A stretch of 64,000 nt of DNA from Thioalkalivibrio thiocyanodenitrificans ARhD 1. GTDB taxonomy: Bacteria; Pseudomonadota; Gammaproteobacteria; Ectothiorhodospirales; Ectothiorhodospiraceae. The position numbers and the translations under genes were made by a program. The stretch spans positions 1,127,583 through 1,191,582 of the forward strand of contig NZ_KB900536.1 in assembly GCF_000378965.1 (NCBI RefSeq), given 5' to 3'. Shown here piece by piece: positions 1 through 64,000 of this stretch (within the stretch, counting starts at the first letter, position 1; each line of letters begins with the position of its first letter). Below the pieces are notes generated by a model, which did not search any database, was not told the DNA's origin, and saw nothing but the letters and a program-made list of their open reading frames with translations.

Positions 1-510
1 ATAAGTGGGGGCAATGAAAAGCTGCATCAGGTTGACGCCCGCTTCACCGGCGTAGAACGTACCGCCGGCCGGAGTCACGGGATAGTCCGTGTTCATGCCG
101 CCGTTACCGTAGATGGCCAAACCGATGCTGCTCTGGTCATCCAGCATGCGGTTCCAGCCGAAATGAGGGATCAGGAAGGCCTTCGAGCCACTCTTGACCG
201 TGCCGGACTCCAGGGGGAAGCAGCCCTGCTCGAAGCCGCACATCGGCGTGCCTGACACGGAGTACTCCCGCCGCGGCGAGAAAAGCGCCACGCCGAAGTC
301 AACGCGGTCACCCACGTTCACCATGCCTGCCGGGTTGGTGGCCGGTGCCAGGGTGTCCTGGGAATAGGCCGCACCCGCACCCGCCAGACCCTTGCTGGTG
401 GTGCCGTATCCGTGAGAGAAGTAACCGTTGGTGGCCTGGGCCACTCCGGTGGCGGCGAGTCCCGCCGCCAGACATGCAAAGACAGTCGACTGTCTGACAA
501 GTTTACGCAT
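1..510 (-). CDS. FadL/OmpP1-type outer-membrane transport protein, N-terminal part (runs off the window)
   Basis: The first 170 codons are visible and the gene continues beyond base 1. The product starts with a Sec signal peptide with predicted cleavage after Ala26 (GVAQA, then TNGYF). The mature start, TNGYFSHGYG followed by a Gly/Ala-rich stretch and an NPAGM motif, is typical of the FadL/TodX family of 14-strand beta-barrels that pass hydrophobic compounds across the outer membrane. An AGGAGG Shine-Dalgarno 6 bases before the ATG fixes the start. The substrate cannot be read from the sequence. In sulfur oxidisers such proteins are often found near sulfur genes, and a hydrophobic or sulfur substrate is only a guess. 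Confidence 0.85.
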   Translation of the reverse strand, partial: MRKLVRQSTVFACLAAGLAATGVAQATNGYFSHGYGTTSKGLAGAGAAYSQDTLAPATNPAGMVNVGDRVDFGVALFSPRREYSVSGTPMCGFEQGCFPLESGTVKSGSKAFLIPHFGWNRMLDDQSSIGLAIYGNGGMNTDYPVTPAGGTFYAGEAGVNLMQLFIAPTY

Positions 511-676
511 GGAATCCTCCTGGGATGGCTTGGCTCGATCGGCCGCGCCTAAGTTGTTATTTGGATGATGAAACCGGGCCCTGGTTATGGTTTTAATTCC
601 GCCTGTGAGCATCGTCAAAATAGCCCAACGGGTCCAAACAGAATATTTGATGCAGGATCAATTTGGTATATGCCAA

Positions 677-698
677 TACATAGTTATATTCCTATGTA
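677..698. promoter_or_regulatory. 22-bp perfect inverted repeat upstream of the FadL-type gene
   Basis: Two perfect 7-bp arms, TACATAG and CTATGTA, flank the 8-base core TTATATTC in an AT-rich stretch about 165 bp upstream of the FadL-type start. The core equals the 8-base core of the sites near tusA and soxY. It looks like an operator. No regulator gene is in the window. Confidence 0.45.
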
Positions 699-775
699 AG
701 TAACTTCTGCCCATTGAGCACCCGTTACCGCCGGCCGGCGCGGAGTTCAGGGGAAACCGAACGGCAGTGACAGGC

Positions 776-1927
776 TCAGTCTTCGGTATCGTGTTCAAAG
801 GTACCCACCTGCTCGCCGGCCATCTGGCGGCGCACGAACTCCACGTCGGCGCTGTTGAGGGCGAAGGGGAAACTCAGGATGTCCGCGGGACCGGAATCTC
901 CATAGGGACGATTGCAGGCGGAGACCTCCTCATCCGTCTTGCCGGGGCAGCCGGATGTCTGGAACGGCTTTCCCGATGCGATCAGCTCGCGCAACGCCCG
1001 GTCGTTCAGACCGAAATCCACAACCCGGCCATCCTCATCGAACTTCATGTCATCGATACGCCCGCCTGCGTAATCGATGATGAAACGACCCATCTGTACA
1101 CGGCGCCACTGATCCCTGGGCACGGGATTCCAGTCCTCCATCAGGGAACCCTGTTCGGGGAAAAAGGCGAACATGTGGTTATGACCACCCAAGTCGCGGA
1201 TCTTCTGGCAAACATCCAGAATCTCCTGCTCCGTCTCGCCCATGCCGCAGATGAGGTGCGCACCGAACTTTTCGGGGCCGAAGATCTCGGCCGCCCACTC
1301 GATCGCCTGCCAGTACCTGTCCCAGCGGTGGGGGCTGTCCACGGCCTTGCCGCGGGTGCGCTCGAAGATCCCGGGCGTCACCGCGTCCAGCGCCACGGTA
1401 AAGATATCCGCGCCCTTGTCGCGCAGGTTCTTCAGGTCCGCGTAGCTCATGGTGGTGGGGTTGGAGAGGATGGACACGGGGATATGCGGCACTTCCTTCA
1501 CCCACTTCTCCAGCAGCACCACCGTGTCGTGGTCGGAATTGGGATGAGTGATCATGGAGATGCACATGCGCTCGAACCGGCCTTTGTCGGCATTGCCCTT
1601 CACGCGCTCGATCACGTCCTCGTAGCGGGCCGTGGGCCAGTCCACGCGGATGAAATTGCGATCCGCATAGTCGCGTGACTCCTCGCGGTGACGCGCCAGG
1701 CCGCAGTAGCTGCAGTTGGCTCGGCAGCCTTCCGGATAAGTGACCAGCAGATTCAGGCAGTGCGTGCAGGCAGTGCGGTGCATGGCCCCGGGCACCAGGC
1801 CCAGGGTGATGGCCGCGGCGGTGGACATCTGCACATAGTCCGGGGAACGCATCTCCGGCGTTTTGATGTGATAGTCGGGCCGGTAGAACCTCACCGGAGC
1901 AACCACGGACTCGGCACGGGCACTCAT
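776..1927 (-). CDS. Radical-SAM lipoyl synthase subunit, LipS1/LipS2 type (probably LipS2)
   Basis: This 383-aa protein carries the radical-SAM cluster motif CRANCSYC (Cys68, Cys72, Cys75). Cys54 and Cys57 precede it, and two late cysteines (SGCPGK and SACNRP) could bind an auxiliary iron-sulfur cluster. With the second radical-SAM protein at 4251-5441, the ligase and LbpA, it matches the LipS1/LipS2 pathway that inserts two sulfurs into protein-bound octanoate without LipA. The ATG at 1927 is chosen because a GGAGG lies 7 bases upstream; a start 12 codons earlier lacks one. Which of the two LipS proteins this is cannot be settled by eye. It is the last gene of the cluster, 158 bp after lipT. 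Confidence 0.8.
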   Translation of the reverse strand: MSARAESVVAPVRFYRPDYHIKTPEMRSPDYVQMSTAAAITLGLVPGAMHRTACTHCLNLLVTYPEGCRANCSYCGLARHREESRDYADRNFIRVDWPTARYEDVIERVKGNADKGRFERMCISMITHPNSDHDTVVLLEKWVKEVPHIPVSILSNPTTMSYADLKNLRDKGADIFTVALDAVTPGIFERTRGKAVDSPHRWDRYWQAIEWAAEIFGPEKFGAHLICGMGETEQEILDVCQKIRDLGGHNHMFAFFPEQGSLMEDWNPVPRDQWRRVQMGRFIIDYAGGRIDDMKFDEDGRVVDFGLNDRALRELIASGKPFQTSGCPGKTDEEVSACNRPYGDSGPADILSFPFALNSADVEFVRRQMAGEQVGTFEHDTED

Positions 1928-1954
1928 GGAAAACCTCCAGAAAAACGCAGATAC

Positions 1955-2035
1955 AAGTCTCAAGAGGCAAGGGACAGGTCAAACCCTGACCCGCCGGTAT
2001 CCTGCCTCTTGCATCTCGCCGCGATCGGCCTTGAT
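1955..2035. repeat. Inverted intergenic repeat of the AAGAGGCAAG type
   Basis: The gap between the two lip genes holds TCAAGAGGCAAGG on one side and CCTGCCTCTTG on the other, so the RNA could fold. It resembles the heptamer-type hairpin loci elsewhere in the window. Confidence 0.5.
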
Positions 2036-2085
2036 TGCCATCGCAAGCCACACATGCAGAAAAACTGAATGACCCAACAATCCTT

Positions 2086-3165
2086 TCAGACCGCGGCGCC
2101 CTCAAAATAGTCGTCGAACGCGATCCAGCCCTTGCGCTGCACCCCGTCCTCGTTGGCCGCCACCGTGCGCCAGTATCCCGCCAGTTCGCGGCGCCGCTGC
2201 ACGGCGCGGTTCACCGCAGTCTCGAACTGGTCGCGTATGTCTTCCTCGTAATCCCCGAAGGCATCTGCATCGCCCGAGAGATGGGCGACGGCCGCCTTTC
2301 CGGCCCGTTCGCCGGAGATCACGGCAGCGGCGATACCCGCGCCGGTGATGGGATGGGTCAGGCCGGCGGCGTCACCCGCAAACACGATCCGGTTCACCAC
2401 CAGTCGACCACGCAGGCCGCCTACGGGAATGGCGCCGCCGGTGCGGCAGAGTATGGCATCGCCCACCCGCCCCGCATCGGCCAACTGTCTGTGCAGACGT
2501 GCCAGGGGCTGCTTGAGATTGTCCTCCCAGCGCCGGTCCGCACCCACACCCAGGTTCGCAACACTGCCCTTTGGGAACAGCCATGCATATCCGCCCGGGT
2601 AGTCGTCCGACAGCCAGATGTCGGTATCACCGCAGGGCCTGAGCAACGGCACGGTGTACTGGCGGGTCTGCACGATATCCAGCGGCTCCATTCCCAGGGC
2701 CGCCGCCACCGGGGAACGAGGGCCGTCAGCGGCCACCAGCACCTCATAGCGGATGCACTGCATCTCGCCTGCCTGACGCACGGTGGCCACGCGGTTCTCC
2801 GCGTCCAGCTCCGTGAGCCGCGCTCGCGTCCAGAGTTCGGCGCCGTGCCTGTCGGCCTCCCGGGCGATCGCCCGGTCGAACTCGGCGCGATCGATCATGA
2901 GCCCCGAAAACCCGCATTCATGCACCCGCCCCGAAGGCAGCACGCTCTTCATTCCGCTGATACGCTGCTTGAGCACGCCCTCGGTCCGGGCATAGGCGCC
3001 CATGGGGATCGGGATGAACTCCGCACACTGCACCGGTTCACCCAGGAACCGATTGCGCTCGACGCCCAGCACCGACAGCCCGGCCCTGGCGGCCATGTGC
3101 GCGGCACTGGCTCCGGCAGGGCCGAGCCCCACCACCAGCACGTCCGTGGACCGGATGGCATCCAT
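2086..3165 (-). CDS. lipT: FAD-dependent oxidoreductase of the geranylgeranyl-reductase family, LipT
   Basis: The 359-aa protein begins with a Rossmann dinucleotide motif, GLGPAG at residues 13-18, and has the second FAD motif GDAAGL at 264-269 followed by HPITGAGI. This is the layout of the geranylgeranyl-reductase-like flavoproteins. Such a flavoprotein, named LipT, accompanies sLpl(AB) and LipS1/LipS2 in bacteria that lipoylate LbpA. A role in supplying electrons or handling the lipoyl group is proposed for the family and is not shown here. Its ATG directly abuts the TGA of the ligase gene (3166), which points to translational coupling. The symbol rests on context as much as on sequence. 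Confidence 0.8.
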   Translation of the reverse strand: MDAIRSTDVLVVGLGPAGASAAHMAARAGLSVLGVERNRFLGEPVQCAEFIPIPMGAYARTEGVLKQRISGMKSVLPSGRVHECGFSGLMIDRAEFDRAIAREADRHGAELWTRARLTELDAENRVATVRQAGEMQCIRYEVLVAADGPRSPVAAALGMEPLDIVQTRQYTVPLLRPCGDTDIWLSDDYPGGYAWLFPKGSVANLGVGADRRWEDNLKQPLARLHRQLADAGRVGDAILCRTGGAIPVGGLRGRLVVNRIVFAGDAAGLTHPITGAGIAAAVISGERAGKAAVAHLSGDADAFGDYEEDIRDQFETAVNRAVQRRRELAGYWRTVAANEDGVQRKGWIAFDDYFEGAAV

Positions 3166-4251
3166 TCAGGGACTCGCCTCCCGACTCTCCAACGCCGCAC
3201 GGATAGCGGCGATGAAGTCGCGCGGGGTCAGCATCAGCATCTCGGCCGAATGCCGCTCGAAGAATCCCGTCACGTTGGCCTCAAGCTGATCCAGGGGCGT
3301 GTCGCGAAGCGCCGCCTCCAGGTCCACCACCAGTCGCCGGGGCCTGACGAAGAAGTCACCGGTGATCCACACCTGCTTGAGGCGCTCGCGGCCCGGGTCC
3401 ACCGACACACCCACGCGCAGGGTGCCGCCCCGGGAACGGCTCACCGCCTCCAGCAGCGGGACATCGCTCGCCGGACGGTTGTGCTGGTAGATCCATTCGG
3501 GTGAGTCAATCTCCGTCAGGGCCTCGGCGAAGGCCTTCTCCTCGGCGTCATTCAGACCGTCGGCCCACTGGAGCCTGGCGCCGAAGGCCCCGGCAAAGGA
3601 CTCGGCCAGATGCTTCCTGACCAGATCGAAGGACGGCAGTTCACCGATCAGGTCCTTGAGGTTTGCCACCCGGTCACGGGCCGACGCAATGGCCTTGTCG
3701 GAGAGCTTTTCCGCCGGAATGCGCAGCACACGCAGCATTCGCTCCACATCGAAGTCGATGAGCAGGGTGCCCTGATACATGATCGAGTCACCGTCAAACG
3801 CCCCGCCGGTGCCGGAGATCTTCCGCCCGTCCACCTCGATGTCGTTGCGCGGCCGGTAGCGTGCGTCCACACCAAGCGCTCCGATACCCGCGGCCGCCGC
3901 CTCGCAGATGCGTTTCGCAATCGCGCCCATGTCGGCCGTACCCAGGAAGGCCTTGTCCAGATACAGTTCCCAGCCGATCTGGGTCTCGTCGAAATAGATG
4001 GCGCCACCCCCCGTGATACGGCGCTGGATGTCGATGCCCTGCGCCGCGCAGTAATCGGTGCGCAGTTCCTGTTCCACGTTCTGATGGAAACCGACCAGCG
4101 CGCTTGGGGTAAAACGCAGGAATCGAAGCGTATGAGGTGACGTGCCCGCCTGGTGGGATTCCAACAGGGCACGGTTCAGCGCCATGTTCTCGGCGGCACG
4201 GCGCAGACCGGTATCCAGTACCCGCAGTGTCCCGGGATCACGCATGGGCAT
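3166..4251 (-). CDS. slplA: Lipoate:protein ligase sLpl(AB) for the sulfur-oxidation lipoate-binding protein
   Basis: This 361-aa protein has the lipoate-ligase signature RRITGGGAIYFDE at residues 77-89 and the catalytic-lysine motif GRKISGTGG with Lys144. About 110 residues after the LplA-like catalytic part match the length of a fused LplB-type accessory domain, as in sLpl(AB). The enzyme is expected to activate lipoate or octanoate with ATP and attach it to the LbpA lysine. Its ATG overlaps the TGA of the upstream radical-SAM gene by one base (TGATG). The block LbpA, LipS, ligase, LipT, LipS on one strand is strong context for this over housekeeping LplA. Confidence 0.85.
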   Translation of the reverse strand: MPMRDPGTLRVLDTGLRRAAENMALNRALLESHQAGTSPHTLRFLRFTPSALVGFHQNVEQELRTDYCAAQGIDIQRRITGGGAIYFDETQIGWELYLDKAFLGTADMGAIAKRICEAAAAGIGALGVDARYRPRNDIEVDGRKISGTGGAFDGDSIMYQGTLLIDFDVERMLRVLRIPAEKLSDKAIASARDRVANLKDLIGELPSFDLVRKHLAESFAGAFGARLQWADGLNDAEEKAFAEALTEIDSPEWIYQHNRPASDVPLLEAVSRSRGGTLRVGVSVDPGRERLKQVWITGDFFVRPRRLVVDLEAALRDTPLDQLEANVTGFFERHSAEMLMLTPRDFIAAIRAALESREASP

Positions 4252-5441
4252 CAGCCTCCGCGGCAGCCGTCGGAGCCGGCGGTAAACGCGCCCGCCCGGG
4301 CCACCACCCGGATGCCGCCCGGCCCCGTAACGGATACACGCGCCAGTTCACGGCGCCGCCTCTCTTGGGCGAGGACGGCTTCAAGATCCAGTTCGATACC
4401 GGCGCTGTCGCCAGCCACGGCCATGACCTCGTCGCCCACCGCGATGGAACAGCAGGCGGGGGTGACACGAACTCGGCGATCCAGCCGGGCGGCCAGCTCC
4501 ACCATCCCGTCGGACGGATGGGCAATGCCATTCAGCCCCGCCATGACCGCGTAGGCATCGATCTGCTGCCTGGCGATGCCCGGCGGCCGGGCACAGCCCA
4601 GAAGCAGCGGCGTCTCCGGCAGGGCCTTGCGCGCATCCATGAAGAAACGGCCCACGGATTCGGTGTCCGGCGTCACGAACGGGCGATTCTCGGAGGCATA
4701 GAACGGCATGACAACCACCAGCACCACCGCGTCCGGAAGGTGGCGCCCGAGCATCTCCAGCGCGTTCCACTCACCCAGCAGGCGGCCGTAGTGCAGGCCG
4801 ATGACAATGTGGGGAACCACTTTCATGCGGGTCTTCACCAGACTTTCCAGCGTCGCCTCAAAGTCGTCCACGGAACGTCGCAGATGATAGACCTGCGTGA
4901 TCGTATCCTGGGAACCGATCACATCCATCATGGCTGCATCGATGCCCGCCTGCTCCATGGACAACGCCACATCATCGTCCACCAGTGCCGTATGCATGGC
5001 GATGCGGAAATCCGGGAAGGTGTCCTTGATACGGCGGATCGTGGCGTAGTATGCGTCGTACTCCACCTCGTTGCGGCGGTTGGAACCGCCGGTGAGCAGC
5101 ATGCCGCGGCCGCCGTCCTCAACGATGCCGTTGACCACCCGCCACAGCTCCTCGGGCGTGCGCGCCGGGATCATGGGCTTCAGGATAGCGGCCCTGCAGT
5201 GGTCGCACTGAAGCTTGCAGTCGCCCCCGGTGACGGATACGGCAGGCCAGGTCTTGCTGCCGCAGTCGGTGAGTTCCGAGGTCCGGCAGGACTTGAACGT
5301 CGGGGTATAGAAATGCATCGGCGGAATGTCGCAACCGGCCAGCGCGGACCAGTCGGACTCCAATGATTGCACCAGATCCGGATCCAGAGGCAGGTCCTCC
5401 AGTGGCTCCACATGCTGGAGCAGATCGTACCAGTTCGACAT
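4251..5441 (-). CDS. Radical-SAM lipoyl synthase subunit, LipS1/LipS2 type (probably LipS1)
   Basis: The 396-aa product has the radical-SAM triad CKLQCDHC at Cys75, Cys79 and Cys82. Further cysteines at 37, 52 and 60 (KSCRT and TDCGS) and a late PACCS motif could ligate a second cluster that donates sulfur. It lies directly upstream of the ligase and downstream of lbpA. It is the partner of the radical-SAM protein at 776-1927; in the known pathway both proteins are needed to make lipoyl from octanoyl. The ATG at 5441 is preferred because GGGGTG precedes it; an in-frame GTG three codons earlier is possible. Confidence 0.8.
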   Translation of the reverse strand: MSNWYDLLQHVEPLEDLPLDPDLVQSLESDWSALAGCDIPPMHFYTPTFKSCRTSELTDCGSKTWPAVSVTGGDCKLQCDHCRAAILKPMIPARTPEELWRVVNGIVEDGGRGMLLTGGSNRRNEVEYDAYYATIRRIKDTFPDFRIAMHTALVDDDVALSMEQAGIDAAMMDVIGSQDTITQVYHLRRSVDDFEATLESLVKTRMKVVPHIVIGLHYGRLLGEWNALEMLGRHLPDAVVLVVVMPFYASENRPFVTPDTESVGRFFMDARKALPETPLLLGCARPPGIARQQIDAYAVMAGLNGIAHPSDGMVELAARLDRRVRVTPACCSIAVGDEVMAVAGDSAGIELDLEAVLAQERRRRELARVSVTGPGGIRVVARAGAFTAGSDGCRGG

Positions 5442-5472
5442 CGCCGACACCCCGTGAAAGCCCCTTCAGTCG

Positions 5473-5501
5473 AAAAGGCCGCCTCTCCGGGAAAGGCGGC
5501 C
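5473..5501 (-). terminator. Intrinsic terminator or attenuator between lbpA and the lip genes
   Basis: On the minus strand an 8-bp stem, GGCCGCCT pairing with AGGCGGCC around a 9-base loop, is followed by TTTTC. It lies 20 bases past the lbpA stop and 30 bases before the next start, so it would cut lbpA transcripts off from the assembly genes. Confidence 0.7.
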
Positions 5502-5521
5502 TCGGATTTCACGCCGCGATC

Positions 5522-5959
5522 TCAGCAGCCGCCGAATCCGTCCTCGTCCATCTTGGCCTCGAAGGCGGCCAACGCCTCGGCGCCGGTCTTCAGGTCGCCG
5601 GACTCGCCATCCCAGTCGGCGGGCTTGAGCCTGACCAGCCAACCCTCTCCGTAGGGGTCTTCATTGATGAGACTCGGCCTTGCGGCCACCGCATCATTGA
5701 TGGCGACGATCTCGCCGGTCACGGGGGTCTTGGCCGGACCCACCCATTTGCCGGATTCCATCGTGGCACAGGACTTGTCCTTTTTTACTTCCCGGCCCAC
5801 CTTCTTCGGGGTGTAGGAAACCATCTGACCGGCGAGGGAACCCGCATAGGAGGTCATGCCGACCGTGGCGGTGCCGTCAGCCTCCTGACGCACCCACACG
5901 TTGTTGTCGATGCTGTACATCAGGTCTTCAGGAATATCACATCCCCGTACTAAGCCCAT
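5522..5959 (-). CDS. lbpA: Lipoate-binding protein LbpA, GcvH-like carrier for sHdr sulfur oxidation
   Basis: The 145-aa protein is a GcvH-like biotinyl/lipoyl fold, with the attachment lysine predicted at Lys71 (MESGKWVG) and a YGEGWLVRL segment typical of GcvH folds. Unlike glycine-cleavage H protein it sits beside dedicated lipoate-assembly genes and carries cysteines at positions 7, 64 and the very C-terminus (FGGC). No gcvT or gcvP is nearby. LbpA proteins are known partners of the heterodisulfide-reductase-like sHdr complex in cytoplasmic sulfur oxidation. The sHdr genes are not in this window. The start is supported by CGGAGG 9 bases upstream. Confidence 0.88.
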   Translation of the reverse strand: MGLVRGCDIPEDLMYSIDNNVWVRQEADGTATVGMTSYAGSLAGQMVSYTPKKVGREVKKDKSCATMESGKWVGPAKTPVTGEIVAINDAVAARPSLINEDPYGEGWLVRLKPADWDGESGDLKTGAEALAAFEAKMDEDGFGGC

Positions 5960-6300
5960 GCTTTCCTCCGGTACATTCTTATGGATGGACCAACCCGCGG
6001 GTCAGGACGAACCCGGAAGTTCCGTCCCTGTTATCAAAGGCTATCCGCTAATCGCGCCTCGGGATGAGGCCGGCCAGCACGCTGGCTCTTGATGACGTGA
6101 TCAGCCTCCCGGTTGACGTCGGCCGATCGAGCAATTTTATACCCCCGTGAAGCGGGCTGGCAAACGCGCATATCAGGCTCCCATGCCCCGCATCACGAGT
6201 AAAATCAATGAGCTTCACGTACCGTTCCGCGTGGCGGGCGAGTCCTTCGTGGCATCACCTTCCGGTGACATCCATCCCAGTCAACACAGCCACAACAACC

Positions 6301-6375
6301 GTAGGAGCCCGGTCCCCCGGGCGATCCTTCCCAGGCCAAAGCCCCTTTCGCCCGGGGGACCGGGCTCCTACGGGG
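6301..6375. repeat. REP/BIME-like palindromic unit
   Basis: GTAGGAGCCCGG at the left end and CCGGGCTCCTAC at the right end form a long inverted repeat with inner CCCGGGCGA and TCGCCCGGG arms around about 28 bases. The same ends recur near 12396, 12484, 17634 and 27575. Confidence 0.8.
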
Positions 6376-6595
6376 GGATGATCGAGCCACTGGAAACGTC
6401 GAGGCGCCTGTCCGTTTCGGACCTTGCAACCCGTGAGTACACCCGCCATGGTCACAGGACCAGGGGGGATCGCGAAACGGGGAGATGGCCAGGGTTGATC
6501 GTGCCGGTCAGTGACCGACAGGCCGTGACGCTGCCCGGTTAACGACCCGAAGGAGGGGGGGTATCGCGGCCACAAACCAGGGGATGGTTGTGGCA

Positions 6596-6632
6596 AAGGA
6601 ACCGCCGCTGCCGGAGGAGCCGGAAGCGGCGG
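6596..6632 (-). terminator. Intrinsic terminator of tusA
   Basis: On the minus strand, 28 bases after the tusA stop, a 13-bp stem with one mismatch (CCGCCGCTTCCGG with CCGGCAGCGGCGG) and a 5-base loop is followed by the weak tract TTCCTTT. Confidence 0.6.
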
Positions 6633-6660
6633 CGCGGTCTTTTTCAGAGTTCGGGCCCGA

Positions 6661-6891
6661 TCAGTTCTTCTTCATCAGGAAGTAGAACTTGCCGCCATCC
6701 TCGCGGCTTTCCAGAAGCTCGTTGCCGGTCTGCTTGGCAAAGGCCTCGAAATCCTTCACCGCACCGGGGTCGGTGGCGATGATATGCAGCACCTGTCCGC
6801 TGCTCATGGATGCCAGGGACTTCTTGGCGCGCAGGATGGGCAGGGGGCAGTTCAGCCCGGACGCGTCGAGTTCCTGATCGAAATTAGCCAT
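6661..6891 (-). CDS. tusA: TusA-family sulfur carrier
   Basis: At 76 aa the protein has the standard TusA length and the sulfur-carrier motif CPLP, with Cys15 as the residue that holds persulfide. TusA passes sulfane sulfur between proteins in the cytoplasm, both for tRNA thiolation and, in sulfur oxidisers, towards the Dsr or sHdr systems. A rhodanese gene lies directly upstream on the same strand and lbpA downstream, a context that favours the oxidative role. Each of the two genes has its own copy of an AT-rich motif upstream (6959-6973 here). Confidence 0.9.
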   Translation of the reverse strand: MANFDQELDASGLNCPLPILRAKKSLASMSSGQVLHIIATDPGAVKDFEAFAKQTGNELLESREDGGKFYFLMKKN

Positions 6892-6954
6892 TGTTCCAAT
6901 CTCCTCAATGAATACGTTCTCGTGGGTACCTTTCCGGCTACGAAAAGGTAAATC

Positions 6955-6973
6955 TTATATTCTTATATTCAAA
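6955..6973. promoter_or_regulatory. Candidate sulfur-regulon operator upstream of tusA
   Basis: ATTCTTATATTCAAA lies 68 bp upstream of tusA, preceded by a further TTATATTC so that the core occurs twice in tandem. It matches the sites at 7442 and 9238 at 13 to 14 of 15 positions. Confidence 0.5.
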
Positions 6974-7037
6974 CTCTAACAAGCTACAAGCCCGGACCCT
7001 CGGGGTGCCATTCAATATTTTCTATGCGGCTAACAGC

Positions 7038-7394
7038 TTACCTTATTGAAGCCGTTTGCACAGGTGCCGGTGCCGGATCCTCCAGACCCAGGCCTGCCTG
7101 GGCCCATGCCGCGACGCCTCCCCGCAGATTGTAGACCTCTGTGAAACCGTGCTGGGCAAGAAAGGCACAAACCTGCGCCGAGCGGGCTCCGGTCCGGCAA
7201 TAGATGATCAGGGGTTCTTCTTCGTCCAGGTCCTGCAACCGCAGGGGCAACAGGTGCATGGGGAGTAACGAGGCCCCGCTGATGACTCCTCGCGCGGTCT
7301 CCGAGGGCGTCCGCACGTCCAGCAAGCGGAACGCCTTGCCGGCATCGCGCCACTGCCACAGGGTGCTCACGTCGATTTCCTTGAATCCGTACAC
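7038..7394 (-). CDS. Single-domain rhodanese (thiosulfate or persulfide sulfurtransferase)
   Basis: The 118-aa protein is a single rhodanese domain with the active-site loop CRTGARS (Cys66) after LIIY, and the DVRTPSE motif near residue 26. Rhodaneses load sulfur from thiosulfate or persulfides onto acceptors such as TusA, whose gene follows 147 bp downstream. The C-terminus is a short Pro/Ala-rich tail. The GTG at 7394 is chosen because AGGAGG lies 7 bases upstream; a TTG two codons earlier is too close to that site. Rhodanese-TusA pairs are a recurring unit in sulfur-oxidising bacteria, which fits the neighbouring lip and sox genes. Confidence 0.85.
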   Translation of the reverse strand: MYGFKEIDVSTLWQWRDAGKAFRLLDVRTPSETARGVISGASLLPMHLLPLRLQDLDEEEPLIIYCRTGARSAQVCAFLAQHGFTEVYNLRGGVAAWAQAGLGLEDPAPAPVQTASIR

Positions 7395-7747
7395 AAACAA
7401 ACCTCCTCATGGAATCAGGCCTACAAACCGACAATAATCATATTCTAATATTCAATCTTTTAGCCAATGCATCTGCTCCGGCAGATATGACGATCCGTAT
7501 CGACCTTGCCGCAGGGGCTGAACGCCCGTGCCACCGCAGTGTCATAATATGTCGGACCACGGCATCGTATATGACCCCGCATGTCCAGCCCCGTCCGGTC
7601 AGGAGATGAGACCCTGGAACAGAGCAGCAACACAGCCCGGCCATGTCACCCGGTGAGACCCGTCAGGGCCACCGGCAAACCGCTCCGGACCGACATCTGC
7701 ACCTGCGGGCACCGCATGGCGGCCCGTGCATGCGCTCCGGGCGGCCG
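7395..7747. promoter_or_regulatory. 353-bp divergent promoter region (rhodanese / M48 protease) with candidate operator at 7442-7456
   Basis: ATTCTAATATTCAAT at 7442-7456 lies 48 bp upstream of the rhodanese start and matches the tusA and soxY sites. The rest of the region up to the protease start is GC-rich with no gene that I can support. Confidence 0.5.
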
Positions 7748-9193
7748 ATGACCGACCCTCAACCATACCGCCAAGCATTGCGCCACTTCTTCCACAACGT
7801 GTGCCTGCTCCTGATGCTCGCCATCGCGGTGCCGGGCACCCTGTCCGCGGACCTCAACCTGCCGGACATGGGCGATCCTTCGGCGGCCACGCTTTCGCCC
7901 GGCCAGGAACAGCAACTGGGCCGTACGCTGCTGCGCGAGGTGCGCCGCACCCTGCCCCTGGAACAGGATCCGCTCATTAACGCCTATGTGCAGGCCCTGG
8001 GGCAGCGGCTGGTTTCCAGCACACCGGACGCCCACGCCCATTTCCGTTTCCTGGTGGTGGACGACCCGCGCATCAACGCCTTCGCCATGCCCGGCGGCAT
8101 CGTGGGTGTCAATACGGGCCTGATTGCGGCGGCCCGTGATGAATCAGAACTGGCGGCCGTGATCGCCCATGAGATCGCACACGTCACCCAGCGCCATCTG
8201 GCGCGCATGTACGCGGACAGCGCCCGCATCGATCTCGCCACCGGGCTCGCCATGCTGGCCGGCATCATTGCCGCTGCCTACGACCCCCAACTGGGACAGG
8301 CCGCCATCGTCGGGGGCATGGCCGCCGGCACCCAGGCGCGCATCAACCACACCCGCGCCAATGAGCAGGAGGCCGACCGTATCGGTATCTCCATCCTGGC
8401 GGCTGCGGAATACGACCCCCATTCCATGCCACGCTTTTTCGAACGCATGCTGCAACTGAGCCGGGCCAATCCCGACAGCATCCCCGATTTCCTGCGCACC
8501 CACCCGGTCACGACCGCGCGAATCAGCGACAGCCGCGCGCGTGCGGATCAGTATGAGGACCGGGACTATCGTCGGGACTCCACCGAGTTCGTCTTCACGC
8601 TGGCCCGCGTCAAGGCACGTATCGATGCCGCCCAAACCGTGGCGGAGTTCCAGCGGGGCCGCGATCAGGACAAACCGGAGGCCCGCTATGGCTACGCGGT
8701 TGCCCTCCTGGAACGCGGAGAGACCACGGCCGCACGGGAGGCCATCGATGCCCTTACGGATGAGGATGCACCGCGCCTGTCCCTGCAGCTGCTGCGCGCC
8801 GAAATCGCGCAACGTGAGCGCCGGCTCGCCGATGCCCTCTCGATTCTGGAGGGCCTCAATGACATCTACCCCCGCCACGCGCCGGTGATTCACGCCTATG
8901 CCGAGGTCCTGCTGGATGCCCGCCGGCCCGAGGATGCGCTGGCATTGCTGGACCGATATCTTGCCCAGTCCCCGGATGACCCCCAGCTCATACGCCTGAA
9001 GGCACGCGCCGCTGATCAGGCCGGGCAGCGTGCCGTCAGCCACGAAACCATGGCAGAGTATTATTTCTACCTTGGACGCTATGGGGAGTCCCTTCACCAG
9101 CTCGAAATGGCTCTTCAGGCCCCCGACCTGACAGCCTTCGTGGAGGAACGGGTCCGCGACAAGCGGAATATCGTGCGGGATTGGGTCCGTTAG
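7748..9193 (+). CDS. Periplasmic M48 metalloprotease with TPR domain, BepA/YfgC-like
   Basis: The 481-aa protein has a hydrophobic signal sequence at residues 15-33, an M48 zinc protease domain with HEIAH at 141-145 and the downstream NEQEADRIG ligand motif, then a C-terminal TPR-like helical half from about residue 280. Domain order and length match E. coli BepA (487 aa), a periplasmic protease and chaperone for outer-membrane proteins such as LptD. The ATG at 7748 is chosen because it places the signal peptide near the N-terminus; an open frame runs 35 codons further upstream without signal-like sequence. It diverges from the rhodanese gene. Its link to sulfur metabolism is positional only. 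Confidence 0.88.
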   Translation: MTDPQPYRQALRHFFHNVCLLLMLAIAVPGTLSADLNLPDMGDPSAATLSPGQEQQLGRTLLREVRRTLPLEQDPLINAYVQALGQRLVSSTPDAHAHFRFLVVDDPRINAFAMPGGIVGVNTGLIAAARDESELAAVIAHEIAHVTQRHLARMYADSARIDLATGLAMLAGIIAAAYDPQLGQAAIVGGMAAGTQARINHTRANEQEADRIGISILAAAEYDPHSMPRFFERMLQLSRANPDSIPDFLRTHPVTTARISDSRARADQYEDRDYRRDSTEFVFTLARVKARIDAAQTVAEFQRGRDQDKPEARYGYAVALLERGETTAAREAIDALTDEDAPRLSLQLLRAEIAQRERRLADALSILEGLNDIYPRHAPVIHAYAEVLLDARRPEDALALLDRYLAQSPDDPQLIRLKARAADQAGQRAVSHETMAEYYFYLGRYGESLHQLEMALQAPDLTAFVEERVRDKRNIVRDWVR

Positions 9194-9511
9194 CGTCCCG
9201 ACCTTGGCGGTGACTCGCCCTGCCTTTATTTCGGAATGTTCTTATATTCAAATTCCGGCATTGCCATGTGACAGGAAACGGGTACCCTTGTGGCTCGGCG
9301 CGCCTGTGCCCCCGACCCATGATCCTCGCGGATTGAGAAGCGAAAGACCTGCTTCCGGGGGTTCCCATGACCGGAATTCGGGCGCGGACGTCCGGAGCCT
9401 GTCCGAGTGATCCGCCCGAAGCGCGGCCCCGATGAGGGGCCGAGGCACCGCGATTCACGGCCGCCGAATACAATATACAACCGCAACCACACAACAACTT
9501 CTGGAGTCCAC
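9194..9511. promoter_or_regulatory. 318-bp soxYZ promoter region with candidate operator at 9238-9252
   Basis: GTTCTTATATTCAAA at 9238-9252 differs from the tusA site only in its first base and is nested in GGAAT...ATTCC arms (9233-9255). It is about 260 bp upstream of soxY. Nothing coding is seen between. Confidence 0.55.
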
Positions 9512-9979
9512 ATGAACAGCAAGCGTCGAGTGTTTCTCAAGGGCACCCTGGCCGCAGGCGCGGTGGGTGTCGCCGTGGGCGCGGGCCTGCTGGCCCCCCG
9601 CACCGTCCTGGCCGCCTGGCCCGAGGCCGCCTTCCAGGCCCAGTCCCTGTCCGATGCCCTGAGCGCCGCCATGGGCTCGGACTCGCTCAGCGACGGCGAC
9701 GTCTCCATCCAGGCCCCGGACATCGCCGAGAACGGCGCCGTGGTGCCGATCTCCATCGAATCGGGCATCAGCGGTGCCACCAGCGTGGCCCTGCTCGTGA
9801 CCAACGCCAACTTCCCGCTGACCTCCTCCTATGAGCTCGGCGAGGGCGCCAAGCCGGTGGTCTCCACGCGTATCAAGATGGGCGAGACCTCCGATGTGGT
9901 CGCCGTGGTCAAGGCCAATGGCCGGCTCTACAGCGCCTCCAAGGAAGTCAAGGTCACCATCGGCGGGTGCGGCGGCTAA
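9512..9979 (+). CDS. soxY: SoxY, sulfur-carrying subunit of SoxYZ
   Basis: The 155-aa precursor has a Tat signal (SKRRVFLKG) and ends in the diagnostic GGCGG, whose Cys153 carries the sulfur substrate on a swinging arm. Periplasmic SoxYZ presents thiosulfate-derived groups to SoxAX and SoxB. soxZ follows 48 bp later with its own AAGGAG, and soxB further down. soxAX and soxCD are not in the window; many sulfur oxidisers that use a cytoplasmic pathway lack soxCD. The ATG at 9512 is chosen from the Tat signal and from GGAG 8 bases upstream. Confidence 0.95.
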   Translation: MNSKRRVFLKGTLAAGAVGVAVGAGLLAPRTVLAAWPEAAFQAQSLSDALSAAMGSDSLSDGDVSIQAPDIAENGAVVPISIESGISGATSVALLVTNANFPLTSSYELGEGAKPVVSTRIKMGETSDVVAVVKANGRLYSASKEVKVTIGGCGG

Positions 9980-10027
9980 GCACGCCCCTCACGCCCACAG
10001 CCAGCATTCATTGAAGGAGACACCATC

Positions 10028-10336
10028 ATGTCCAGCATTCGAGTACGTGCTCAGATCAGCGGCGACACCACCAACGTGCGCGCCCTGATGAGCCACCCCA
10101 TGGAGACCGGCCAGCGCAAGGACAAGGCCGGCGAGGCCATCCCCGCCCACTACATCAAGGAAGTCAAGGCAGAGGTCGGCGGCCGTCATGTGCTGACCGC
10201 CAACTGGGGTCCGGCCATCTCGCGCAACCCCTACCTGTCGTTCGAGTTCACCGGCGCCTCGGCCGGCGACACCCTCACCCTCTCCTGGGTCGACAACAAG
10301 GGCGAGTCCGACTCCACCGACGTGCAGATCGGCTGA
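10028..10336 (+). CDS. soxZ: SoxZ, partner subunit of SoxYZ
   Basis: At 102 aa with no signal peptide this is a typical SoxZ: an immunoglobulin-like fold starting MSSIRVRA, with the family pattern HPMETGQRKD near residue 24 and a WVDNKGES strand near the end. SoxZ lacks its own export signal and is carried to the periplasm bound to Tat-exported SoxY. AAGGAG lies 8 bases upstream of the ATG. A strong intrinsic terminator 15 bases after the stop separates the soxYZ transcript from soxB. Confidence 0.95.
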   Translation: MSSIRVRAQISGDTTNVRALMSHPMETGQRKDKAGEAIPAHYIKEVKAEVGGRHVLTANWGPAISRNPYLSFEFTGASAGDTLTLSWVDNKGESDSTDVQIG

Positions 10337-10350
10337 TACACTGTCCCCGC

Positions 10351-10378
10351 AACCGGGCTCCGAAAGGAGCCCGGTTTT
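10351..10378 (+). terminator. Intrinsic terminator after soxZ
   Basis: AACCGGGCTCC and GGAGCCCGGTT form an 11-bp stem with a GAAA loop, followed by a short T run. It partly insulates soxB from soxYZ. Confidence 0.85.
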
Positions 10379-10563
10379 ACGTTTCAGGCAGCCCTTGGAC
10401 GGACGACGGACCACATGCGAGAAGCCGGTGGAATAATCCCGTCCCCGGACGCGTCTTTCCCCGGATGTGCGCGGCAGGCCCGTTGCCCGGCATGCGCTGG
10501 CCCCCTCGACGACAAGATCACCATCACGCCCGATCGCAGACCAAGTTTGGAGGACATCCCGTT

Positions 10564-12363
10564 ATGAATCTATCCCGCCGAGAATTCCTGCAGGTCCTCG
10601 CCGCGGCCAGTGCCGCCGGCTTCAGCCTCAGCGGCTGTGGAAACGATGCCGCCCCGGGCAACAACGGCGCCAATCGGGCCGCCGCCAACGGCCCCAGCAA
10701 TCCCTACGAGCTGAAGCCCTACGGCAATGTCAGCCTGATGCACTACACCGACTGCCACGGGCAGCTGCTGCCGATCTACTTCCGGGAGCCCAACATCAAC
10801 CTGGGGGTCGGCGACATGCACGGGCGTCCGCCGCACATCGTCGGCAAGCGCCTGCTCGAGTACTACAACATCGAGCATCCGAGCCTCTGGTCTCACGCCT
10901 ACACCTACCTGGACTTCGTCGAACTGGCGGAGAGATACGGCAAGGTGGGCGGCTTTGCGCACTTCGCCACCCTGGTCAAGAACATCCGCGCCCAGCGCCC
11001 GGGTGCCCTGCTGCTCGACGGGGGCGACACCTGGGGCGGCGGATCCGGCACGGGCCTCTGGACCAACGCCCAGGACATGGTGGACATCCAGAAGCTGGTC
11101 GGCGTGGACATCATGACCGGCCACTGGGAATACACCTTCGGCGCCGACCGGGTGAAGGAGGTCGTCGAGAACGACTTCGCCGGCCACATCGATTTCGTGG
11201 CCCAGAACGTGGTCGACGTGGACTGGGAGGAACGGGTCTTCAAGCCCTACGTCATCAAGAATCTGAACGGCGTGAACGTCGCCGTGATCGGCCAGTCGTT
11301 CCCCTATACGCCCATCGCCAATCCCCGTTACATGGTGGCCGAATGGTCGTTCGGTATCCGCCACCGCCAGATGCAGGAGACCGTCAACGATGCCCGCGCC
11401 GAGGGCGCCGAGGTGGTGGTCGTGCTGTCCCACAACGGCATGGACGTGGACATCAAGATGGCCGGCCTGGTGGACGGCATCGACGCCATCATGGGCGGCC
11501 ATACCCATGACGCCGTGCCCCAGCCGCTCGAGGTCAAGAGCCCCAACGGCCACACCTGCCTGGTGACCAACGCCGGCTCCAACACCAAGTTCCTGGGCGT
11601 GCTCGACCTCGACGTGCGCAACGGCCAGGTGCAGGGCTACCAGTACAAGCTACTGCCGGTGTTCGCCAACCTCATCGAGCCGGACCGCGAGATCGCCGAG
11701 TACATCACCAACATGCGCAACCAGTCGGTCACCTACGACGGCGAGACCTTCAACATGCAGGAGAAGCTCTCCGAGGAGATCGCCGAGGCCGAGGAACTGC
11801 TCTACCGCCGGGGCAACTTCAATGGTACCTTCGACCAGGTGATCTGCGACGCCCTTATGGAACAGGTGGACGCCGAGATCGCCTTCTCGCCCGGCTTCCG
11901 CTGGGGCACCTCAGTCCTGCCCGGCCAGAAGATCACCTTCGAGCACGTCATGGACCAGACCGGCCTGACCTACCCCGCCGTGACCCGCAACGAGATGACC
12001 GGCGAGATGATCAAGACCGTGCTCGAGGACGTGGCCGACAACCTGTTCAATGAAGACCCCTTCTATCAGCAGGGCGGCGACATGGTCCGCGTGGGCGGAC
12101 TGAAGTACGCGATCGAGCCCGGCGGGGCCATGGGCAACCGCATCTCCGACATGGAACTGGACGGCAAGCCCATCGACCCGAACAAGACCTACGTCGTGGC
12201 CGGCTGGGCGAGCGTGCAGGAACAGCCCGCGGGTGACACCGGCCGCAAGATCTGGGACGTCACCGCCGAGTACCTGCGTGACCACAAGACCATCCGGGCG
12301 GGCGAACTGAACGTGCCCCTGATCAAGGGCATGGGAGACAACCCGGGCCTGGAGAAACTCTAG
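10564..12363 (+). CDS. soxB: SoxB, sulfate thiol esterase of the Sox system
   Basis: The 599-aa protein begins with a Tat signal (SRREFLQ) and belongs to the 5'-nucleotidase/metallophosphoesterase family. Metal-binding motifs are YTDCHG (Asp63, His65), LLDGGDTWGGG and GGHTHD near residue 313, followed by the 5'-nucleotidase C-terminal domain. SoxB uses two manganese ions to hydrolyse sulfate from the SoxY cysteine. The sequence around Cys25 (SLSGC) resembles a lipobox, so the mature protein may be lipid-anchored rather than soluble. GGAGG lies 9 bases upstream of the ATG. It is separated from soxZ by 227 bp and a terminator. Confidence 0.95.
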   Translation: MNLSRREFLQVLAAASAAGFSLSGCGNDAAPGNNGANRAAANGPSNPYELKPYGNVSLMHYTDCHGQLLPIYFREPNINLGVGDMHGRPPHIVGKRLLEYYNIEHPSLWSHAYTYLDFVELAERYGKVGGFAHFATLVKNIRAQRPGALLLDGGDTWGGGSGTGLWTNAQDMVDIQKLVGVDIMTGHWEYTFGADRVKEVVENDFAGHIDFVAQNVVDVDWEERVFKPYVIKNLNGVNVAVIGQSFPYTPIANPRYMVAEWSFGIRHRQMQETVNDARAEGAEVVVVLSHNGMDVDIKMAGLVDGIDAIMGGHTHDAVPQPLEVKSPNGHTCLVTNAGSNTKFLGVLDLDVRNGQVQGYQYKLLPVFANLIEPDREIAEYITNMRNQSVTYDGETFNMQEKLSEEIAEAEELLYRRGNFNGTFDQVICDALMEQVDAEIAFSPGFRWGTSVLPGQKITFEHVMDQTGLTYPAVTRNEMTGEMIKTVLEDVADNLFNEDPFYQQGGDMVRVGGLKYAIEPGGAMGNRISDMELDGKPIDPNKTYVVAGWASVQEQPAGDTGRKIWDVTAEYLRDHKTIRAGELNVPLIKGMGDNPGLEKL

Positions 12364-12395
12364 CCGGAATCGCCCCACAGGTTGTTCACCCCCCC

Positions 12396-12557
12396 TGTAG
12401 GAGCCCGGTCCCCCGGGCGAAACAGGCCTCGGCCTCGGCAAAATCGCCCAGAGGACTGGGCTCCTACACGGAGGCAACACACACGTAGGAGCCCGGTCCT
12501 CCGGGCGAACGGGGCCTGGCCTGGGCAGAATCGCCCGGAGGACCGGGCTCCTACGGG
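12396..12557. repeat. Two REP/BIME-like palindromic units in tandem
   Basis: Units at 12396-12469 and 12484-12557 each open with GTAGGAGCCCGGTCC and close with the inverted GGCTCCTAC after a spacer of about 30 bases. The two units differ from each other in loop sequence and a few arm bases. Confidence 0.85.
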
Positions 12558-12579
12558 AACGACCCGCACGGAACGCCAC

Positions 12580-12612
12580 AGGCCCGCCGGATCTCCGGCG
12601 GGCCTCTTTTTT
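12580..12612 (+). terminator. Intrinsic terminator downstream of soxB
   Basis: AGGCCCGCCGG and CCGGCGGGCCT form a perfect 11-bp stem with an ATCT loop, followed by CTTTTTT. Confidence 0.85.
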
Positions 12613-12760
12613 GCCTGAAACCACCGCAACCAAGGCCGCCCCGGCCGGTCGTGGTCCGGGCCATACGCTTCCCACGAACGCCGTCACGCGTTCCGCGAGG
12701 AACGAACCCCTCGCCGTCCCCGCAACATGCGCCCGGCAGGACACCCGGCCCCGCGAAACG

Positions 12761-13393
12761 CTATCGACCCCGCTGCGCAGCCTCCTGCTGCCAGGCATCG
12801 GCCAGCCGCCGCGCCTGCTCGACCTGCTCCCGGGTCATGTGGACCGCCACCGCATCACGATATCTCATGGCGGCCTCACGCTGCCCCGGCTCAAGTCGCA
12901 GTACGCCTTCGGACGGATCCATGTGGGCCGCGGCCAGGTGGGCCCACTTGTGGGCCAGGACGTAGTCCTGCGGCACACCCTGGCCCAGCGCGTACATCAC
13001 GCCCAGTCCCAGTTGTGAAGGCCCGAAACCCTGGACTGCCGCCTTGCGGTACCAGCGCATCGCCTGATGATGATCCCGGGCGACCCCGTGACCGTTGTAG
13101 TACATGTACCCGAGATCGTGCTGCGCGGGTGCCCCGCCCTGCTGCGCGGCCCTGTCCAGCCAGTGGAAGGCCTTGTCAAAGTCCCGGGGCACTGCGGTGC
13201 CATGCAGGTACAGGTTCCCCAGTACGGCCTGATCCATCACCGACCCGAGATCCGCCGCCTGTCGCAAGGCCTCGAACCCCGGAGGCTCCGCTGGATCCGC
13301 ATCCGCCGACGCCGTCACGAACAGAACAATCCCCAACAGAACTGCGAGGGCGCATCTCCGCCGCCCCCCGGGTTTACGCTCCTGGTTCCCCAT
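12761..13393 (-). CDS. Exported Sel1-repeat (TPR-like) protein
   Basis: The 210-aa product has an N-terminal hydrophobic signal (ALAVLLGIVLFVTASADA) and then four Sel1-like repeats, recognisable from blocks such as LGNLYLHGTAVPRD, LGYMYYNGHGVARD and LGVMYALGQGVPQD. The last repeat contains DYVLAHKWAHLAA. Sel1 repeats make helical scaffolds for protein contacts, and the partner is unknown. The ATG at 13393 is chosen because GGAGG precedes it by 6 bases; the open frame continues 42 codons upstream with nothing signal-like. It faces soxB across a terminator and appears to be a single-gene unit. Confidence 0.85.
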   Translation of the reverse strand: MGNQERKPGGRRRCALAVLLGIVLFVTASADADPAEPPGFEALRQAADLGSVMDQAVLGNLYLHGTAVPRDFDKAFHWLDRAAQQGGAPAQHDLGYMYYNGHGVARDHHQAMRWYRKAAVQGFGPSQLGLGVMYALGQGVPQDYVLAHKWAHLAAAHMDPSEGVLRLEPGQREAAMRYRDAVAVHMTREQVEQARRLADAWQQEAAQRGR

Positions 13394-13609
13394 GGTGTCC
13401 TCCAGGCGGCCATGCCGCCGTCCAACGGTATGGGGGGACACGCCCACATACACGCGTGCCCGCATATCCGGCGCCACAGAGCGCGCCGAAGCGAAGGCGT
13501 ATATAACTGATAGTAGCAACCCGTGACGGGGATGATTCGAAGCCTGTCACCGTTTGGCGAGGCAATGAAGGGCCCGGTGACGGCCGGTCCCAGTATTCAT
13601 CATAAGTAA

Positions 13610-14392
<783 letters not shown>

Positions 14393-14408
14393 TAAGCGCG
14401 TGATTAAA

Positions 14409-14484
14409 TGGTGGGTCGTGTAGGACTCGAACCTACGACCAAGAGATTAAAAGTCTCCTGCTCTACCAACTGAGCTAACGACCC
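14409..14484 (-). tRNA. tRNA-Lys (anticodon TTT)
   Basis: The 76-nt minus-strand sequence begins GGGTCGTTAGCTCAG, has the anticodon loop CTTTTAA (anticodon at 14449-14451), the T-arm GGTTCGAGTCC, a 7-bp acceptor stem GGGTCGT/ACGACCC, discriminator A and an encoded CCA. Confidence 0.97.
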
Positions 14485-14558
14485 GTATCCGGAGGGACCG
14501 GCAACGGACTGGGCCGTCACCGAAAGGCGGTTATCTTACTATGCTCCGCCCAAATCAC

Positions 14559-14622
14559 AAGCCCGCGCGGACGCGGGCTTGCGGGCAAATAACACGGCCG
14601 GGGCCCCGAGAGGCCCCGGGCC
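14559..14622. terminator. Two hairpins between the YeeE-type gene and tRNA-Lys
   Basis: AAGCCCGCG/CGCGGGCTT (14559-14580) and a longer GC stem GGCCGGGGCC/GGCCCCGGGCC (14596-14622) lie just past the transporter stop on the minus strand. Neither has a long T tract, so termination is plausible but not certain. Confidence 0.5.
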
Positions 14623-14626
14623 TTCC

Positions 14627-15895
14627 TCAGACCGCTTCCAGCTTGCGCATGCTGCCGGGCAGCAGCTTGAGATCCACCAGACCCGTGACCAGTGCCTTGA
14701 GGAACGTGGCCTCGTCTTCGTAGACCATCTTGTAGTACTGCACCTTCATGGTGAGCGCCGCACCCAGAACAATGGTGGCGAATGTCAGGAACCCCCCCAG
14801 GGCGAGGGTGGATGTGCCGGTGATGGCCTGACCAACGGTGCAACCCATGGCGAGAACACCACCGACGCCCATGAGTACGGCACCAATGAAGTGGTTCACG
14901 AAATCGCGGAAGGAGGCGAACCACTCGATACGGAAACGCTTGCTCACCAGGGCCCAGAACAGCGAACCCAGGATCACGCCAACAAGGGAGATGACGCCGA
15001 AGAAGAGCACCGAGTTGTCGAAGCCGGCCATCACATAGCGCAGGGATTGCCCCATGGGGTTGATAAAGGTGAACGACTGACTGGACCAGGGCATGGCCTC
15101 CGCGGGGCGGCCTTCGGGATCATCAGCCAGGAAGTCCCAATCCTGTATGTAGGCACGCATCTCGTAGGTATCCATGCCGTCGGTCACCTGGACGCTGCTG
15201 GTCACGTACCAGGCGCCGATCACCACCAGGCCGACCACCAGGCCGCCCAGGATATTGTCGAAGCTGGAACGGAAGTCGGCCGCCTTGAATACCCAGTACA
15301 GCAGCAACAGGCCCAGGACCAGCCCGATGATCAGGCGGGCCCACACGGCAGCCTCGCCGCTTGCGACGATGGAACCCAGGTCCTGACCGCCGCTCATGGT
15401 GATGGACAACTGGTTGGTCCAGCCAAACATCAGTTGATAGAGCGTCTCCCCCGTGCCGAACACCGGTTGCCTGGTCGTCAGCCAGAAGGCGATGACGGCA
15501 ATGACGAGCATGACCATCAGGGACTTGATATTGCCGCCACCAACACGTATCAGTGTCTTGCTGCCGCAGCCGCTGCCGAAGGTCATGCCGATACCGAACA
15601 TGAAGCCGCCGAGCGCATGGGCAATCCAGTTGAAATTGGCCATGCGATACGGGGGGAAGGCGCCATCGGCATCGACCAGGCCCATGGACTCGAACACCAC
15701 CACGCCCAGCATGGCGACCGCAATGGCCAGTATCCAGGCGCGCATGCGGCCCAGATCACCCATATTGACCCAGTCGGAAACCGCGCCCATGGTGCAGAAA
15801 TTGGCCTTGTTGGCCACGGCGCCCAGGATGAATGCCAGCACGAAGGTGGCGCCCAGCACCACCGCCGCTGCGGTCGGGAAGCTCTCGAAAACCAT
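14627..15895 (-). CDS. YeeE/YedE-family membrane transporter (thiosulfate or sulfur-compound uptake)
   Basis: The 422-aa protein is highly hydrophobic with about nine to ten membrane segments and carries the family's cysteine motifs, ANFCTMG near residue 32, GSGCGSKT near 105 and MGCTVGQ near 365. In the YeeE/TsuA family such cysteines line the thiosulfate path. The insert between the two halves (about 230-290) is long and polar. It stands alone next to tRNA-Lys but within 5 kb of soxB and 8 kb of the rhodanese and tusA genes, so uptake of thiosulfate for cytoplasmic oxidation is a reasonable inference. GGAGG lies 6 bases before the ATG at 15895. Confidence 0.85.
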   Translation of the reverse strand: MVFESFPTAAAVVLGATFVLAFILGAVANKANFCTMGAVSDWVNMGDLGRMRAWILAIAVAMLGVVVFESMGLVDADGAFPPYRMANFNWIAHALGGFMFGIGMTFGSGCGSKTLIRVGGGNIKSLMVMLVIAVIAFWLTTRQPVFGTGETLYQLMFGWTNQLSITMSGGQDLGSIVASGEAAVWARLIIGLVLGLLLLYWVFKAADFRSSFDNILGGLVVGLVVIGAWYVTSSVQVTDGMDTYEMRAYIQDWDFLADDPEGRPAEAMPWSSQSFTFINPMGQSLRYVMAGFDNSVLFFGVISLVGVILGSLFWALVSKRFRIEWFASFRDFVNHFIGAVLMGVGGVLAMGCTVGQAITGTSTLALGGFLTFATIVLGAALTMKVQYYKMVYEDEATFLKALVTGLVDLKLLPGSMRKLEAV

Positions 15896-16087
15896 GTTAT
15901 TCCTCCAGCGACGAACGCGTGTCGAGGGCGAGACCCCGAGATTGACTGCGATCGGACGCCCAACCCCTCGATTTGGGCGGGTGTGCATGGTCCGACCGCT
16001 TCCGGCGCGGGATTATACCCCCAGGCAGGATGGGTGTCATGATTTGACAACACGGGCTCCCGGGAAGGTCCCGGCAACTGCCGCGGA

Positions 16088-16762
16088 TCAGGGCTTCCTG
16101 TAACGGGTGGCATCCTCCACACCCGCCTCGGCAAAACCTCGCGCACGCAGCCGGCATGCATCGCAGACGCCGCAGGCCCGGCCCTCTGCGTCCGCCGAGT
16201 AGCAGGACACGGTGGCGGCGAAATCCACGCCCAGGTCGTGTCCGCGCCGGATGATGTCCGCCTTGCTCATTTGCTGCAGGGGCGCATGGATGGTGAACCC
16301 CGGTCCCTCCACGCCTGAGCGTGTGGCCAGATTGGCCAGCCGCTGGAAGGCCTCGATGAATGCCGGACGGCAGTCCGGATACCCGGAATAGTCCACCGCG
16401 TTGACGCCAATGAAGATATCCCGGGCCGGAAGCACCTCCGCCCAGGCCAGGGCGATGGACAGGAATACGGTGTTCCGCGCAGGCACGTAGGTCACCGGAA
16501 TGCCTTCAGACGGCTCCCGGGGCACCGCGATGCTTGTATCCGTGAGCGCCGATCCACCGAACACGGAAAGGTCCAGATCAACGATACGATGATCCCGGGC
16601 GCCCAGGGCGTCGGCCACACGGCCCGCTGCCTGAAGCTCCACGGCGTGGCGTTGCCCGTAGCGAAAACTCAGGGCATGGCATGCATAGCCCTGTTCACGG
16701 GCCATGGCCAGAACGGTGGCGGAATCCATGCCGCCGGAGAGAAGGACGACTGCGTTTTTCAT
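16088..16762 (-). CDS. queC: 7-cyano-7-deazaguanine synthase QueC
   Basis: The 224-aa protein has the PP-loop SGGMDS at residues 9-14 and the C-terminal zinc-binding cysteines [17 protein letters not shown]. QueC converts 7-carboxy-7-deazaguanine to preQ0 with ATP and ammonia on the route to queuosine in tRNA. The ATG at 16762 directly precedes the PP-loop strand ([10 protein letters not shown]), as in other QueC proteins; the longer open frame upstream is repeat sequence. queE, the preceding pathway step, lies upstream on the same strand, separated by an inverted repeat. Confidence 0.95.
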
Positions 16763-16802
16763 CGAGTGATACTTACTTTGGTGAGGCGGGGCAGATCGGG
16801 AC

Positions 16803-16957
16803 GGGCGATGAAGTGCGAAGTGCGAAGTGCGAATTGGGAAGTTGGATGCAAAGACCTTGATTTCGAACATCCAGAATCCCGGTTCGGACGGTCATTCCCA
16901 CTTCCAAATTCACACTTCGTACTTCACTCCAAATTCACACTTCGTACTTCATCGCCC
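16803..16957. repeat. Heptamer array GAAGTGC with inverted partner
   Basis: Three tandem GAAGTGC units follow GGGCGAT on the left; on the right two 25-base copies of ATTCACACTTCGTACTTCACTCC type end in CATCGCCC. The outer 20 bases pair at 19 positions. The right arm includes the stop codon of queE. Confidence 0.8.
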
Positions 16958-17602
16958 CGCTTCCTCCCCCCACAGGTACTTGTGCAACTGGATCTGGAAG
17001 CGCACGTCCAGGCGGTCGGCGATGATCCAGTCGGCCAGTTCGCGTGCCGGGAGCTGTCCGTGTCCGGGGGAGAACAGTACCTCGCAGCGGGCACTGATGT
17101 CATGGGTGGCCACGGTCTGCCTGGCCCATTCGTAGTCGGCCCGGTCGCAGATGACGAACTTCACCTGGTCCTGGAGCGACAGGTAGCGCAGGTTCTCGAA
17201 ACGATTGCGCGCGCACTCGCCGGAACCCGGCGTCTTCAGATCCATGACCTTCACCACCCGGGGATCGACGCCGGCCACATCCAGGGCACCGCTGGTCTCC
17301 AGTGACACCTCGTGGCCCGCATCACACAGGCGCTTCAGCAGCCCGTGGCACGGCTTCTGCGCCAGCGGCTCGCCGCCGGTCACGGTCACATGGCTCACGC
17401 CGTAGTCACCCACCCGCTCCACGATGGCGTCCACGGACATCCATTCTCCACCGGTGAACGCGTAGGCGGTATCGCAATAACCGCAACGCAACGGACAGCC
17501 GGTGAGCCGCACGAACACCGTCGGCCAACCCACGGTCCGGGATTCGCCCTGCAGGGACAGGAAGATTTCGGTGATGCGCAGGCGGTCGGTGTCGGTCTGC
17601 AT
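16949..17602 (-). CDS. queE: 7-carboxy-7-deazaguanine synthase QueE
   Basis: The 217-aa radical-SAM protein has the triad CPLRCGYC, followed by DTAYAFTGGEW and the glycine-rich VTVTGGEPLAQ, both typical of QueE. It contracts the ring of 6-carboxytetrahydropterin to 7-carboxy-7-deazaguanine, the step before QueC. The N-terminal LRITEIFLSLQGES is diagnostic for the family. Its TGA falls inside the intergenic repeat before queC, so the last few residues may have been altered by repeat insertion. The ATG at 17602 agrees with the usual start. Confidence 0.95.
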   Translation of the reverse strand: MQTDTDRLRITEIFLSLQGESRTVGWPTVFVRLTGCPLRCGYCDTAYAFTGGEWMSVDAIVERVGDYGVSHVTVTGGEPLAQKPCHGLLKRLCDAGHEVSLETSGALDVAGVDPRVVKVMDLKTPGSGECARNRFENLRYLSLQDQVKFVICDRADYEWARQTVATHDISARCEVLFSPGHGQLPARELADWIIADRLDVRFQIQLHKYLWGEEAGR

Positions 17603-17633
17603 GGGGATGGATCGATGAGGGATGATCGGCCAT

Positions 17634-17700
17634 TGTAGGATCCCGCCCCCGCGGGCGAAACCGGGGGGCAGGATCGCCCGCGGGAGCGGGCTCCTACGGG
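17634..17700. repeat. REP/BIME-like palindromic unit
   Basis: TGTAGGATCCCGCCCCCGCGGGCGA on the left is mirrored by TCGCCCGCGGGAGCGGGCTCCTAC on the right, in the cpoB-queE gap. It is the GCTCCCGC variant of the family. Confidence 0.8.
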
Positions 17701-17713
17701 GGCATCCTTTTGA

Positions 17714-18508
17714 TTACCTGCCTTCGTCGCGCATGCGCCGCAGGCGCTGCTCGGCCAGGCGGGCCACGGCACTGCCCTGGTGATTCGCCACCACCTGTTC
17801 CAGCGCCGCACGGGCACGATCCCACTGCCCGAGTTCATAGTGAGTGAACCCCAGCTTGAGCTGCGCGTCGCCGATCTTGTTGCTGTCCGGGTAGTCAGCC
17901 ATCACCTTTTCGAACTCGACCAGAGCACCGTCGAAATCCCGACTCACATACTTGGCCTCACCCAGCCAGTATTGTGCGTTCGCGGCCAGTCCGCTTTGCG
18001 GATAGTCATTCAGAAAGGCACGGAACGCGCTCACCGACTGATCGTAGCGCCCTTCGCGCAGCAGATCGAAGGCGGCCCGGTAGACCTGCTGCTCGTCCGC
18101 GGCACCAGGGGCCGGCGCCACCGGTGCCGCGGGATCGGCCGGATCCGCCACGATGGGGGTATCGGGCCGGGCGGGACCGGGGCCCGGGGCCACCCGGACA
18201 CCGCCCTCCTCCAGCGCCTGCAGACGCCGGTCCACATCCAGGTACAGATCCCGCTGCCGGCTGCGCAGGTTCTCCAGTTCGTGCTCGCTGGTTTCCGCGC
18301 TGCCCCGCATGGCGCGCACTTCCTGCTCCAGCGCGTCCAGGCGGCGCATCATGTCCATGAGCGCCTGGTTGTCCATCAGGCGCTCGAGGCGCTGGATGCG
18401 GGCGTCCAGTTGCCTGGGATCCGGCATGGCCTCCTGTTGCGCAGCGGCCAGGCCCGGCACCAGGAGCGCCGACACCATCAGGACCCGCGCCCTGTCACGT
18501 AATGCCAT
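17714..18508 (-). CDS. cpoB: Tol-Pal cell-division coordinator CpoB (YbgF)
   Basis: The 264-aa precursor has a signal peptide (cut after LAAA near residue 23), a coiled-coil segment at about 30-105, a Pro/Ala-rich linker and three TPRs at about 140-260 (YRAAFDLLREGRYDQSVSAF and following). CpoB couples peptidoglycan synthesis by PBP1B with Tol-Pal constriction in the periplasm. Its ATG overlaps the pal stop codon (TAATG), the usual last position of the tol-pal cluster. Confidence 0.95.
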   Translation of the reverse strand: MALRDRARVLMVSALLVPGLAAAQQEAMPDPRQLDARIQRLERLMDNQALMDMMRRLDALEQEVRAMRGSAETSEHELENLRSRQRDLYLDVDRRLQALEEGGVRVAPGPGPARPDTPIVADPADPAAPVAPAPGAADEQQVYRAAFDLLREGRYDQSVSAFRAFLNDYPQSGLAANAQYWLGEAKYVSRDFDGALVEFEKVMADYPDSNKIGDAQLKLGFTHYELGQWDRARAALEQVVANHQGSAVARLAEQRLRRMRDEGR

Positions 18509-19050
18509 TACATCCCCTCCCGGTCATAGACCAGCTCCACACGGCGATTCCGGGCCCAGGATTCCTCGTCACGCCCGAACGCCGCGGGCACCTCTTCACC
18601 GTAGCTGATCACCTGGATCTGGTCGGCCCGGGCGCCCTGCAGCATCAGCATCCTCTGCACGGACTGGGCGCGCCGTTCGCCGAGACCCAGATTGTACTCC
18701 CGTGTGCCCCGCTCGTCGGTATGGCCCTCGGCGCGCACCCGTACGCCCGGGTTGTCCGCCAGGTACTGGCCGTGGGCGGTGATCACGTGTTCGTACTCCG
18801 CCCGGATGTCACTGCGATCGAACTCGAAGTAGACGATGCGCTCTGCCAGCGGGCTGTCGGGGTCGTCCAGCGGATCGGCGAACAGCCGGCCGTCCGGATC
18901 CAGGGGCATGGTCTCGATACCCGTATCCGGCCGTGCGGACGGGTCACGGACCGCGGCGGGGTCCTCGTCGCCGGGGCGCGTCGCCTTGGCGCAGGCACCC
19001 AGGGCGAAGGCAAGCACCAGTACAAACAGGATCTGCAGCGTGGATTTCAT
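18508..19050 (-). CDS. pal: Peptidoglycan-associated lipoprotein Pal
   Basis: The 180-aa lipoprotein has a lipobox LGAC (Cys20) and a C-terminal OmpA domain with the peptidoglycan-binding pattern YNLGLGERRAQSV and a VRAEGHTDERG motif at about 108. Pal anchors the outer membrane to peptidoglycan and binds TolB. Gene order tolQ, tolR, tolA, tolB, pal, cpoB on the minus strand is the canonical one. The ATG has a GAGGAG-type ribosome site upstream. Confidence 0.97.
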   Translation of the reverse strand: MKSTLQILFVLVLAFALGACAKATRPGDEDPAAVRDPSARPDTGIETMPLDPDGRLFADPLDDPDSPLAERIVYFEFDRSDIRAEYEHVITAHGQYLADNPGVRVRAEGHTDERGTREYNLGLGERRAQSVQRMLMLQGARADQIQVISYGEEVPAAFGRDEESWARNRRVELVYDREGM

Positions 19051-19113
19051 GGCACGACTCCTCGTTGAATGAAAGTGGTTCCCGATCTTGGGTCCATCTC
19101 GGCTCTGATGTCT

Positions 19114-20424
19114 TCAATCCAGAAACGGCGACCAGGCGGGCTCGCGGACTTCGCCCTCCTGGAGCACGAGACTCTGGCGCACGCGCCCGTCGGCGCTCAC
19201 CGCGGCCAGCTCACCCTGGCCGCCGGCACCCGCCGTGGCATAGATGATCATGCCGCCGTTGGGGGCAAAGCTGGGCGCCTCGTCCAGGCGGCCGTCGGTG
19301 AGCAGGCGAAGCTGGCGGCTGCCGCGCTCCAGCACACCGATCCGGAACCGCCCCCGGTCGCCGTGGACCATAGCGATCAGGCGGCCATCCGGCGAAACGG
19401 CGGCATTGCCGTTGTAACGCCCTTCGAAGGTCAGGCGGCGCGCCTGCCCGCCGCCCGCGTCCACCTCGTAGATCTGCGGATTGCCGCTTCGATCGGAGGT
19501 GAACAGGATACTCCTGCCGTCAGGCATCCACTCGGGTTCCGTATCGATCGACCGGCTGTCGGTGAGTTTGCGCAGCGTACGGTCCGAGAGATTCATCACG
19601 TAGATATCGGGCGCCCCGTCCCGGGACAGGGTCAGCGCCATCCGCCGGCCGTCCGGGGACCAGGCCGGCGCGCTGTTGATGCCTTCGTGGCTCGCGATGA
19701 GTTCCCGGCCGCTGCCGTCCACGTTCTGGATATAGACCTCGGAGCGCCGGTTCTCGAAGGACACATAGGCGAGGCGCCGCCCGTCCGGGGACCACACCGG
19801 CGAGAGGATGGGCTGGGGGGAGCGGAAGATGGTGCGCGGGCGGTGGCCGTCCGCGTCCGCCACCTGGAGCGCGAAACGGGACTGACCGTTCGCCCGGGTC
19901 ACGCTCACGTAGGCCACCCGGGTACTGAAGGCGCCCCGGGTGCCGGTGATCTGCTCGTAGATGAGATCGCTGATCTTGTGGGCGGCCCGGCGCAGATCGT
20001 CGCGGCCGGACACCGGAATCCGGTAGCCGGTGGTCTGGCGCCCGCTGACCGCGTCGAACAGCTGGAACTGCACGTTGAAGCCGTCGGCGCCCGTGGCCTG
20101 GAGACTGCCGATCACCACGTGCTCCACCCCCGCGTTGCGCCAGGCGCGAAAGTTCACGTCCCCGCCGCGCACCGGGCGTTGCGGCATGCGAGCCCGTTCC
20201 AGGGGCGCGAACTGGCCGCTGCGGTGCAGGTTGGCCTGGACGATGGCCGCGATGTCCTCCGGCGCACGATCCCCCGCCCCCTGCCAGCCGAAAGGCACGA
20301 CGGCAATGGGCATGGCGCCCTCCACCCCCTGGGTGATGCGGATCTCCAGGGCCGCCCGGGCGCCGAACGGCAGCAGGCACAGAACCAGGAGAAGCAGGAT
20401 TCGCGAAGATGCAGTCGATGTCAT
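19114..20424 (-). CDS. tolB: Tol-Pal periplasmic beta-propeller TolB
   Basis: The 436-aa precursor has a signal peptide ([15 protein letters not shown]), an N-terminal TolB domain and a six-bladed beta-propeller seen from repeats such as [30 protein letters not shown] and [15 protein letters not shown]. TolB binds Pal at the outer membrane. The ATG at 20424 gives a normal signal peptide; a TTG eight codons earlier overlaps the tolA stop and is a possible alternative. It is co-transcribed with tolA upstream and pal downstream. Confidence 0.95.
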
Positions 20425-20444
20425 GATGTGTCCCGGCACTGGGT

Positions 20445-21404
20445 TCAACGGGGTTCAAAGGTAAACCGGATCTCCCGGGCGAACAGTTCCGGGTCGGGCG
20501 GATCCGGCAGCGGTTCCGCCTTGCGCACGGCGGCCTCCACGGAGCGGCAGAAGGCGGCATCGCCGGTGCAGCGCTCGATGCGCACGTCCTGAATGTAACC
20601 ACCCGGCGTCTGGAGCACGATCACCACGGCCATCTGCCCGGACTGGAAACCGCTCGGCTGCAGCCAGTTGCGCTCGACGGCAGCCCTGATGGCGTCCGTA
20701 TACTGCCCCCGGAGGCTTGCCAGCTGCATGCGGCGCTCCTCCTGCCTGCGGTCATCCTCCTCACGGGCCAGGCGTTCCTCCTCGGCCCGCAACGCGGCCT
20801 GCCGCCTGGCCTCCTCGGCCCGGCGTTCCTCTTCCAGCCGGCGCTGGCGTTCTTCCTCGGCCCGGCGGGCCTCTTCCTGACGCCGGCGTTCCTCTTCGGC
20901 GCGGCGCGCCTCTGCCTCCGCCTGGCGCCTGGCCTCCTCCTGGCGGCGCTGTTCCTCCTCCGCCCGTGCCTGCGCCTGCCGGCGGGCCTCTTCCTGGCGC
21001 TGGCGCTCGGCTTCTGCTTCTGCTTCTGCCTGGCGACGGCGCTCCGCCTCTGCCTGGCGCCTGGCCTCTTCCTGGCGGCGCGCCTCCTCCTGGCGCGCCT
21101 GTTCCCGGCGCTGGCGTTCGGCCTCCTCGGCCCGGCGCCTCTCCTCCGCCCGGCGGCGTTCGGCCTCGATGCGCTCGCGCTCGGCCGCGCGCTTGTCCTC
21201 CTCGATGCGGTCGAAGGTGCGCGCATCCACGGCCACGGCCTCGATCACCCGGTGGGCATCGGGCTGGTGCACCGACACGTCCAGCACCGAGGCCTGGCCC
21301 CGCGGCGTGAACTCCAGGCCCAGCAGCATGGCCAGCAACAGCAGCAGGTGGACCAGCGCAACGGCGCTCAGGATTCGGGGATGATCTTGCAGGGTCTGCC
21401 ACAT
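20445..21404 (-). CDS. tolA: Tol-Pal inner-membrane bridge protein TolA
   Basis: The 319-aa protein has one N-terminal transmembrane helix (residues 12-30), a long helical domain from about 65 to 225 made of Arg/Glu/Gln/Ala-rich repeats (blocks like [13 protein letters not shown]), and a C-terminal TolA/TonB-like domain with two cysteines (ERCTGD and FCRSVE). TolA spans the periplasm and links the TolQR motor to Pal. The helical part is arginine-rich where E. coli TolA is lysine- and alanine-rich, in keeping with the high GC content. The repeated codons make this stretch prone to length changes. Confidence 0.95.
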
Positions 21405-21408
21405 GGCA

Positions 21409-21855
21409 TCAGTCGCCCGCCTCCGCGGGATCGGTAATCAGCCCCACCCGGGCCACCCCGGCGGACTGCACGGTCACCATGGCATCCACCACCCGGCCGT
21501 AATCCACGTTGCGGTCGCCGCGCACATACACCTGGACCCCGGGCCGATCGGAGAGCAGCCCCGCGACGATCTCGCCCAGTACCTCCCGTTCCAGGGGCAC
21601 GTTCACCTGCGGCCCCTGGTTCAGGGTCACCTGCCCGTCCCGGGCGACGGTCACCACCACCGGTTCGCCCTCGTCCGGGTCCGGCTCCATGGTCTCGGCC
21701 CGGGCCTGGGGCAGGTCCACCTCCACACCCTGCTGCAGCAGGGGCGCGGTCACCATGAAGATGATCAGCAGCACCAGCATCACGTCGATGAAGGGCACCA
21801 CGTTGATCTGTGACATGGGACGGCGCCGGCGCGCCGCATCCTTGGCTAGCGCCAT
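21409..21855 (-). CDS. tolR: Tol-Pal proton-channel protein TolR
   Basis: The 148-aa protein has a short basic N-terminus (ARRRRPMSQ), then INVVPFIDVMLVLLIIFMV, the single TolR/ExbD membrane helix with the essential aspartate in PFIDV, and a periplasmic ExbD-like domain. With TolQ it forms the proton-driven motor that energises TolA. The start at 21855 gives the usual length; a longer open frame upstream overlaps tolQ out of frame. The gene lies between tolQ and tolA with minimal spacing. Confidence 0.96.
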   Translation of the reverse strand: MALAKDAARRRRPMSQINVVPFIDVMLVLLIIFMVTAPLLQQGVEVDLPQARAETMEPDPDEGEPVVVTVARDGQVTLNQGPQVNVPLEREVLGEIVAGLLSDRPGVQVYVRGDRNVDYGRVVDAMVTVQSAGVARVGLITDPAEAGD

Positions 21856-21892
21856 ACGCCCCGCTCCCGGCCGGCTGTCTGTCCGGCGCGCA

Positions 21893-22579
21893 TCACATGG
21901 CCTCCTCGGTGGCCGGGGCCTGTCGTTGCAGCAGTGAGGTGAACTCCTCGGTGAAGTTGTCGTAGCGCGTGACGATGCGGTCCACATCGTCGGAGAAGCG
22001 ATTGTAGGCGATCACCGCCGGGATGGCCGCGAACAGTCCCAGCGCGGTGGCGATCAGCGCCTCGGCGATGCCCGGCGCCACCATGGCCAGCGTGGCGGTC
22101 TGTACGCCGGAGAGCCCGATGAAGGCGTGCATGATGCCCCAGACGGTGCCGAACAGGCCGATATAGGGGCTGGTGGAACCCACCGTGGCCAGGAACGACA
22201 GATAGCTCTCCAGCCCGTCCACCTCACGGGAGACGGCGACGCGCATGGAGCGCAGGGCGGATTCCCCGAGGGTCACGCCCCGTTCGTGACGCTGCTTGCG
22301 CCCGCGCAGGAACTCCTTGAAGCCGGCGACGAACACGTGCTCCAGCCCGGACACCTCGTTCTTGCGCCGGATGCCCTCGTAGAGATGGGCCAGGTCGACA
22401 CCCGACCAGAAGCGCTCCTCAAACTCGTCGGTGGCGACCCGCGTGTCGCGCAGCACGCGCCACTTGATGATCATCACCGTCCAGGACAGCACGGAGGCCA
22501 CGACAAGGATGAGCATCACCAGTTGCACGATGAAGCTGGCCTCGAGAATCAGGCGATACAGGGAAAGATCAACGCTCAC
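21893..22579 (-). CDS. tolQ: Tol-Pal motor protein TolQ
   Basis: The 228-aa protein has three membrane segments (about 14-36, 130-155 and 165-190) with the MotA/TolQ/ExbB channel pattern IGLFGTVWGIMHAFIGL and a long cytoplasmic loop after the first helix. TolQ forms the pentameric stator around TolR. The GTG at 22579 gives the family's MSVDLSLYRLI start and overlaps the ybgC stop by 11 bases, the normal ybgC-tolQ arrangement. Confidence 0.95.
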   Translation of the reverse strand: MSVDLSLYRLILEASFIVQLVMLILVVASVLSWTVMIIKWRVLRDTRVATDEFEERFWSGVDLAHLYEGIRRKNEVSGLEHVFVAGFKEFLRGRKQRHERGVTLGESALRSMRVAVSREVDGLESYLSFLATVGSTSPYIGLFGTVWGIMHAFIGLSGVQTATLAMVAPGIAEALIATALGLFAAIPAVIAYNRFSDDVDRIVTRYDNFTEEFTSLLQRQAPATEEAM

Positions 22580-23039
22580 GTGTCTCGGCCTCCAGGGCTG
22601 ACAGGGCTTCGAGGATATCGTCCGGGACGCTGCGGGGCCTGAAACTGCCGGCATCCAGACAGGCAATCTTGACCTCCCCGCGGCTCAGCAGTTCCGGCGC
22701 GGACCCGGCCGCGGTCCTGACGACCGTCTGTGCGAACTGCAGGCTGGCCCGCCCCATGGACCCGATGGCCGCGGTCACCTCCAGCAGGTCGTCCAGACGT
22801 GCCGGGCGAAGATAGTCCACTTTCACGGAACGCACGGCGAACAGCAGGCCGCGCTCCTGCACGAGCCGGGCCTGATCGAATCCGAGAGATCTGAGCCATT
22901 CCGTGCGGGCGCGCTCCATGAAGCGCAGGTAATTGGCGTAATACACGACCCCGCCGGCGTCCGTGTCCTCGTAGTAGACGCGCACCGGCCAGACGAAGGT
23001 CCTGTCTGACTGCGACATGTTGCTGGATTGCACGCTCAT
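22569..23039 (-). CDS. ybgC: Acyl-CoA thioesterase YbgC (hotdog fold)
   Basis: The 156-aa hotdog protein has the 4HBT active-site motif YYEDTDAGGVVYYANY at residues 22-37. YbgC hydrolyses acyl-CoA thioesters and in gammaproteobacteria is the first gene of the tol-pal operon, as here. The start may be residue 1 or the Met at residue 8; nothing upstream decides firmly. It follows ruvB by 15 bases, so the ruv and tol genes are probably read together. Confidence 0.93.
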   Translation of the reverse strand: MSVQSSNMSQSDRTFVWPVRVYYEDTDAGGVVYYANYLRFMERARTEWLRSLGFDQARLVQERGLLFAVRSVKVDYLRPARLDDLLEVTAAIGSMGRASLQFAQTVVRTAAGSAPELLSRGEVKIACLDAGSFRPRSVPDDILEALSALEAETRER

Positions 23040-23054
23040 GGAAACGGGGCTCGA

Positions 23055-24116
23055 TCACACTTTGTCTTCACCGGCGTCGCCGGAGGCCGGGCTGAACAGG
23101 TCTCCGGCCACACCCGCACCCCCGGGCACGGCCAGGCCGAAATAGCGATACGCATTGCCGGTGGCCATGCGCCCCCGCGGGGTGCGCATGAGGAAACCCT
23201 GCTGGATCAGGTAGGGCTCCACCACGTCCTCGATGGTGCCGCGCTCTTCGCCGATGGCCGCCGCCAGGCTGTCCACACCCACCGGCCCGCCGTCGAACTT
23301 CTCGATCACCGCCAGCAACAGGCGGCGGTCCTGGGCATCGAAGCCCTGCACGTCCACGTCCAGGAGATCCAGGGCGCGGTCCGCCACGGCCGCGGTGATC
23401 ACGCCGTCGGCCTTCATCTGGGCATAGTCACGCACCCGCCTGAGCAGCCGGTTGGCGATGCGCGGCGTCCCCCGGGAGCGCCGGGCGATCTCGACCGCGC
23501 CGGCCGGTTCCAGCTCCACGTGCAGGATGCCGGCGGCACGCTGCACGATGCGGGTGAGATCCTCGGCGGCGTAGAACTCCAGCCGCTGCACGATGCCGAA
23601 GCGGTCCCGAAGCGGCGAGGTGAGCAGCCCGGCACGGGTGGTGGCCCCCACCAGGGTGAAGGGCGGCAGATCCAGCTTGATGGAACGCGCCGCCGGCCCC
23701 TCGCCGATGACGATGTCCAGCTGGAAATCCTCCATCGCCGGATACAGGACCTCCTCCACCACCGGGGACAGGCGATGGATCTCGTCCACGAACAGCACGT
23801 CACGGGGTTCCAGGTTGGTGAGCAGCGCCGCCAGGTCTCCCGGGCGCTCCAGCACGGGCCCCGAGCTGTGGCGCAGGTTCACGCCCAGTTCGTGGGCGAC
23901 GATATGGGCAAGGGTGGTCTTGCCGAGCCCCGGCGGACCGAAGATCAGCACATGGTCCAGCGCCTCGGAACGGCCGCGGGCCGCGCCGATGAAGATTTCC
24001 ATCTGTTCGCGCACCGCCGGCTGGCCCACGTAGTCCGCCAGCCGCCGGGGGCGGATGGAAAGTTCGGCCGCTTCGTCCTCCCTGGAGCCTTCAGCGGTGA
24101 TCAGACGTTCAGGCAT
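23055..24116 (-). CDS. ruvB: Holliday-junction helicase motor RuvB
   Basis: The 353-aa AAA+ protein has Walker [10 protein letters not shown] at residues 60-68, Walker [10 protein letters not shown], the sensor motif GATTRAGLL and a C-terminal winged helix ([14 protein letters not shown]). Hexameric RuvB pumps DNA through the RuvA-held Holliday junction. It is downstream of ruvC and ruvA, separated from ruvA by 132 bp that carry a short repeat. Confidence 0.98.
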
Positions 24117-24248
24117 GACTGCTCAAGAGGCAAGATACCAGAGGCAAGATACAAGAAAAAACGTGAAAAAAGAACCACAACATTCTGTTACACAGCAAGA
24201 AATCCGCACTTCAAAGGGCGTTTCCCCTGACACCCGACACCTGGCGCT
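24117..24248. repeat. Short repeat region AGGCAAGATACAAG between ruvA and ruvB
   Basis: CAAGAGGCAAGATACCAGAGGCAAGATACAAG at 24122-24153 is a degenerate tandem of the heptamer type. No inverted partner is clear here. Confidence 0.5.
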
Positions 24249-24854
24249 TCACTTCAGTGTCGCCTTCAACGCCAGCCGGATGAGGTCTTCCGAGCGCTCC
24301 GCCTCGCCCTCCACGGCGCTGATCAGCCTGCTTGCCTCCTGGGGTCTGTAGCCCAGGGACACCAGGGCCGAGACCGCGTCGCTCACGGGGTCCGGCGCCG
24401 CCGCCGCGGCGGCCGCCTGCTGGCCGCCCGCCACGGCGGCGGTGGCCGGCAGGGACGCGAGCCGATCGCGCATTTCCACCACCAGGCGCTCGGCGGTCTT
24501 GCGGCCTATCCCCGGCAGGCGCACCAGGGAGGCCGTGTCCCCGTTCATGACGCAGCGGGCGAAGTCTTCGGCGCTCATGCCCGAGAGGATGGCGAGCGCC
24601 ATCTTGGCCCCCACGCCGCTCACCCGGATCAGGCTTCGGAAAAGCCCCCGCTCGGACTCGCTGGCGAAGCCGTAAAGCACGTGAGCGTCCTCGCGCACGT
24701 GCAGATGGGTATGCAGAGTCACCTGCCCGCCCGGTTCCGGCAGGTTGTAGAACGTGGACAGGGGCGCCTCGATCTCGTAGCCGACGCCCTGGACCTCCAG
24801 CAGCAGGAAGGGCGGCTGCTTGCTCACCAGCTCGCCGCGCAGGCGGCCGATCAT
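24249..24854 (-). CDS. ruvA: Holliday-junction recognition protein RuvA
   Basis: The 201-aa protein starts MIGRLRGELV with the OB-fold domain I, has two helix-hairpin-helix motifs in domain II (LIRVSGVGAKMALAIL and LVRLPGIGRKTAERL), a flexible Ala-rich linker at about 138-152, and the RuvB-binding domain III at the C-terminus. Its ATG overlaps the ruvC TGA (ATGA), so the two are translationally coupled. Confidence 0.98.
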   Translation of the reverse strand: MIGRLRGELVSKQPPFLLLEVQGVGYEIEAPLSTFYNLPEPGGQVTLHTHLHVREDAHVLYGFASESERGLFRSLIRVSGVGAKMALAILSGMSAEDFARCVMNGDTASLVRLPGIGRKTAERLVVEMRDRLASLPATAAVAGGQQAAAAAAAPDPVSDAVSALVSLGYRPQEASRLISAVEGEAERSEDLIRLALKATLK

Positions 24855-25390
24855 CGCCGGGACCTCCGGCGGCTGCCCCGGGTCCTGAAGGCAAGCCCCC
24901 GGACGCCTTCGGGCAACTGGCTGAGGGTCGCCCGTGTATGGGCGTGGCAAAGCGCCACCGCCAGGGCGTCGGCGGCATCCGGCAGGGGCGCGTCCTTCAG
25001 GCCAAGGATCATGGTGATCATGTGCTGAACCTGTTCCTTGCTGGCGGATCCGGTGCCCACCACCGCCTGCTTGATGGACGTGGCGCTGTACTCCACCACG
25101 GGCAGGCCGCCGCGCACCCCGGCGCAGATCGCCGCGCCCCGGGCCTGGCCCAGTTTCAGCGCGGACGAGGGGTTGCGCGAGACGAACACCTGCTCGATGG
25201 ACAGCACATCCGGGGCATGGGCCTCCACCAGTTCGCTCACCTGTTCGAAGATGCGTCCCAGGCGCACCACCAGGTCCGCCCGGCCGAGCCGGATACAGCC
25301 GCTGTGCACATGGGCACTTGTCCTGCCGTCACTGTCGACGATGCCGAAGCCGGTCACCAGGGAACCGGGGTCGATGCCTAATATGCGCAT
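24851..25390 (-). CDS. ruvC: Holliday-junction resolvase RuvC
   Basis: The 179-aa protein begins MRILGIDPG with the first catalytic Asp7, followed by the acidic residue in LSIEQVFV and the C-terminal DAADALAVALCHAH with two further aspartates. RuvC nicks Holliday junctions symmetrically. The ATG at 25390 is the only family-consistent start. Immediately upstream lies a long perfect-stem hairpin (25399-25476), so ribosome access may be affected; no clear Shine-Dalgarno is visible. Confidence 0.97.
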   Translation of the reverse strand: MRILGIDPGSLVTGFGIVDSDGRTSAHVHSGCIRLGRADLVVRLGRIFEQVSELVEAHAPDVLSIEQVFVSRNPSSALKLGQARGAAICAGVRGGLPVVEYSATSIKQAVVGTGSASKEQVQHMITMILGLKDAPLPDAADALAVALCHAHTRATLSQLPEGVRGLAFRTRGSRRRSRR

Positions 25391-25398
25391 TGTATGCG

Positions 25399-25476
25399 CA
25401 GTGGCAAGTCTCAAGTGGCAAGTGGCAAGGGAAGAACGACTCTTCCTTGCCACTTGCCACTTGAGACTTGCCACTG
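25399..25476. repeat. Heptamer AAGTGGC repeat forming a 36-bp hairpin between yebC and ruvC
   Basis: CAGTGGCAAGTCTCAAGTGG and its continuation pair with the mirrored right arm over 36 bp with a single-base bulge and a loop of about 5 bases. The unit AAGTGGC is repeated in each arm. It starts 9 bases upstream of the ruvC ATG. Confidence 0.9.
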
Positions 25477-25499
25477 TTCCACCATCGCTCGCGAAACCC

Positions 25500-26249
25500 T
25501 CAGGCTTCCATGGCCTGCATCACTTCATCGGGGAAGTCGGCATTGGTATACACATTCTGCACGTCGTCCAGATCGTCCAGCATGTCCAGGAGCTTGAGCA
25601 GCGCCTGGGCGCTGTCGGCGTCCACGGGGGCGGCGGTACCGGCACGCATGGTCACCTCGCTGCGCTCGGGCCTGAGGCCCGCGCCGGTCATGGCGGCGCG
25701 CACGGTCTCGTAGTGGTCCGGGGCGGTCAGCACGTCGATGGAGCCGTCGTCGTTGGCCAGCACATCCTCGGCACCGGCCTCCAGGGCCATCTCCATGATC
25801 CGCTCCTCGTCGCTGCCCGGCGGATAACTCAGGATGCCCTGCTTCTCGAACAGGTAGGCCACCGAACCGTCGGTGCCCAGATTGCCGCCGCACTTGGTGA
25901 ATGCATGACGCACCTCGGCCACGGTGCGATTCCGGTTGTCCGTCATGCAGTCGACCATGATCGCCACGCCGCCGGGGCCGTAGCCCTCGTAGCGAAGCTC
26001 CTCGTAGTTGACCCCCTCCAGCTCGCCGGCGCCGCGCTTGATGGCGCGCTCCACCGTGTCCTTGGTCATGTTGGCATCCAGGGCCTTGTCGGTGGCCAGA
26101 CGCAGGCGGGGATTCGCGTTCAGGTCCGAACCGCCGAGGCGGGCGGCCACGGTGATTTCCTTGATCAGCTTGGTGAAAAGCTTGCCGCGCTTGGCGTCCT
26201 GGGCATTCTTGCGGTGCTGGATGTTCGCCCACTTGCTGTGTCCTGCCAT
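25500..26249 (-). CDS. yebC: YebC/PmpR-family protein
   Basis: The 249-aa protein starts [20 protein letters not shown], the invariant YebC N-terminus, and keeps the family length and the [11 protein letters not shown] motif near residue 93. YebC proteins were described as transcription regulators, and more recent work links some of them to relief of ribosome stalling. It commonly precedes ruvC, as here. The ATG at 26249 is unambiguous; an open frame upstream is REP sequence read through. Confidence 0.96.
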
Positions 26250-26291
26250 GGAGGTCTTGTCTCTTAGCGTGATTCGATTTGGATTCGGGGA

Positions 26292-26378
26292 TATTCGCGG
26301 CGGGGTCGCCGCTCCTACCGACACCATGGAGCACGTAGGAGGCCCGACCCCGGGCCGAATCGCCCGCCGCACCGGTCC
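26292..26378. repeat. REP-like unit upstream of yebC (divergent variant)
   Basis: GGGGTCGCCGCTCCTAC and GTAGGAGGCCCGACCCCGGGC are arranged head to head, the reverse of the other units, across about 20 bases. Confidence 0.65.
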
Positions 26379-26415
26379 GGGAACCCGGCGGCCAGCATAA
26401 GGGGCATAGTCTAAC

Positions 26416-27051
26416 TTAGGGCGACCGGGCCGTGAAATCGCCCCACCTGAGGAAGGCGGCCACTGCCTCCGCCACCGCCTCCGACCAGAGCATGCCGAAG
26501 TGGCCATAGGGCACAGCGAGATGGGCATTGATCTCCGGCGAGCGGGTTTCGGCCAGGGCCACGGTGCCGTCATTGGGGGTGTCCAGCCGCCAACAGAACA
26601 GCGTGCCGATGCCGAAACCGCGGTTTCCCGCCACCATGCCCAGTTCCCGGCCGGCCTTCCAGCGGGGGGCGCCGCCGAGCAGGCCCCGCCTGATGCTGCG
26701 CCCGAGCAGCCAGCGGGTCAACGGCGTGCGGGCCATGCAGGCGGCGGTACGGCTGCCGTTGATCGGGGTGCCCAGCATCACCACCCGCCCGGGCCGCTGC
26801 ATGGGATAACGCTCGAACAGGTGCGCGACCACCAGCCCGCCGAGACTGTGGGCCACCAGGTGCACCACGTCCGCGTCCACGGAACGCAGGAACCGGTCCA
26901 GCCGGGCGGCGTTCCACTCGGGAGCGGCCAGGATGCTGGAATAGCGGAACTGATGGCATTGAAAGCCTTCGGCGGCCATCCGGCGGCGCAGGGGCGTCAT
27001 CTCGAGCCCGGTCATCCACAGGCCATGGACAAACACCACCGCCTCACGCAT
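26416..27051 (-). CDS. Alpha/beta-hydrolase (small lipase-like)
   Basis: The 211-aa protein has the alpha/beta-hydrolase oxyanion stretch FVHGLWMTG at the N-terminus and the nucleophile elbow AHSLGG. The acid is probably the Asp in [10 protein letters not shown] and the base the His in VPYGHFGML. No signal peptide is seen, so it acts in the cytoplasm. The substrate is unknown. Its ATG lies within the last codons of nudB (8-base overlap), which ties the two in one transcript. Confidence 0.85.
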
Positions 27052-27493
27052 CGGGCGCGTCCTCCCCGAGCACACGCTCCCGGATCACCCGGGCGTTGCT
27101 CCAGGAGAAGCAGCGCCCGGCGGCCTCGGCCGCCGGCAACCAGCAGTATTCCGTGTGCTCCCTCGGCTCGAGACGCACCGGCACCGGTGCCGGCAGCGCC
27201 AACAGAAACACGTGCTCCAGATTTTCGTGGACATCGGGGGCGTAGCGATGCCGCCAGACCGTATGGATCGGGAAACGATACGTCAGTTGGCAGTCCACGA
27301 GACCCCCGGCATCCAGCCCGGTCTCCTCGTAGAGCTCCCGCCGGGCCGCGGATTCGGGCAACTCGCCCCACTCCAGGCTGCCGGTCACCGATTGCCAGAA
27401 ATCCGGCGGCTCACGCCGGCGCAGGAGCAGGACCTGGCCATCCAGGGCATGGACGACGATCAGGACGGATTCGGGTCGTTTGAACGAAGGCAC
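27044..27493 (-). CDS. nudB: Nudix hydrolase NudB, dihydroneopterin triphosphate pyrophosphatase
   Basis: The 149-aa protein has a complete Nudix box (Gly38, Glu44, Arg52-Glu53, Glu56-Glu57, Gly59) and the KRPESVLVV-like start typical of NudB, which removes pyrophosphate from dihydroneopterin triphosphate in folate synthesis. It lies downstream of aspS, the usual neighbour. The first codon is uncertain: GTG at 27493 gives the standard N-terminus, a TTG lies five codons earlier, and the upstream repeats obscure any ribosome site. Confidence 0.85.
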   Translation of the reverse strand: MPSFKRPESVLIVVHALDGQVLLLRRREPPDFWQSVTGSLEWGELPESAARRELYEETGLDAGGLVDCQLTYRFPIHTVWRHRYAPDVHENLEHVFLLALPAPVPVRLEPREHTEYCWLPAAEAAGRCFSWSNARVIRERVLGEDAPDA

Positions 27494-27574
27494 GGATACA
27501 AGATACAAGAGTCAGGAGCCAAGGGAACCCGGTTTGCACGGCGCCTGCGGCAAGCCTTTCCCCCGGCGATCGGG

Positions 27575-27740
27575 GCAATCGCCCGCGGGAGCGGGCTCCT
27601 ACGGGGGGCCGAGGCCGTCGTAGGAGCCCGGTCCTCCGGGCGATCAGGCGACGCAGGCAGCCTGAAATGGGGTTGGCTGGGAAAAAAACACCCCCGGCAA
27701 CTGGCGGATCGCCTGCGGGAGCGGGCTCCTACGGGGGGGC
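27575..27740. repeat. Cluster of three REP-like half units between aspS and nudB
   Basis: Copies at about 27578-27605 (ATCGCCCGCGGGAGCGGGCT and on), 27619-27650 (CGTAGGAGCCCGGTCCTCCG and on) and 27705-27735 (GATCGCCTGCGGGAGCGGGC and on) alternate in orientation. A run AAAAAAACA lies between the last two. Confidence 0.8.
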
Positions 27741-27753
27741 GAGGTTCCTGGCC

Positions 27754-29526
27754 TTACGAGGATGGCTTCCGGGTGCGGATGCTCAGCTCCCGCAACTGCG
27801 CCTCGGACACCTCCGCTGGCGCATCGGTGAGCGGGCAATGGGCCGTCTGGGTCTTGGGGAAGGCCATCACGTCACGGATGGACTGGCTGCCGGTCATGAG
27901 CATGACCAGGCGGTCCAGGCCGAAGGCAATGCCGGCATGGGGCGGGCAGCCGTACTTCAGGGCATCCAGCAGGAAACCGAACTTTTCCCTGGCCTCTTCG
28001 GCGCCGATGCCCAGAAGCTCGAATACGGCCTGCTGCATGGCGGTGGTGTGGATACGCACGGATCCGCCGCCCACCTCGGTGCCGTTGAGCACCATGTCGT
28101 AGGCGCGCGACAGCATCTCGCCAGGATGGCCGGTAAGGTCCTCCACACGTTCCGCCCGGGGCGCGGTAAAGGGATGATGCAGGGCGACCCAGCGATTGTC
28201 CTTCTCGTCGTGTTCGAACATGGGGAAGTCCACCACCCAGAGGGGCTTCCAGCCGCGCTCCACCAGGCCCCGGTCATGGCCGACCCGGACGCGCAGGGCA
28301 CCCAGGGATTCGTTGACCACCCGGGCCTTGTCCGCGCCGAAGAACAGGAGATCCCCGTCCCGGGCGCCGGTGCGGTCCAGGATCTCCACCACCACCGTGT
28401 CCGGCAGGAACTTGAGAATGGGCGACTGCAGGCCCTCGCGGCCGGCGTTGATGTCGTTGACCTTGATGTATGCCAGACCCTTGGCGCCGTAACGGCCGAC
28501 GAAGGCCGTGTAATCGTCGATCTCCTTGCGCGACAGCGCCCCGCCCCCGGGCAGCCGCAGTGCCGCGACCCGGCCCGCGGGATCCTGTGCGGGACCGGAG
28601 AAGACCTTGAAATCCACCTCGCCCATCACGTCGGTCAGTTCCGTCAGCTCCAGGGGAATGCGCAGGTCCGGCTTGTCGGATCCGTAGCGCGCCATGGCCT
28701 CGGCGTGACTCATGCGCGGGAAGGGGGCGTGCAGGGGCACCTCCAGCACCTGGGCAAACAGCTCGCGCAGCATCTCCTCCATGAGCCCCATGACACCCTC
28801 CTCGTCCATGAACGAGGTCTCGATATCGAGCTGGGTGAACTCGGGCTGGCGGTCGGCACGCAGGTCCTCGTCGCGGAAGCAGCGCACGATCTGGTAGTAG
28901 CGGTCCAGTCCCCCCATCATCAGCAGCTGCTTGAACAGTTGCGGCGACTGGGGCAGCGCGAAGAAACTGCCCGGATGGGTGCGGCTGGGCACGATGTAGT
29001 CGCGCGCGCCTTCCGGGGTCGCCTTGGTGAGCATCGGGGTCTCGATATCGAGAAAGCCGTTGTCCTCGAGGAACCGGCGCAGGGTGCGGCTGATGTGCGC
29101 GCGCATCTGCAGGCGCGTCTGCATGGCGGGGCGGCGCAGGTCCACGTAGCGGTAGCGCAGCCTCGTTTCTTCGTTGACGTCGTCCTCCTCCAGCTGGAAG
29201 GGGGGCGTCTCCGCGGCATTGAGCACGGTCAGGTCCTGACCCAGCACCTCAACCGCGCCGCTGGGCAGGTCCGGGTTGACCGTGCCCTCCGGGCGGCGGC
29301 GCACCCGGCCGCGCACGGCGAGTACATACTCGCTGCGCACCCGCTCGGCAGTGGTGAACACCTCGGGCAGGTCAGGGTCGAACACCACCTGCACCAGGCC
29401 CTCCCGGTCGCGCAGGTCGATGAAGATCACGCCTCCATGGTCCCGGCGCCGATTGACCCAACCGCACAGGGTCACTTCCTGGTCCAGGTGTGATTCGTTG
29501 ACGGCCCCGCAGAAATGACTACGCAT
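27754..29526 (-). CDS. aspS: Aspartyl-tRNA synthetase AspS
   Basis: The 590-aa class II synthetase has the N-terminal OB anticodon-binding domain ([20 protein letters not shown]), motif 2 ([19 protein letters not shown]), the bacterial GAD insertion in the middle, and motif 3 ([12 protein letters not shown]). It charges tRNA-Asp. Whether it also acts on tRNA-Asn cannot be read by eye. The ATG at 29526 is set by MRSHFCG, the usual start. It sits between the DUF502 gene and nudB in a common gammaproteobacterial order. Confidence 0.98.
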
Positions 29527-29623
29527 GACTTGCCCTTCTTGGTTGAATGAGTTCACCGCCAAAGGCGCGGGTGCGCCGGGGAACGGGAATCGCGCGGTGT
29601 AATGCCCTGAAAAGGCGGCAATG

Positions 29624-30307
29624 TTACGACTTGGACTGGGGGGGCGCAACTTCGCCGCCGCGCCCGGCTTTGGGCGCCGGGGGCCATTTCGGCGTCACCA
29701 CGCCCAGGGACATGACCAGCTTCAGGCCGTCCTCCACGGTCATGTCCAGCTCCACCACGTCGTCGCGAGGCACCAGGATGATGAAGCCGGAGGTAGGGTT
29801 GGGCGTGGTGGGCACGAACACGGTGAGCACTTCCCTGTGGGTGCGGTGCTGCATCTCCCCGACCCCGACGCCGGTCTGAAAGGCCAGGGTCCACAACCCC
29901 TTGCGCGGATACTCGATCATGAGCACCTTGCGGAAGGAATCCCCGCCGTTGCCCAGCAGGGTCTCCATGACCTGCTTCACGGCCGAGTAGATGGTGCGCA
30001 CCAGGGGGATGTGCTGAACGATGCCTTCCCACAGCTCAACGAGCTTGCGCCCCACCAGATTAGCCGTGACAAGCCCCGTCAGCAGCAGGATGACCGCCGC
30101 CAGCAGCACCCCCAGGCCGGGGATCTTGAATCCGAACAACGCCTCCGGCCGCCAGGCAGGGGGCAGGAGCAGCAGGCTGTTGTCCATCAGATCCACCAGG
30201 AACTTCAGGACAAAGAAGGTGATCACCAGCGGCACCCAGACCACCAGCCCCGTAATCAGATACCTGCGCAGGGCGACGAGCCGGGGCCGCTGTTCGGAAA
30301 GAGGCAT
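29624..30307 (-). CDS. DUF502 membrane protein
   Basis: The 227-aa protein has two membrane helices (about 15-40 and 65-90) and the DUF502 motif blocks [15 protein letters not shown] and [13 protein letters not shown]. Its function is not known. It is commonly found between an FmdB-type gene and aspS, as here. Its ATG overlaps the fmdB stop by one base, so translation is likely coupled. The C-terminus is a Pro/Lys-rich tail ([14 protein letters not shown]). Confidence 0.9.
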
Positions 30308-30603
30308 CAGCCGGCTGCCGCCGCCTTGGCCGTATCCGGCTTCTTCGTTTTCTTCGTCTCCTTGGGCTTGGCGTCCGGCTTGGCCGACTCACCCCCGCCG
30401 TCCTTGAGGTTGCGCTTGTTCTTGCTCTTGAAGTCCGTCTCGTACCAGCCGCTGCCCCCGAGCCGGAACCCGGCCGCGGACACCAGCTTGGACAGCGCCG
30501 GTTTGCCGCACTCGGGGCACACGGTCAAGGGCGCGTCACTGAGCTTCTGGATGGCCTCCAGCCGGTGACCGCAGGCGCCGCACTCGTACTCGTAGATGGG
30601 CAT
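30307..30603 (-). CDS. FmdB-family zinc-ribbon protein
   Basis: The 98-aa protein starts MPIYEYECGACGH, with two CxxC pairs (CGAC and CPEC) that make the FmdB zinc ribbon, followed by the conserved GFRLGGSGWYETDFK and a Lys/Pro-rich low-complexity tail (KPKETKKTKK, then Ala-rich). The biochemical role of the family is unsettled. It is first in the run with DUF502 and aspS. The ATG at 30603 matches the family; a TTG two codons earlier is unlikely. Confidence 0.92.
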   Translation of the reverse strand: MPIYEYECGACGHRLEAIQKLSDAPLTVCPECGKPALSKLVSAAGFRLGGSGWYETDFKSKNKRNLKDGGGESAKPDAKPKETKKTKKPDTAKAAAAG

Positions 30604-30714
30604 TTTCAATCCCTCATCAAATCGGTCAGTATTGTCGCTGAATTATATGGGGCCGGTTTGCCGGAATACCACACCGGGCCGCTCGAAGGTATCCGGGTCC
30701 GGGGGGACCATTGC

Positions 30715-31092
30715 ATGGCAGACAAAGTCGTCATCCTGTTGCTGAATGTGGACATGGAGGTGCCCGACAACCTGGGGGCACCCTTCTTCCAGGCCGCGGT
30801 GGCGGCAGCCATGGACCTCAAGGTGGAGATCCACTTCGCGGCCCGCACCACCCGGCTCCTGGTCAGGGGTGTCGCCGATCAGTTGTATCCCGCGGAAAAC
30901 AGGGAAAAATCCATCTACAGCTTCATGCGGGATGCGCACGAGGCCGGCGTGAAATTCTACGCCTGCGCCGGGGCGGCGGCCACACACCAATTGACCGAGG
31001 ACAACAGCATCCCGGAACTGGACGGCATTCGCGGTGTGGCCGCGTTTCTCGGTGCGGCCATCGAGGACGACGTCCTCACGCTGACTTACTAA
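30715..31092 (+). CDS. DsrE-family (DsrE/DsrF-like) protein
   Basis: The 125-aa protein has the DsrE alpha/beta fold pattern, a MADKVVILLLN start, GAPFFQAAVAAAMDLKVEIH, and a single cysteine, Cys84, in FYACAGA where DsrE-type sulfurtransferases carry their reactive residue. Such proteins hand sulfane sulfur to TusA or related carriers, and others have no proven role. It diverges from fmdB across 111 bp. It is not part of a dsr or tus operon here, so a link to the tusA, rhodanese and lbpA genes is only suggestive. Confidence 0.75.
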   Translation: MADKVVILLLNVDMEVPDNLGAPFFQAAVAAAMDLKVEIHFAARTTRLLVRGVADQLYPAENREKSIYSFMRDAHEAGVKFYACAGAAATHQLTEDNSIPELDGIRGVAAFLGAAIEDDVLTLTY

Positions 31093-31185
31093 CCACCCTT
31101 CTACTGCGGCTGCCGATATGCTCGCTGTGATCCACCGGTCCGCATGGGTCCGCTTCGCTTGACCCATCCTACCGGTTACCCTTCG

Positions 31186-31236
31186 CATTCATCCTTCATC
31201 CTTCATCCTTCATCCTTCACCCTTCATCCTTCAAAG
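31186..31236. repeat. Heptamer array ATCCTTC
   Basis: Six or seven tandem copies of ATCCTTC (one reads ACCCTTC) end 9 bases before the SDR start codon. Confidence 0.85.
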
Positions 31237-31244
31237 ACCCCCCC

Positions 31245-32096
31245 ATGCCGACTGCACCGCGCACTGTCCTCATCACCGGCTGTTCCAGCGGCATCGGTCA
31301 TTGCGTGGCCCATGGCCTGAAGGCACGGGGATACCGGGTGTTCGCCACCGCACGCAGGACCCGGGACGTGGCGCGCCTGAGCCAGGAGGGCCTGGAGGCC
31401 CTGCATCTGGATCTGGATGACAGCGGCAGCATTGCCGCCGCCGTGGAGCAGGTACTGGAGCGCACCGGCGGGCAGTTGTACGCGTTGTTCAACAACGGCG
31501 CCTATGGCCAGCCCGGTGCCGTGGAGGACCTGTCCCGGGGCGTGCTGCGGGCACAACTGGAGACCAACCTGCTGGGCTGGCTGGAACTGACCAATCGGGT
31601 GCTGCCCGTCATGCGCCGGGCCGGCGAAGGACGGATCATCCAGAACAGCTCTGTGCTGGGCCTGGTGTCGTTGCCCTTTCGCGGTGCCTACAACTGCTCC
31701 AAGCATGCCCTGGAGGGCCTCACGGATACCCTGCGCCTGGAACTCGCGGGCAGCGGCGTGCATGTGAGCCTGGTGGAACCCGGCCCTGTCGAAAGCCGCT
31801 TCCGGGCGAATGCCCATGCGGCGTTCCTGAGAAACATCGACCGGGAGCGCAGCGTCTTCCGGGAGCGTTACGCCGCCGCTGAGCGGCGCCTCACCAGGGA
31901 GGGTCCGGCAGCCCCTTTCACCCTGCCGCCCGAAGCGGTGCTGAAGAAGGTCATTCATGCCCTGGAAAGCCCGCGGCCCCGCGCCCGCTACTACGTCACC
32001 GTCCCCACGTATCTGCTGGGCACCCTGCGCCGCCTGCTGTCCACCGCTTTGCTGGACCGGGTGCTGCTGGCGGTCGCACGGCGCGAGAATCGTTGA
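31245..32096 (+). CDS. Short-chain dehydrogenase/reductase
   Basis: The 283-aa protein has the classical SDR cofactor motif TGCSSGIG at residues 11-18, NNGAYG near 85, and the active-site pair Tyr-x-x-x-Lys in YNCSKHALEG. The substrate is unknown. The sequence pattern (VFATARRTRDVARL, LNDD-like acidic segment) is that of the group often annotated as NADP-dependent oxidoreductases acting on lipids or steroids. The ATG follows a heptamer array so no normal ribosome site is seen. It appears to be a single gene. Confidence 0.88.
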   Translation: MPTAPRTVLITGCSSGIGHCVAHGLKARGYRVFATARRTRDVARLSQEGLEALHLDLDDSGSIAAAVEQVLERTGGQLYALFNNGAYGQPGAVEDLSRGVLRAQLETNLLGWLELTNRVLPVMRRAGEGRIIQNSSVLGLVSLPFRGAYNCSKHALEGLTDTLRLELAGSGVHVSLVEPGPVESRFRANAHAAFLRNIDRERSVFRERYAAAERRLTREGPAAPFTLPPEAVLKKVIHALESPRPRARYYVTVPTYLLGTLRRLLSTALLDRVLLAVARRENR

Positions 32097-32310
32097 CCGG
32101 CGGCACCGGGGCGCGGCCGGCACGGTATCCCGGAGCGGCTTCGTCTGCTCGCGATTCCCTCGGGATGACATCCTGCGGCAAGCGCAACCCGGGGCCGGAC
32201 AGGCGTTATGACCCCGACACGCCGCCGCGGGCCACGGACAGAAAAAAGCGTCCCCGGAGGTTACCCCGGGGAGGGTCCAGATAGGGGTTTGGGGGACGAA
32301 GAGGGGTAGG
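32097..32310. other. Convergent intergenic region
   Basis: The region lies between the SDR and the small cysteine protein. It holds only the latter's terminator and otherwise nothing recognised. Confidence 0.5.
32242..32272 (-). terminator. Intrinsic terminator of the small four-cysteine protein gene
   Basis: On the minus strand TCCCCGG pairs with CCGGGGA around 8 bases, followed by CGCTTTTTTC, 39 bases after the stop codon. Confidence 0.8.
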
Positions 32311-32517
32311 TTAGCGTTTCCAGTGAGCCACCAGGCGCCCCGTGCAGCGTCGCGCCAGACGACAGTCTGCGCGGTCACAGCCAATCCGGGTCCTCGTGCC
32401 GAAACACGGCGCCTCACCACTGGCAACCTGCAGGCGGCGGATCTCAGTGCCGCTCAGTAACCAGGGATTCACGGCGGCAATGCCACTACGCCATTCTGCA
32501 CGCCCGTCCGGATCCAT
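32311..32517 (-). CDS. Small four-cysteine protein of unknown function
   Basis: This 68-aa protein is not one I can name. It has Cys38, Cys47, Cys52 and Cys58 in the order CFGT, GCDRADC, RRC, a spacing that could bind a metal or an iron-sulfur cluster, and a basic C-terminus (GRLVAHWKR). It starts 10 bases after a strong AGGAGGT and is followed by its own intrinsic terminator, two good signs that it is a real single-gene unit. No signal peptide is present. It lies between the SDR and the RND pump genes. Confidence 0.7.
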   Translation of the reverse strand: MDPDGRAEWRSGIAAVNPWLLSGTEIRRLQVASGEAPCFGTRTRIGCDRADCRLARRCTGRLVAHWKR

Positions 32518-32615
32518 CGCAGGATACCTCCTGCATCCCGATGTGACTCATCATCAAGTCTAGCCCGGTTCCGCAAAGCTTCATTGATCTTGATCAATAA
32601 ACCGTGCCCGGCGGG

Positions 32616-32641
32616 CGCCTCACGCCTCACGCCTCACGCCT
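32616..32641. repeat. Heptamer array CCTCACG
   Basis: Three tandem copies of CCTCACG run up to the stop codon of the RND pump gene. Confidence 0.7.
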
Positions 32642-35600
32642 TCAATCCGCTCTGACCAGATGCAGACGGTTCCTGATGTAACTGTAGTAGAGCACCGGGA
32701 TCACCAGGAGGGTAAGCACCGTGGACACCAGAATGCCGAAGATGAGCGATATGGCGAGACCGCTGAAGATCGGATCGTCGATGATGAAACCGGCGCCCAC
32801 CATGGCGGCCAGACCGGTCAGCACGATGGGCTTGGCGCGAACGGCCCCGGCACGGATCACCGCGTCCTCCGCGGCCTCACCCCGGCGCAGCTCGTCGTTG
32901 ACGAAATCCACCAGCAGGATGGAGTTGCGCACGATGATACCGGCCAGGGCAATCATGCCGATCATGGAGGTGGCCGTGAACTTGGCATCCATGAAGAAGG
33001 CATCCATGAGCGCATGCCCGGGCATCACGCCGATCACCGTGAGCGGGATGGGCGCCATGATGATCAGGGGCACCATGTAAGAGCGGAACTGGGCCACGAC
33101 CAGCAGGTAGATGAGCACCAGCCCCACCGAGTAGGCGATACCCATGTCCCGGAAGGTTTCATAGGTGACCTGCCATTCCCCGTCCCACTTGAGACTGTAG
33201 AAGTAAGGGTCGTCCGGCTGGGAGATGAAGTACTGCTGGATGTTTCTGCCGAACGCCAGCGGCAGGTCCCGCAACTGGAAGACGAGGTCGAACATGCCGT
33301 AGAGCGGGCTGTCCAGCTCACCCGCCATATCGCCCGTCACGTACACCACCGGCAGCAGGTCCTTGTGGTGGATGGAATGCTCCCGGGTGGTCTCCACCAC
33401 GTTCACCAGTTCCGACAGCGGCACGAGCGCACCGCCCTGTGAACGCACCTTGAGCGCGAGCACGGAATCGATCTCCGCCTTGTCGGCCAGGTCGAATTCC
33501 AGGCGCACGGGCACGGCATACTTCACGTTCACGCCATAGAGGTAGGTGGCGTCATCGCCGCTCATCACCGTGTCCACGGCGTTGACCACCGCCTGCTGGG
33601 AGACGCCCAGCAGGGCCGCCTTCTGGCGGTCCACCTCCAGGATCAGGCGCGGACCCGGAAACTCCACGCTGTCGTCCACATCCACGATGCCATCGGTGGC
33701 CTCGAAGACCTGCCGGAGCTGGCGGGCCACTTCGATCTGCCCCTCGTAATCCAATCCGTAGACCTCGGCCACGATGGGCGAGAGCACCGGGGGACCCGGC
33801 GGCACCTCCACCACCTTGACCGACGCGTCATACCGGGCGGCGATCTCGCGCAACGGATCACGCACCGAGAGCGCCACGTCGTGGCTCTTGCGCTTGCGCT
33901 CGGAGGCGTCCAGAAGGTTCACCTGGATATCACCCATGTGCGCGCCCTCGCGCAGATAATACTGGCGCACGAGGCCGTTGAAGTTGATGGGTGACGCGGT
34001 GCCGGCATAGAGCTGGTAATCGGTCACCTCGGGCACGGTGGCGAGATAGGCGCCCATCTCGTGCAGGACCCGACTGGTCTGCTCCAGGCTCGAGCCTTCG
34101 CGCATGTCCAGCACCACCTGAAACTCGGACTTGTCGTCAAACGGCAGCATCTTGAGCACCACCGCCTGAAAATAGACCAGGGAGACCGAGGCGAGGATCA
34201 ACACCACCATCCCGCCATAAAGGCCCCAGCGGCGCACCCTGGCCTTGTCACCGCGCAGGAAGGGTCCCACGCTGTGCTCGGAAAGGCGCATCAGCCAGCC
34301 GCTGGCCTCCTCGGAGTGGCCCTGACCGCCATCCGCGTGCGGCCGGGCCTCGGCCTGGCGGCGCAGCATCTTGTAGGTCATCCACGGGGTGACCACGTAG
34401 GCCACCGCCAGGGAGATGATCATGCCCATGCTGGCGTTGATGGGGATGGGACTCATATAGGGCCCCATAAGCCCTGTCACGAACGCCATGGGCAGCAGGG
34501 CGGCGATCACCGTGAAAGTGGCGAGGATCGTGGGGCCGCCCACCTCGTCCACTGCCAGTGGAATGGCCTCCAGCAGCTTCTTCCTGCCCATCTGCATGTG
34601 CCGGTGGATGTTCTCCACCACCACGATGGCATCATCCACCAGAATGCCGATGGAGAAGATCAGGGCGAACAGCGACACGCGGTTGAGGGTGAAGCCGTAG
34701 GCCCAGGAAGCGAACAGGGTGATGGCGAGCGTGATGACCACCGCCGTGCCGACGATAAAGGCCTCGCGCCACCCCAGTGCCAGCCAGACCAGGATCACCA
34801 CGGAACCGGTGGCCAGGATGAGTTTCCGGATCAGGGTGCGGGCCTTGTCGTCCGCGGTAACGCCGTAATTGCGGCTAATCGTGGTGTTCACCCCCTCCGG
34901 GATGAAGGTGCCGCGCACCTGGTCCAGGCGTTCCATGATCCTGTCGGCAATGTCCACCGCGTTGGTGCCCGGCTGCTTGGCGATGGCCAGCGTCACCGCG
35001 GGCTGGGTCATTCCCGCCACCGTCTCCTCGCCCGATGCCACGCCCAGTCCGAAGCGGACATGGCTAACCGGCGGCGCCGGGCCGTGGCGAACCTCGGCGA
35101 CATCGGAGAGAAACACGGGACGTCCGTCGCGCACCCCTACCACCAGCTCAGCGATCTCCTCGGCGCTGGTCAGGAAGGTGCCCGCCTGTACCGGAATCTC
35201 CATGTTGTCCCGCACCAGCGCGCCGGTGTCCCGGGAGAAGTTGCTGGCCTGAAGCGCCATGCGCAGTTCATCCAGGCCGATGCCGTAGCCGGCAACGCGC
35301 TGCGGATCGAGCACGACGTGCACCACATGGTCCGGACCGCCGATGGTGTAGATGTCCCGCGTGCCCGGCACGCGTTTGAGTTCGGTCTCGAGGCCGTGGG
35401 CGACACGCAGCAGTTCATGGGCACCGCGGGACTCGTCCTCGGTCCAGAGGGTGACGGCCACGATGGGCACATCGTCGATGCCTCTCGGCTTGATGATGGG
35501 CTGGCCCACACCCAGGCCCTGCGGCAGCCAGTCCTGGTTGGAGAAGATCTGGTTGTAGAGGCGCACGATGGCCGCGGTGCGGTCCTCGCCCACCTTGAAC

Positions 35601-35905
35601 TGAACCGTGAGCACGGACATGCCCGGCTGCGATACGGAATAGACATGTTCGAGCCCTTCGATCTCCGAGAGCACCTGCTCTGCGGGGGAGCTCACCAGCT
35701 GCGCCACCTCCCGGGCCGTGGCCCCCGGGAAGGGGATGAACACGTTGGCGAAGGTCACATTGATCTGGGGCTCTTCCTCCCGGGGCGTGACCATGACGGC
35801 GAACAGCCCCAGCAGCAGGCCCACCAGGGCCAGCAGGGGCGTGATCTCGGAAGTGAGAAACTTGCCGGCAATGCGGCCCGAGATACCCATGCCGCCGTCA
35901 CTCAT
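32642..35905 (-). CDS. RND-family efflux pump, inner-membrane transporter
   Basis: The 1087-aa protein has the RND layout of 12 membrane helices with two large periplasmic loops. The proton-relay motif GILVDDAIVVVENI is in helix 4, and the N-terminus EITPLLALVGLLLGLFAVMVTPREEEP marks the subfamily close to CzcA and HAE-type pumps of marine and sulfur bacteria. It pumps a substrate from periplasm or membrane outwards. The metal-relay residues of CzcA were not assigned, so the substrate is open. It overlaps the adaptor gene by four bases (ATGA). No TolC-type gene lies in the window. The upstream palindrome resembles the tusA and rhodanese sites. Confidence 0.92.
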   Translation of the reverse strand: MSDGGMGISGRIAGKFLTSEITPLLALVGLLLGLFAVMVTPREEEPQINVTFANVFIPFPGATAREVAQLVSSPAEQVLSEIEGLEHVYSVSQPGMSVLTVQFKVGEDRTAAIVRLYNQIFSNQDWLPQGLGVGQPIIKPRGIDDVPIVAVTLWTEDESRGAHELLRVAHGLETELKRVPGTRDIYTIGGPDHVVHVVLDPQRVAGYGIGLDELRMALQASNFSRDTGALVRDNMEIPVQAGTFLTSAEEIAELVVGVRDGRPVFLSDVAEVRHGPAPPVSHVRFGLGVASGEETVAGMTQPAVTLAIAKQPGTNAVDIADRIMERLDQVRGTFIPEGVNTTISRNYGVTADDKARTLIRKLILATGSVVILVWLALGWREAFIVGTAVVITLAITLFASWAYGFTLNRVSLFALIFSIGILVDDAIVVVENIHRHMQMGRKKLLEAIPLAVDEVGGPTILATFTVIAALLPMAFVTGLMGPYMSPIPINASMGMIISLAVAYVVTPWMTYKMLRRQAEARPHADGGQGHSEEASGWLMRLSEHSVGPFLRGDKARVRRWGLYGGMVVLILASVSLVYFQAVVLKMLPFDDKSEFQVVLDMREGSSLEQTSRVLHEMGAYLATVPEVTDYQLYAGTASPINFNGLVRQYYLREGAHMGDIQVNLLDASERKRKSHDVALSVRDPLREIAARYDASVKVVEVPPGPPVLSPIVAEVYGLDYEGQIEVARQLRQVFEATDGIVDVDDSVEFPGPRLILEVDRQKAALLGVSQQAVVNAVDTVMSGDDATYLYGVNVKYAVPVRLEFDLADKAEIDSVLALKVRSQGGALVPLSELVNVVETTREHSIHHKDLLPVVYVTGDMAGELDSPLYGMFDLVFQLRDLPLAFGRNIQQYFISQPDDPYFYSLKWDGEWQVTYETFRDMGIAYSVGLVLIYLLVVAQFRSYMVPLIIMAPIPLTVIGVMPGHALMDAFFMDAKFTATSMIGMIALAGIIVRNSILLVDFVNDELRRGEAAEDAVIRAGAVRAKPIVLTGLAAMVGAGFIIDDPIFSGLAISLIFGILVSTVLTLLVIPVLYYSYIRNRLHLVRAD

Positions 35906-36966
35906 GGGGTCGTCTCCCGCTGCTCCTTCAGGTACAGGGTGGCGTGCACCGGCTCCAGGGCCACCCGCTCGCCGGCCTCCAGGCCGGCCAGGACCTCGAT
36001 CATGCCGTCGTCCAGGACACGACCGGCGCGGATCTGGCGAAGGCTGACTCGCTCGGTCTCGTCCACCACATAGACGCCGACCAGTTCACCCCGGTACACC
36101 ACGGCACGCTCGGGCACGACCAGACGCTCGCGCTCACCCACCGCGAAGGCGACTTTCACGAACATGCCCGGGAACAGTCCCTCGGTGCCCACAGGAAGGT
36201 CCACGCGCACGCTGAAGGTGTTGGTGGCGGGATCGGCGTAGGGAAAGAAGGTCAGGCCATCGGCGTCGACCGGCGTTTCGCCGTCGTGAAACACCCGCGC
36301 TCGGCCCAGTTCACGCACCGCCCCGATATGACGCTGGGGCACGTCGGTGGTCACCCGCAGGACCTCCAGCGAGATACCCGCAATCAACGGCTGCCCGGGG
36401 CTAACGCTCTCGCCCACCTCCACGAAGCGCTCGGTCACAATGCCCGCATAGGGCGCGCGCACACGCGTGTATTCCAGCTGTTCCTCGGCCCCGGCCACGG
36501 CCGCACGGGCGGATTCCAGCCGGGCCCGGGCCGAATCCCGGGCGGCGGTGGCCCTGTCCATCTCGGCCCGGGCAACCAGCTGCCGCTCGAAGATCCCGCG
36601 GATGCGCTCATACTCGGCTTCCGCCTCGCTGAACCGGGCCTCGGCCTCGCGCAGGGCGGCGCTGGCCTGGTTCAGGCGGGCGCGCTGCTCGGTATCGCGC
36701 AGGCGGGCAATCAGGGCGCCCTCCTCCACGAACTCGTCCACATCGTAGACCAGCTCCACAATGCGTCCGGACGTCTGGGCCGACACCGTGGCCCGATGCA
36801 CCGCCTCCACGCGTCCGTCCAGCACCTGCTCCTGAACCGTGAGCTGGCGCTCCGCCCGGGCCGTCTCGAAAGGCACCGCCACGGCGGTTCCGGTCACCCC
36901 GCCGCCCAGTACCACGGCCAGGACCGGGGCCAGGATGGCTATACTGCGGTTCAATTGCCTGTCCAT
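35902..36966 (-). CDS. RND-pump periplasmic adaptor (membrane fusion protein)
   Basis: The 354-aa adaptor has an N-terminal hydrophobic anchor or signal (residues 9-30), a barrel-sandwich segment (VQEQVLDGRVEAVHRATVSA), a helical hairpin at about 90-165 rich in Ala/Arg/Glu, and a beta-barrel domain with GEFVS-like VGESVSPGQPLI. It connects the RND transporter with an outer-membrane factor. No lipobox is apparent. GGGGAGA precedes the ATG by 6 bases. It is the first gene of the pair and is controlled from the region with the perfect palindrome at 37020-37039. Confidence 0.92.
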   Translation of the reverse strand: MDRQLNRSIAILAPVLAVVLGGGVTGTAVAVPFETARAERQLTVQEQVLDGRVEAVHRATVSAQTSGRIVELVYDVDEFVEEGALIARLRDTEQRARLNQASAALREAEARFSEAEAEYERIRGIFERQLVARAEMDRATAARDSARARLESARAAVAGAEEQLEYTRVRAPYAGIVTERFVEVGESVSPGQPLIAGISLEVLRVTTDVPQRHIGAVRELGRARVFHDGETPVDADGLTFFPYADPATNTFSVRVDLPVGTEGLFPGMFVKVAFAVGERERLVVPERAVVYRGELVGVYVVDETERVSLRQIRAGRVLDDGMIEVLAGLEAGERVALEPVHATLYLKEQRETTP

Positions 36967-37019
36967 GCTCGTCTCCCCTGCTGGATCGGTCCCCGCCGGC
37001 AGCGGCGAGGGATGGAGTA

Positions 37020-37039
37020 ATATTAGATTTTTCTAATAT
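37020..37039. promoter_or_regulatory. Perfect palindromic operator upstream of the RND adaptor gene
   Basis: ATATTAGA and TCTAATAT flank TTTT, 54 bp before the adaptor ATG. The right half continues as TTCTAATATACAA (37031-37043), which matches the rhodanese-site TTCTAATATTCAA at 12 of 13 bases. AT-rich dyads of this sort suit ArsR- or TetR-type repressors. Confidence 0.65.
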
Positions 37040-37242
37040 ACAAGCATCCGCCACACGGAACAACCACCGCCCCGCCCACGGGCAACTCCCGACACGCCGC
37101 CGACGCCCCGCGCAGGTCCCTTCGGTCAGACAACGGACGTCTGTCATGGCGTGACCTGCACGGGTCAAGTATATAGAAATCATCACCCGCCACCCCCGGG
37201 GACCGGCGGGTGCTTTCTGTTAAGCTTGCCGCAAGGAGACTG

Positions 37243-37728
37243 ATGCCCATGAGTTGTCCCGAAATCATCCGTATCACCCCTTTCGCGATCGCCGCGCTGC
37301 TTCTGGTCATGGGGCTGCTCCCGCCCCCGCTGACAGCCCAGGACACCGTGTACCGGTGGACGGATTCGCAAGGCATGGTGCATTACGGTCAGGCGCCGCC
37401 ACCTGGCGTGGATGCGACACCCATCACCCGAGCGGCTCCCCGGGTCGACCGGGCGCCCCAGGAGCGTCTGGAACGTGCCATGGAAGAGCGCGATCAGCGA
37501 CACGAAGAGACCCGCGCCGAGCAGGAGGAGCGGGAACGCCAGGAAGTCTCCGAACGCATCCGCGCCGAAAACTGCGCACGCGCCCGAACCAACCTGGAAA
37601 TCCTCACTGCCCGGGGCGGCCGCGTCACCATCCGGGATAACGACCAGTATCGCGTCATCGACGAGGAAGAGCGCCAGACCAGGATCGCGGCGACCCGCGA
37701 GCAGATCCAGGAGTTCTGCCGCGACTGA
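37243..37728 (+). CDS. Exported DUF4124 protein
   Basis: The 161-aa protein has a signal peptide (IAALLLVMGLLPPPLTAQ), a DUF4124 domain (VYRWTDSQGMVHYGQAPPP at about 36) and a charged coiled-coil region full of Arg/Glu (residues 75-120) that ends with the ITARGGRV-like segment common in DUF4124 proteins. Two cysteines, in ENCARA and EFCRD, could form a disulfide. The function is unknown. AAGGAG lies 6 bases before the ATG at 37243. It diverges from the RND pump genes. Confidence 0.85.
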   Translation: MPMSCPEIIRITPFAIAALLLVMGLLPPPLTAQDTVYRWTDSQGMVHYGQAPPPGVDATPITRAAPRVDRAPQERLERAMEERDQRHEETRAEQEERERQEVSERIRAENCARARTNLEILTARGGRVTIRDNDQYRVIDEEERQTRIAATREQIQEFCRD

Positions 37729-37850
37729 TGCATACCCGCCACCCGGCGCCATGATGCCCGATCCGCGCCCCGCAGGCCGCATGGCGCGAACCGGGGCGCG
37801 GGTTTCATGACAGCCTGCCCCGCAACGACATCCGAAGGATCCCGCTGCCC

Positions 37851-38195
37851 ATGCCCCTGCTGAGTATCGAGACCAACCAGACCGTGGACGATTCGTCCAT
37901 CGCGCATCTGCTGAAGACGGCATCACGCATGGTTGCGGAGCAATTGGGCAAGCCGGAACGCTTTGTCATGGTGCGCTTCAACCGCAACCCGGACATGCTC
38001 TTCGCCGGCGACGATGCGGCGCTGGTGTATATGGAACTGAAGAGCATCGGGCTCCCGGAAACCGCAACCGGAGAGCTCTCCCTGTTGCTCTGCAATCTCA
38101 TGGAAGCGGAGATCAATGTGTCCCGGGACCGGGTGTATATTGAATTTGCCAATGCGCCCCGTAAGCTATGGGGCTGGAACGGCGGCACCTTCTGA
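37851..38195 (+). CDS. MIF/phenylpyruvate-tautomerase-like protein
   Basis: The 114-aa protein starts MPLLSIETNQ, so Pro2, the catalytic base of the tautomerase superfamily, would become N-terminal after Met removal. The rest follows macrophage migration inhibitory factor: NPDMLFAGDDAALVYMELKSI and RVYIEFANAPRKLWGWNGGTF at the C-terminus. Bacterial relatives are called phenylpyruvate tautomerase, and their natural substrate is mostly unknown. The gene seems to stand alone, 122 bp after the DUF4124 gene. The initiator is clear from Pro2. Confidence 0.88.
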   Translation: MPLLSIETNQTVDDSSIAHLLKTASRMVAEQLGKPERFVMVRFNRNPDMLFAGDDAALVYMELKSIGLPETATGELSLLLCNLMEAEINVSRDRVYIEFANAPRKLWGWNGGTF

Positions 38196-38240
38196 GCCCC
38201 ACTGGCAGGGACAACGGCAAACACCTGGCAAAGGAGAATT

Positions 38241-38372
38241 TGCCACAGAGGTCACAGAGGTCACAGAGGGGAAAGACAGAAAAGCACCCTTCAGGCCCTG
38301 TGCTTTCAGCCAGGGGGTCCGAAAGGACTCTCCTTCTCTGTGACCTCTGTGCCCTCTGTGGCAGAAGTGCTT
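38241..38372. repeat. Nonamer CACAGAGGT array with inverted partner upstream of proS
   Basis: Left arm: three CACAGAGG units 9 bases apart after TTTGC. Right arm: CTCTGTGACCTCTGTGCCCTCTGTGGCA, the approximate mirror. The spacing could fold into one hairpin with about 60 bases of loop. Confidence 0.8.
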
Positions 38373-38414
38373 TTCGACCCCGAACCCATCACATCAAAAA
38401 CCAAGACAAAGAAC

Positions 38415-40133
38415 ATGCGCGCAACCCGATTCCCCCTTGCCACTCTCAAGGAAACCCCCGCCGACGCAGAAGTGGTGAGCCACCAGCTCATGCTGCGCGC
38501 CGGCATGATCCGCCGCCTCGCTTCCGGTCTTTACACATGGACACCCCTGGGCCTGCGCGTCCTGCGCCGTGTCGAGAACATCGTACGCGAGGAGATGGAC
38601 CGTACCGGCGCCCTGGAACTGCTCATGCCCGCCGTGCAACCGGCGGAGCTGTGGCAGGAGTCAGGGCGATGGGAGCAGTACGGCCCGGAGCTGTTGCGCA
38701 TGAAGGACCGGCACGAGCGGGAGTTCTGCTTCGGGCCCACACACGAGGAAGTGATCACGGACTTCGTACGCCGGGAGGTGAAGAGCTACCGACAGCTTCC
38801 GGTCAACTATTACCAGATCCAGACCAAGTTCCGCGACGAGATCCGTCCGCGGTTCGGCATTATGCGTGCCCGCGAATTTCTCATGAAGGACGCCTACTCC
38901 TTTCATGCGGATGACGAAAGTCTCACGGAGACCTACGCGCACATGCATGCCGCCTACTGCCGCATATTCCAGCGCTGCGGCCTGGACTTTCGTGCCGTTC
39001 TGGCGGACACGGGTGCAATCGGCGGCAGTGCCTCCCACGAGTTCCATGTATTGGCAGATTCCGGAGAGGACGCCATCGCCTTCTCCGACCGGAGCGATTA
39101 TGCGGCCAATGTGGAACTGGCCGAGGCGCTGCCCCCTGAGGCTGCGAGAGACGAACCCGCCGAAGAGTTACGTCTGGTGGACACACCGGATGCGCGTACC
39201 ATCGCCGACCTGGTCTCCGGGTTCGGCCTGCCCGTGGAAAAAACCGTGAAGACCCTGGTCGTGGCGGCCGACGAAGACGCCGACACGCCGCTGGTCGCCC
39301 TGCTGGTGCGTGGAGACCACGAACTCAATGCGGTCAAGGCGGAGAAGCTGCCCCGGGTGGCGAAGCCGTTACGCATGGCCGGCGAAGAAGAGATCCGGGC
39401 TGCCATCGGCGCCGGTCCGGGCTCCCTGGGCCCCGTGAAACTGCCGATTCCCTGCGTGGTGGACCGGGCTGTGGCCGTGATGAGCGATTTTACCGCCGGG
39501 GCCAATGTCGACGGCAAGCACCATTTCGGCATCAACTGGGAGCGCGATGCCCCACTGCCGGAAGTGGCCGACATACGCAACGTGGTGCCGGGCGATCCGA
39601 GTCCCGACGGTCATGGCCGGCTGCAGATACGCAGGGGCATCGAGGTGGGCCATATATTCCAGCTTGGCCGCAAGTACAGCGAGGCCATGGCCGCAAGTGT
39701 GCTGGATGAGCAGGGCCGCACACTCACGGTAACCATGGGCTGCTATGGCATCGGTGTTTCCCGGGTGGTGGCAGCGGCCATTGAGCAGAACCACGACGGA
39801 CAGGGCATCATCTGGCCGCAGGCACTGGCCCCGTTCACCGTGGCGCTGTGCCCCATCAACGCCCAGAAGTCCCAGCGCCTGCGTGAAGCCGCCGACACCC
39901 TCTACGAACGACTGCTGGCCTTTGGCATCGACGTCCTGTACGACGACCGGGGGCTGCGCCCCGGTGCCATGTTCGCCGACATGGAACTGATCGGCATCCC
40001 TCACCGTCTGGTGCTGGGTGAACGAGGCCTGGATGCCGGCGAAATCGAGTACAAGGGACGGCGGGACGCCGAGCCGACCATGCTGCCGATGGACGGGCTG
40101 GAGGGGTTCCTCAAGGATAAGCTGGAAGAATGA
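38415..40133 (+). CDS. proS: Prolyl-tRNA synthetase ProS
   Basis: The 572-aa bacterial-type enzyme has the class II core ([19 protein letters not shown], motif 2 [21 protein letters not shown] split across the sequence), the editing insertion domain at about 225-405, and the C-terminal anticodon-binding domain ([20 protein letters not shown]). It charges tRNA-Pro and edits Ala-tRNA-Pro. The ATG at 38415 gives the family's [13 protein letters not shown] start; the open frame upstream is repeat sequence. Confidence 0.98.
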
Positions 40134-40240
40134 AAATGAAACGGGAAGGGGGAATGAAACCACCCCCTCCCCGGCCCTCCCCCTAAGGGGGAGGGGATTT
40201 CAACTTCTCACTTCCCGATTCTCACTTCACACTTGGAGAG
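40134..40240. repeat. Repeat and hairpin region between proS and the DUF1631 gene
   Basis: It contains GGGAAGGGGGAATGAAA, a CCCTCCCC/GGGGAGGG hairpin with a 5-base loop at about 40179-40199, and ACTTCTCACTTCCCGATTCTC, the mirrored heptamer type. The genes are convergent here, so part may act as a two-way terminator. Confidence 0.6.
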
Positions 40241-42582
40241 AGGCTCGCCATCAGTGTACTGATGGCCCGATCGAATACGGGCACGTCCTCGATGATGTTG
40301 GCCCGGCCTTCCCGAAATTCAGCCGCCAGGGCCGGCACGGTCAGCTCCCTGACCTTGAGCCCGTGACGATTCACGAAGAAGTACTTTCCGCTGATAAGAC
40401 TCTTCCAGGAGAGCTTGGCCCGCATGGGTCGGGCTTCCTCATCCTGAAGCTCGAGCCATGTCCCCTCCTCCAAGTTCCGGGCCTGCGCGAGGTGCGCGTC
40501 CTCGTCCACTCCGACGGACCCGTCGTCCGCATCCGCGTCCTCATAGACATGGAAGCTGCCCTCGGTGATCAATCGGTTGATCTCGGCCACCTTTCGGGCA
40601 ATGAAGGAACGACTGTCCTGCAGTTCGGATGGATCGGCGATCGGCCCCGCATCAGGCACCAGGGCGGGCCTGGGAATGCCCGCCCCCAGGTTCTGCGACG
40701 TACCGGAGGCGCTCGCCGGAAGCGCACCGGCTGCGGCATCCGCACGTACCGCTCTCGCGGACGCGGCATCCGGCCGCTTGAGTAACGGCCCGGCGTCCAC
40801 GTCAAGTTCGATATCCGGATCACGCACCAGGCGTGCATGTTCCGCGGCGAGCACCGCCAGAATGGCCTGCTGCTCATCCTCACTGCAGGACATGCGCGTC
40901 ATGCCTTCCTGCAGCGCCCGCAACAAGGACGGCAACAGGTTGGTAAGCTGATCACGCTCGGCCTGGGTCGATTTGGGCAACAGACTCCACACCAGCAGGG
41001 AGGCCACGTTAAGCGCCTTCTTCCAGAGTTTGCCATGCTGGCCCTCCTTGAGGTAGATGAGCACCAGGAGGTCCTGCCAGGTGGTGCGCAAGAGCCGGAG
41101 CACCGGCTGCGGCAGGAGGTGATCCTCCACCACACGGCCGATGGCCTCGCCGGCCACGGCCTTGGCCATACGCATGTGTTCCTTGCTCTGGGCCAGCAAC
41201 GTGCTGCGTTCCTCACGCTGCGCGGCGCGCTCCGCCTGATCCCGGGACCACTCCTGGAACGCCAGCAGTTCGCGCTCGAAGAGGCCCACGTCACCGTCAC
41301 TGTCTTCGAGCAGACGGGTCACAAGGGATTCAATCCGGGAACGCAGGCCATCCTCGCGTTCCCCCTCCTCAGTCCAGCCAATGCCCGCCCGGGCCAGCTC
41401 GTTGATCAGGCGCCGGGCCGGATGCTTCCTGCGGTTGAAAAAGCTCCTGTCGACGATGGCCACCCGCAGCACGGGAATCTGCAACCGCCCGATCAGCTCC
41501 TTGATCGGAGCGGGAAGCGCGGGGTCGTCGAAGATGAAATCGAACAGCATCGCGACAATATCGATGGCCGTCTCGTCCGTGCGATTGAGCGCGACGCCGG
41601 TGGAAACCCCACCATTGACGGCGCTCAGCACCGCGTCCTTGAGTTCGGCACCACTGTAGACACCCCCGGACGCCGGAGCGGCAGCGGGAAGGCCTCTGAG
41701 CGCGCCGGCGACCAGCGCCCGGTCCACCAATGTGACCCCTGGCTGCAACGCACCGCCCGACTGTCCCGCAAGGCGCTGCAACAGCGACAGTAATTCGCCC
41801 CCTTCGTCTCCATCCGCCGGATCCGGTGCCAATTCCTCTTGCGCTGTCTCCGGGCCCTCACGGCGGGCGGTCTGACCGGGATTGGCAGCGGGGCGGGCAT
41901 GCAGGTCGGGGAGTATGCCCCGCTCCGCGAGTTCGTGATTCACTTCCTTGTAGAGTTCCGGCAACTGGCCGACCACGTACTTGTCGAACAGCTTGTAGAT
42001 GATCAGACGGATGCGCAGACTCACGTCCAGCGCCTTGACGGCACTTCGAAATGCCTCGCACAGGGCCGAGGGCGCCAGTGGATGCGCATCCTCCGCGAGT
42101 TTCGGGCGGTCCAATGCCACCGCGAGCCGGCGTGTCAGCACATACAGCTGGCTTTCGTTGACCCGATTGGCCTTGGAGATCATGCCCTCCAGGGCCAGAT
42201 TCTCTTCCAGTTCATCATCATCCACGAGGGAGAGCTCGAGCTCACCGCCGGGAGCCTTGGCACTCCGCCCCGCCCCACCACGCAGGAATGCATCGAAGAG
42301 ACGCGAAAGCTGCAGGGGATACTCGCTCTCCATGGTCGAGCGCCTGCGCCGCACTTCGCGCATGGCCTCGAAATACTCAGACTGCGTCTCGTCGTCTTCA
42401 GCCTGCTCGGCCCGCTTGAACAAGGCATCATCCGTGTTATCCAGCATTGCCTTCAGGCAACGCTCCACGTGATGTGCCGTCAGGGTGCGGCAACGACCGA
42501 TGATCTGAAGGGCCGACCCGGCCGACTCCCGCCTGGCCGCGCCGTTGAAGGGAACCACATTCTCGCTGCCCGGATCGCTCAT
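40222..42582 (-). CDS. DUF1631 protein (large cytoplasmic, possible c-di-GMP link)
   Basis: The 786-aa protein has no signal or membrane segment. Its N-terminal part is helical and acidic, with LSRLFDAFLRGG near residue 90, and the middle carries the DUF1631 core (FIFDDPALPAPIKELIGRLQIPVLRVAI near 355). The C-terminus (residues about 690-770) has LEEGTWLELQD, KLSWKSLISGKYFFVNRHG, which resembles a PilZ-like fold. The family is uncharacterised, and some members are misnamed thymidine phosphorylase. It is divergent from an HDOD gene, and a signalling role is inferred only. Confidence 0.85.
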   Translation of the reverse strand: MSDPGSENVVPFNGAARRESAGSALQIIGRCRTLTAHHVERCLKAMLDNTDDALFKRAEQAEDDETQSEYFEAMREVRRRRSTMESEYPLQLSRLFDAFLRGGAGRSAKAPGGELELSLVDDDELEENLALEGMISKANRVNESQLYVLTRRLAVALDRPKLAEDAHPLAPSALCEAFRSAVKALDVSLRIRLIIYKLFDKYVVGQLPELYKEVNHELAERGILPDLHARPAANPGQTARREGPETAQEELAPDPADGDEGGELLSLLQRLAGQSGGALQPGVTLVDRALVAGALRGLPAAAPASGGVYSGAELKDAVLSAVNGGVSTGVALNRTDETAIDIVAMLFDFIFDDPALPAPIKELIGRLQIPVLRVAIVDRSFFNRRKHPARRLINELARAGIGWTEEGEREDGLRSRIESLVTRLLEDSDGDVGLFERELLAFQEWSRDQAERAAQREERSTLLAQSKEHMRMAKAVAGEAIGRVVEDHLLPQPVLRLLRTTWQDLLVLIYLKEGQHGKLWKKALNVASLLVWSLLPKSTQAERDQLTNLLPSLLRALQEGMTRMSCSEDEQQAILAVLAAEHARLVRDPDIELDVDAGPLLKRPDAASARAVRADAAAGALPASASGTSQNLGAGIPRPALVPDAGPIADPSELQDSRSFIARKVAEINRLITEGSFHVYEDADADDGSVGVDEDAHLAQARNLEEGTWLELQDEEARPMRAKLSWKSLISGKYFFVNRHGLKVRELTVPALAAEFREGRANIIEDVPVFDRAISTLMASLSPSVK

Positions 42583-42723
42583 GGTGGACTCCGCAAGAGG
42601 CGAACCACACGCGCATCGTGGCGTGTTTCCGACCCCTGGCAAGTTGGCGTACACATCTTATACTCCCTAGTGTTTGCCGGTGACCACCGGGCGATTCGCA
42701 AAAGCGTGGCGTCGATCAAACTT

Positions 42724-43596
42724 ATGAATGCGGTTTCCGACAAACGGGGGCAAATCAGGGAACTACTGGTAGAGTGTTCCGCCCTTGTCTCGCCGCCCGA
42801 TATCGTGATCCAGCTGCGCCATGCCGTCGACGCGCCCGACAGTACGCCCGAAGACCTGGCCGCCATCGTCATGCAGGATCCCGGCCTCGGCGCACGTATG
42901 CTGCATATGGCCAATTCCGCCATGTACGGCCTCAATCATCGGGTGGAAACGCTCAGCCGTGCCATCTCCATCATCGGCCCGCGGCCCCTCTATCATCTTG
43001 CTCTGGCGCTCACCGCATCCCAGACCTTCGCCAGACTCTCCGACGAACCCGTGGACATGGCGGCATTCTGGCGCCACAGCGTGTTCAGCGCACTGATTGC
43101 CCTCGACCTTGCCCGCCGCAGTCGGGCACACCATCCCGAATGCCTGTTCATGGCGGGCCTGCTGCATGACCTGGGCAGTCTGGTGCTCTACCAGCGCTCT
43201 CCGGACAGCCTGCGAAAATCCCTGCTGGCCTCGCGTGACAACGAGCATGCACTCGTCCGGAAGGAACGTGAACTCTTCGGCTTCGATCATGCCGAGGTGG
43301 GTGGTGCACTCCTCGAACTCTGGGACATGCCGAAAGACGTGCAGCACGCGGTAGCGCGCCATCACCGGCCGACGTCGCCCATGAGCCTGCCGGTGGCTAT
43401 CGTGCATCTGGCCGACACCCTGGCGAACCGCACGGACCAAGGGAGCCTCAGCGGATTCGGTGCCTGCGGCCAACCACCCCATCCGGACGCCTGGAAGCTG
43501 TTGGGCCTGGACGAGGGCCTCACGGACGAAATCCGGAAAGAAGTGCACCTCCAGTTCATGGAGACGCTGCACGTGATCCTGCCGCAGCACAGATGA
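42724..43596 (+). CDS. HDOD-domain signalling protein
   Basis: The 290-aa protein has an HDOD domain from about residue 20 to 215: LARMLHMANSAMYGL, SRAISIIGPRPLYHL, HSVFSALIALDLARR, LFMAGLLHDLGSLVL. The HD residues are partly kept (LLHDLG). The C-terminus ends in a short helical segment. HDOD proteins take part in regulatory cascades, often with c-di-GMP. The start is uncertain: ATG at 42724 or an upstream GTG at 42706. It is divergent from the DUF1631 gene. Confidence 0.85.
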   Translation: MNAVSDKRGQIRELLVECSALVSPPDIVIQLRHAVDAPDSTPEDLAAIVMQDPGLGARMLHMANSAMYGLNHRVETLSRAISIIGPRPLYHLALALTASQTFARLSDEPVDMAAFWRHSVFSALIALDLARRSRAHHPECLFMAGLLHDLGSLVLYQRSPDSLRKSLLASRDNEHALVRKERELFGFDHAEVGGALLELWDMPKDVQHAVARHHRPTSPMSLPVAIVHLADTLANRTDQGSLSGFGACGQPPHPDAWKLLGLDEGLTDEIRKEVHLQFMETLHVILPQHR

Positions 43597-43599
43597 AGG

Positions 43600-43756
43600 C
43601 TATTCAAGGTTCAAAGTTCAAGGTTCAAAGGGGGGCGCCGGGCCCTTGCGCGATGGCGGGAAGACGCCAGTCACCTTTAAACTTTAAACCTTGAACCTTG
43701 AACCTTGAACCTTGAACCTTGAACCTTGAACTTTGAACTTTGAACCTTGAATCTCG
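43600..43756. repeat. Heptamer CCTTGAA array with inverted partner
   Basis: Left arm: ATTCAAGGTTCAAAGTTCAA. Right arm: eight or more tandem CCTTGAA units with CTTTGAA and TTTAAAC variants, ending TTTGAACCTTGAATCTCGAA. Left and right can pair over the array. Confidence 0.9.
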
Positions 43757-43765
43757 AATACGCTT

Positions 43766-44053
43766 TCACCCCACCCTGAATCCGTCAGGCACCGGCCCCT
43801 GGAAATCTTCACCACTGACGTCATCCACCCGGGCGGCGGAAGGTCCCTCCCAGAGCCACGCCTCCAGGGCACGCACACGGTCGCAGGGCCCCGCCGCCAC
43901 AACCTCCACCCGCCCGTCACGGAGGTTTCTCGCGTGGCCGGACAGCCCGAGGCGTTGGCCTTCGCGCCGGGTGGAGGCCCGGAAGAACACGCCCTGAACC
44001 ACACCGCTTACCAGAAAGCGTCTTGCACAGATGTCCGTTGATCCTGGGGGCAT
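43766..44053 (-). CDS. Acylphosphatase
   Basis: The 95-aa protein has the acylphosphatase signature: GVVQGVFFRASTRREGQ with catalytic Arg25 and LSGHARNLRDGRVEV with catalytic Asn43. It hydrolyses acyl phosphates such as carbamoyl or 1,3-bisphosphoglycerate phosphates; the physiological role in bacteria is unclear. It sits between two heptamer arrays, and its upstream array almost touches the ATG (44053), so transcription and translation signals have been overrun by repeats or lie within them. Confidence 0.92.
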   Translation of the reverse strand: MPPGSTDICARRFLVSGVVQGVFFRASTRREGQRLGLSGHARNLRDGRVEVVAAGPCDRVRALEAWLWEGPSAARVDDVSGEDFQGPVPDGFRVG

Positions 44054-44060
44054 GGGGATG

Positions 44061-44198
44061 GTCAGTTGTCAGTTGTCAGTTGTCAGTTGTCAGTTGTCAG
44101 TTGTCAGTTGTCAGTTGTCAGGAGCGTAACCGCCCCCCACAGCATGTCAAAGGACTCTTGTACAACTGACAACGGACAACTGACAACTGACAACTGAC
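44061..44198. repeat. Heptamer GTCAGTT array with inverted partner
   Basis: About 8.7 perfect tandem copies of GTCAGTT (44061-44121) are followed, after 41 bases, by five mirrored copies of CAACTGA (44163-44198, one variant CAACGGA). The two arrays are complementary and could pair over more than 30 bases. Confidence 0.95.
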
Positions 44199-44203
44199 CA
44201 ACC

Positions 44204-44231
44204 AAAAAAAGGGCCCGCACTAGGCGGGCCC
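44204..44231 (-). terminator. Intrinsic terminator of the LysM lipoprotein gene
   Basis: On the minus strand GGGCCCGC and GCGGGCCC form an 8-bp stem with a 5-base loop, followed by TTTTTTT. Confidence 0.9.
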
Positions 44232-44255
44232 CGGATACTTACGCCGGACTGCCGA

Positions 44256-44840
44256 TCAGCGCTTGGGACTCAGCCCGTACTGGTCCAGATAGCGCACGTC
44301 GGAGTCTTCCACGCGACCCAACTCCCAGGCACCGCGTGTGCGCGCATGCCGCACTGCGGCGTCCACATCGCCCTGGGAGGGTTCCAGTTCGATCGTCAGG
44401 CGCTGGCCCGGATAGATCAGGTCCGCATCGCGGATCTGGGATGCGTTGGCCTTGTAGATCAGCGGCCACTGGTACGGATTGCCATAGACGGAACTCCGGC
44501 CCGAGATCCGCCAGAGACTGTCGCCACGCACCACCTCGTAGGTCATGGTGGTGGGAGGTGCAGGCGGAGGCGGCTCAGCCCGTGGGGCAGGCGCAGCGGG
44601 GGTAGGCGGTGCGGGCGGCGGTTCAGGCCGCGCAACCAGATCCGGGTCGCACTCTTCCACCACGTTGTCCGGAGACCAGCGGTCGGTACGCCAGCAGTCA
44701 CCCGCTGCGTTGCGCCAGTACTCGCCCGGAGCGTTTACGACGTAGCCCGTCTTCTCGGGCGGCTGCGTGGTGGCACACCCAACCGAAACTCCCAGGGCGA
44801 TCGCACCAACGACGAAAAGCCGCAGATGTTTCGTTCTCAT
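44256..44840 (-). CDS. LysM-domain lipoprotein
   Basis: The 194-aa lipoprotein has a lipobox at SVGC (Cys22), a Pro/Ala-rich linker (residues 70-97) and one LysM domain at about 98-150 (YEVVRGDSLWRISG, YQWPLIYKANASQI, LIYPGQRLTI). The mature N-terminal part holds two Cys in GDCWRT and EECDPD that may pair. It probably anchors in the outer membrane and binds peptidoglycan. The family resembles proteins placed near flagellar or cell-wall genes, but the role here is unknown. An intrinsic terminator follows. Confidence 0.9.
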   Translation of the reverse strand: MRTKHLRLFVVGAIALGVSVGCATTQPPEKTGYVVNAPGEYWRNAAGDCWRTDRWSPDNVVEECDPDLVARPEPPPAPPTPAAPAPRAEPPPPAPPTTMTYEVVRGDSLWRISGRSSVYGNPYQWPLIYKANASQIRDADLIYPGQRLTIELEPSQGDVDAAVRHARTRGAWELGRVEDSDVRYLDQYGLSPKR

Positions 44841-45029
44841 GACGTTAGCTCCTGATTATTGAGGATTCTTGTGAGCACACCACAGGGCGTACGGATATTG
44901 AAAGCTAACACCGCCCCGGTGAAATCGTCAAGGACAAAGAAAAACACAGGTCACGGAACGGAAAATCCGCCCACACCGCTGCCCGGACGACGATCGGCGG
45001 GGAGAGGATTGTTCGGCCGGCGTGCCCAC

Positions 45030-45344
45030 CTATCTGCCTGTCCCCGGGCTACCCAGGGCCTGCTCACGCGCTTCCACGGCATGGAGTCGCGCCAGATCGG
45101 CCTTCTCCCGGGCAGACCTGTAATTCCCCTCATTGAGCAACGCCTCGGCGGACTCCAGCAACCGCCGGGCACTCAGATAGCTGGGCAGGGCCTGGTCCCG
45201 TGCCCCGACCTGTTCCGCCGCCTGAAGCGCCTGCCGGGCGTCACTCATCTCCTGAACCGGGGCCGTAGCGGCGCAACCGGCAAGCGCCGCAAGCAACAGG
45301 TATAATGCAATGAACGCTGCGCGACGCAGGTGTCTGCTCCACAT
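45030..45344 (-). CDS. DUF4398-type lipoprotein
   Basis: The 104-aa precursor has a signal with lipobox LAGC (Cys24) and a helical, Ala/Arg-rich domain (YLSARRLLESAEALLNEGNY, AREKADLARLHAVEAREQ) as in DUF4398 proteins, which are short TPR-like lipoproteins. In other genomes they often accompany LysM or OmpA proteins of the envelope, and the LysM lipoprotein gene lies 189 bp downstream on the same strand. The ATG at 45344 places the signal correctly. The 20 codons upstream in the open frame are not signal-like. Confidence 0.78.
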   Translation of the reverse strand: MWSRHLRRAAFIALYLLLAALAGCAATAPVQEMSDARQALQAAEQVGARDQALPSYLSARRLLESAEALLNEGNYRSAREKADLARLHAVEAREQALGSPGTGR

Positions 45345-45481
45345 GGGACGGTTTCGCGAACTCGGGGCGCGGGATGGGACCCCTGATCCGCGAAACGCTA
45401 TCACCGGCCCGGAGAAGCGTCAAGGCGGCCTCCTGACCATCGATACTGCCCGTTTACTCCTTCAAAGCACAAGGCATCTTC

Positions 45482-46444
<963 letters not shown>

Positions 46445-46445
<1 letters not shown>

Positions 46446-46801
46446 TGCGTGTCGCCCGTGTACTGGCCCTTTCGGGCCTGCTGGGCCTGTTTGCCCTGAT
46501 TCTCATGTGGAACGTCTGGCTGGACCCGCCCCGGGTCGTGCCCCGGGCGCTGGTACTCATCCTGCTGCTGACGCCCCTGCTGCTGCCACTGCGCGGCATG
46601 ATGGCGGGGCGTCTCTATACCCACGCATGGGCCACCTACCTGGCCATGCCCTACTTCGTGCTCGGAGTCTTCCACGCTGCCGGCACAGGCCCGGAACGCG
46701 GCTACGGCTGGCTGATGGTCTGCCTGAGTATCGCCTGGCTGGCCGGCGCAGCCGTATACCCGAGGCTCGCCCGCCGGCAGTCAGGTCACACCAGAGGCTA
46801 A
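46445..46801 (+). CDS. DUF2069 membrane protein
   Basis: The 118-aa protein has four predicted membrane helices (about 5-24, 33-51, 60-76, 88-104) with the DUF2069 pattern GRLYTHAWATYLAMPYFVLG. Its function is unknown. In gammaproteobacteria it is a usual downstream neighbour of wrbA. Translation is coupled through the one-base overlap with wrbA. The gene faces hda on the other strand 10 bases later, leaving little room for separate terminators. Confidence 0.88.
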
Positions 46802-46811
46802 TCCGGCTCCT

Positions 46812-47549
46812 TCACGCATCCTCACCGGCCCGCGTCACCGCACGAGCAAAAGGCAACGTGATCCGTCGTTGCTGCCCCAGGGATTCCCGCTCAAGCCGCT
46901 GTGCCTGCGCCAGCAGGGACGGCAGATCCCGGGGGCAGGTCCTGAGCAGATACTCGGCCACCTCGCGCGGCAGCTCGAAGCCGCGGCGCCGGGCCCACGC
47001 CACGAGCAGCGCGCATTTGGCGTCGTCATCCATCGGCGCCAGCTGGAACACCGGCCCCCACACCAGTCTGGAAGCCAGATCCGACAGCCCGGAGGACAGG
47101 GCCCGCGGTGACTGACGGTCGGAAAGCACCAGCTGCGTGCCCCGGGCCCGGGCGTCGTTGATGAGATTGAACAGCGCCATCTCGCCTTCCGGTGACCCGC
47201 ACAGCGCACCGACGCCGTCCAGGCAGACCACATCCAGCGCATCGAGGCCATCGAGCGACCGGGCGCCGGCGCCGGCCAACAGCACGCGCGGCAGATAGGC
47301 TGCCCGGCGCCCCCGCTGCGCGGCTTCATGACAGACGGCCTGAAGCAGGTGTGTCTTTCCGGTACCGGCCTCCCCGTACACATAGATCTGCATCTCCCCG
47401 CGCCCCCTGGCCAGGGCCCGGAGACCGTCCAGCACCAGGGAGTTGGCGCCCGGATGGAAGCTTCCAAAGTCCGACCCCTCGGGCAGGGTCACGTCGAGAA
47501 TCAACTGACGCGCCACCGGTGCGCTACTCCTGCGACCCGGATCCGCCAT
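46812..47549 (-). CDS. hda: DnaA-homologue Hda (regulatory inactivation of DnaA)
   Basis: The 245-aa protein is a DnaA-like AAA+ ATPase without the DnaA DNA-binding domain: Walker A GEAGTGKTHLLQAVCHE near residue 60, Walker B-like VCLDGVGAL. Hda with the sliding clamp stimulates ATP hydrolysis by DnaA after initiation. The N-terminus VARQLILDVTLPEGSDFGSF is typical, though the clamp-binding motif is less clear. The start overlaps the perM-like gene by 26 bases. A longer open frame exists, but MADPG is the sensible start. Confidence 0.88.
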   Translation of the reverse strand: MADPGRRSSAPVARQLILDVTLPEGSDFGSFHPGANSLVLDGLRALARGRGEMQIYVYGEAGTGKTHLLQAVCHEAAQRGRRAAYLPRVLLAGAGARSLDGLDALDVVCLDGVGALCGSPEGEMALFNLINDARARGTQLVLSDRQSPRALSSGLSDLASRLVWGPVFQLAPMDDDAKCALLVAWARRRGFELPREVAEYLLRTCPRDLPSLLAQAQRLERESLGQQRRITLPFARAVTRAGEDA

Positions 47550-48630
47550 CCGCGTAGAGCCGGCTCTGGCGATAATCCATCCGCGCATGACGCACCCCGA
47601 CCGCCAGCACGGCCGCCACCGGCAGGGCCAGCAGCACACCGAGGAAACCGAACAGCTGCCCGCCCGCCAGCACAGCGAAGATCACCGCCACCGGGTGCAG
47701 TCCGATACGATCGCCCACGATCCGGGGTGTGAGCACCAGACTTTCCAGCAACTGCCCGGCGGCGAACACCGCAAGCACCCAGAACAGCAGCTTGGGATCG
47801 GCACCCTGCACAAGAGCAGCGGCCAGGCCCAGGCCCAGGCCCACGATGACGCCCAGGTAGGGCACGAAGCTCACCAGTCCCGCCATCACACCCACGGCAA
47901 TCCCCGGCTCCAGGCCGGCCAGCCAGAGGCCCGCGGCATAAAAGACGGACAGGCTCAGCATCACCAGCAGCTGCCCACGCACAAAGGTGGCAAGCACCGC
48001 GTCGGATTCCGCCGCAATCCGCACCATCCTGGGCTCCACGCTGCGTGGCAACAGGTCGCGCACACCGGCCAGCAGACGATCCCAGTCACGCAGCAAATAG
48101 AAGGTGACCACCGGCACCAGCACCAGATTGAGCAGCCAGGCGAACACCAGCCCGCCGGAGCGGCCCACGGATTCCAGCACCCGGACCGCCCAATCCCCCG
48201 CCTGCTGCCAGTGCTCCGCCAGCAGACCCGAGACCGGCCCCGGGTCCAGCGCATCCGCCGGCAGCCCCATGCGATCCTGCAGCCAGGGCACGGCCTGTTC
48301 GCGGATCCATTCCAGCCACTGGGGCAGCCATTCCATGAAGCGGGCCAGTTCCCGCTGCAACAGTGGGAGCACCATCAGCACGGACAGCACAAGCGCCGCA
48401 AACAGGAGCAGGAACACCAGCACCACGGCCGGGGTGCGTGACATGCGCCATTTCCAGCGCCGCCCCTCGACCTGAAGCCGCGCGACCAGAGGATTGCCCA
48501 GATAGGCGAACAGGGCGCCCAGCAGGAAGGGTGTCAACACCGGGCGCAGCCAGTACACCAGCAGTCCCGTCCCCGCCGCGGCCAGCAGCAGCGCGAGGCC
48601 CCGTCCGCCCGACCAGATCCCCTCGTTCAT
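47524..48630 (-). CDS. AI-2E/PerM-family membrane protein
   Basis: The 368-aa protein has about seven to eight membrane segments. The family pattern is clear: LRPVLTPFLLGALFAYLGNPLV near residue 30, LVPVVTFYLLRDWDRLL near 165, FVPYLGVIVGLGLGLA near 255 and FGFLGVLLALPVAAVL near 330. Members include PerM, and some are transporters or Na+/H+ antiporters; the substrate here is unknown. Its ATG overlaps the preceding stop (TAATG). Position between hda and a phosphatidyltransferase gene is conserved in gammaproteobacteria. Confidence 0.9.
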   Translation of the reverse strand: MNEGIWSGGRGLALLLAAAGTGLLVYWLRPVLTPFLLGALFAYLGNPLVARLQVEGRRWKWRMSRTPAVVLVFLLLFAALVLSVLMVLPLLQRELARFMEWLPQWLEWIREQAVPWLQDRMGLPADALDPGPVSGLLAEHWQQAGDWAVRVLESVGRSGGLVFAWLLNLVLVPVVTFYLLRDWDRLLAGVRDLLPRSVEPRMVRIAAESDAVLATFVRGQLLVMLSLSVFYAAGLWLAGLEPGIAVGVMAGLVSFVPYLGVIVGLGLGLAAALVQGADPKLLFWVLAVFAAGQLLESLVLTPRIVGDRIGLHPVAVIFAVLAGGQLFGFLGVLLALPVAAVLAVGVRHARMDYRQSRLYADGGSGSQE

Positions 48631-49184
48631 TACACCGCTCGCCGGCCCGTGATGGCCCGGCAGGTCCAGCCCACCACGTATCCGGCGCCGCTGGTCACGG
48701 TGGTCACCAGCACGATGCCGATGAGTGCGTCCAGCAGCAGGGGCGGCAGCGGGACGACGCCCGCGTCCAGAAGCACCGAGATCACCAGCACGATCTGGAA
48801 GAAGGTGTTGACCTTGCTGATCAGCAGGGGTCGCATCTCCAGACTGCGTGTCAATGCGCGATAGGCCAACGCACCCAGCATGATCACCATGTCGCGCAAC
48901 ACCACCAGCATCACCAGCCACCAGGGCAGCAGGCCCACAAAGGCCACGGTGAAATAGGTACCCATCATCAGCACCTTGTCCGCCAGGGGATCCAGATAGC
49001 CGCCCAGGCGCGTTTGCCATCCATAGCGGCGCACCAGCCAGCCATCGACCCCGTCGGACAGGCCGGCCAGCAGCAGCAGGAGCAGGACCCACGCATACTC
49101 ACCCGTCAGAAGCGCCCAGACGATGGGCAGCGTCAGCAGCAGACGCATGCAGGTGATGGCGTTCGGGAGCTGTCGCAGATTCAC
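48630..49184 (-). CDS. CDP-alcohol phosphatidyltransferase (PgsA-like)
   Basis: The 184-aa membrane protein has the CDP-alcohol phosphatidyltransferase motif, DGVDGWLVRRYGWQTRLGGY continuing LDPLADK, near residues 44-70, with the aspartates that bind metal and CDP. It resembles PgsA-like or cardiolipin-related synthases of the inner membrane. The exact acceptor alcohol is not determined. Its first codons overlap the DUF2066 stop (ATGA), which supports an operon DUF2066, transferase, perM, hda. Confidence 0.88.
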   Translation of the reverse strand: MNLRQLPNAITCMRLLLTLPIVWALLTGEYAWVLLLLLLAGLSDGVDGWLVRRYGWQTRLGGYLDPLADKVLMMGTYFTVAFVGLLPWWLVMLVVLRDMVIMLGALAYRALTRSLEMRPLLISKVNTFFQIVLVISVLLDAGVVPLPPLLLDALIGIVLVTTVTSGAGYVVGWTCRAITGRRAV

Positions 49185-50266
49185 CGGGACAGACGCAGGT
49201 TCACACTGGCCATGGCACCGGGCTCGGACGGTTCTGCGCCGGCGTCGGCGACTTCCAGCACCGTGCCCAGGCGCACGCCCCGTTCGAGATCCCTCGGGCT
49301 GCCCCTAAGCTGGGTGACGAAAACAGCCCGGTCCGGCTCCAGACGATACGGCCTGATCTCCACGACGACACTCAGTTCCGACAGATACCGGCGCACCTTC
49401 TGGTAGGCCTCCATATCATTCACGCCATCCACCACCACCTGCACGTGATCCTCGGTGGGCAGGAGTCCGGCAATCGCCAGCCGGCGGCCCAGCAGATCCG
49501 CCAGCCCCTGCAAGCCCTCATCCAGGACCCCTTCAAGACTGTCGGCCTCGGCCTGGTAGTCCTCCCGGAGATCCTGGGAGAACAAGCGCCAACGTGCGTT
49601 CCATGCATCCCCCCTGGGCTGCACGTACACAGCCGCGACGTATCGGGCCGAATAACGCTCCGACGCCCGCAGGACAGGCTCGTGGAACCCGCCCGATAGA
49701 TCGGCAAAATTCACCGCGGCCCGATCTTCCAGATCCATCACCGGGAACACCAACTGCAGGCCCCGCTCGCCCGCCACGCGTTCCAGCACTTCCATCAGCT
49801 CGCGTCCTTCCTCTCCACCCAGAATCACCCGCTCGCCCTCGTGGACTGCACCCAGCCAGACCATCAGACCGGGTCGGTTCGCCCCCCACACCGGCAATCC
49901 CCGCTCCATGAGCAGGCGCTCCAGTGCGCGGCCGTCGAATCGTACCTCCAGGCCCACCGTGCCATCGCCGGCATCCACATAGCGAAAACGCTGGACATGT
50001 CGACCGGCCTGACCGCGAAGGTCATCCACACGCGGATCCCGGAGCACCTGGCGGTCACCCGAGAGCTTCACAAGCACCTTGTCCAGGGCCCGCTCGAACC
50101 CCGCCTCGCGGGCCGGGCGGTCACGGTTCTCCACGGTGACGGTGGCCTCGTGCAGGCGGTTGTCCGCAAGGACGCCGGTGACGGTGAACGACCACGCCAG
50201 GAGCACCAGCAGGCACCAGGCCGGCAGGGCGAGAATCGAGTGGCGTTGAACATGTGGCGGACTCAT
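49181..50266 (-). CDS. DUF2066 exported protein
   Basis: The 361-aa protein has a signal peptide (residues 12-35, VTGVLA) and the DUF2066 core: TVTVENRDRPAREAGFERAL near residue 42 and GLPVWGANRPGLMVWLGAV near 125. The C-terminal half has VEIRPYRLEPDRAVF. The function is unknown. It is the first gene of the transferase, perM, hda operon and is divergent from purM, the usual arrangement in gammaproteobacteria. Confidence 0.88.
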   Translation of the reverse strand: MSPPHVQRHSILALPAWCLLVLLAWSFTVTGVLADNRLHEATVTVENRDRPAREAGFERALDKVLVKLSGDRQVLRDPRVDDLRGQAGRHVQRFRYVDAGDGTVGLEVRFDGRALERLLMERGLPVWGANRPGLMVWLGAVHEGERVILGGEEGRELMEVLERVAGERGLQLVFPVMDLEDRAAVNFADLSGGFHEPVLRASERYSARYVAAVYVQPRGDAWNARWRLFSQDLREDYQAEADSLEGVLDEGLQGLADLLGRRLAIAGLLPTEDHVQVVVDGVNDMEAYQKVRRYLSELSVVVEIRPYRLEPDRAVFVTQLRGSPRDLERGVRLGTVLEVADAGAEPSEPGAMASVNLRLSR

Positions 50267-50444
50267 GGAATCAGGGGGATTTTCGGTTATGTGGCTGGTC
50301 GGCTAACATACCACAGATACCCGCTGCCTGGCCGCGCGCCGTACGGTGCGCGATACCCACCCATGCACGCGCCCGCCGCACCGGCTTTACACGTTCCGGG
50401 GCGACCGATACCATCGGCCGCCCGCAACCGCAGGACCCGACGTC

Positions 50445-51523
<1,079 letters not shown>

Positions 51524-51524
<1 letters not shown>

Positions 51525-52198
51525 TGGGGCATGACCTGCTGCCGGTGGTGGTGCTCATCTCCGGTGCCGGCACGAATCTACAGGCCCTCATCGACGCCGC
51601 ACAAGCGGGAACCATCCCGATTCGAATCGCTGCGGTTATCAGCAACCGGCCCGGCGCACCCGGTCTGGCACGGGCCGAGCGGGCCGGGATCCCGGTTCAC
51701 ACGCTGGACCACACCGCCTATCCTGACCGGGAAAGCTTCGACGAGGCCCTGCAGGCCTGTATCGAAACCTACGATCCCGGGCTCGTGGTGCTGGCCGGAT
51801 TCATGCGCATCCTCACGCCGGGCTTCGTGGAACACTTCGCCGGCAGGATGCTCAACATTCATCCGTCGCTGCTGCCGGATTTTCGCGGCCTCAGGACGCA
51901 CGAACGTGCACTGCAGGCCGGGATCCGGGAGCATGGCGCCAGCGTGCACTTCGTCAACAATGAACTGGACGGCGGCCCCGTGATCATGCAGGCGCGCGTT
52001 CCCGTGCTGGCCGACGATACCCCCGAGCGCCTCACCGCACGCGTACAGGCCCGGGAGTACGAGCTCTACCCCAAGGTAGTGGGGATGTTCGGCGAGGGCC
52101 GCCTGAAACTGGAAGACGACCAGGTCCGGCTCGACGGCCGGCCGATCCGGGCGCCCCTGGATCTGGACACGATACCGGACAGCCCTCGGGAGAAATGA
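51524..52198 (+). CDS. purN: Phosphoribosylglycinamide formyltransferase PurN
   Basis: The 224-aa protein has the PurN motifs LISGAGTNLQALID, MRILTPGFVEHF, the catalytic block NIHPSLLPDFRGL and HFVNNELDGGPVIMQ. It transfers formyl from 10-formyl-THF to GAR. The ATG overlaps the purM TGA by one base (TGATG), so translation is coupled. A DUF3108 gene follows 4 bases later, the usual downstream partner in gammaproteobacteria. Confidence 0.97.
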
Positions 52199-52202
52199 AG
52201 CA

Positions 52203-52907
52203 ATGTGCTGGAAACCCATCATCGCCGGGATCGCACTGATGCTCGCCGCGGCCCCCGCCCTGGCGATGCCGCCGCCGTACACGGCCTTCTACGAGGCCTT
52301 CGCCTACGGCAATACCCTCAAGACCCGCAGCTCCGTGAACTATGAACCCGGCCGCGTACGCATGAGCCTTGACGCCCGGGTCGTGGGCTTCCTTCGGTTG
52401 TTCGGGCGTTTCGAGTTGTCCCGGGAAACCATCATATACAACGGCCCCGAGGGGCTCCGGCTCCTGGAGAGCCACCACAGCAGGACCCAGCCCCGGCGCA
52501 GCCGCGAGGTGCACACCCGCATCGACTGGGAAACCGGCGTGGCCGAAGGCACGGAGAACGGGGAGCGGTTTTCGGTGCCGGTCAATGAAGGGACCCTGGA
52601 CTATCTTTCAGTTCTCCTGGTGATCATGCAGGAACTTCGCACCGGTGTTGCCGAACCCCGTCAATCGGTGGAGATCATCGAAAGGGACCGGGTGCGCGCG
52701 TATGGTGTACTGCGCGAAGGCACCGAACGCCTGGAAACGGAACTGGGTCGCCTGGATACCGTCAAGGTGACCCGACGTGACGACGACCGCGGGATCGGGC
52801 TCAGCGCGTGGTTCGCACGCGACCTGCACTACATTCCGGTGCGCTTTGACTACGAGGCGGACGGGCGCGTGTACGTGCTCAATATCACCGGACTGGACTG
52901 GCACTGA
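52203..52907 (+). CDS. DUF3108 exported protein
   Basis: The 234-aa protein has a signal peptide (GIALMLAAAPALA) and the DUF3108 pattern, alternating beta strands with YEAFAYGNTLKTRSSVNYE near residue 30 and LHYIPVRFDYEADGRVYVLN near 205. It is predicted to be a periplasmic beta-rich protein of unknown function. It follows purN by 4 bases and so is in the same transcript, as in many gammaproteobacteria. The transcript may end at the strong terminator at 53187-53219. Confidence 0.88.
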   Translation: MCWKPIIAGIALMLAAAPALAMPPPYTAFYEAFAYGNTLKTRSSVNYEPGRVRMSLDARVVGFLRLFGRFELSRETIIYNGPEGLRLLESHHSRTQPRRSREVHTRIDWETGVAEGTENGERFSVPVNEGTLDYLSVLLVIMQELRTGVAEPRQSVEIIERDRVRAYGVLREGTERLETELGRLDTVKVTRRDDDRGIGLSAWFARDLHYIPVRFDYEADGRVYVLNITGLDWH

Positions 52908-52940
52908 TGTCCTGATCGCGCCCGATACCGTTGGACGGGC

Positions 52941-53150
52941 ATGGGGCATGGCGGGGCCCCGACCGCTTTCCGCGCCTCGACCGGCATGCATCAGGCATTC
53001 GAAACGCGGCACATGCGAGCGCCGGCACTTGACTCCCTCCCGTTCCCATCGGACACTTTCGCCGTGAGCACGTTCTTCGTACAGGCCCGACGCATGCATG
53101 ACTGGCTGGCAAGCCGGCACCGCCTGCGCGCGCCATTCGGAGAGACGTAA
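52941..53150 (+). CDS. Possible small ORF of 69 aa before a strong terminator
   Basis: This frame reads MGHGGAPTAFRASTGMHQ and ends RLRAPFGET 36 bases before an intrinsic terminator. An inner start gives MRAPALDSLPFPSDTFAVST. It has no motif that I recognise and no clear ribosome site. It may be coding, part of an untranslated 3' region of the DUF3108 transcript, or a small RNA. Confidence 0.2.
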   Translation: MGHGGAPTAFRASTGMHQAFETRHMRAPALDSLPFPSDTFAVSTFFVQARRMHDWLASRHRLRAPFGET

Positions 53151-53186
53151 CCGCATTCCACAACCGTTCTTCCGGATTTGCCCCAA

Positions 53187-53219
53187 GGGGCCGCAGGCAG
53201 ACACCTGCGGCCCCTTTTT
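53187..53219 (+). terminator. Strong intrinsic terminator before the EamA gene
   Basis: GGGGCCGCAGG and CCTGCGGCCCC form a perfect 11-bp stem with a CAGACA loop, followed by TTTTT. It lies 280 bases after the DUF3108 stop. Confidence 0.9.
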
Positions 53220-53253
53220 GTTTTCACCCAGTCCAAAGGAGGCGCGAACCACC

Positions 53254-54165
53254 ATGTCCGTCCCGGCTGCCTATCTGGGCGTGATCCTCATCTGGGCCAC
53301 CACCCCGCTCGCCATTCAGTGGAGCGGCGAAGGTCCCGGCTTCCTGTTCGGCGTGGCCGCGCGCATGGCCATCGGCGCCGTGCTGGCGCTGGCCCTCGCG
53401 CGTCTGTCCGGGGTACGTGTCTGGCGACGGGATGCCCTGGCCGTCTACATGGTGGTGGGCCTGGGGATTTACGGAGCGATGCTCAGCACCTACTGGGCCG
53501 CACAGCAGATCCCCTCGGGATGGATCTCGGCAATCTTCGGCTTCACGCCCATTGCCACCGGCGCCATGGCCGCCCTGTGGCTCCCGGGGCAGGGGCTGAC
53601 CCGCGTGCGCCTGACAGGCGCCCTGCTGGGAGTGGGCGGACTGGCGGTGATCTTCAGCGGCGGGGCGGCCGCCCATGAACAGGCGGCCGCCGGGATCGCC
53701 GCCGTGCTGCTCGCCACCTTCATCCACGCGGCGAGCGCCGTCTGGACCAAGCGCCTGGGCGCCCAATTCCGGCCCCTGGCCCTGGTGGCCGGCGGGCTGG
53801 CCCTGTCCACGCCGCTGCTCGTGGCCACCTGGGCGGTGTTCGACGGCAGCTGGCCGGCCTCGCTGCCGGAACGCGCGCTGGCATCGATCCTCTACCTGGG
53901 GGTCATCGGCTCCGTGCTCGGATTCTCGCTGTACTACTACGTGCTGGGTCGCGTGGATGCAACGCGCGTGGCACTGATCACCCTGATCACCCCGGTGGCC
54001 GCCCTGTTGCTGGGGCATGCGCTCAACGACGAGCCCCTGAGCCTGCTGGTGGTTTCGGGGGCGGGCCTGGTGATTGCCGGGCTGGCCGTCTTCGAACTGG
54101 GAGACCGGATGGCGCGCCACCGGGTCCGGCAGATCCCGAACGGTGGTGACCGATATGCTGACTAG
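53254..54165 (+). CDS. EamA/DMT-family membrane transporter
   Basis: The 303-aa protein has ten predicted membrane helices in two EamA repeats: IWATTPLAIQWSGEGPGFLF and GGLAVIFSGG in the first half, AASAVWTKRLGAQF to VIAGLAVFELGDR in the second. The DMT family exports or imports small metabolites, and the substrate is unknown. AAAGGAGG precedes the ATG at 53254 by 11 bases. Its end overlaps the convergent M48 gene by four bases. It appears to be monocistronic after a strong terminator. Confidence 0.92.
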   Translation: MSVPAAYLGVILIWATTPLAIQWSGEGPGFLFGVAARMAIGAVLALALARLSGVRVWRRDALAVYMVVGLGIYGAMLSTYWAAQQIPSGWISAIFGFTPIATGAMAALWLPGQGLTRVRLTGALLGVGGLAVIFSGGAAAHEQAAAGIAAVLLATFIHAASAVWTKRLGAQFRPLALVAGGLALSTPLLVATWAVFDGSWPASLPERALASILYLGVIGSVLGFSLYYYVLGRVDATRVALITLITPVAALLLGHALNDEPLSLLVVSGAGLVIAGLAVFELGDRMARHRVRQIPNGGDRYAD

Positions 54166-55097
54166 AACCATGTACCGCCGATGCGCCATCCCGGCCTGCG
54201 CAGGTCGGCACGCAACAGAGGGCGCGGGTCAAAGCGGGCGGGAACGGTCAACGGGCGGATACCCGGCATCGGCTGAAGGCCCATGAGCCTTTCGATGCGC
54301 CGTTCCGTAGGCGGGTGTGTGCGCAGCCAGGAGGGTTCCGGGATACGCCAGCCGGGCAGGAGAACCCGCTCCAGCATGCTTCTCTGCACCGATTCGAGCC
54401 TCGCCAGGGCGGAAGCCAAACCTTCGGGGTCGCCGGTCAGCATGACGGCACCCAGATCCGCCTGGTACTCACGGCTGCGCGAGAGGGCGAGCTGGAACAG
54501 CGCGCTCAGTGTCGGTGCAAAAACCAGCAGGGCGATGGCCAGCCAGCTGATGGTCTGTTCGCCCATGATCAGCAGCGGCAGGTTGACCAGCAGCAGGCAT
54601 TGCCCCACCAGTGACAGGAGACCCGTCAGCCGGCTGGAGAGATCCGCGAATGTCATGGTGCGCAGATCATTATGCGCAATGTGGCTGACCTCGTGGGCCA
54701 GCACCGCGGCGAGACCGCGCAGATCCAGGCCCCGCAGCAGTCCGTCGGATACCGCCACGGCCGCCTGCCGGCGATCCCCCACGGAGAAGGCGTTCATCAC
54801 CCGGCTGGGCACGTAGTGGAGCGTGGGTGTGGCCGGCAGCCCGGCCCGTTCTGCCAGTTGCTCCATGATGGCCACGGGCACCGGGGCCACGCGCGCATCC
54901 AGGCGCCGTGCCCGGTACAGACGCATGACCAGCGCCGGCGAAACCGCCGGATTGAAGAAATACAGGAGACACACGGTGCCCATGGCCATCAGGGCGTATG
55001 ATCCCCCACCGATCAGCCAGCCCACCGCGCCCAGCAATCCCATCAATCCCGAGACCAGCAGGACCGTCTGCAGGGCGTTCATGAGCCGATGATTCAT
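54162..55097 (-). CDS. M48-family membrane metalloprotease (HtpX-like)
   Basis: The 311-aa protein has two N-terminal membrane helices (8-28, 32-52), the M48 zinc motif HEVSHIAH near residue 134, two more hydrophobic segments after it and SREYQADLGAVML as third-ligand region, the HtpX-type layout. It probably degrades misfolded inner-membrane proteins. The ATG at 55097 or one six codons upstream is possible; neither has a good ribosome site. It follows the motor-pair genes on the same strand across 54 bases. Confidence 0.88.
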   Translation of the reverse strand: MNHRLMNALQTVLLVSGLMGLLGAVGWLIGGGSYALMAMGTVCLLYFFNPAVSPALVMRLYRARRLDARVAPVPVAIMEQLAERAGLPATPTLHYVPSRVMNAFSVGDRRQAAVAVSDGLLRGLDLRGLAAVLAHEVSHIAHNDLRTMTFADLSSRLTGLLSLVGQCLLLVNLPLLIMGEQTISWLAIALLVFAPTLSALFQLALSRSREYQADLGAVMLTGDPEGLASALARLESVQRSMLERVLLPGWRIPEPSWLRTHPPTERRIERLMGLQPMPGIRPLTVPARFDPRPLLRADLRRPGWRIGGTWF

Positions 55098-55151
55098 TAC
55101 GTGCGCAGGTTCCATCGCGGCACTGCGGCGCGGGCGACCGGCGCGTCCCGC

Positions 55152-56435
55152 TTAATTGGGGGCACTCGTGAGGCGCATCTCGATGCGCCGGTTGCGTGCA
55201 AAGGCCTCTTCCGTATCGCCCGGCGCCACCGGGTGATACTCGCCGAACCCGGCCGCTGCAAGCCGTCGGGGCGGCACCCCGCGGGCGATGAGATACTCGA
55301 CAATGCTCTGCGCCCGGGCCGTGGAGAGCTGCCAGTTGGATGGAAACTGCTCGGTGCGGATGGGGCGCCGGTCCGTGTGGCCCTCCACCATCAGCACCCA
55401 GCCGATATCGTCGGGGATACGCGCATCCACGTCCCGGATGAGCTGCGCCACCCGGTCGAGCCGTTCACGGCCGTCGGCACCGATATCCGCCGAAGCAGTC
55501 TCGAAGAACAGTTCCGACTGGAACCGGAACCGGTCCCCCACGATCTGGATGTCCTCCACGTCCGACAACACCTCCCTCAGGCGCCCGAAGAACTCGGAAC
55601 GGTACCGGGACAACTCACGCACTTCCTCGGCGAGCGCCAGGTTCAGGCGCTCGCCGAGATCGGCGATCTCGACGCGCTGTTCCTCGATGGTGGACTCGCG
55701 TGCCCGCAGGGCCTCGTTGAGCAGGGCAAGCTGCTGCTCCAGGGCCTCCATCTGCCGGCGCATGGCATCCACCCTGGCCTGTGCATCGGCGGTCAGGCGG
55801 CGCTCCTCCACCAGTGCCTGATCCCGTTCCTCCACCACGGCGACCAGATCCTGGATACGGATCTCCCGCTCCTCGATATCCCGCTGGGCCAGCAGCGTGG
55901 TTTCCTCCGCTTCGGCAAGACGCGCCTCCAGGGCCTGGCTGCGGTCGCGCAACTGACCCACGGTCTCGCGGCTTTCGTCCAGCTCCCCGGCGAGACGGCC
56001 GACCTGGGATTCGAGATCCTCACGCACCCGCCGCAGGACGTCGATGTCTTCCTGGAGCGAGGCAATCTCCATCAATCGCGCCTCCAGGGACTCGGCCTGC
56101 TCGCGCATCTCCGCCTGGCTCTCGGCCAGACTCTCTTCCAGCTGGTGGCGTTCGGCCAGTGTCACCTGCAACCGGCCGGTCAGGGCCCGCACGCGCTCCT
56201 GCAGGGCCTCGGCCTCGGCCTCGCGCATGGACAGGGTGTCCGCCAACTGGGTCACCCGCTCCTGGAGGGTCTCCAGTGCGCGATGACGTTCGAAAAGGAC
56301 ATCCGAGAGGTAGAACTGAGCCACCACGAAAAGCATCAACAGGAAGACGAACACCAGCACCACCGTGGCCAGCACGTCCACGAAGCCCGGCCAGATGTCG
56401 GTGCTGCGGCTGCGGCGGCGGAATGTCGAGAGCAT
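55152..56435 (-). CDS. MotB/OmpA-type periplasmic motor protein with long coiled coil
   Basis: The 427-aa protein has one N-terminal membrane helix (19-41) with an acidic residue, Asp20, in WPGFVDVLATVV, the position of the proton-carrying Asp of MotB and ExbD. A coiled coil of about 240 residues (50-290) follows, then a C-terminal OmpA/peptidoglycan domain (VEGHTDRRPIRTEQ near 350). This is a MotB-like stator partner. It is not flagellar MotB, which lacks the long coil. The MotA-like gene lies directly upstream. No Zorya genes (zorC, zorD, zorE) or flagellar genes are near. Confidence 0.88.
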   Translation of the reverse strand: MLSTFRRRSRSTDIWPGFVDVLATVVLVFVFLLMLFVVAQFYLSDVLFERHRALETLQERVTQLADTLSMREAEAEALQERVRALTGRLQVTLAERHQLEESLAESQAEMREQAESLEARLMEIASLQEDIDVLRRVREDLESQVGRLAGELDESRETVGQLRDRSQALEARLAEAEETTLLAQRDIEEREIRIQDLVAVVEERDQALVEERRLTADAQARVDAMRRQMEALEQQLALLNEALRARESTIEEQRVEIADLGERLNLALAEEVRELSRYRSEFFGRLREVLSDVEDIQIVGDRFRFQSELFFETASADIGADGRERLDRVAQLIRDVDARIPDDIGWVLMVEGHTDRRPIRTEQFPSNWQLSTARAQSIVEYLIARGVPPRRLAAAGFGEYHPVAPGDTEEAFARNRRIEMRLTSAPN

Positions 56436-56437
56436 GA

Positions 56438-57586
56438 TTAACCCCTGCCGGGCTGATCTCCCGCGCGCGCCAGGGTGCGCGCCAGCAGGCGGATCTCCTC
56501 ACGAAGGACATCGTTGAGCTGGGTGCGGTCCGTACCCAGTTCCTGGCGCATGGTGTCCAGAGTCTGGGTCAGATGCTGCAACTGGTCGCGGATCTGCCCG
56601 TCGGTGGCGGCGGTGGACTCGGTGGATTGCGCCAGGGCCTGCAGGACACCCTGCAGTTCGCCCTGAGTGCGCACCATGTTCATCATGGCCTTGTGATCGC
56701 TGCGCGATTGTTCCGCCAAGGCGCCCACCTCCTCGATGAGACCCTCCAGACGCTGCTCCGCCGATCGCCGGTTGTCCTCGCCTCTGGCCATGACCCGTTG
56801 CAGCTTGTCCAGGCTGTCGGCGGTCTGCTCCAGCAGGGCCTGGATGTAGGCAGGCACGCTGCCCTCCCCTTCCGCCGCAAGACCACCGCTGGACAGCCGG
56901 GTCTGCCCGGCCAGCCACTCCTCCAGTTCGTTGTAGAAACGGTTCTGGGCATGCCCTGACTGCAGATCGATGAACCCCAGCACCAGGGCGCCGGCAAGCC
57001 CGAACAGGGACGAACTGAAGGCGGTACCAAGCCCGGACAGAGGCGCCTCGAGGCCCGCCTGCAGCCCCCTGAACGCCGTACTGACGTCTTCGCCGCCCAG
57101 GTTCAGGCCGGCGATCACCGCACTGACCCCACCCAGGGTTTCAAGCAGGCCCCAGAAGGTCCCCAGCAGGCCGAGAAACACCAGCAGGCCGATGATGTAG
57201 CGCGAGATGTCGCGGGATTCGTCCAGGCGGGAGCGGATCCCGTCCAGCAGGGTACGCAGCGACGTGGTGGAGAGGGTGAACTGCTCGCCGTGCCGGCCGG
57301 TGAGCAGCCGGGCCATGGCACCCAGGAGACGGGTACGGGGTATGGTGGCGGCGTCTGCCGCGTCGGCGCGCCGGAAGCGCTCGATCCAGCGCATCTCCGG
57401 GGCGAGGATCATCACCTGCCGGTAGTTGATCACCAGACCCGCCAGCAGCACCATCAGGATCATGCCGTTGAACACCGGGTTGGCCATGAAGGCCCGGGTC
57501 AGCGGCATGATCAGGAGACCCACCACGAGGGCCACCGCCAGCAGGAACAGACTCATCCAGATCAGGGCGTTGCGTGTATTGCGCAT
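56438..57586 (-). CDS. MotA/TolQ/ExbB-type stator membrane protein
   Basis: The 382-aa protein has four membrane segments (about 10-30, 38-57, 135-158 and 195-218) with the MotA/TolQ/ExbB motif LVFLGLLGTFWGLLETLGGV in the third. A cytoplasmic C-terminal tail of about 150 residues is helical and repetitive (residues 230-382). It should form a pentameric ion channel around the MotB-like partner, whose gene starts 3 bases downstream. The role is unknown. The ATG at 57586 matches the first helix; the open frame upstream is repeat-derived. Confidence 0.88.
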   Translation of the reverse strand: MRNTRNALIWMSLFLLAVALVVGLLIMPLTRAFMANPVFNGMILMVLLAGLVINYRQVMILAPEMRWIERFRRADAADAATIPRTRLLGAMARLLTGRHGEQFTLSTTSLRTLLDGIRSRLDESRDISRYIIGLLVFLGLLGTFWGLLETLGGVSAVIAGLNLGGEDVSTAFRGLQAGLEAPLSGLGTAFSSSLFGLAGALVLGFIDLQSGHAQNRFYNELEEWLAGQTRLSSGGLAAEGEGSVPAYIQALLEQTADSLDKLQRVMARGEDNRRSAEQRLEGLIEEVGALAEQSRSDHKAMMNMVRTQGELQGVLQALAQSTESTAATDGQIRDQLQHLTQTLDTMRQELGTDRTQLNDVLREEIRLLARTLARAGDQPGRG

Positions 57587-57651
57587 GGGCCGCCTTCCGA
57601 ATCGTGCTTGCAGATACCGCGCAGAGTAACCGCAATTGCGTACCCTGATCC

Positions 57652-57886
57652 AGCATGCTGGAAGGGGAAAGTGGGAATCGGGAAGCGGGAAAGGCCGCCT
57701 CCCGCCCTCCCCCCGCAAGCGACGGAGGGGGTTGCCCCTCACCCTCAGGGTATATGGAGCGGTGTGAGGTTCCTCCCTTCCTCCTTCCTCCTTCCTCCTT
57801 CCTCCTTCCTCCTTCCTCCTTCCTCCTTCATCCTTCATCCTTCATCCTTCTTCCCACTTCCCACTTCCCAACTCCCACTTCGCTAT
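57652..57886. repeat. Heptamer arrays CTTCCTC and ATCCTTC with mirrored GGGAA arms
   Basis: GGGAATCGGGAAGCGGGAAAGG on the left is mirrored by CACTTCCCACTTCCCAACTCCC on the right. Between them are about seven tandem CTTCCTC units followed by four CATCCTT units (57774-57852). The array ends just before the tldE stop. Confidence 0.9.
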
Positions 57887-59226
57887 TCCCCGGCGACCGT
57901 CACCTGCTCCAGGAGCAACGAGCCGGTGCGGATGTTGCTGTCCACGTTCACGTCATTACCCACGGCCCGGATACCCTTGAACAGATTCCTCAGATTGCCG
58001 GCCACGGTGACCTCCTCGACGGGATACCGGATCTCGCCGTCCTCCACCCAGAAACCGGCCGCGCCCCGGGAATAGTCACCGGTCACCATATTGATCCCGT
58101 GGCCGATCAGTTCGGTGACCAGCAGGCCGGTACCCATGTCCCTCAGCAGGCCGTCCAGATCCTGCTCCCCGGGTTCCATGGTGAGATTGTGCACGCCGCC
58201 GGCATTTCCGGTGGTGCTCATGCCCAGCTTTCGCGCCGAATAGCTGTCCAGCACGTAACCCTTGAGCACCCCGCCGTTCACAACGTCTCTGGGCCGGGTC
58301 GCCACGCCCTCGCTGTCGAAGGGCACGCTGCCCAGCGCTCGGGGCAGATGGGGTTGTTCGTGGATGCGCACGAAGGACGGGAAGACGTCCTCGCCCAGGG
58401 CATCCACCAGAAAGGACGCCTTGCGGTACAGTGCTCCGCCGCGCACCGCGCTCACGAAATGCCCGACCAGGGAGCGTGCCATCTCGGGCACGTACACGGC
58501 GGGGCACTGGCGCGTGGACAGGCGCCGTCCGCCCAGGCGCCGCACGGCGCGCCGTGCGGCCTCGAGACCCACGGATTCGGGCGTCTGAAGGCCGTTGGCG
58601 TCCCGGGATACGGAATACCAGTAATCCCGTTGCATCCCCTTCTCGTCCGCGGCCACCACCGAACAGCTGATGGAGTGACGGGTCGCCGTATAGGCCCCCA
58701 GAAAGCCGTGGGTGTTGCCGTAGACCGCCAGTCCGCGAAGCGTGTTGGTGGAAGCGCCTTCGGAATTGATGATCCGCGCATCATGATCCCGGGCGGCGGC
58801 CTCGCAGCTCTGCGCCAACTCGATGGCCTGCTCCACCGACAGGTCCCAGGGGTGGTCCAGGTCCAGGTCCAGCCAGTCGCCGGCCATGAGATCCGGATCG
58901 GCCAGCCCCGCGCAATCGTCCTGCGCCGTATAGCGCGCGATGCGGCAGGCGGCATGCACCGCCTCGCGGAGGGCCTCGTGGCTCAGGTCCGAGGTGCTGG
59001 CCGTACCCTTGCGCTGGCCAAAGTAGACCGTGATGGCCACACCCTGATCCTTGTGGTGCTCCAGGGTCTCAACCTCACCGAGGCGCACGTTCACCGACAG
59101 ACCCAGATCATTGCTGGCGGCCGCCTCGGCACTGCTGGCGCCCGCCCTGCGGGCTTCGTCCAGCATCTGCCCGACGATCGATTCCATGGTCTGCTGGTCT
59201 CTGGGGAGTCTCTGAATGGCTGTCAT
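57883..59226 (-). CDS. tldE: Metalloprotease subunit TldE (PmbA)
   Basis: The 447-aa protein belongs to the TldD/PmbA family and has the TldE pattern GLSVNVRLGEVETLEHHKDQ near residue 45 and GNAGGVHNLTMEPGE near 345. It lacks the HExxxH zinc motif, as expected for TldE, which works together with TldD. TldD/E processes peptides such as microcins and CcdA. Its partner tldD lies 0.9 kb away, with darP between in the opposite direction. Confidence 0.93.
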   Translation of the reverse strand: MTAIQRLPRDQQTMESIVGQMLDEARRAGASSAEAAASNDLGLSVNVRLGEVETLEHHKDQGVAITVYFGQRKGTASTSDLSHEALREAVHAACRIARYTAQDDCAGLADPDLMAGDWLDLDLDHPWDLSVEQAIELAQSCEAAARDHDARIINSEGASTNTLRGLAVYGNTHGFLGAYTATRHSISCSVVAADEKGMQRDYWYSVSRDANGLQTPESVGLEAARRAVRRLGGRRLSTRQCPAVYVPEMARSLVGHFVSAVRGGALYRKASFLVDALGEDVFPSFVRIHEQPHLPRALGSVPFDSEGVATRPRDVVNGGVLKGYVLDSYSARKLGMSTTGNAGGVHNLTMEPGEQDLDGLLRDMGTGLLVTELIGHGINMVTGDYSRGAAGFWVEDGEIRYPVEEVTVAGNLRNLFKGIRAVGNDVNVDSNIRTGSLLLEQVTVAGE

Positions 59227-59319
59227 GTATATTCCCGAGTGTCTGGAGAGCGGGCCCGGGGACCGGGGATCTCCTGAATCGTTGTAAGATGCAGTCCGCG
59301 AGTCAACGCAAAGCGGACT

Positions 59320-59450
59320 TCCGAAAAGCCGGACAGCGTAAGGGCCCAAAGGGATTCGCAAAGGACGCGAAGAAAATCTCCTGTTCAGGAAAGCCTTGGC
59401 GGCTCTTGCGCAGTCCATCGCGCCCTTCTCGGTCCGGCTTTTCAGGCGGT
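59320..59450. repeat. Inverted repeat of the GCGAAGGAC type between tldE and darP
   Basis: AAAGGGATTCGCAAAGGACGC on the left is partly mirrored by GCGCAGTCCATCGCGCCCTTC on the right. It is a degenerate relative of the locus at 60004-60100. Confidence 0.65.
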
Positions 59451-59487
59451 TCGTTTGCGGATCCTCTTCCTTCGTGCCGAGGCACCC

Positions 59488-59988
59488 ATGAGTGAAGACG
59501 ACGACTATATCAGCCGCAGCCGGCTCAAGCGCGAGGCCGAGGAGGCGCAGCGCCTGGGCGAGCGACTGAGCACGCTCAATGACGCGGAACTCGACGCCCT
59601 GGCCCTGCCCGACGTGCTCGCGACGGCCATCCGTGATGCGCGCGCCATCCGCCAGCACGGCGCGCTCCGGCGCCAGCGCCAGTACATCGGCAAGCTCATG
59701 CGCAAGATCGACATCGCGCCCATCCGGGCCGTCCTGGCCGAAAAGGAGCGGAACCGGCACCGGGAAGCCAGGGCATTCAAGGGCCTGGAGACCTGGCGCG
59801 AGCGGCTGCTCACCCAGGGCGCCGAGGCCCTCGATGCCTGGCTCGCCGAACATCCGGACAGCGACGCCGGGAAGCTGCGTGGGCTCATCGACAGCGCTCG
59901 CGACGCACCCACCCCGGCGGCCCGCAAGACCGCCTCCCGGGCCCTGTTCCGCTACCTCAGCGAACGTGCGCGGATGCGCGCGAGTTGA
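59488..59988 (+). CDS. darP: Ribosome-associated protein DarP (YjgA, DUF615)
   Basis: The 166-aa protein follows the DUF615/YjgA pattern: MSEDDDYISRSRLKREAEEA, LALPDVLATAIRDARAI, RRQRQYIGKLMRKIDIAPIR. In E. coli YjgA (DarP) joins late 50S ribosome assembly. The ATG at 59488 matches the family start. It lies between tldE and tldD in the gammaproteobacterial order tldD, darP, pmbA, but here in opposite orientation to both. Confidence 0.93.
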   Translation: MSEDDDYISRSRLKREAEEAQRLGERLSTLNDAELDALALPDVLATAIRDARAIRQHGALRRQRQYIGKLMRKIDIAPIRAVLAEKERNRHREARAFKGLETWRERLLTQGAEALDAWLAEHPDSDAGKLRGLIDSARDAPTPAARKTASRALFRYLSERARMRAS

Positions 59989-60003
59989 AGTACCGAAGCC
60001 GCA

Positions 60004-60100
60004 CCGCGAAGGGCGCGAAGGGATTTGCCAAGGACGCGAAGAAAATCTCCGGTTGAAAAACCCTTTGCGACCCTGGCGCATCCCTTCGCGCCCTTCGCGG
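60004..60100. repeat. Inverted repeat with 21-bp perfect arms between darP and tldD
   Basis: The arms CCGCGAAGGGCGCGAAGGGA (60004-60024) and its mirror (60080-60100) match over 21 bases, with the sub-unit GGGCGCGAA/CGCGAAGGG inside. The genes are convergent, so the hairpin may end both transcripts. Confidence 0.85.
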
Positions 60101-60157
60101 TTCGCTATCGGTGCGCTTGCTCACTCGAACCTGCGTTCATTCGCGGAGCGCTGCGGT

Positions 60158-61603
60158 TCAGGTACTGGTGCCGCCCACGGTCAGTCCGTCCACCCGAAGG
60201 GTCGGCTGGCCGACGCCCACCGGCACGCTCTGGCCTTCCTTGCCGCAGGTACCCACGCCGGTATCGAGTTCCAGATCGTTGCCCACCATGGATACCCGGG
60301 TCAGCACTTCGGGGCCGTTGCCGATCAGAGTGGCCCCTTTCACCGGCCGGGTCACACGGCCGTTCTCGATGAGGTAGGCCTCGGACGCCGAGAACACGAA
60401 CTTCCCGGATGTGATGTCCACCTGGCCTCCGCCGAAGTTCACCGCGTAGAGCCCCCGCTCCACGCTCTCCAGGATCTCGCCCGGATCGTGCGCGCCCGCC
60501 AGCATGTAGGTATTTGTCATGCGCGGCATGGGCAGGTGGGCATAGGATTCACGCCGGCCGTTGCCGGTGGCGGGGGCGCCCGTCAGCCGGGCATTCAGGC
60601 GATCCTGCATGAAGGCGCACAGCACGCCATCCTCGATCAGCGTGGTGCACTCCGTGGGCGTGCCCTCGTCGTCCACGTTGAGCGATCCCCGCCGGTCCAT
60701 GAGTGTGCCGTCATCCACAACCGTCACGCCGTCGGCGGCCACCTTCTGCCCGATGCGTCCGCTGAAGGCCGAAGTGCCCTTGCGGTTGAAATCGCCCTCC
60801 AGCCCGTGGCCCACCGCCTCATGCAGCAACACGCCCGGCCAGCCGGGTCCGAGCACCACGGTCAGGGTGCCGGCGGGTGCATCCACGGCCTCCAGGTTCA
60901 CCAGCGCCTGACGCACGGCCTCACGCGCATATCCCAGCGCCCGATCCTCGTCCAGAAAATACGCGTAGCCCACGCGCCCGCCCCCACCACCGGAGGCCTG
61001 CTCCCGGCGCCCGTCCTTGCCCTGCACGATCACGTTGACACTCAGGCGCACCAGCGGCCGCACGTCGGCGGCCAGCGTGCCGTCGGTGTTGGCCACCATG
61101 ATCACTTCGTGCACGCCGTTGAGGCTCACCATCACCTGGCTCACACGCGGGTCCAGGCGGCGGGCCTCGGCATCCACGCGGTGCAGCAGATCAATCTTCG
61201 CCTGCTCGTCCAGGGTGGCCAGCGGATCCAGCGGCGCGTACAGCTGATGGCCGTCCTGGTTACGGCGCACGGCCACCTGGCCCGATACGGACTGGCGCGC
61301 GATGGCGCGGGCGGCAGCGGAGGCCTCCAGCAGGGTGGGCATCCTGATGTCATCCGAGTAGGCGAAGCCGGTCTTGTCACCGCTCAGGGCGCGCACGCCG
61401 ACCCCCTGCTCGATGTTGAAGCTGCCGTCCTTGACGATGCCGTCCTCAAGGGACCAGGACTCGTGACGGGTCAGCTGAAAATACAGGTCGCCCCCGTCGA
61501 GCCCCGGGCCCATGAGCCCACCCAGCGCCCGATCCAGATCGCCCTCGGTCAGGCCCGCAGGCTCCATGAACTGTTGCTTGGCGATCTGCAGGACTTGGGA
61601 CAT
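60158..61603 (-). CDS. tldD: Metalloprotease TldD
   Basis: The 481-aa protein has the TldD zinc motif [11 protein letters not shown] at residues 261-271 and [20 protein letters not shown] at the C-terminus. It forms a heterodimer with TldE and cleaves unfolded peptides. The ATG at 61603 begins [19 protein letters not shown] nitrilase gene lies upstream on the same strand, as in many gammaproteobacteria where yhdP, the nitrilase and tldD are clustered. Confidence 0.97.
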
Positions 61604-61723
61604 TCGGGGGTGATCTCCACGGGACAGGGGGTGCATACGTTGTTCACAGTGGGGCCTGTACCGCACCAATTCAACCCGCCGATTGCGGGGCCTTTGGCCC
61701 GCACGATCCATCGGAGCCGGGGG

Positions 61724-62566
61724 TCAGCGGATCCCGCAACTCAGGCGGCGGTGGCTGATGCTCGGGAAACTTCTGCGGACCGCGGCAAGCCGCTCCGGAT
61801 CCATCTCTCCCGACACCACCCCGGAGCCGCGGGCCAGACGATCCAGCACCTGGCCCCAGGGATCCACGACCATGCTGTCGCCATGGGTCTCCCTGCCGTT
61901 GACATGAAATCCGCCCTGGGCCGCCGCGATCACATAGATCTGGTTTTCGATGGCCCGCGCGCGGATCAGGGCCTCCCAGTGGGCCCTGCCGGTGATGGCG
62001 GTAAAGGCCGCGGGCAATGCCAGGATCTCCATGCCCTGGTCCAGCATCTCGCGAAACAGTTCCGGGAAGCGCAGGTCATAACACACGGCGATGCCCAGCC
62101 GCCCGAACGGCGTCTCCACCACCACCGCCCGGTCCCCCGGGGCAGTGGTCTCGGATTCATTGTAGGACTCCTCGCCTTCCGGAAGTTGTACGTCGAACAG
62201 GTGGATCTTGTCGTAGCGGACCACACGCTCCCCCAGGTCGCTGAACAGCAGGCTGGAGCCGAACACCCGGTTGGGATCGTCACTGGCAATGGGAATCGTG
62301 CCGCCCACCAGCCATAACCCGTGACGCTGCGCCTGTTCCGCGAGGAACGCCTGAAGCGGCCCTCGCCCATCCTCCTCGGCCTCGGCGAGCTTGTCCGCCT
62401 CGGTCATGCCCATGAGTGCGAAATTCTCCGGAAGGACCACCAGGCGCGCACCGGCGGCAGCGGCCTCCGAGATGAGGCGCCCTGCCTCGGAGAGGTTGGC
62501 GATCACGTTGGGGCCCGAGGCCATCTGTATGGCAGCCACGCGGGTCACTGGGGTATCGCTTTGCAT
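61724..62566 (-). CDS. Nitrilase-superfamily amidase (deaminated-glutathione amidase-like)
   Basis: The 280-aa protein has the nitrilase triad: Glu47 (LVVLPENF), Lys120 (YDKIHLFD) and Cys162 (GIAVCYDLRFPEL). The sequence is closest in pattern to the Nit1/YbeM group that hydrolyses deaminated glutathione. It sits between yhdP and tldD, a common gammaproteobacterial position. The ATG at 62566 is used; a GTG five codons earlier is possible. The terminal residues (ISHRRLSCGIR) are unremarkable. Confidence 0.9.
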   Translation of the reverse strand: MQSDTPVTRVAAIQMASGPNVIANLSEAGRLISEAAAAGARLVVLPENFALMGMTEADKLAEAEEDGRGPLQAFLAEQAQRHGLWLVGGTIPIASDDPNRVFGSSLLFSDLGERVVRYDKIHLFDVQLPEGEESYNESETTAPGDRAVVVETPFGRLGIAVCYDLRFPELFREMLDQGMEILALPAAFTAITGRAHWEALIRARAIENQIYVIAAAQGGFHVNGRETHGDSMVVDPWGQVLDRLARGSGVVSGEMDPERLAAVRRSFPSISHRRLSCGIR

Positions 62567-62593
62567 GGCATCAGGCTTCACCGGTCAGGGGTT

Positions 62594-62932
62594 TCAGGGA
62601 CGGATCACCAGGTCGAGCTGCTCGTGCACCGATGTGTCCCCTTCCACATGGATGCGCAGCGAGGGGACACCCAGGGCCACCAGCCAGTCGCGCAGTTCCG
62701 CCGCCCAGAACTCACCCTGTTCGCTCTCCGGGTGGCGAATGGTCAGGCGACGATCTTCGCCACCCTGCAGGGTGGCCACGGCCTCGCGCAGGGGCGTGAG
62801 CCGAATCAGGTACTCGGCGCTGCGCGGCGTCGACCAGGTCTCGGCATCCACCACGAGCACGGTCTGTGCGGCGGCCGGGCCGGCGGCAAACAGGAGGGCC
62901 AGACAGAGGATCCGAAGCGGCTTCATCAACAT
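62594..62932 (-). CDS. Small exported protein of unknown function
   Basis: The 112-aa product begins with a signal peptide (ILCLALLFAAGPAAA, cut about residue 20) and a compact domain, VLVVDAETWSTPRSAEYLIR and LRDWLVALGVPSLRIHVEGD. The pattern of strands and helices could be an OmpA-like or ferredoxin-type fold. I do not recognise a family. It lies between yhdP and the nitrilase gene on the same strand with short gaps, so co-transcription is likely. The ATG at 62932 or 62926 may be the start. Confidence 0.7.
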   Translation of the reverse strand: MLMKPLRILCLALLFAAGPAAAQTVLVVDAETWSTPRSAEYLIRLTPLREAVATLQGGEDRRLTIRHPESEQGEFWAAELRDWLVALGVPSLRIHVEGDTSVHEQLDLVIRP

Positions 62933-62992
62933 GACACCACTATACCAACCGGCATCGTGATCGCCTATCCGGCTGTGCAAACCCGCAAGGCC

Positions 62993-64000
62993 CTATCCCG
63001 GCAGGTCGTCGCCCGCCGGCCTGGCCAGGGTCTCCACGACCGGATCCTGCCATGTGCCGGTGACTCGGTATTCCACCCGGGCCGCCGCATCGATGCCGCG
63101 GCCCATGCCGAGGACACGGTCGAGGATGAACACCGCGGCACCGGCCATGGGGCCACCGAGCAGGGCACCTGCCACCGGCAGGGCGCCGCCCACCCTGGGC
63201 GTCACGACGATGCGCTGGTCGTGATCCCGCGCGACGATGCCGGTACGGCCCTCGATCTCCACGTTGGCCGCCACGCCCTGGATGCGCAGATCGGAGGTGT
63301 AGGCGTCGCTGCCCACCAGATGGATCGTGCCCTCCAGTTTGTCGAACAGGAAACCCCGCTGGAACACGTCGCGAAAATCCAGGGCGAGCCGGCGGGGCAG
63401 CATGTTCAGGCTGAACAGTCCCAGCAGCCGCCCCGCCCCCGGATCCATCTCGACCAGGCGCCCGTCGATTATGTCCACGCGCCCGTCACCCTGGAGGCCA
63501 TCCCATGTGAAATGCGTGGGTGCATCGGGCCAGCGCACCTGACCCTCCATCTTCCCCTCTCCCTGATCGAAGCCGTGCTGAAACCCCAGATCAGTGAGCA
63601 TCAGCCCCAGATGAGAGGTTCTCAGATCGTAACGCAGCCGGGTCTGATGCCGGTCCGGGGCCGCGATGCGCCAATCCCCGGTGATACGCAGGCTGGCATG
63701 ACCGCCTGCACTGCCCGCCTGCAGGTGGTGAACCTGTATGCCGTCACGCACGGGGGTGGCTTCAATGCGCAGGTCGGTGAATCTGCGTCCGTCATGCACG
63801 AGTTCCTGTATGCCACCCCGCAGCCCGGGCATTGTGCGGGGGTCCAGGCGGGGCAACCCGGATGCAACCCCTCCAGCAGGCGCCGCCATCCGGTCCAGAT
63901 CCACCCGCTCCATGTTGAACGTCAGCGGGGCGACCCCCCGAAGCTCCCGGGGGATCTGCAGCTCGCCCCGCAGCGCCGCCGAATCCACCCGGACCTGCCA
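62993..64000 (-). CDS. yhdP: YhdP/AsmA-like protein, C-terminal part (continues beyond the window)
   Basis: The last 335 codons are visible; the frame is open to the window edge, so the gene starts outside. The sequence has the YhdP/DUF3971 C-terminal pattern: LLGLFSLNMLPRRLALDFRD, FQRGFLFDKLEGTIHL, IEIEGRTGIV-like VEIEGRTGIVARDHDQ. YhdP is an AsmA-like protein that takes part in phospholipid transport to the outer membrane. It is upstream of the nitrilase and tldD genes. Confidence 0.92.
   Translation of the reverse strand, partial: WQVRVDSAALRGELQIPRELRGVAPLTFNMERVDLDRMAAPAGGVASGLPRLDPRTMPGLRGGIQELVHDGRRFTDLRIEATPVRDGIQVHHLQAGSAGGHASLRITGDWRIAAPDRHQTRLRYDLRTSHLGLMLTDLGFQHGFDQGEGKMEGQVRWPDAPTHFTWDGLQGDGRVDIIDGRLVEMDPGAGRLLGLFSLNMLPRRLALDFRDVFQRGFLFDKLEGTIHLVGSDAYTSDLRIQGVAANVEIEGRTGIVARDHDQRIVVTPRVGGALPVAGALLGGPMAGAAVFILDRVLGMGRGIDAAARVEYRVTGTWQDPVVETLARPAGDDLPG

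Follow-up and report, generated by a model that had tools for sequence, protein, structure and literature searches.

The stretch of DNA analysed here, the window, comprises 64,000 nucleotides of Thioalkalivibrio thiocyanodenitrificans ARhD 1 and encodes, on its minus strand, two adjacent genes, A and B, separated by an intergenic gap of 2 bp (ORF coordinates, window). The A/B pair of a preliminary description of this DNA is borne out, the ORFs lying exactly where that description had placed them, with the following features:

56438-57586, minus strand: gene A, 382 aa, a MotA/TolQ/ExbB/ZorA-fold subunit and predicted pentamer subunit; ATG at 57586
56903-57268, minus strand: channel core of A, residues 107-228, the last two TM helices (core alignment with ZorA, MotA, TolQ and ExbB)
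56456-56851, minus strand: helical cytoplasmic tail of A, residues 246-377 (predicted helices 246-322 and 329-376)
55152-56435, minus strand: gene B, 427 aa, a PRK09039-family, MotB-like subunit
56304-56396, minus strand: IWPGFVD motif of B with the channel Asp20, and TM helix, residues 14-44 (alignment of 182 rows)
55602-56303, minus strand: coil of B, residues 45-278, 234 aa of proline-free heptads (sequence reading)
55572-55607, minus strand: joint between coil and OmpA domain of B, residues 277-288, RYRSEFFGRLRE, strongly conserved
55188-55508, minus strand: OmpA-type domain of B, residues 310-416, predicted to bind peptidoglycan (Pfam OmpA, 66.6 bits)

The two ORFs are not chance reading frames, since the pair is 84-97% identical to its counterparts in four other genomes of the genus and 45-67% identical to those of further relatives, near full length in most. 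It is present once in its own genome. Across the class, 17 of 229 genomes have it, and across the phylum 94 of 398, the named relatives being mainly Alphaproteobacteria; a record of Sinorhizobium meliloti labels the two neighbouring homologues 'MotA/TolQ/ExbB proton channel family protein' and 'peptidoglycan -binding protein'. A and B stand together: A is matched in all 90 loci and B in 88, the sequence ending shortly past A in the other two (L030 and L093). Within the window's own family, presence is patchy, which argues against an essential role there.

The fold of A agrees with its earlier classification as MotA/TolQ-like. An AlphaFold2 model built from 60 sequences (mean pLDDT 82.3; used in preference to a poorer 6-sequence run at 66.4) matches ExbB, TolQ, ZorA and MotA chains, with modest Foldseek E-values (best 4e-4; two matches at ≤0.001) and VIA Z scores of 8.6 to 11.8 among which the four families are tied, the best, 11.8, only slightly exceeding the 9.4 of an unrelated designed bundle. 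Assignment of A to one of the four by structure was attempted, and the comparison did not separate them. At the sequence level, A scores 18.6 bits alone and 23.7 with its frame neighbours (genome search) against the Pfam MotA_ExbB model (PF01618; cut-off 22.9) and reaches the cut-off of no NCBIfam model, while the best 60 of 96 matches of its profile in the PDB are mainly helical chains aligned on the tail, with no MotA, TolQ, ExbB or ZorA chain. T143, P182, G185, F190, S193 and G196 are the same in all 60 relatives aligned. The long cytoplasmic tail previously ascribed to A is present in the window but not obligatory: of 128 relatives, 108 have a tail of more than 120 residues and three have one of 10-12.

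Subunit B likewise has the channel aspartate, the coil of about 240 residues and the OmpA domain attributed to it. Asp20 and Trp15 are identical in 182 of 182 rows (a set that counts two loci twice), as are S280, F282 and F283 of the joint, and every ungapped row keeps the OmpA-domain residues D355 (175 rows) and R374 (173 rows). A Pfam scan at E up to 0.1 returned eight matches, comprising OmpA and coil-type or uncharacterised models and neither a TolR/ExbD domain nor a MotB plug, and the closest PDB matches are MotS, MotB and PomB chains. B scores 400.9 bits (400.7 with frame neighbours) on NCBIfam PRK09039 (NF006543; cut-off 305), a model titled 'peptidoglycan -binding protein' that covers B but names neither function nor partner. 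The label 'uncharacterised' thus needs qualification: the pair is no orphan, B belonging to a named family and the pair being widespread, but the family name gives no function. In open-licence PMC papers, no match listed describes the A-B pair by title or start of abstract, and a literature search for PRK09039 yielded no paper on the pair by the same two fields.

The most distinctive property of the family lies in the coil of B. The distance between the TM-helix and OmpA anchors spans 148-611 residues in 180 different B proteins, 142 of which share one class modulo 7. Anchors were placed by ungapped profile in 193 loci, of which 10 had no B ORF and two were weak, leaving 181 plus the window, and 180 after removal of duplicate loci (L116 = L206, L058 = L059); an earlier regex anchoring, which placed 112 proteins and failed on 14, put 97 of the 112 in one class. 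Among B proteins with ends less than 70% identical, 59 of 70 fall in one class, and the Rayleigh R of the distances (n = 70) reaches 0.73 for period 7 and 0.91 for period 3.5, with other whole periods from 2 to 15 at or below 0.37. Of 74 disjoint pairs whose lengths are unequal, 45 are separated by a multiple of 7 (46 of 75 with duplicate loci still in; binomial P ~4e-20 against 1/7). Furthermore, the register of the two coil halves is locked across 70 proteins (R 0.92), and the coil is proline-free in 174 of 182 rows.

Of the 38 proteins off the main class, 29 are off by 3 or 4 and nine otherwise; pairs 3 or 4 off number 22 of 74, which overall matches an even spread (2 in 7), and this count becomes remarkable only once the 45 multiples of 7 are set aside (22 of the remaining 29, against one in three expected). 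Close pairs with single gaps give 7, 7, 14, 14, 28 and 70, but also 1 and 25, and eight of 16 aligned close pairs take several gaps, many singly not multiples of 7. The pattern is absent from two controls in A, its tail (R 0.24 at period 7; 128 rows) and a loop (R 0.29; the 79 of 128 rows with both anchors), both of which include all rows, near-copies too. Length changes mostly in whole heptads are what a stiff shaft, and not a slack tether, would be expected to show. A class mostly fixed modulo 7 at free length, with no such pattern in A, suggests that the coil is one unbroken coiled coil; judged from these alignments, it looks like a rod whose phase is fixed and whose length is free, and the telling feature of this predicted rod is its kept heptad phase, not its length. 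A hairpin whose arms pair should prefer steps of 14, where R is 0.21 against 0.73 at 7, and slippage of 21-bp repeats was set aside, the window's B gene, the one gene inspected for this, containing no 21-bp tandem repeat.

Heptad-phased linkers are also known from PadC phytochrome diguanylate cyclases, 54% of whose linkers are described as differing in length by whole multiples of seven, a pattern interpreted as that of a coiled coil transmitting a signal (PMC9587094); the likeness is one of analogy, these being cytosolic signalling enzymes for which no homology is claimed. The same observation favours a reading of the pair as an ion channel or strain sensor tethered to peptidoglycan, in which coil and OmpA domain would gate the channel by envelope stretch and the coil would carry a register-type signal, not torque. 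The variable tail of A could then bind a cytoplasmic partner, and no constant partner gene was seen in the nine loci inspected by ORF, in keeping with this reading. Nevertheless, we regard a sensor as unlikely: the conserved superfamily channel residues suit a motor, and a strain gauge should depend on rod length, whereas two B proteins 93% identical at their ends differ by 60 residues in their rods.

The gene neighbourhood is chromosomal, with no effector gene among the scanned neighbours. In the window these are housekeeping genes (pmbA, TldD and DarP genes, and genes for an M48 protease, a nitrilase and a DUF3108 protein). Where 350 bp or more of upstream sequence is available (87 loci), an OmpA-domain gene precedes the pair on its strand in 47, and in the Alphaproteobacteria its product would be a candidate partner if the pair were an ordinary divergent Tol/Ton-like energiser pulling on an outer-membrane protein. 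ExbB and TolQ are among the top structural matches of A, its T143 and S193 occupy the TolQ/ExbB threonine positions in our alignment, and the channel fold is common to these systems. However, no such upstream gene stands beside the window pair or its relatives L018-L027 (L033, a MAG titled Gammaproteobacteria, has one), no TolA or TonB gene adjoins, and B carries an OmpA domain where TolR/ExbD matches are lacking. In addition, the N-terminal helix of A aligns in 7 of 10 MotA/PomA-type rows but in no ExbB/TolQ row among the matches listed, and the Tol/Ton-like reading is accordingly given little credence.

The genome itself also bears on this point, as it holds four further PF01618 genes, taken, from their neighbours read by eye, for TolQ and three ExbB types. 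The TolQ-type match at C1:1149541-1149864 (window ~21.96-22.28 kb) and an OmpA match at ~18.5 kb, presumably Pal, place the Tol set at 18-22 kb of the window, where the preliminary description had it. The four further PF01618 genes and the domain content of B support its exclusion of Tol and TonB-type systems. Its exclusion of a flagellar stator is also supported: MotA_N (PF20560) has no match at E ≤ 1e-5 in the genome, as against 38 of 94 class genomes with one, and all 42 A rows lie outside the MotA/MotC branch in both best trees, although a tree with A forced into the Mot branch is not rejected (p-AU 0.20). Flagellar MotAB/PomAB likewise have four TM-type helices in their A subunit and a MotB-type OmpA domain in B, and the anchoring dimer of MotB has been described as a coiled coil (PMC9389320); where the B of the pair has its 234-residue coil, however, flagellar B subunits are described as having a plug and a Pro/Gly-rich linker (PMC12505986).

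Zorya has the same general layout, pairing a MotB-like B, which has a channel Asp and a domain for peptidoglycan binding, with an A that has a cytoplasmic tail, and motifs of the type LG.LGTF and AF..S..G are common to the cores of ZorA and A in our alignment. PADLOC matches A to ZorA1 (3e-11; 40.7 bits on the best model) and B to ZorB3 (1.9e-24), and A groups with ZorA in both core trees (split 98/94.6 in the second). The core tree has 73 columns; the second version kept 77 of 79 rows, after a misaligned MotA sequence (L172, branch 10) and an ExbB stray had been taken out, and its bootstrap had not settled (correlation 0.978). The grouping is a lead, not proof. These likenesses could point to a Zorya-type or other anti-phage motor whose effectors were lost or are kept elsewhere, a reading we consider very improbable. 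The ten proteins used as ZorA references score 156.9 to 766.3 bits on their best PADLOC model against the 40.7 of A, which also reaches just 15.5 on NCBIfam ZorA_2 (cut-off 100). In the solved ZorA chains, the match to A begins at its residue 24, so that the first helix of A has no counterpart there. The pair further differs in the long phased coil of B and in the dispensable tail of A, nearly absent in 3 of 128 relatives, whereas defence by Zorya is described as depending crucially on the rod of ZorA (PMC11890865).

Genomic context speaks against defence as well. No zorC-, zorD- or zorE-like gene lies among the scanned neighbours, as had been noted along with the Zorya-like plan, and with no effector gene adjoining, those of type III included, the pair is not a Zorya operon. 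Instead, pmbA adjoins it in seven of seven loci of its own genus and genus g5, though not in the four other neighbourhoods retrieved; a phage collection gave no match, and the three matches in plasmid records are all on replicons of 3.5-4.6 Mb. One genome (G092) holds a ZorA gene with three following genes (GC3 0.39-0.45) and, elsewhere, an A-B pair (GC3 0.55-0.63).

Taken with the superfamily fold of A, this context agrees with the view of a stand-alone cell-envelope motor pair. We favour, with a probability of about 0.6, an ion-driven motor of the 5:2 superfamily in which the axle of B would be a torque-bearing shaft to peptidoglycan. A pentamer of A would surround a dimer of B in the inner membrane at 5:2 stoichiometry, the putative driving ion would pass between Asp20 of B and a polar ring of A (T143, S193), and its passage would drive rotation of A relative to B. 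The TM dimer of B is predicted to run on as an unbroken parallel coiled coil to the OmpA domain, which would grip peptidoglycan; given this continuity, the coil would act as a torque-bearing shaft from membrane to cell wall, one that would have to be in phase at both ends but whose length could drift. The output, and hence the presumed physiological role, would most likely be mechanical work on the cell wall and envelope. Some considerations temper the proposal: indels that respect the heptads might serve only to maintain the fold of a coiled-coil dimer of any kind, with no torque involved, and the estimated rods (median 28 nm, 59% exceeding 25 nm) are long for an upright rod in the periplasm. 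More tentatively, and with the odds somewhat against it, the pairs may form a separate, widespread class of envelope motors, apparently undescribed as a system, whose dimeric axle is an unbroken coiled-coil shaft of free length and fixed heptad phase, carrying torque from channel to wall, and from whose lineage the Zorya motor may derive.

Characterised 5:2 motors form a small set, comprising the flagellar, Tol, Ton, gliding and type 9 secretion, and Zorya systems. A further one, common in Alphaproteobacteria, would, if true, fill a gap in envelope biology. The new observation is that the anchor distance in B is free in length yet mostly fixed modulo 7. Rieu et al. raise the question of whether an anchoring coiled coil must bear motor torque (PMC9389320), and the heptad rule amounts to a natural experiment on it, with shafts between about 118 and 581 residues long (30 fewer than the anchor distance) in which phase is mostly kept. 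Equally, non-flagellar ('generic') B subunits are stated to be without OmpA-like domains (PMC12505986), a rule that the A-B family would break, its B having such a domain.

The motor-type pair is real, and the coordinates and description given for it in the preliminary description proved correct. It comprises A, a subunit of the MotA/TolQ/ExbB/ZorA fold, and B, a MotB-like partner with an OmpA domain, and stands alone as a widespread relative of the 5:2 motors, the superfamily in which an A-type pentamer surrounds a B-type dimer (flagellar, Tol, Ton and Zorya). The family of B is named yet has no assigned function, and a search of open-licence papers by title and start of abstract gave, among the matches listed, no published function for the pair. 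The two genes, 2 bp apart, and the associated features lie as follows:

56438-57586, minus strand: A, 382 aa
55152-56435, minus strand: B, 427 aa
57883-59268, minus strand: pmbA, upstream of A (family scan)
54162-55115, minus strand: M48/HtpX-like protease, directly downstream of B (family scan)
57770-57854: 7-bp array TTCCTCC x12, between pmbA and A
43687-43751: 7-bp array AACCTTG x9.3
44061-44121: 7-bp array GTCAGTT x8.7

Among six family-scanned neighbours, tldD, darP, a nitrilase gene and a DUF3108 gene also lie close by, and purM/purN were read from ORFs near the pair. None of the six is a defence or motility gene, and the earlier statement that zorC, zorD and zorE are missing held for the scanned neighbours, in which no zorC/D/E-like gene was found. 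The protease gene is likewise 3' of B in the genus relatives L018 and L019 and is absent there in L020 and L021. The units of the three tandem arrays all differ; in L018, whose A is 97% identical, the pmbA-A gap carries other 7-bp units (AAAGTTC x3.6 and CGTTGAA x3; L018 6980-7064).

B consists of a transmembrane helix that carries Asp20, followed by a coil and then an OmpA domain, and belongs to NCBIfam PRK09039 (NF006543; 400.9 bits, cut-off 305), which carries only the name 'peptidoglycan -binding protein'. In the PDB it matches best the OmpA domains of the flagellar proteins MotS, MotB and PomB, and D355 and R374 of this domain, which presumably serve in diaminopimelate binding, are conserved among relatives. 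A corresponding arginine is named in a passage of PMC11369160.

Protein A matches Pfam MotA_ExbB weakly (18.6 bits alone, 23.7 with its frame neighbours) and reaches no NCBIfam cut-off. Its AlphaFold2 model (60-row alignment; mean pLDDT 82.3) is all helical, and each of the 50 Foldseek rows listed is an ExbB, TolQ, ZorA or MotA/PomA chain, although the E-values are modest (4e-4 to 0.03). Since VIA-align Z-scores of 8.6 to 11.8 leave the ExbB, TolQ, ZorA and MotA families unseparated and an unrelated designed chain scores 9.4, the predicted structure supports the superfamily fold and no single family. Seven of ten MotA/PomA-type rows align from model residue 1-10, and ExbB, TolQ and ZorA rows only from residue 23 or beyond; this fits an additional, MotA-like N-terminal transmembrane helix.

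A core tree on 73 columns has a branch with A and ZorA on one side and MotA, MotC, TolQ and ExbB on the other. The earlier claim that the pair is not flagellar is supported in that A falls outside the MotA branch, with ZorA (support 98/94.6 in the second tree, without two aberrant rows, and 92/91 in the first, with them), though a tree constraining A with Mot is unrejected (p-AU 0.20). As the constraint with Tol/Exb is likewise unrejected (p-AU 0.22), kinship to ZorA is a lead, and the first helix of A, unmatched in ZorA chains, speaks against it. A forms a single group in just 19% of the second tree's bootstrap trees, and in the first tree ZorA adjoins a divergent A row, L124 from genome G156. 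Zorya may have been recruited from the A family, which would be expected to give such a tree, but long branches meet there.

A is not itself a ZorA: this candidate was ruled out by the lack of a zorC/D/E-like gene among the scanned neighbours and by its highest PADLOC score, 40.7 bits, against 156.9 to 766.3 for ten reference proteins, whose labels come from the same PADLOC models. In genome G092 the two separate systems, ZorA-type and A-B, occur in one cell. Its ZorA gene (428.9 bits, above the NCBIfam cut-off) is followed by three further genes at GC3 0.39-0.45, and its A-B pair sits elsewhere (L206; GC3 0.55-0.63):

L207 6784-14772, genome G092: ZorA1-type protein (L131 in the scan) with genes of 254, 479 and 1159 aa, GC3 below the surroundings

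Divergent A-B pairs with 30-34% identity to A were seen at L203 (G104), L205 (G234) and L204 (G156), and no Zorya-like set was seen beside them when ORFs were inspected by eye.

In the own genome, which is 99.99% complete, A is present once. Four further PF01618 matches are probably TolQ and three proteins of ExbB type, judging by eye from their neighbours; MotA_N gave no match there, nor did two ZorA models at E 1e-10. A occurs in 5/5 genomes of the genus, in 12/58 near relatives (own genome counted, and including a weak match in G048, at 27% identity, that may not belong) and in 17/229 genomes of the class. It was found in 94/398 genomes of the phylum, of which 8 belong to the class of the window and 86 to other classes; as the class contributes no fewer than 28 of the 398, the rate outside is at least 86/370. 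A scan of named records confirmed at least 579 stretches, and the 80 kept come mostly from Alphaproteobacteria, among them Rhodospirillales; a few are from Gamma- and Betaproteobacteria and, by record title, one is from a Nitrospirae MAG. B matched in 88 of the 90 loci examined, all with A, and the two others end shortly after A. The phage collection gave no match to the pair, and only three plasmid records carry it, every replicon being 3.5-4.6 Mb. It lies beside pmbA in seven loci (the genus and one further genus) and not in the other four neighbourhoods fetched; no constant third gene was seen in nine ORF-read loci (L020, L022, L025, L027, L029, L031, L032, L034, L071). Contig JAMFRO010000072.1 yields identical loci in opposite orientation, L058 and L059, perhaps an inverted duplication from assembly.

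Many alphaproteobacterial loci encode a further OmpA-domain protein, with a proline-rich linker, upstream of A:

L049, L035, L039, L086, L092 and 42 further loci: upstream OmpA-domain gene, upstream of A

Of the 87 loci whose upstream sequence is 350 bp or longer, 47 have the gene, on the same strand in all 47 and within 221 bp of the A ORF in 46. On rough inspection, 9 of 14 such proteins begin with what resembles a signal peptide; the protein is probably secreted and is a candidate third component. It is absent from the window's pair and from L018-L027, and present in L033, a MAG titled Gammaproteobacteria.

Most distinctive is the coil of B, whose length varies among relatives mostly in multiples of seven. 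Two anchors, one around Asp20 and one at RYRSEFFGRLRE, were each placed by an ungapped profile blind to distance. Both were located in the window and in 181 B proteins from 193 loci; ten loci lacked a B ORF (several of these lie at contig ends) and two had a weak anchor. Two loci entered the set twice, leaving 180 different proteins. Their anchor distances span 148 to 611 residues in 60 different values, yet a single class modulo 7 holds 142/180. Of the rest, 29 are shifted by 3 or 4, as in the stammers and stutters known from coiled coils, and nine by other amounts. Where the ends are less than 70% identical, 59 of 70 proteins remain in the main class, with a Rayleigh R of 0.73 at period 7, 0.91 at 3.5 and at most 0.37 at the remaining whole periods from 2 to 15. 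Of 74 disjoint pairs of unequal length, which do not strictly correspond to separate events on a tree, 45 differ by a multiple of seven (one in seven expected; binomial P about 4e-20), 22 are 3 or 4 off and seven differ otherwise; with ends at least 75% identical, 17/25 differ by such a multiple. A single gap suffices to align 8 of 16 close pairs (7, 7, 14, 14, 28 and 70 residues, also 1 and 25), the rest needing several.

The hydrophobic phase is consistent across the 70 proteins in both coil halves (R 0.99 in the first, 0.92 in the second), the halves agree at 0.92 (shuffled coils, 0.01-0.18), and proline is absent from 174/182 coils. The pattern was not found in the lengths of the A tail (128 rows, R 0.24 at period 7) or the A loop (79 rows, R 0.29). 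The modulo-7 lengths, shared phase and negative A controls therefore point most readily to a single uninterrupted coiled coil, drifting in length but constant in phase from the channel helix to the OmpA domain. Heptad conservation is general to coiled coils; what is special in B is that both ends are part of a motor.

Homology to MotAB, TolQR and ZorAB is the ground for a model of ion-driven rotation, in which ions passing between Asp20 of B and an A ring of T143 and S193 would turn A against B. A passage of PMC11890865 describes a Ser/Thr ring surrounding the aspartate of B. The OmpA domain would hold B at the wall, and the coil would be the anchoring shaft. Rieu et al. calculate that the torque needed to uncoil a coiled coil is close to the most that such a motor can deliver (PMC9389320). 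Unbroken heptads, as observed in the B coil, would then follow from selection on a shaft having to bear that torque. Coil length does not seem to be a ruler, since one pair with ends 93% identical differs by 60 residues and 59% of the rods are estimated to exceed 25 nm (helix rise 0.1485 nm per residue); as the periplasm is roughly 20-30 nm wide, such rods are long for a radial position and may lie oblique. The A tail is unlikely to be a general output of the motor, being all but absent in 3/128 relatives. The likelier motor output is mechanical work on the wall, with signalling and defence less favoured, and the heptad law of the B coil is the new, testable point to emerge from this analysis.
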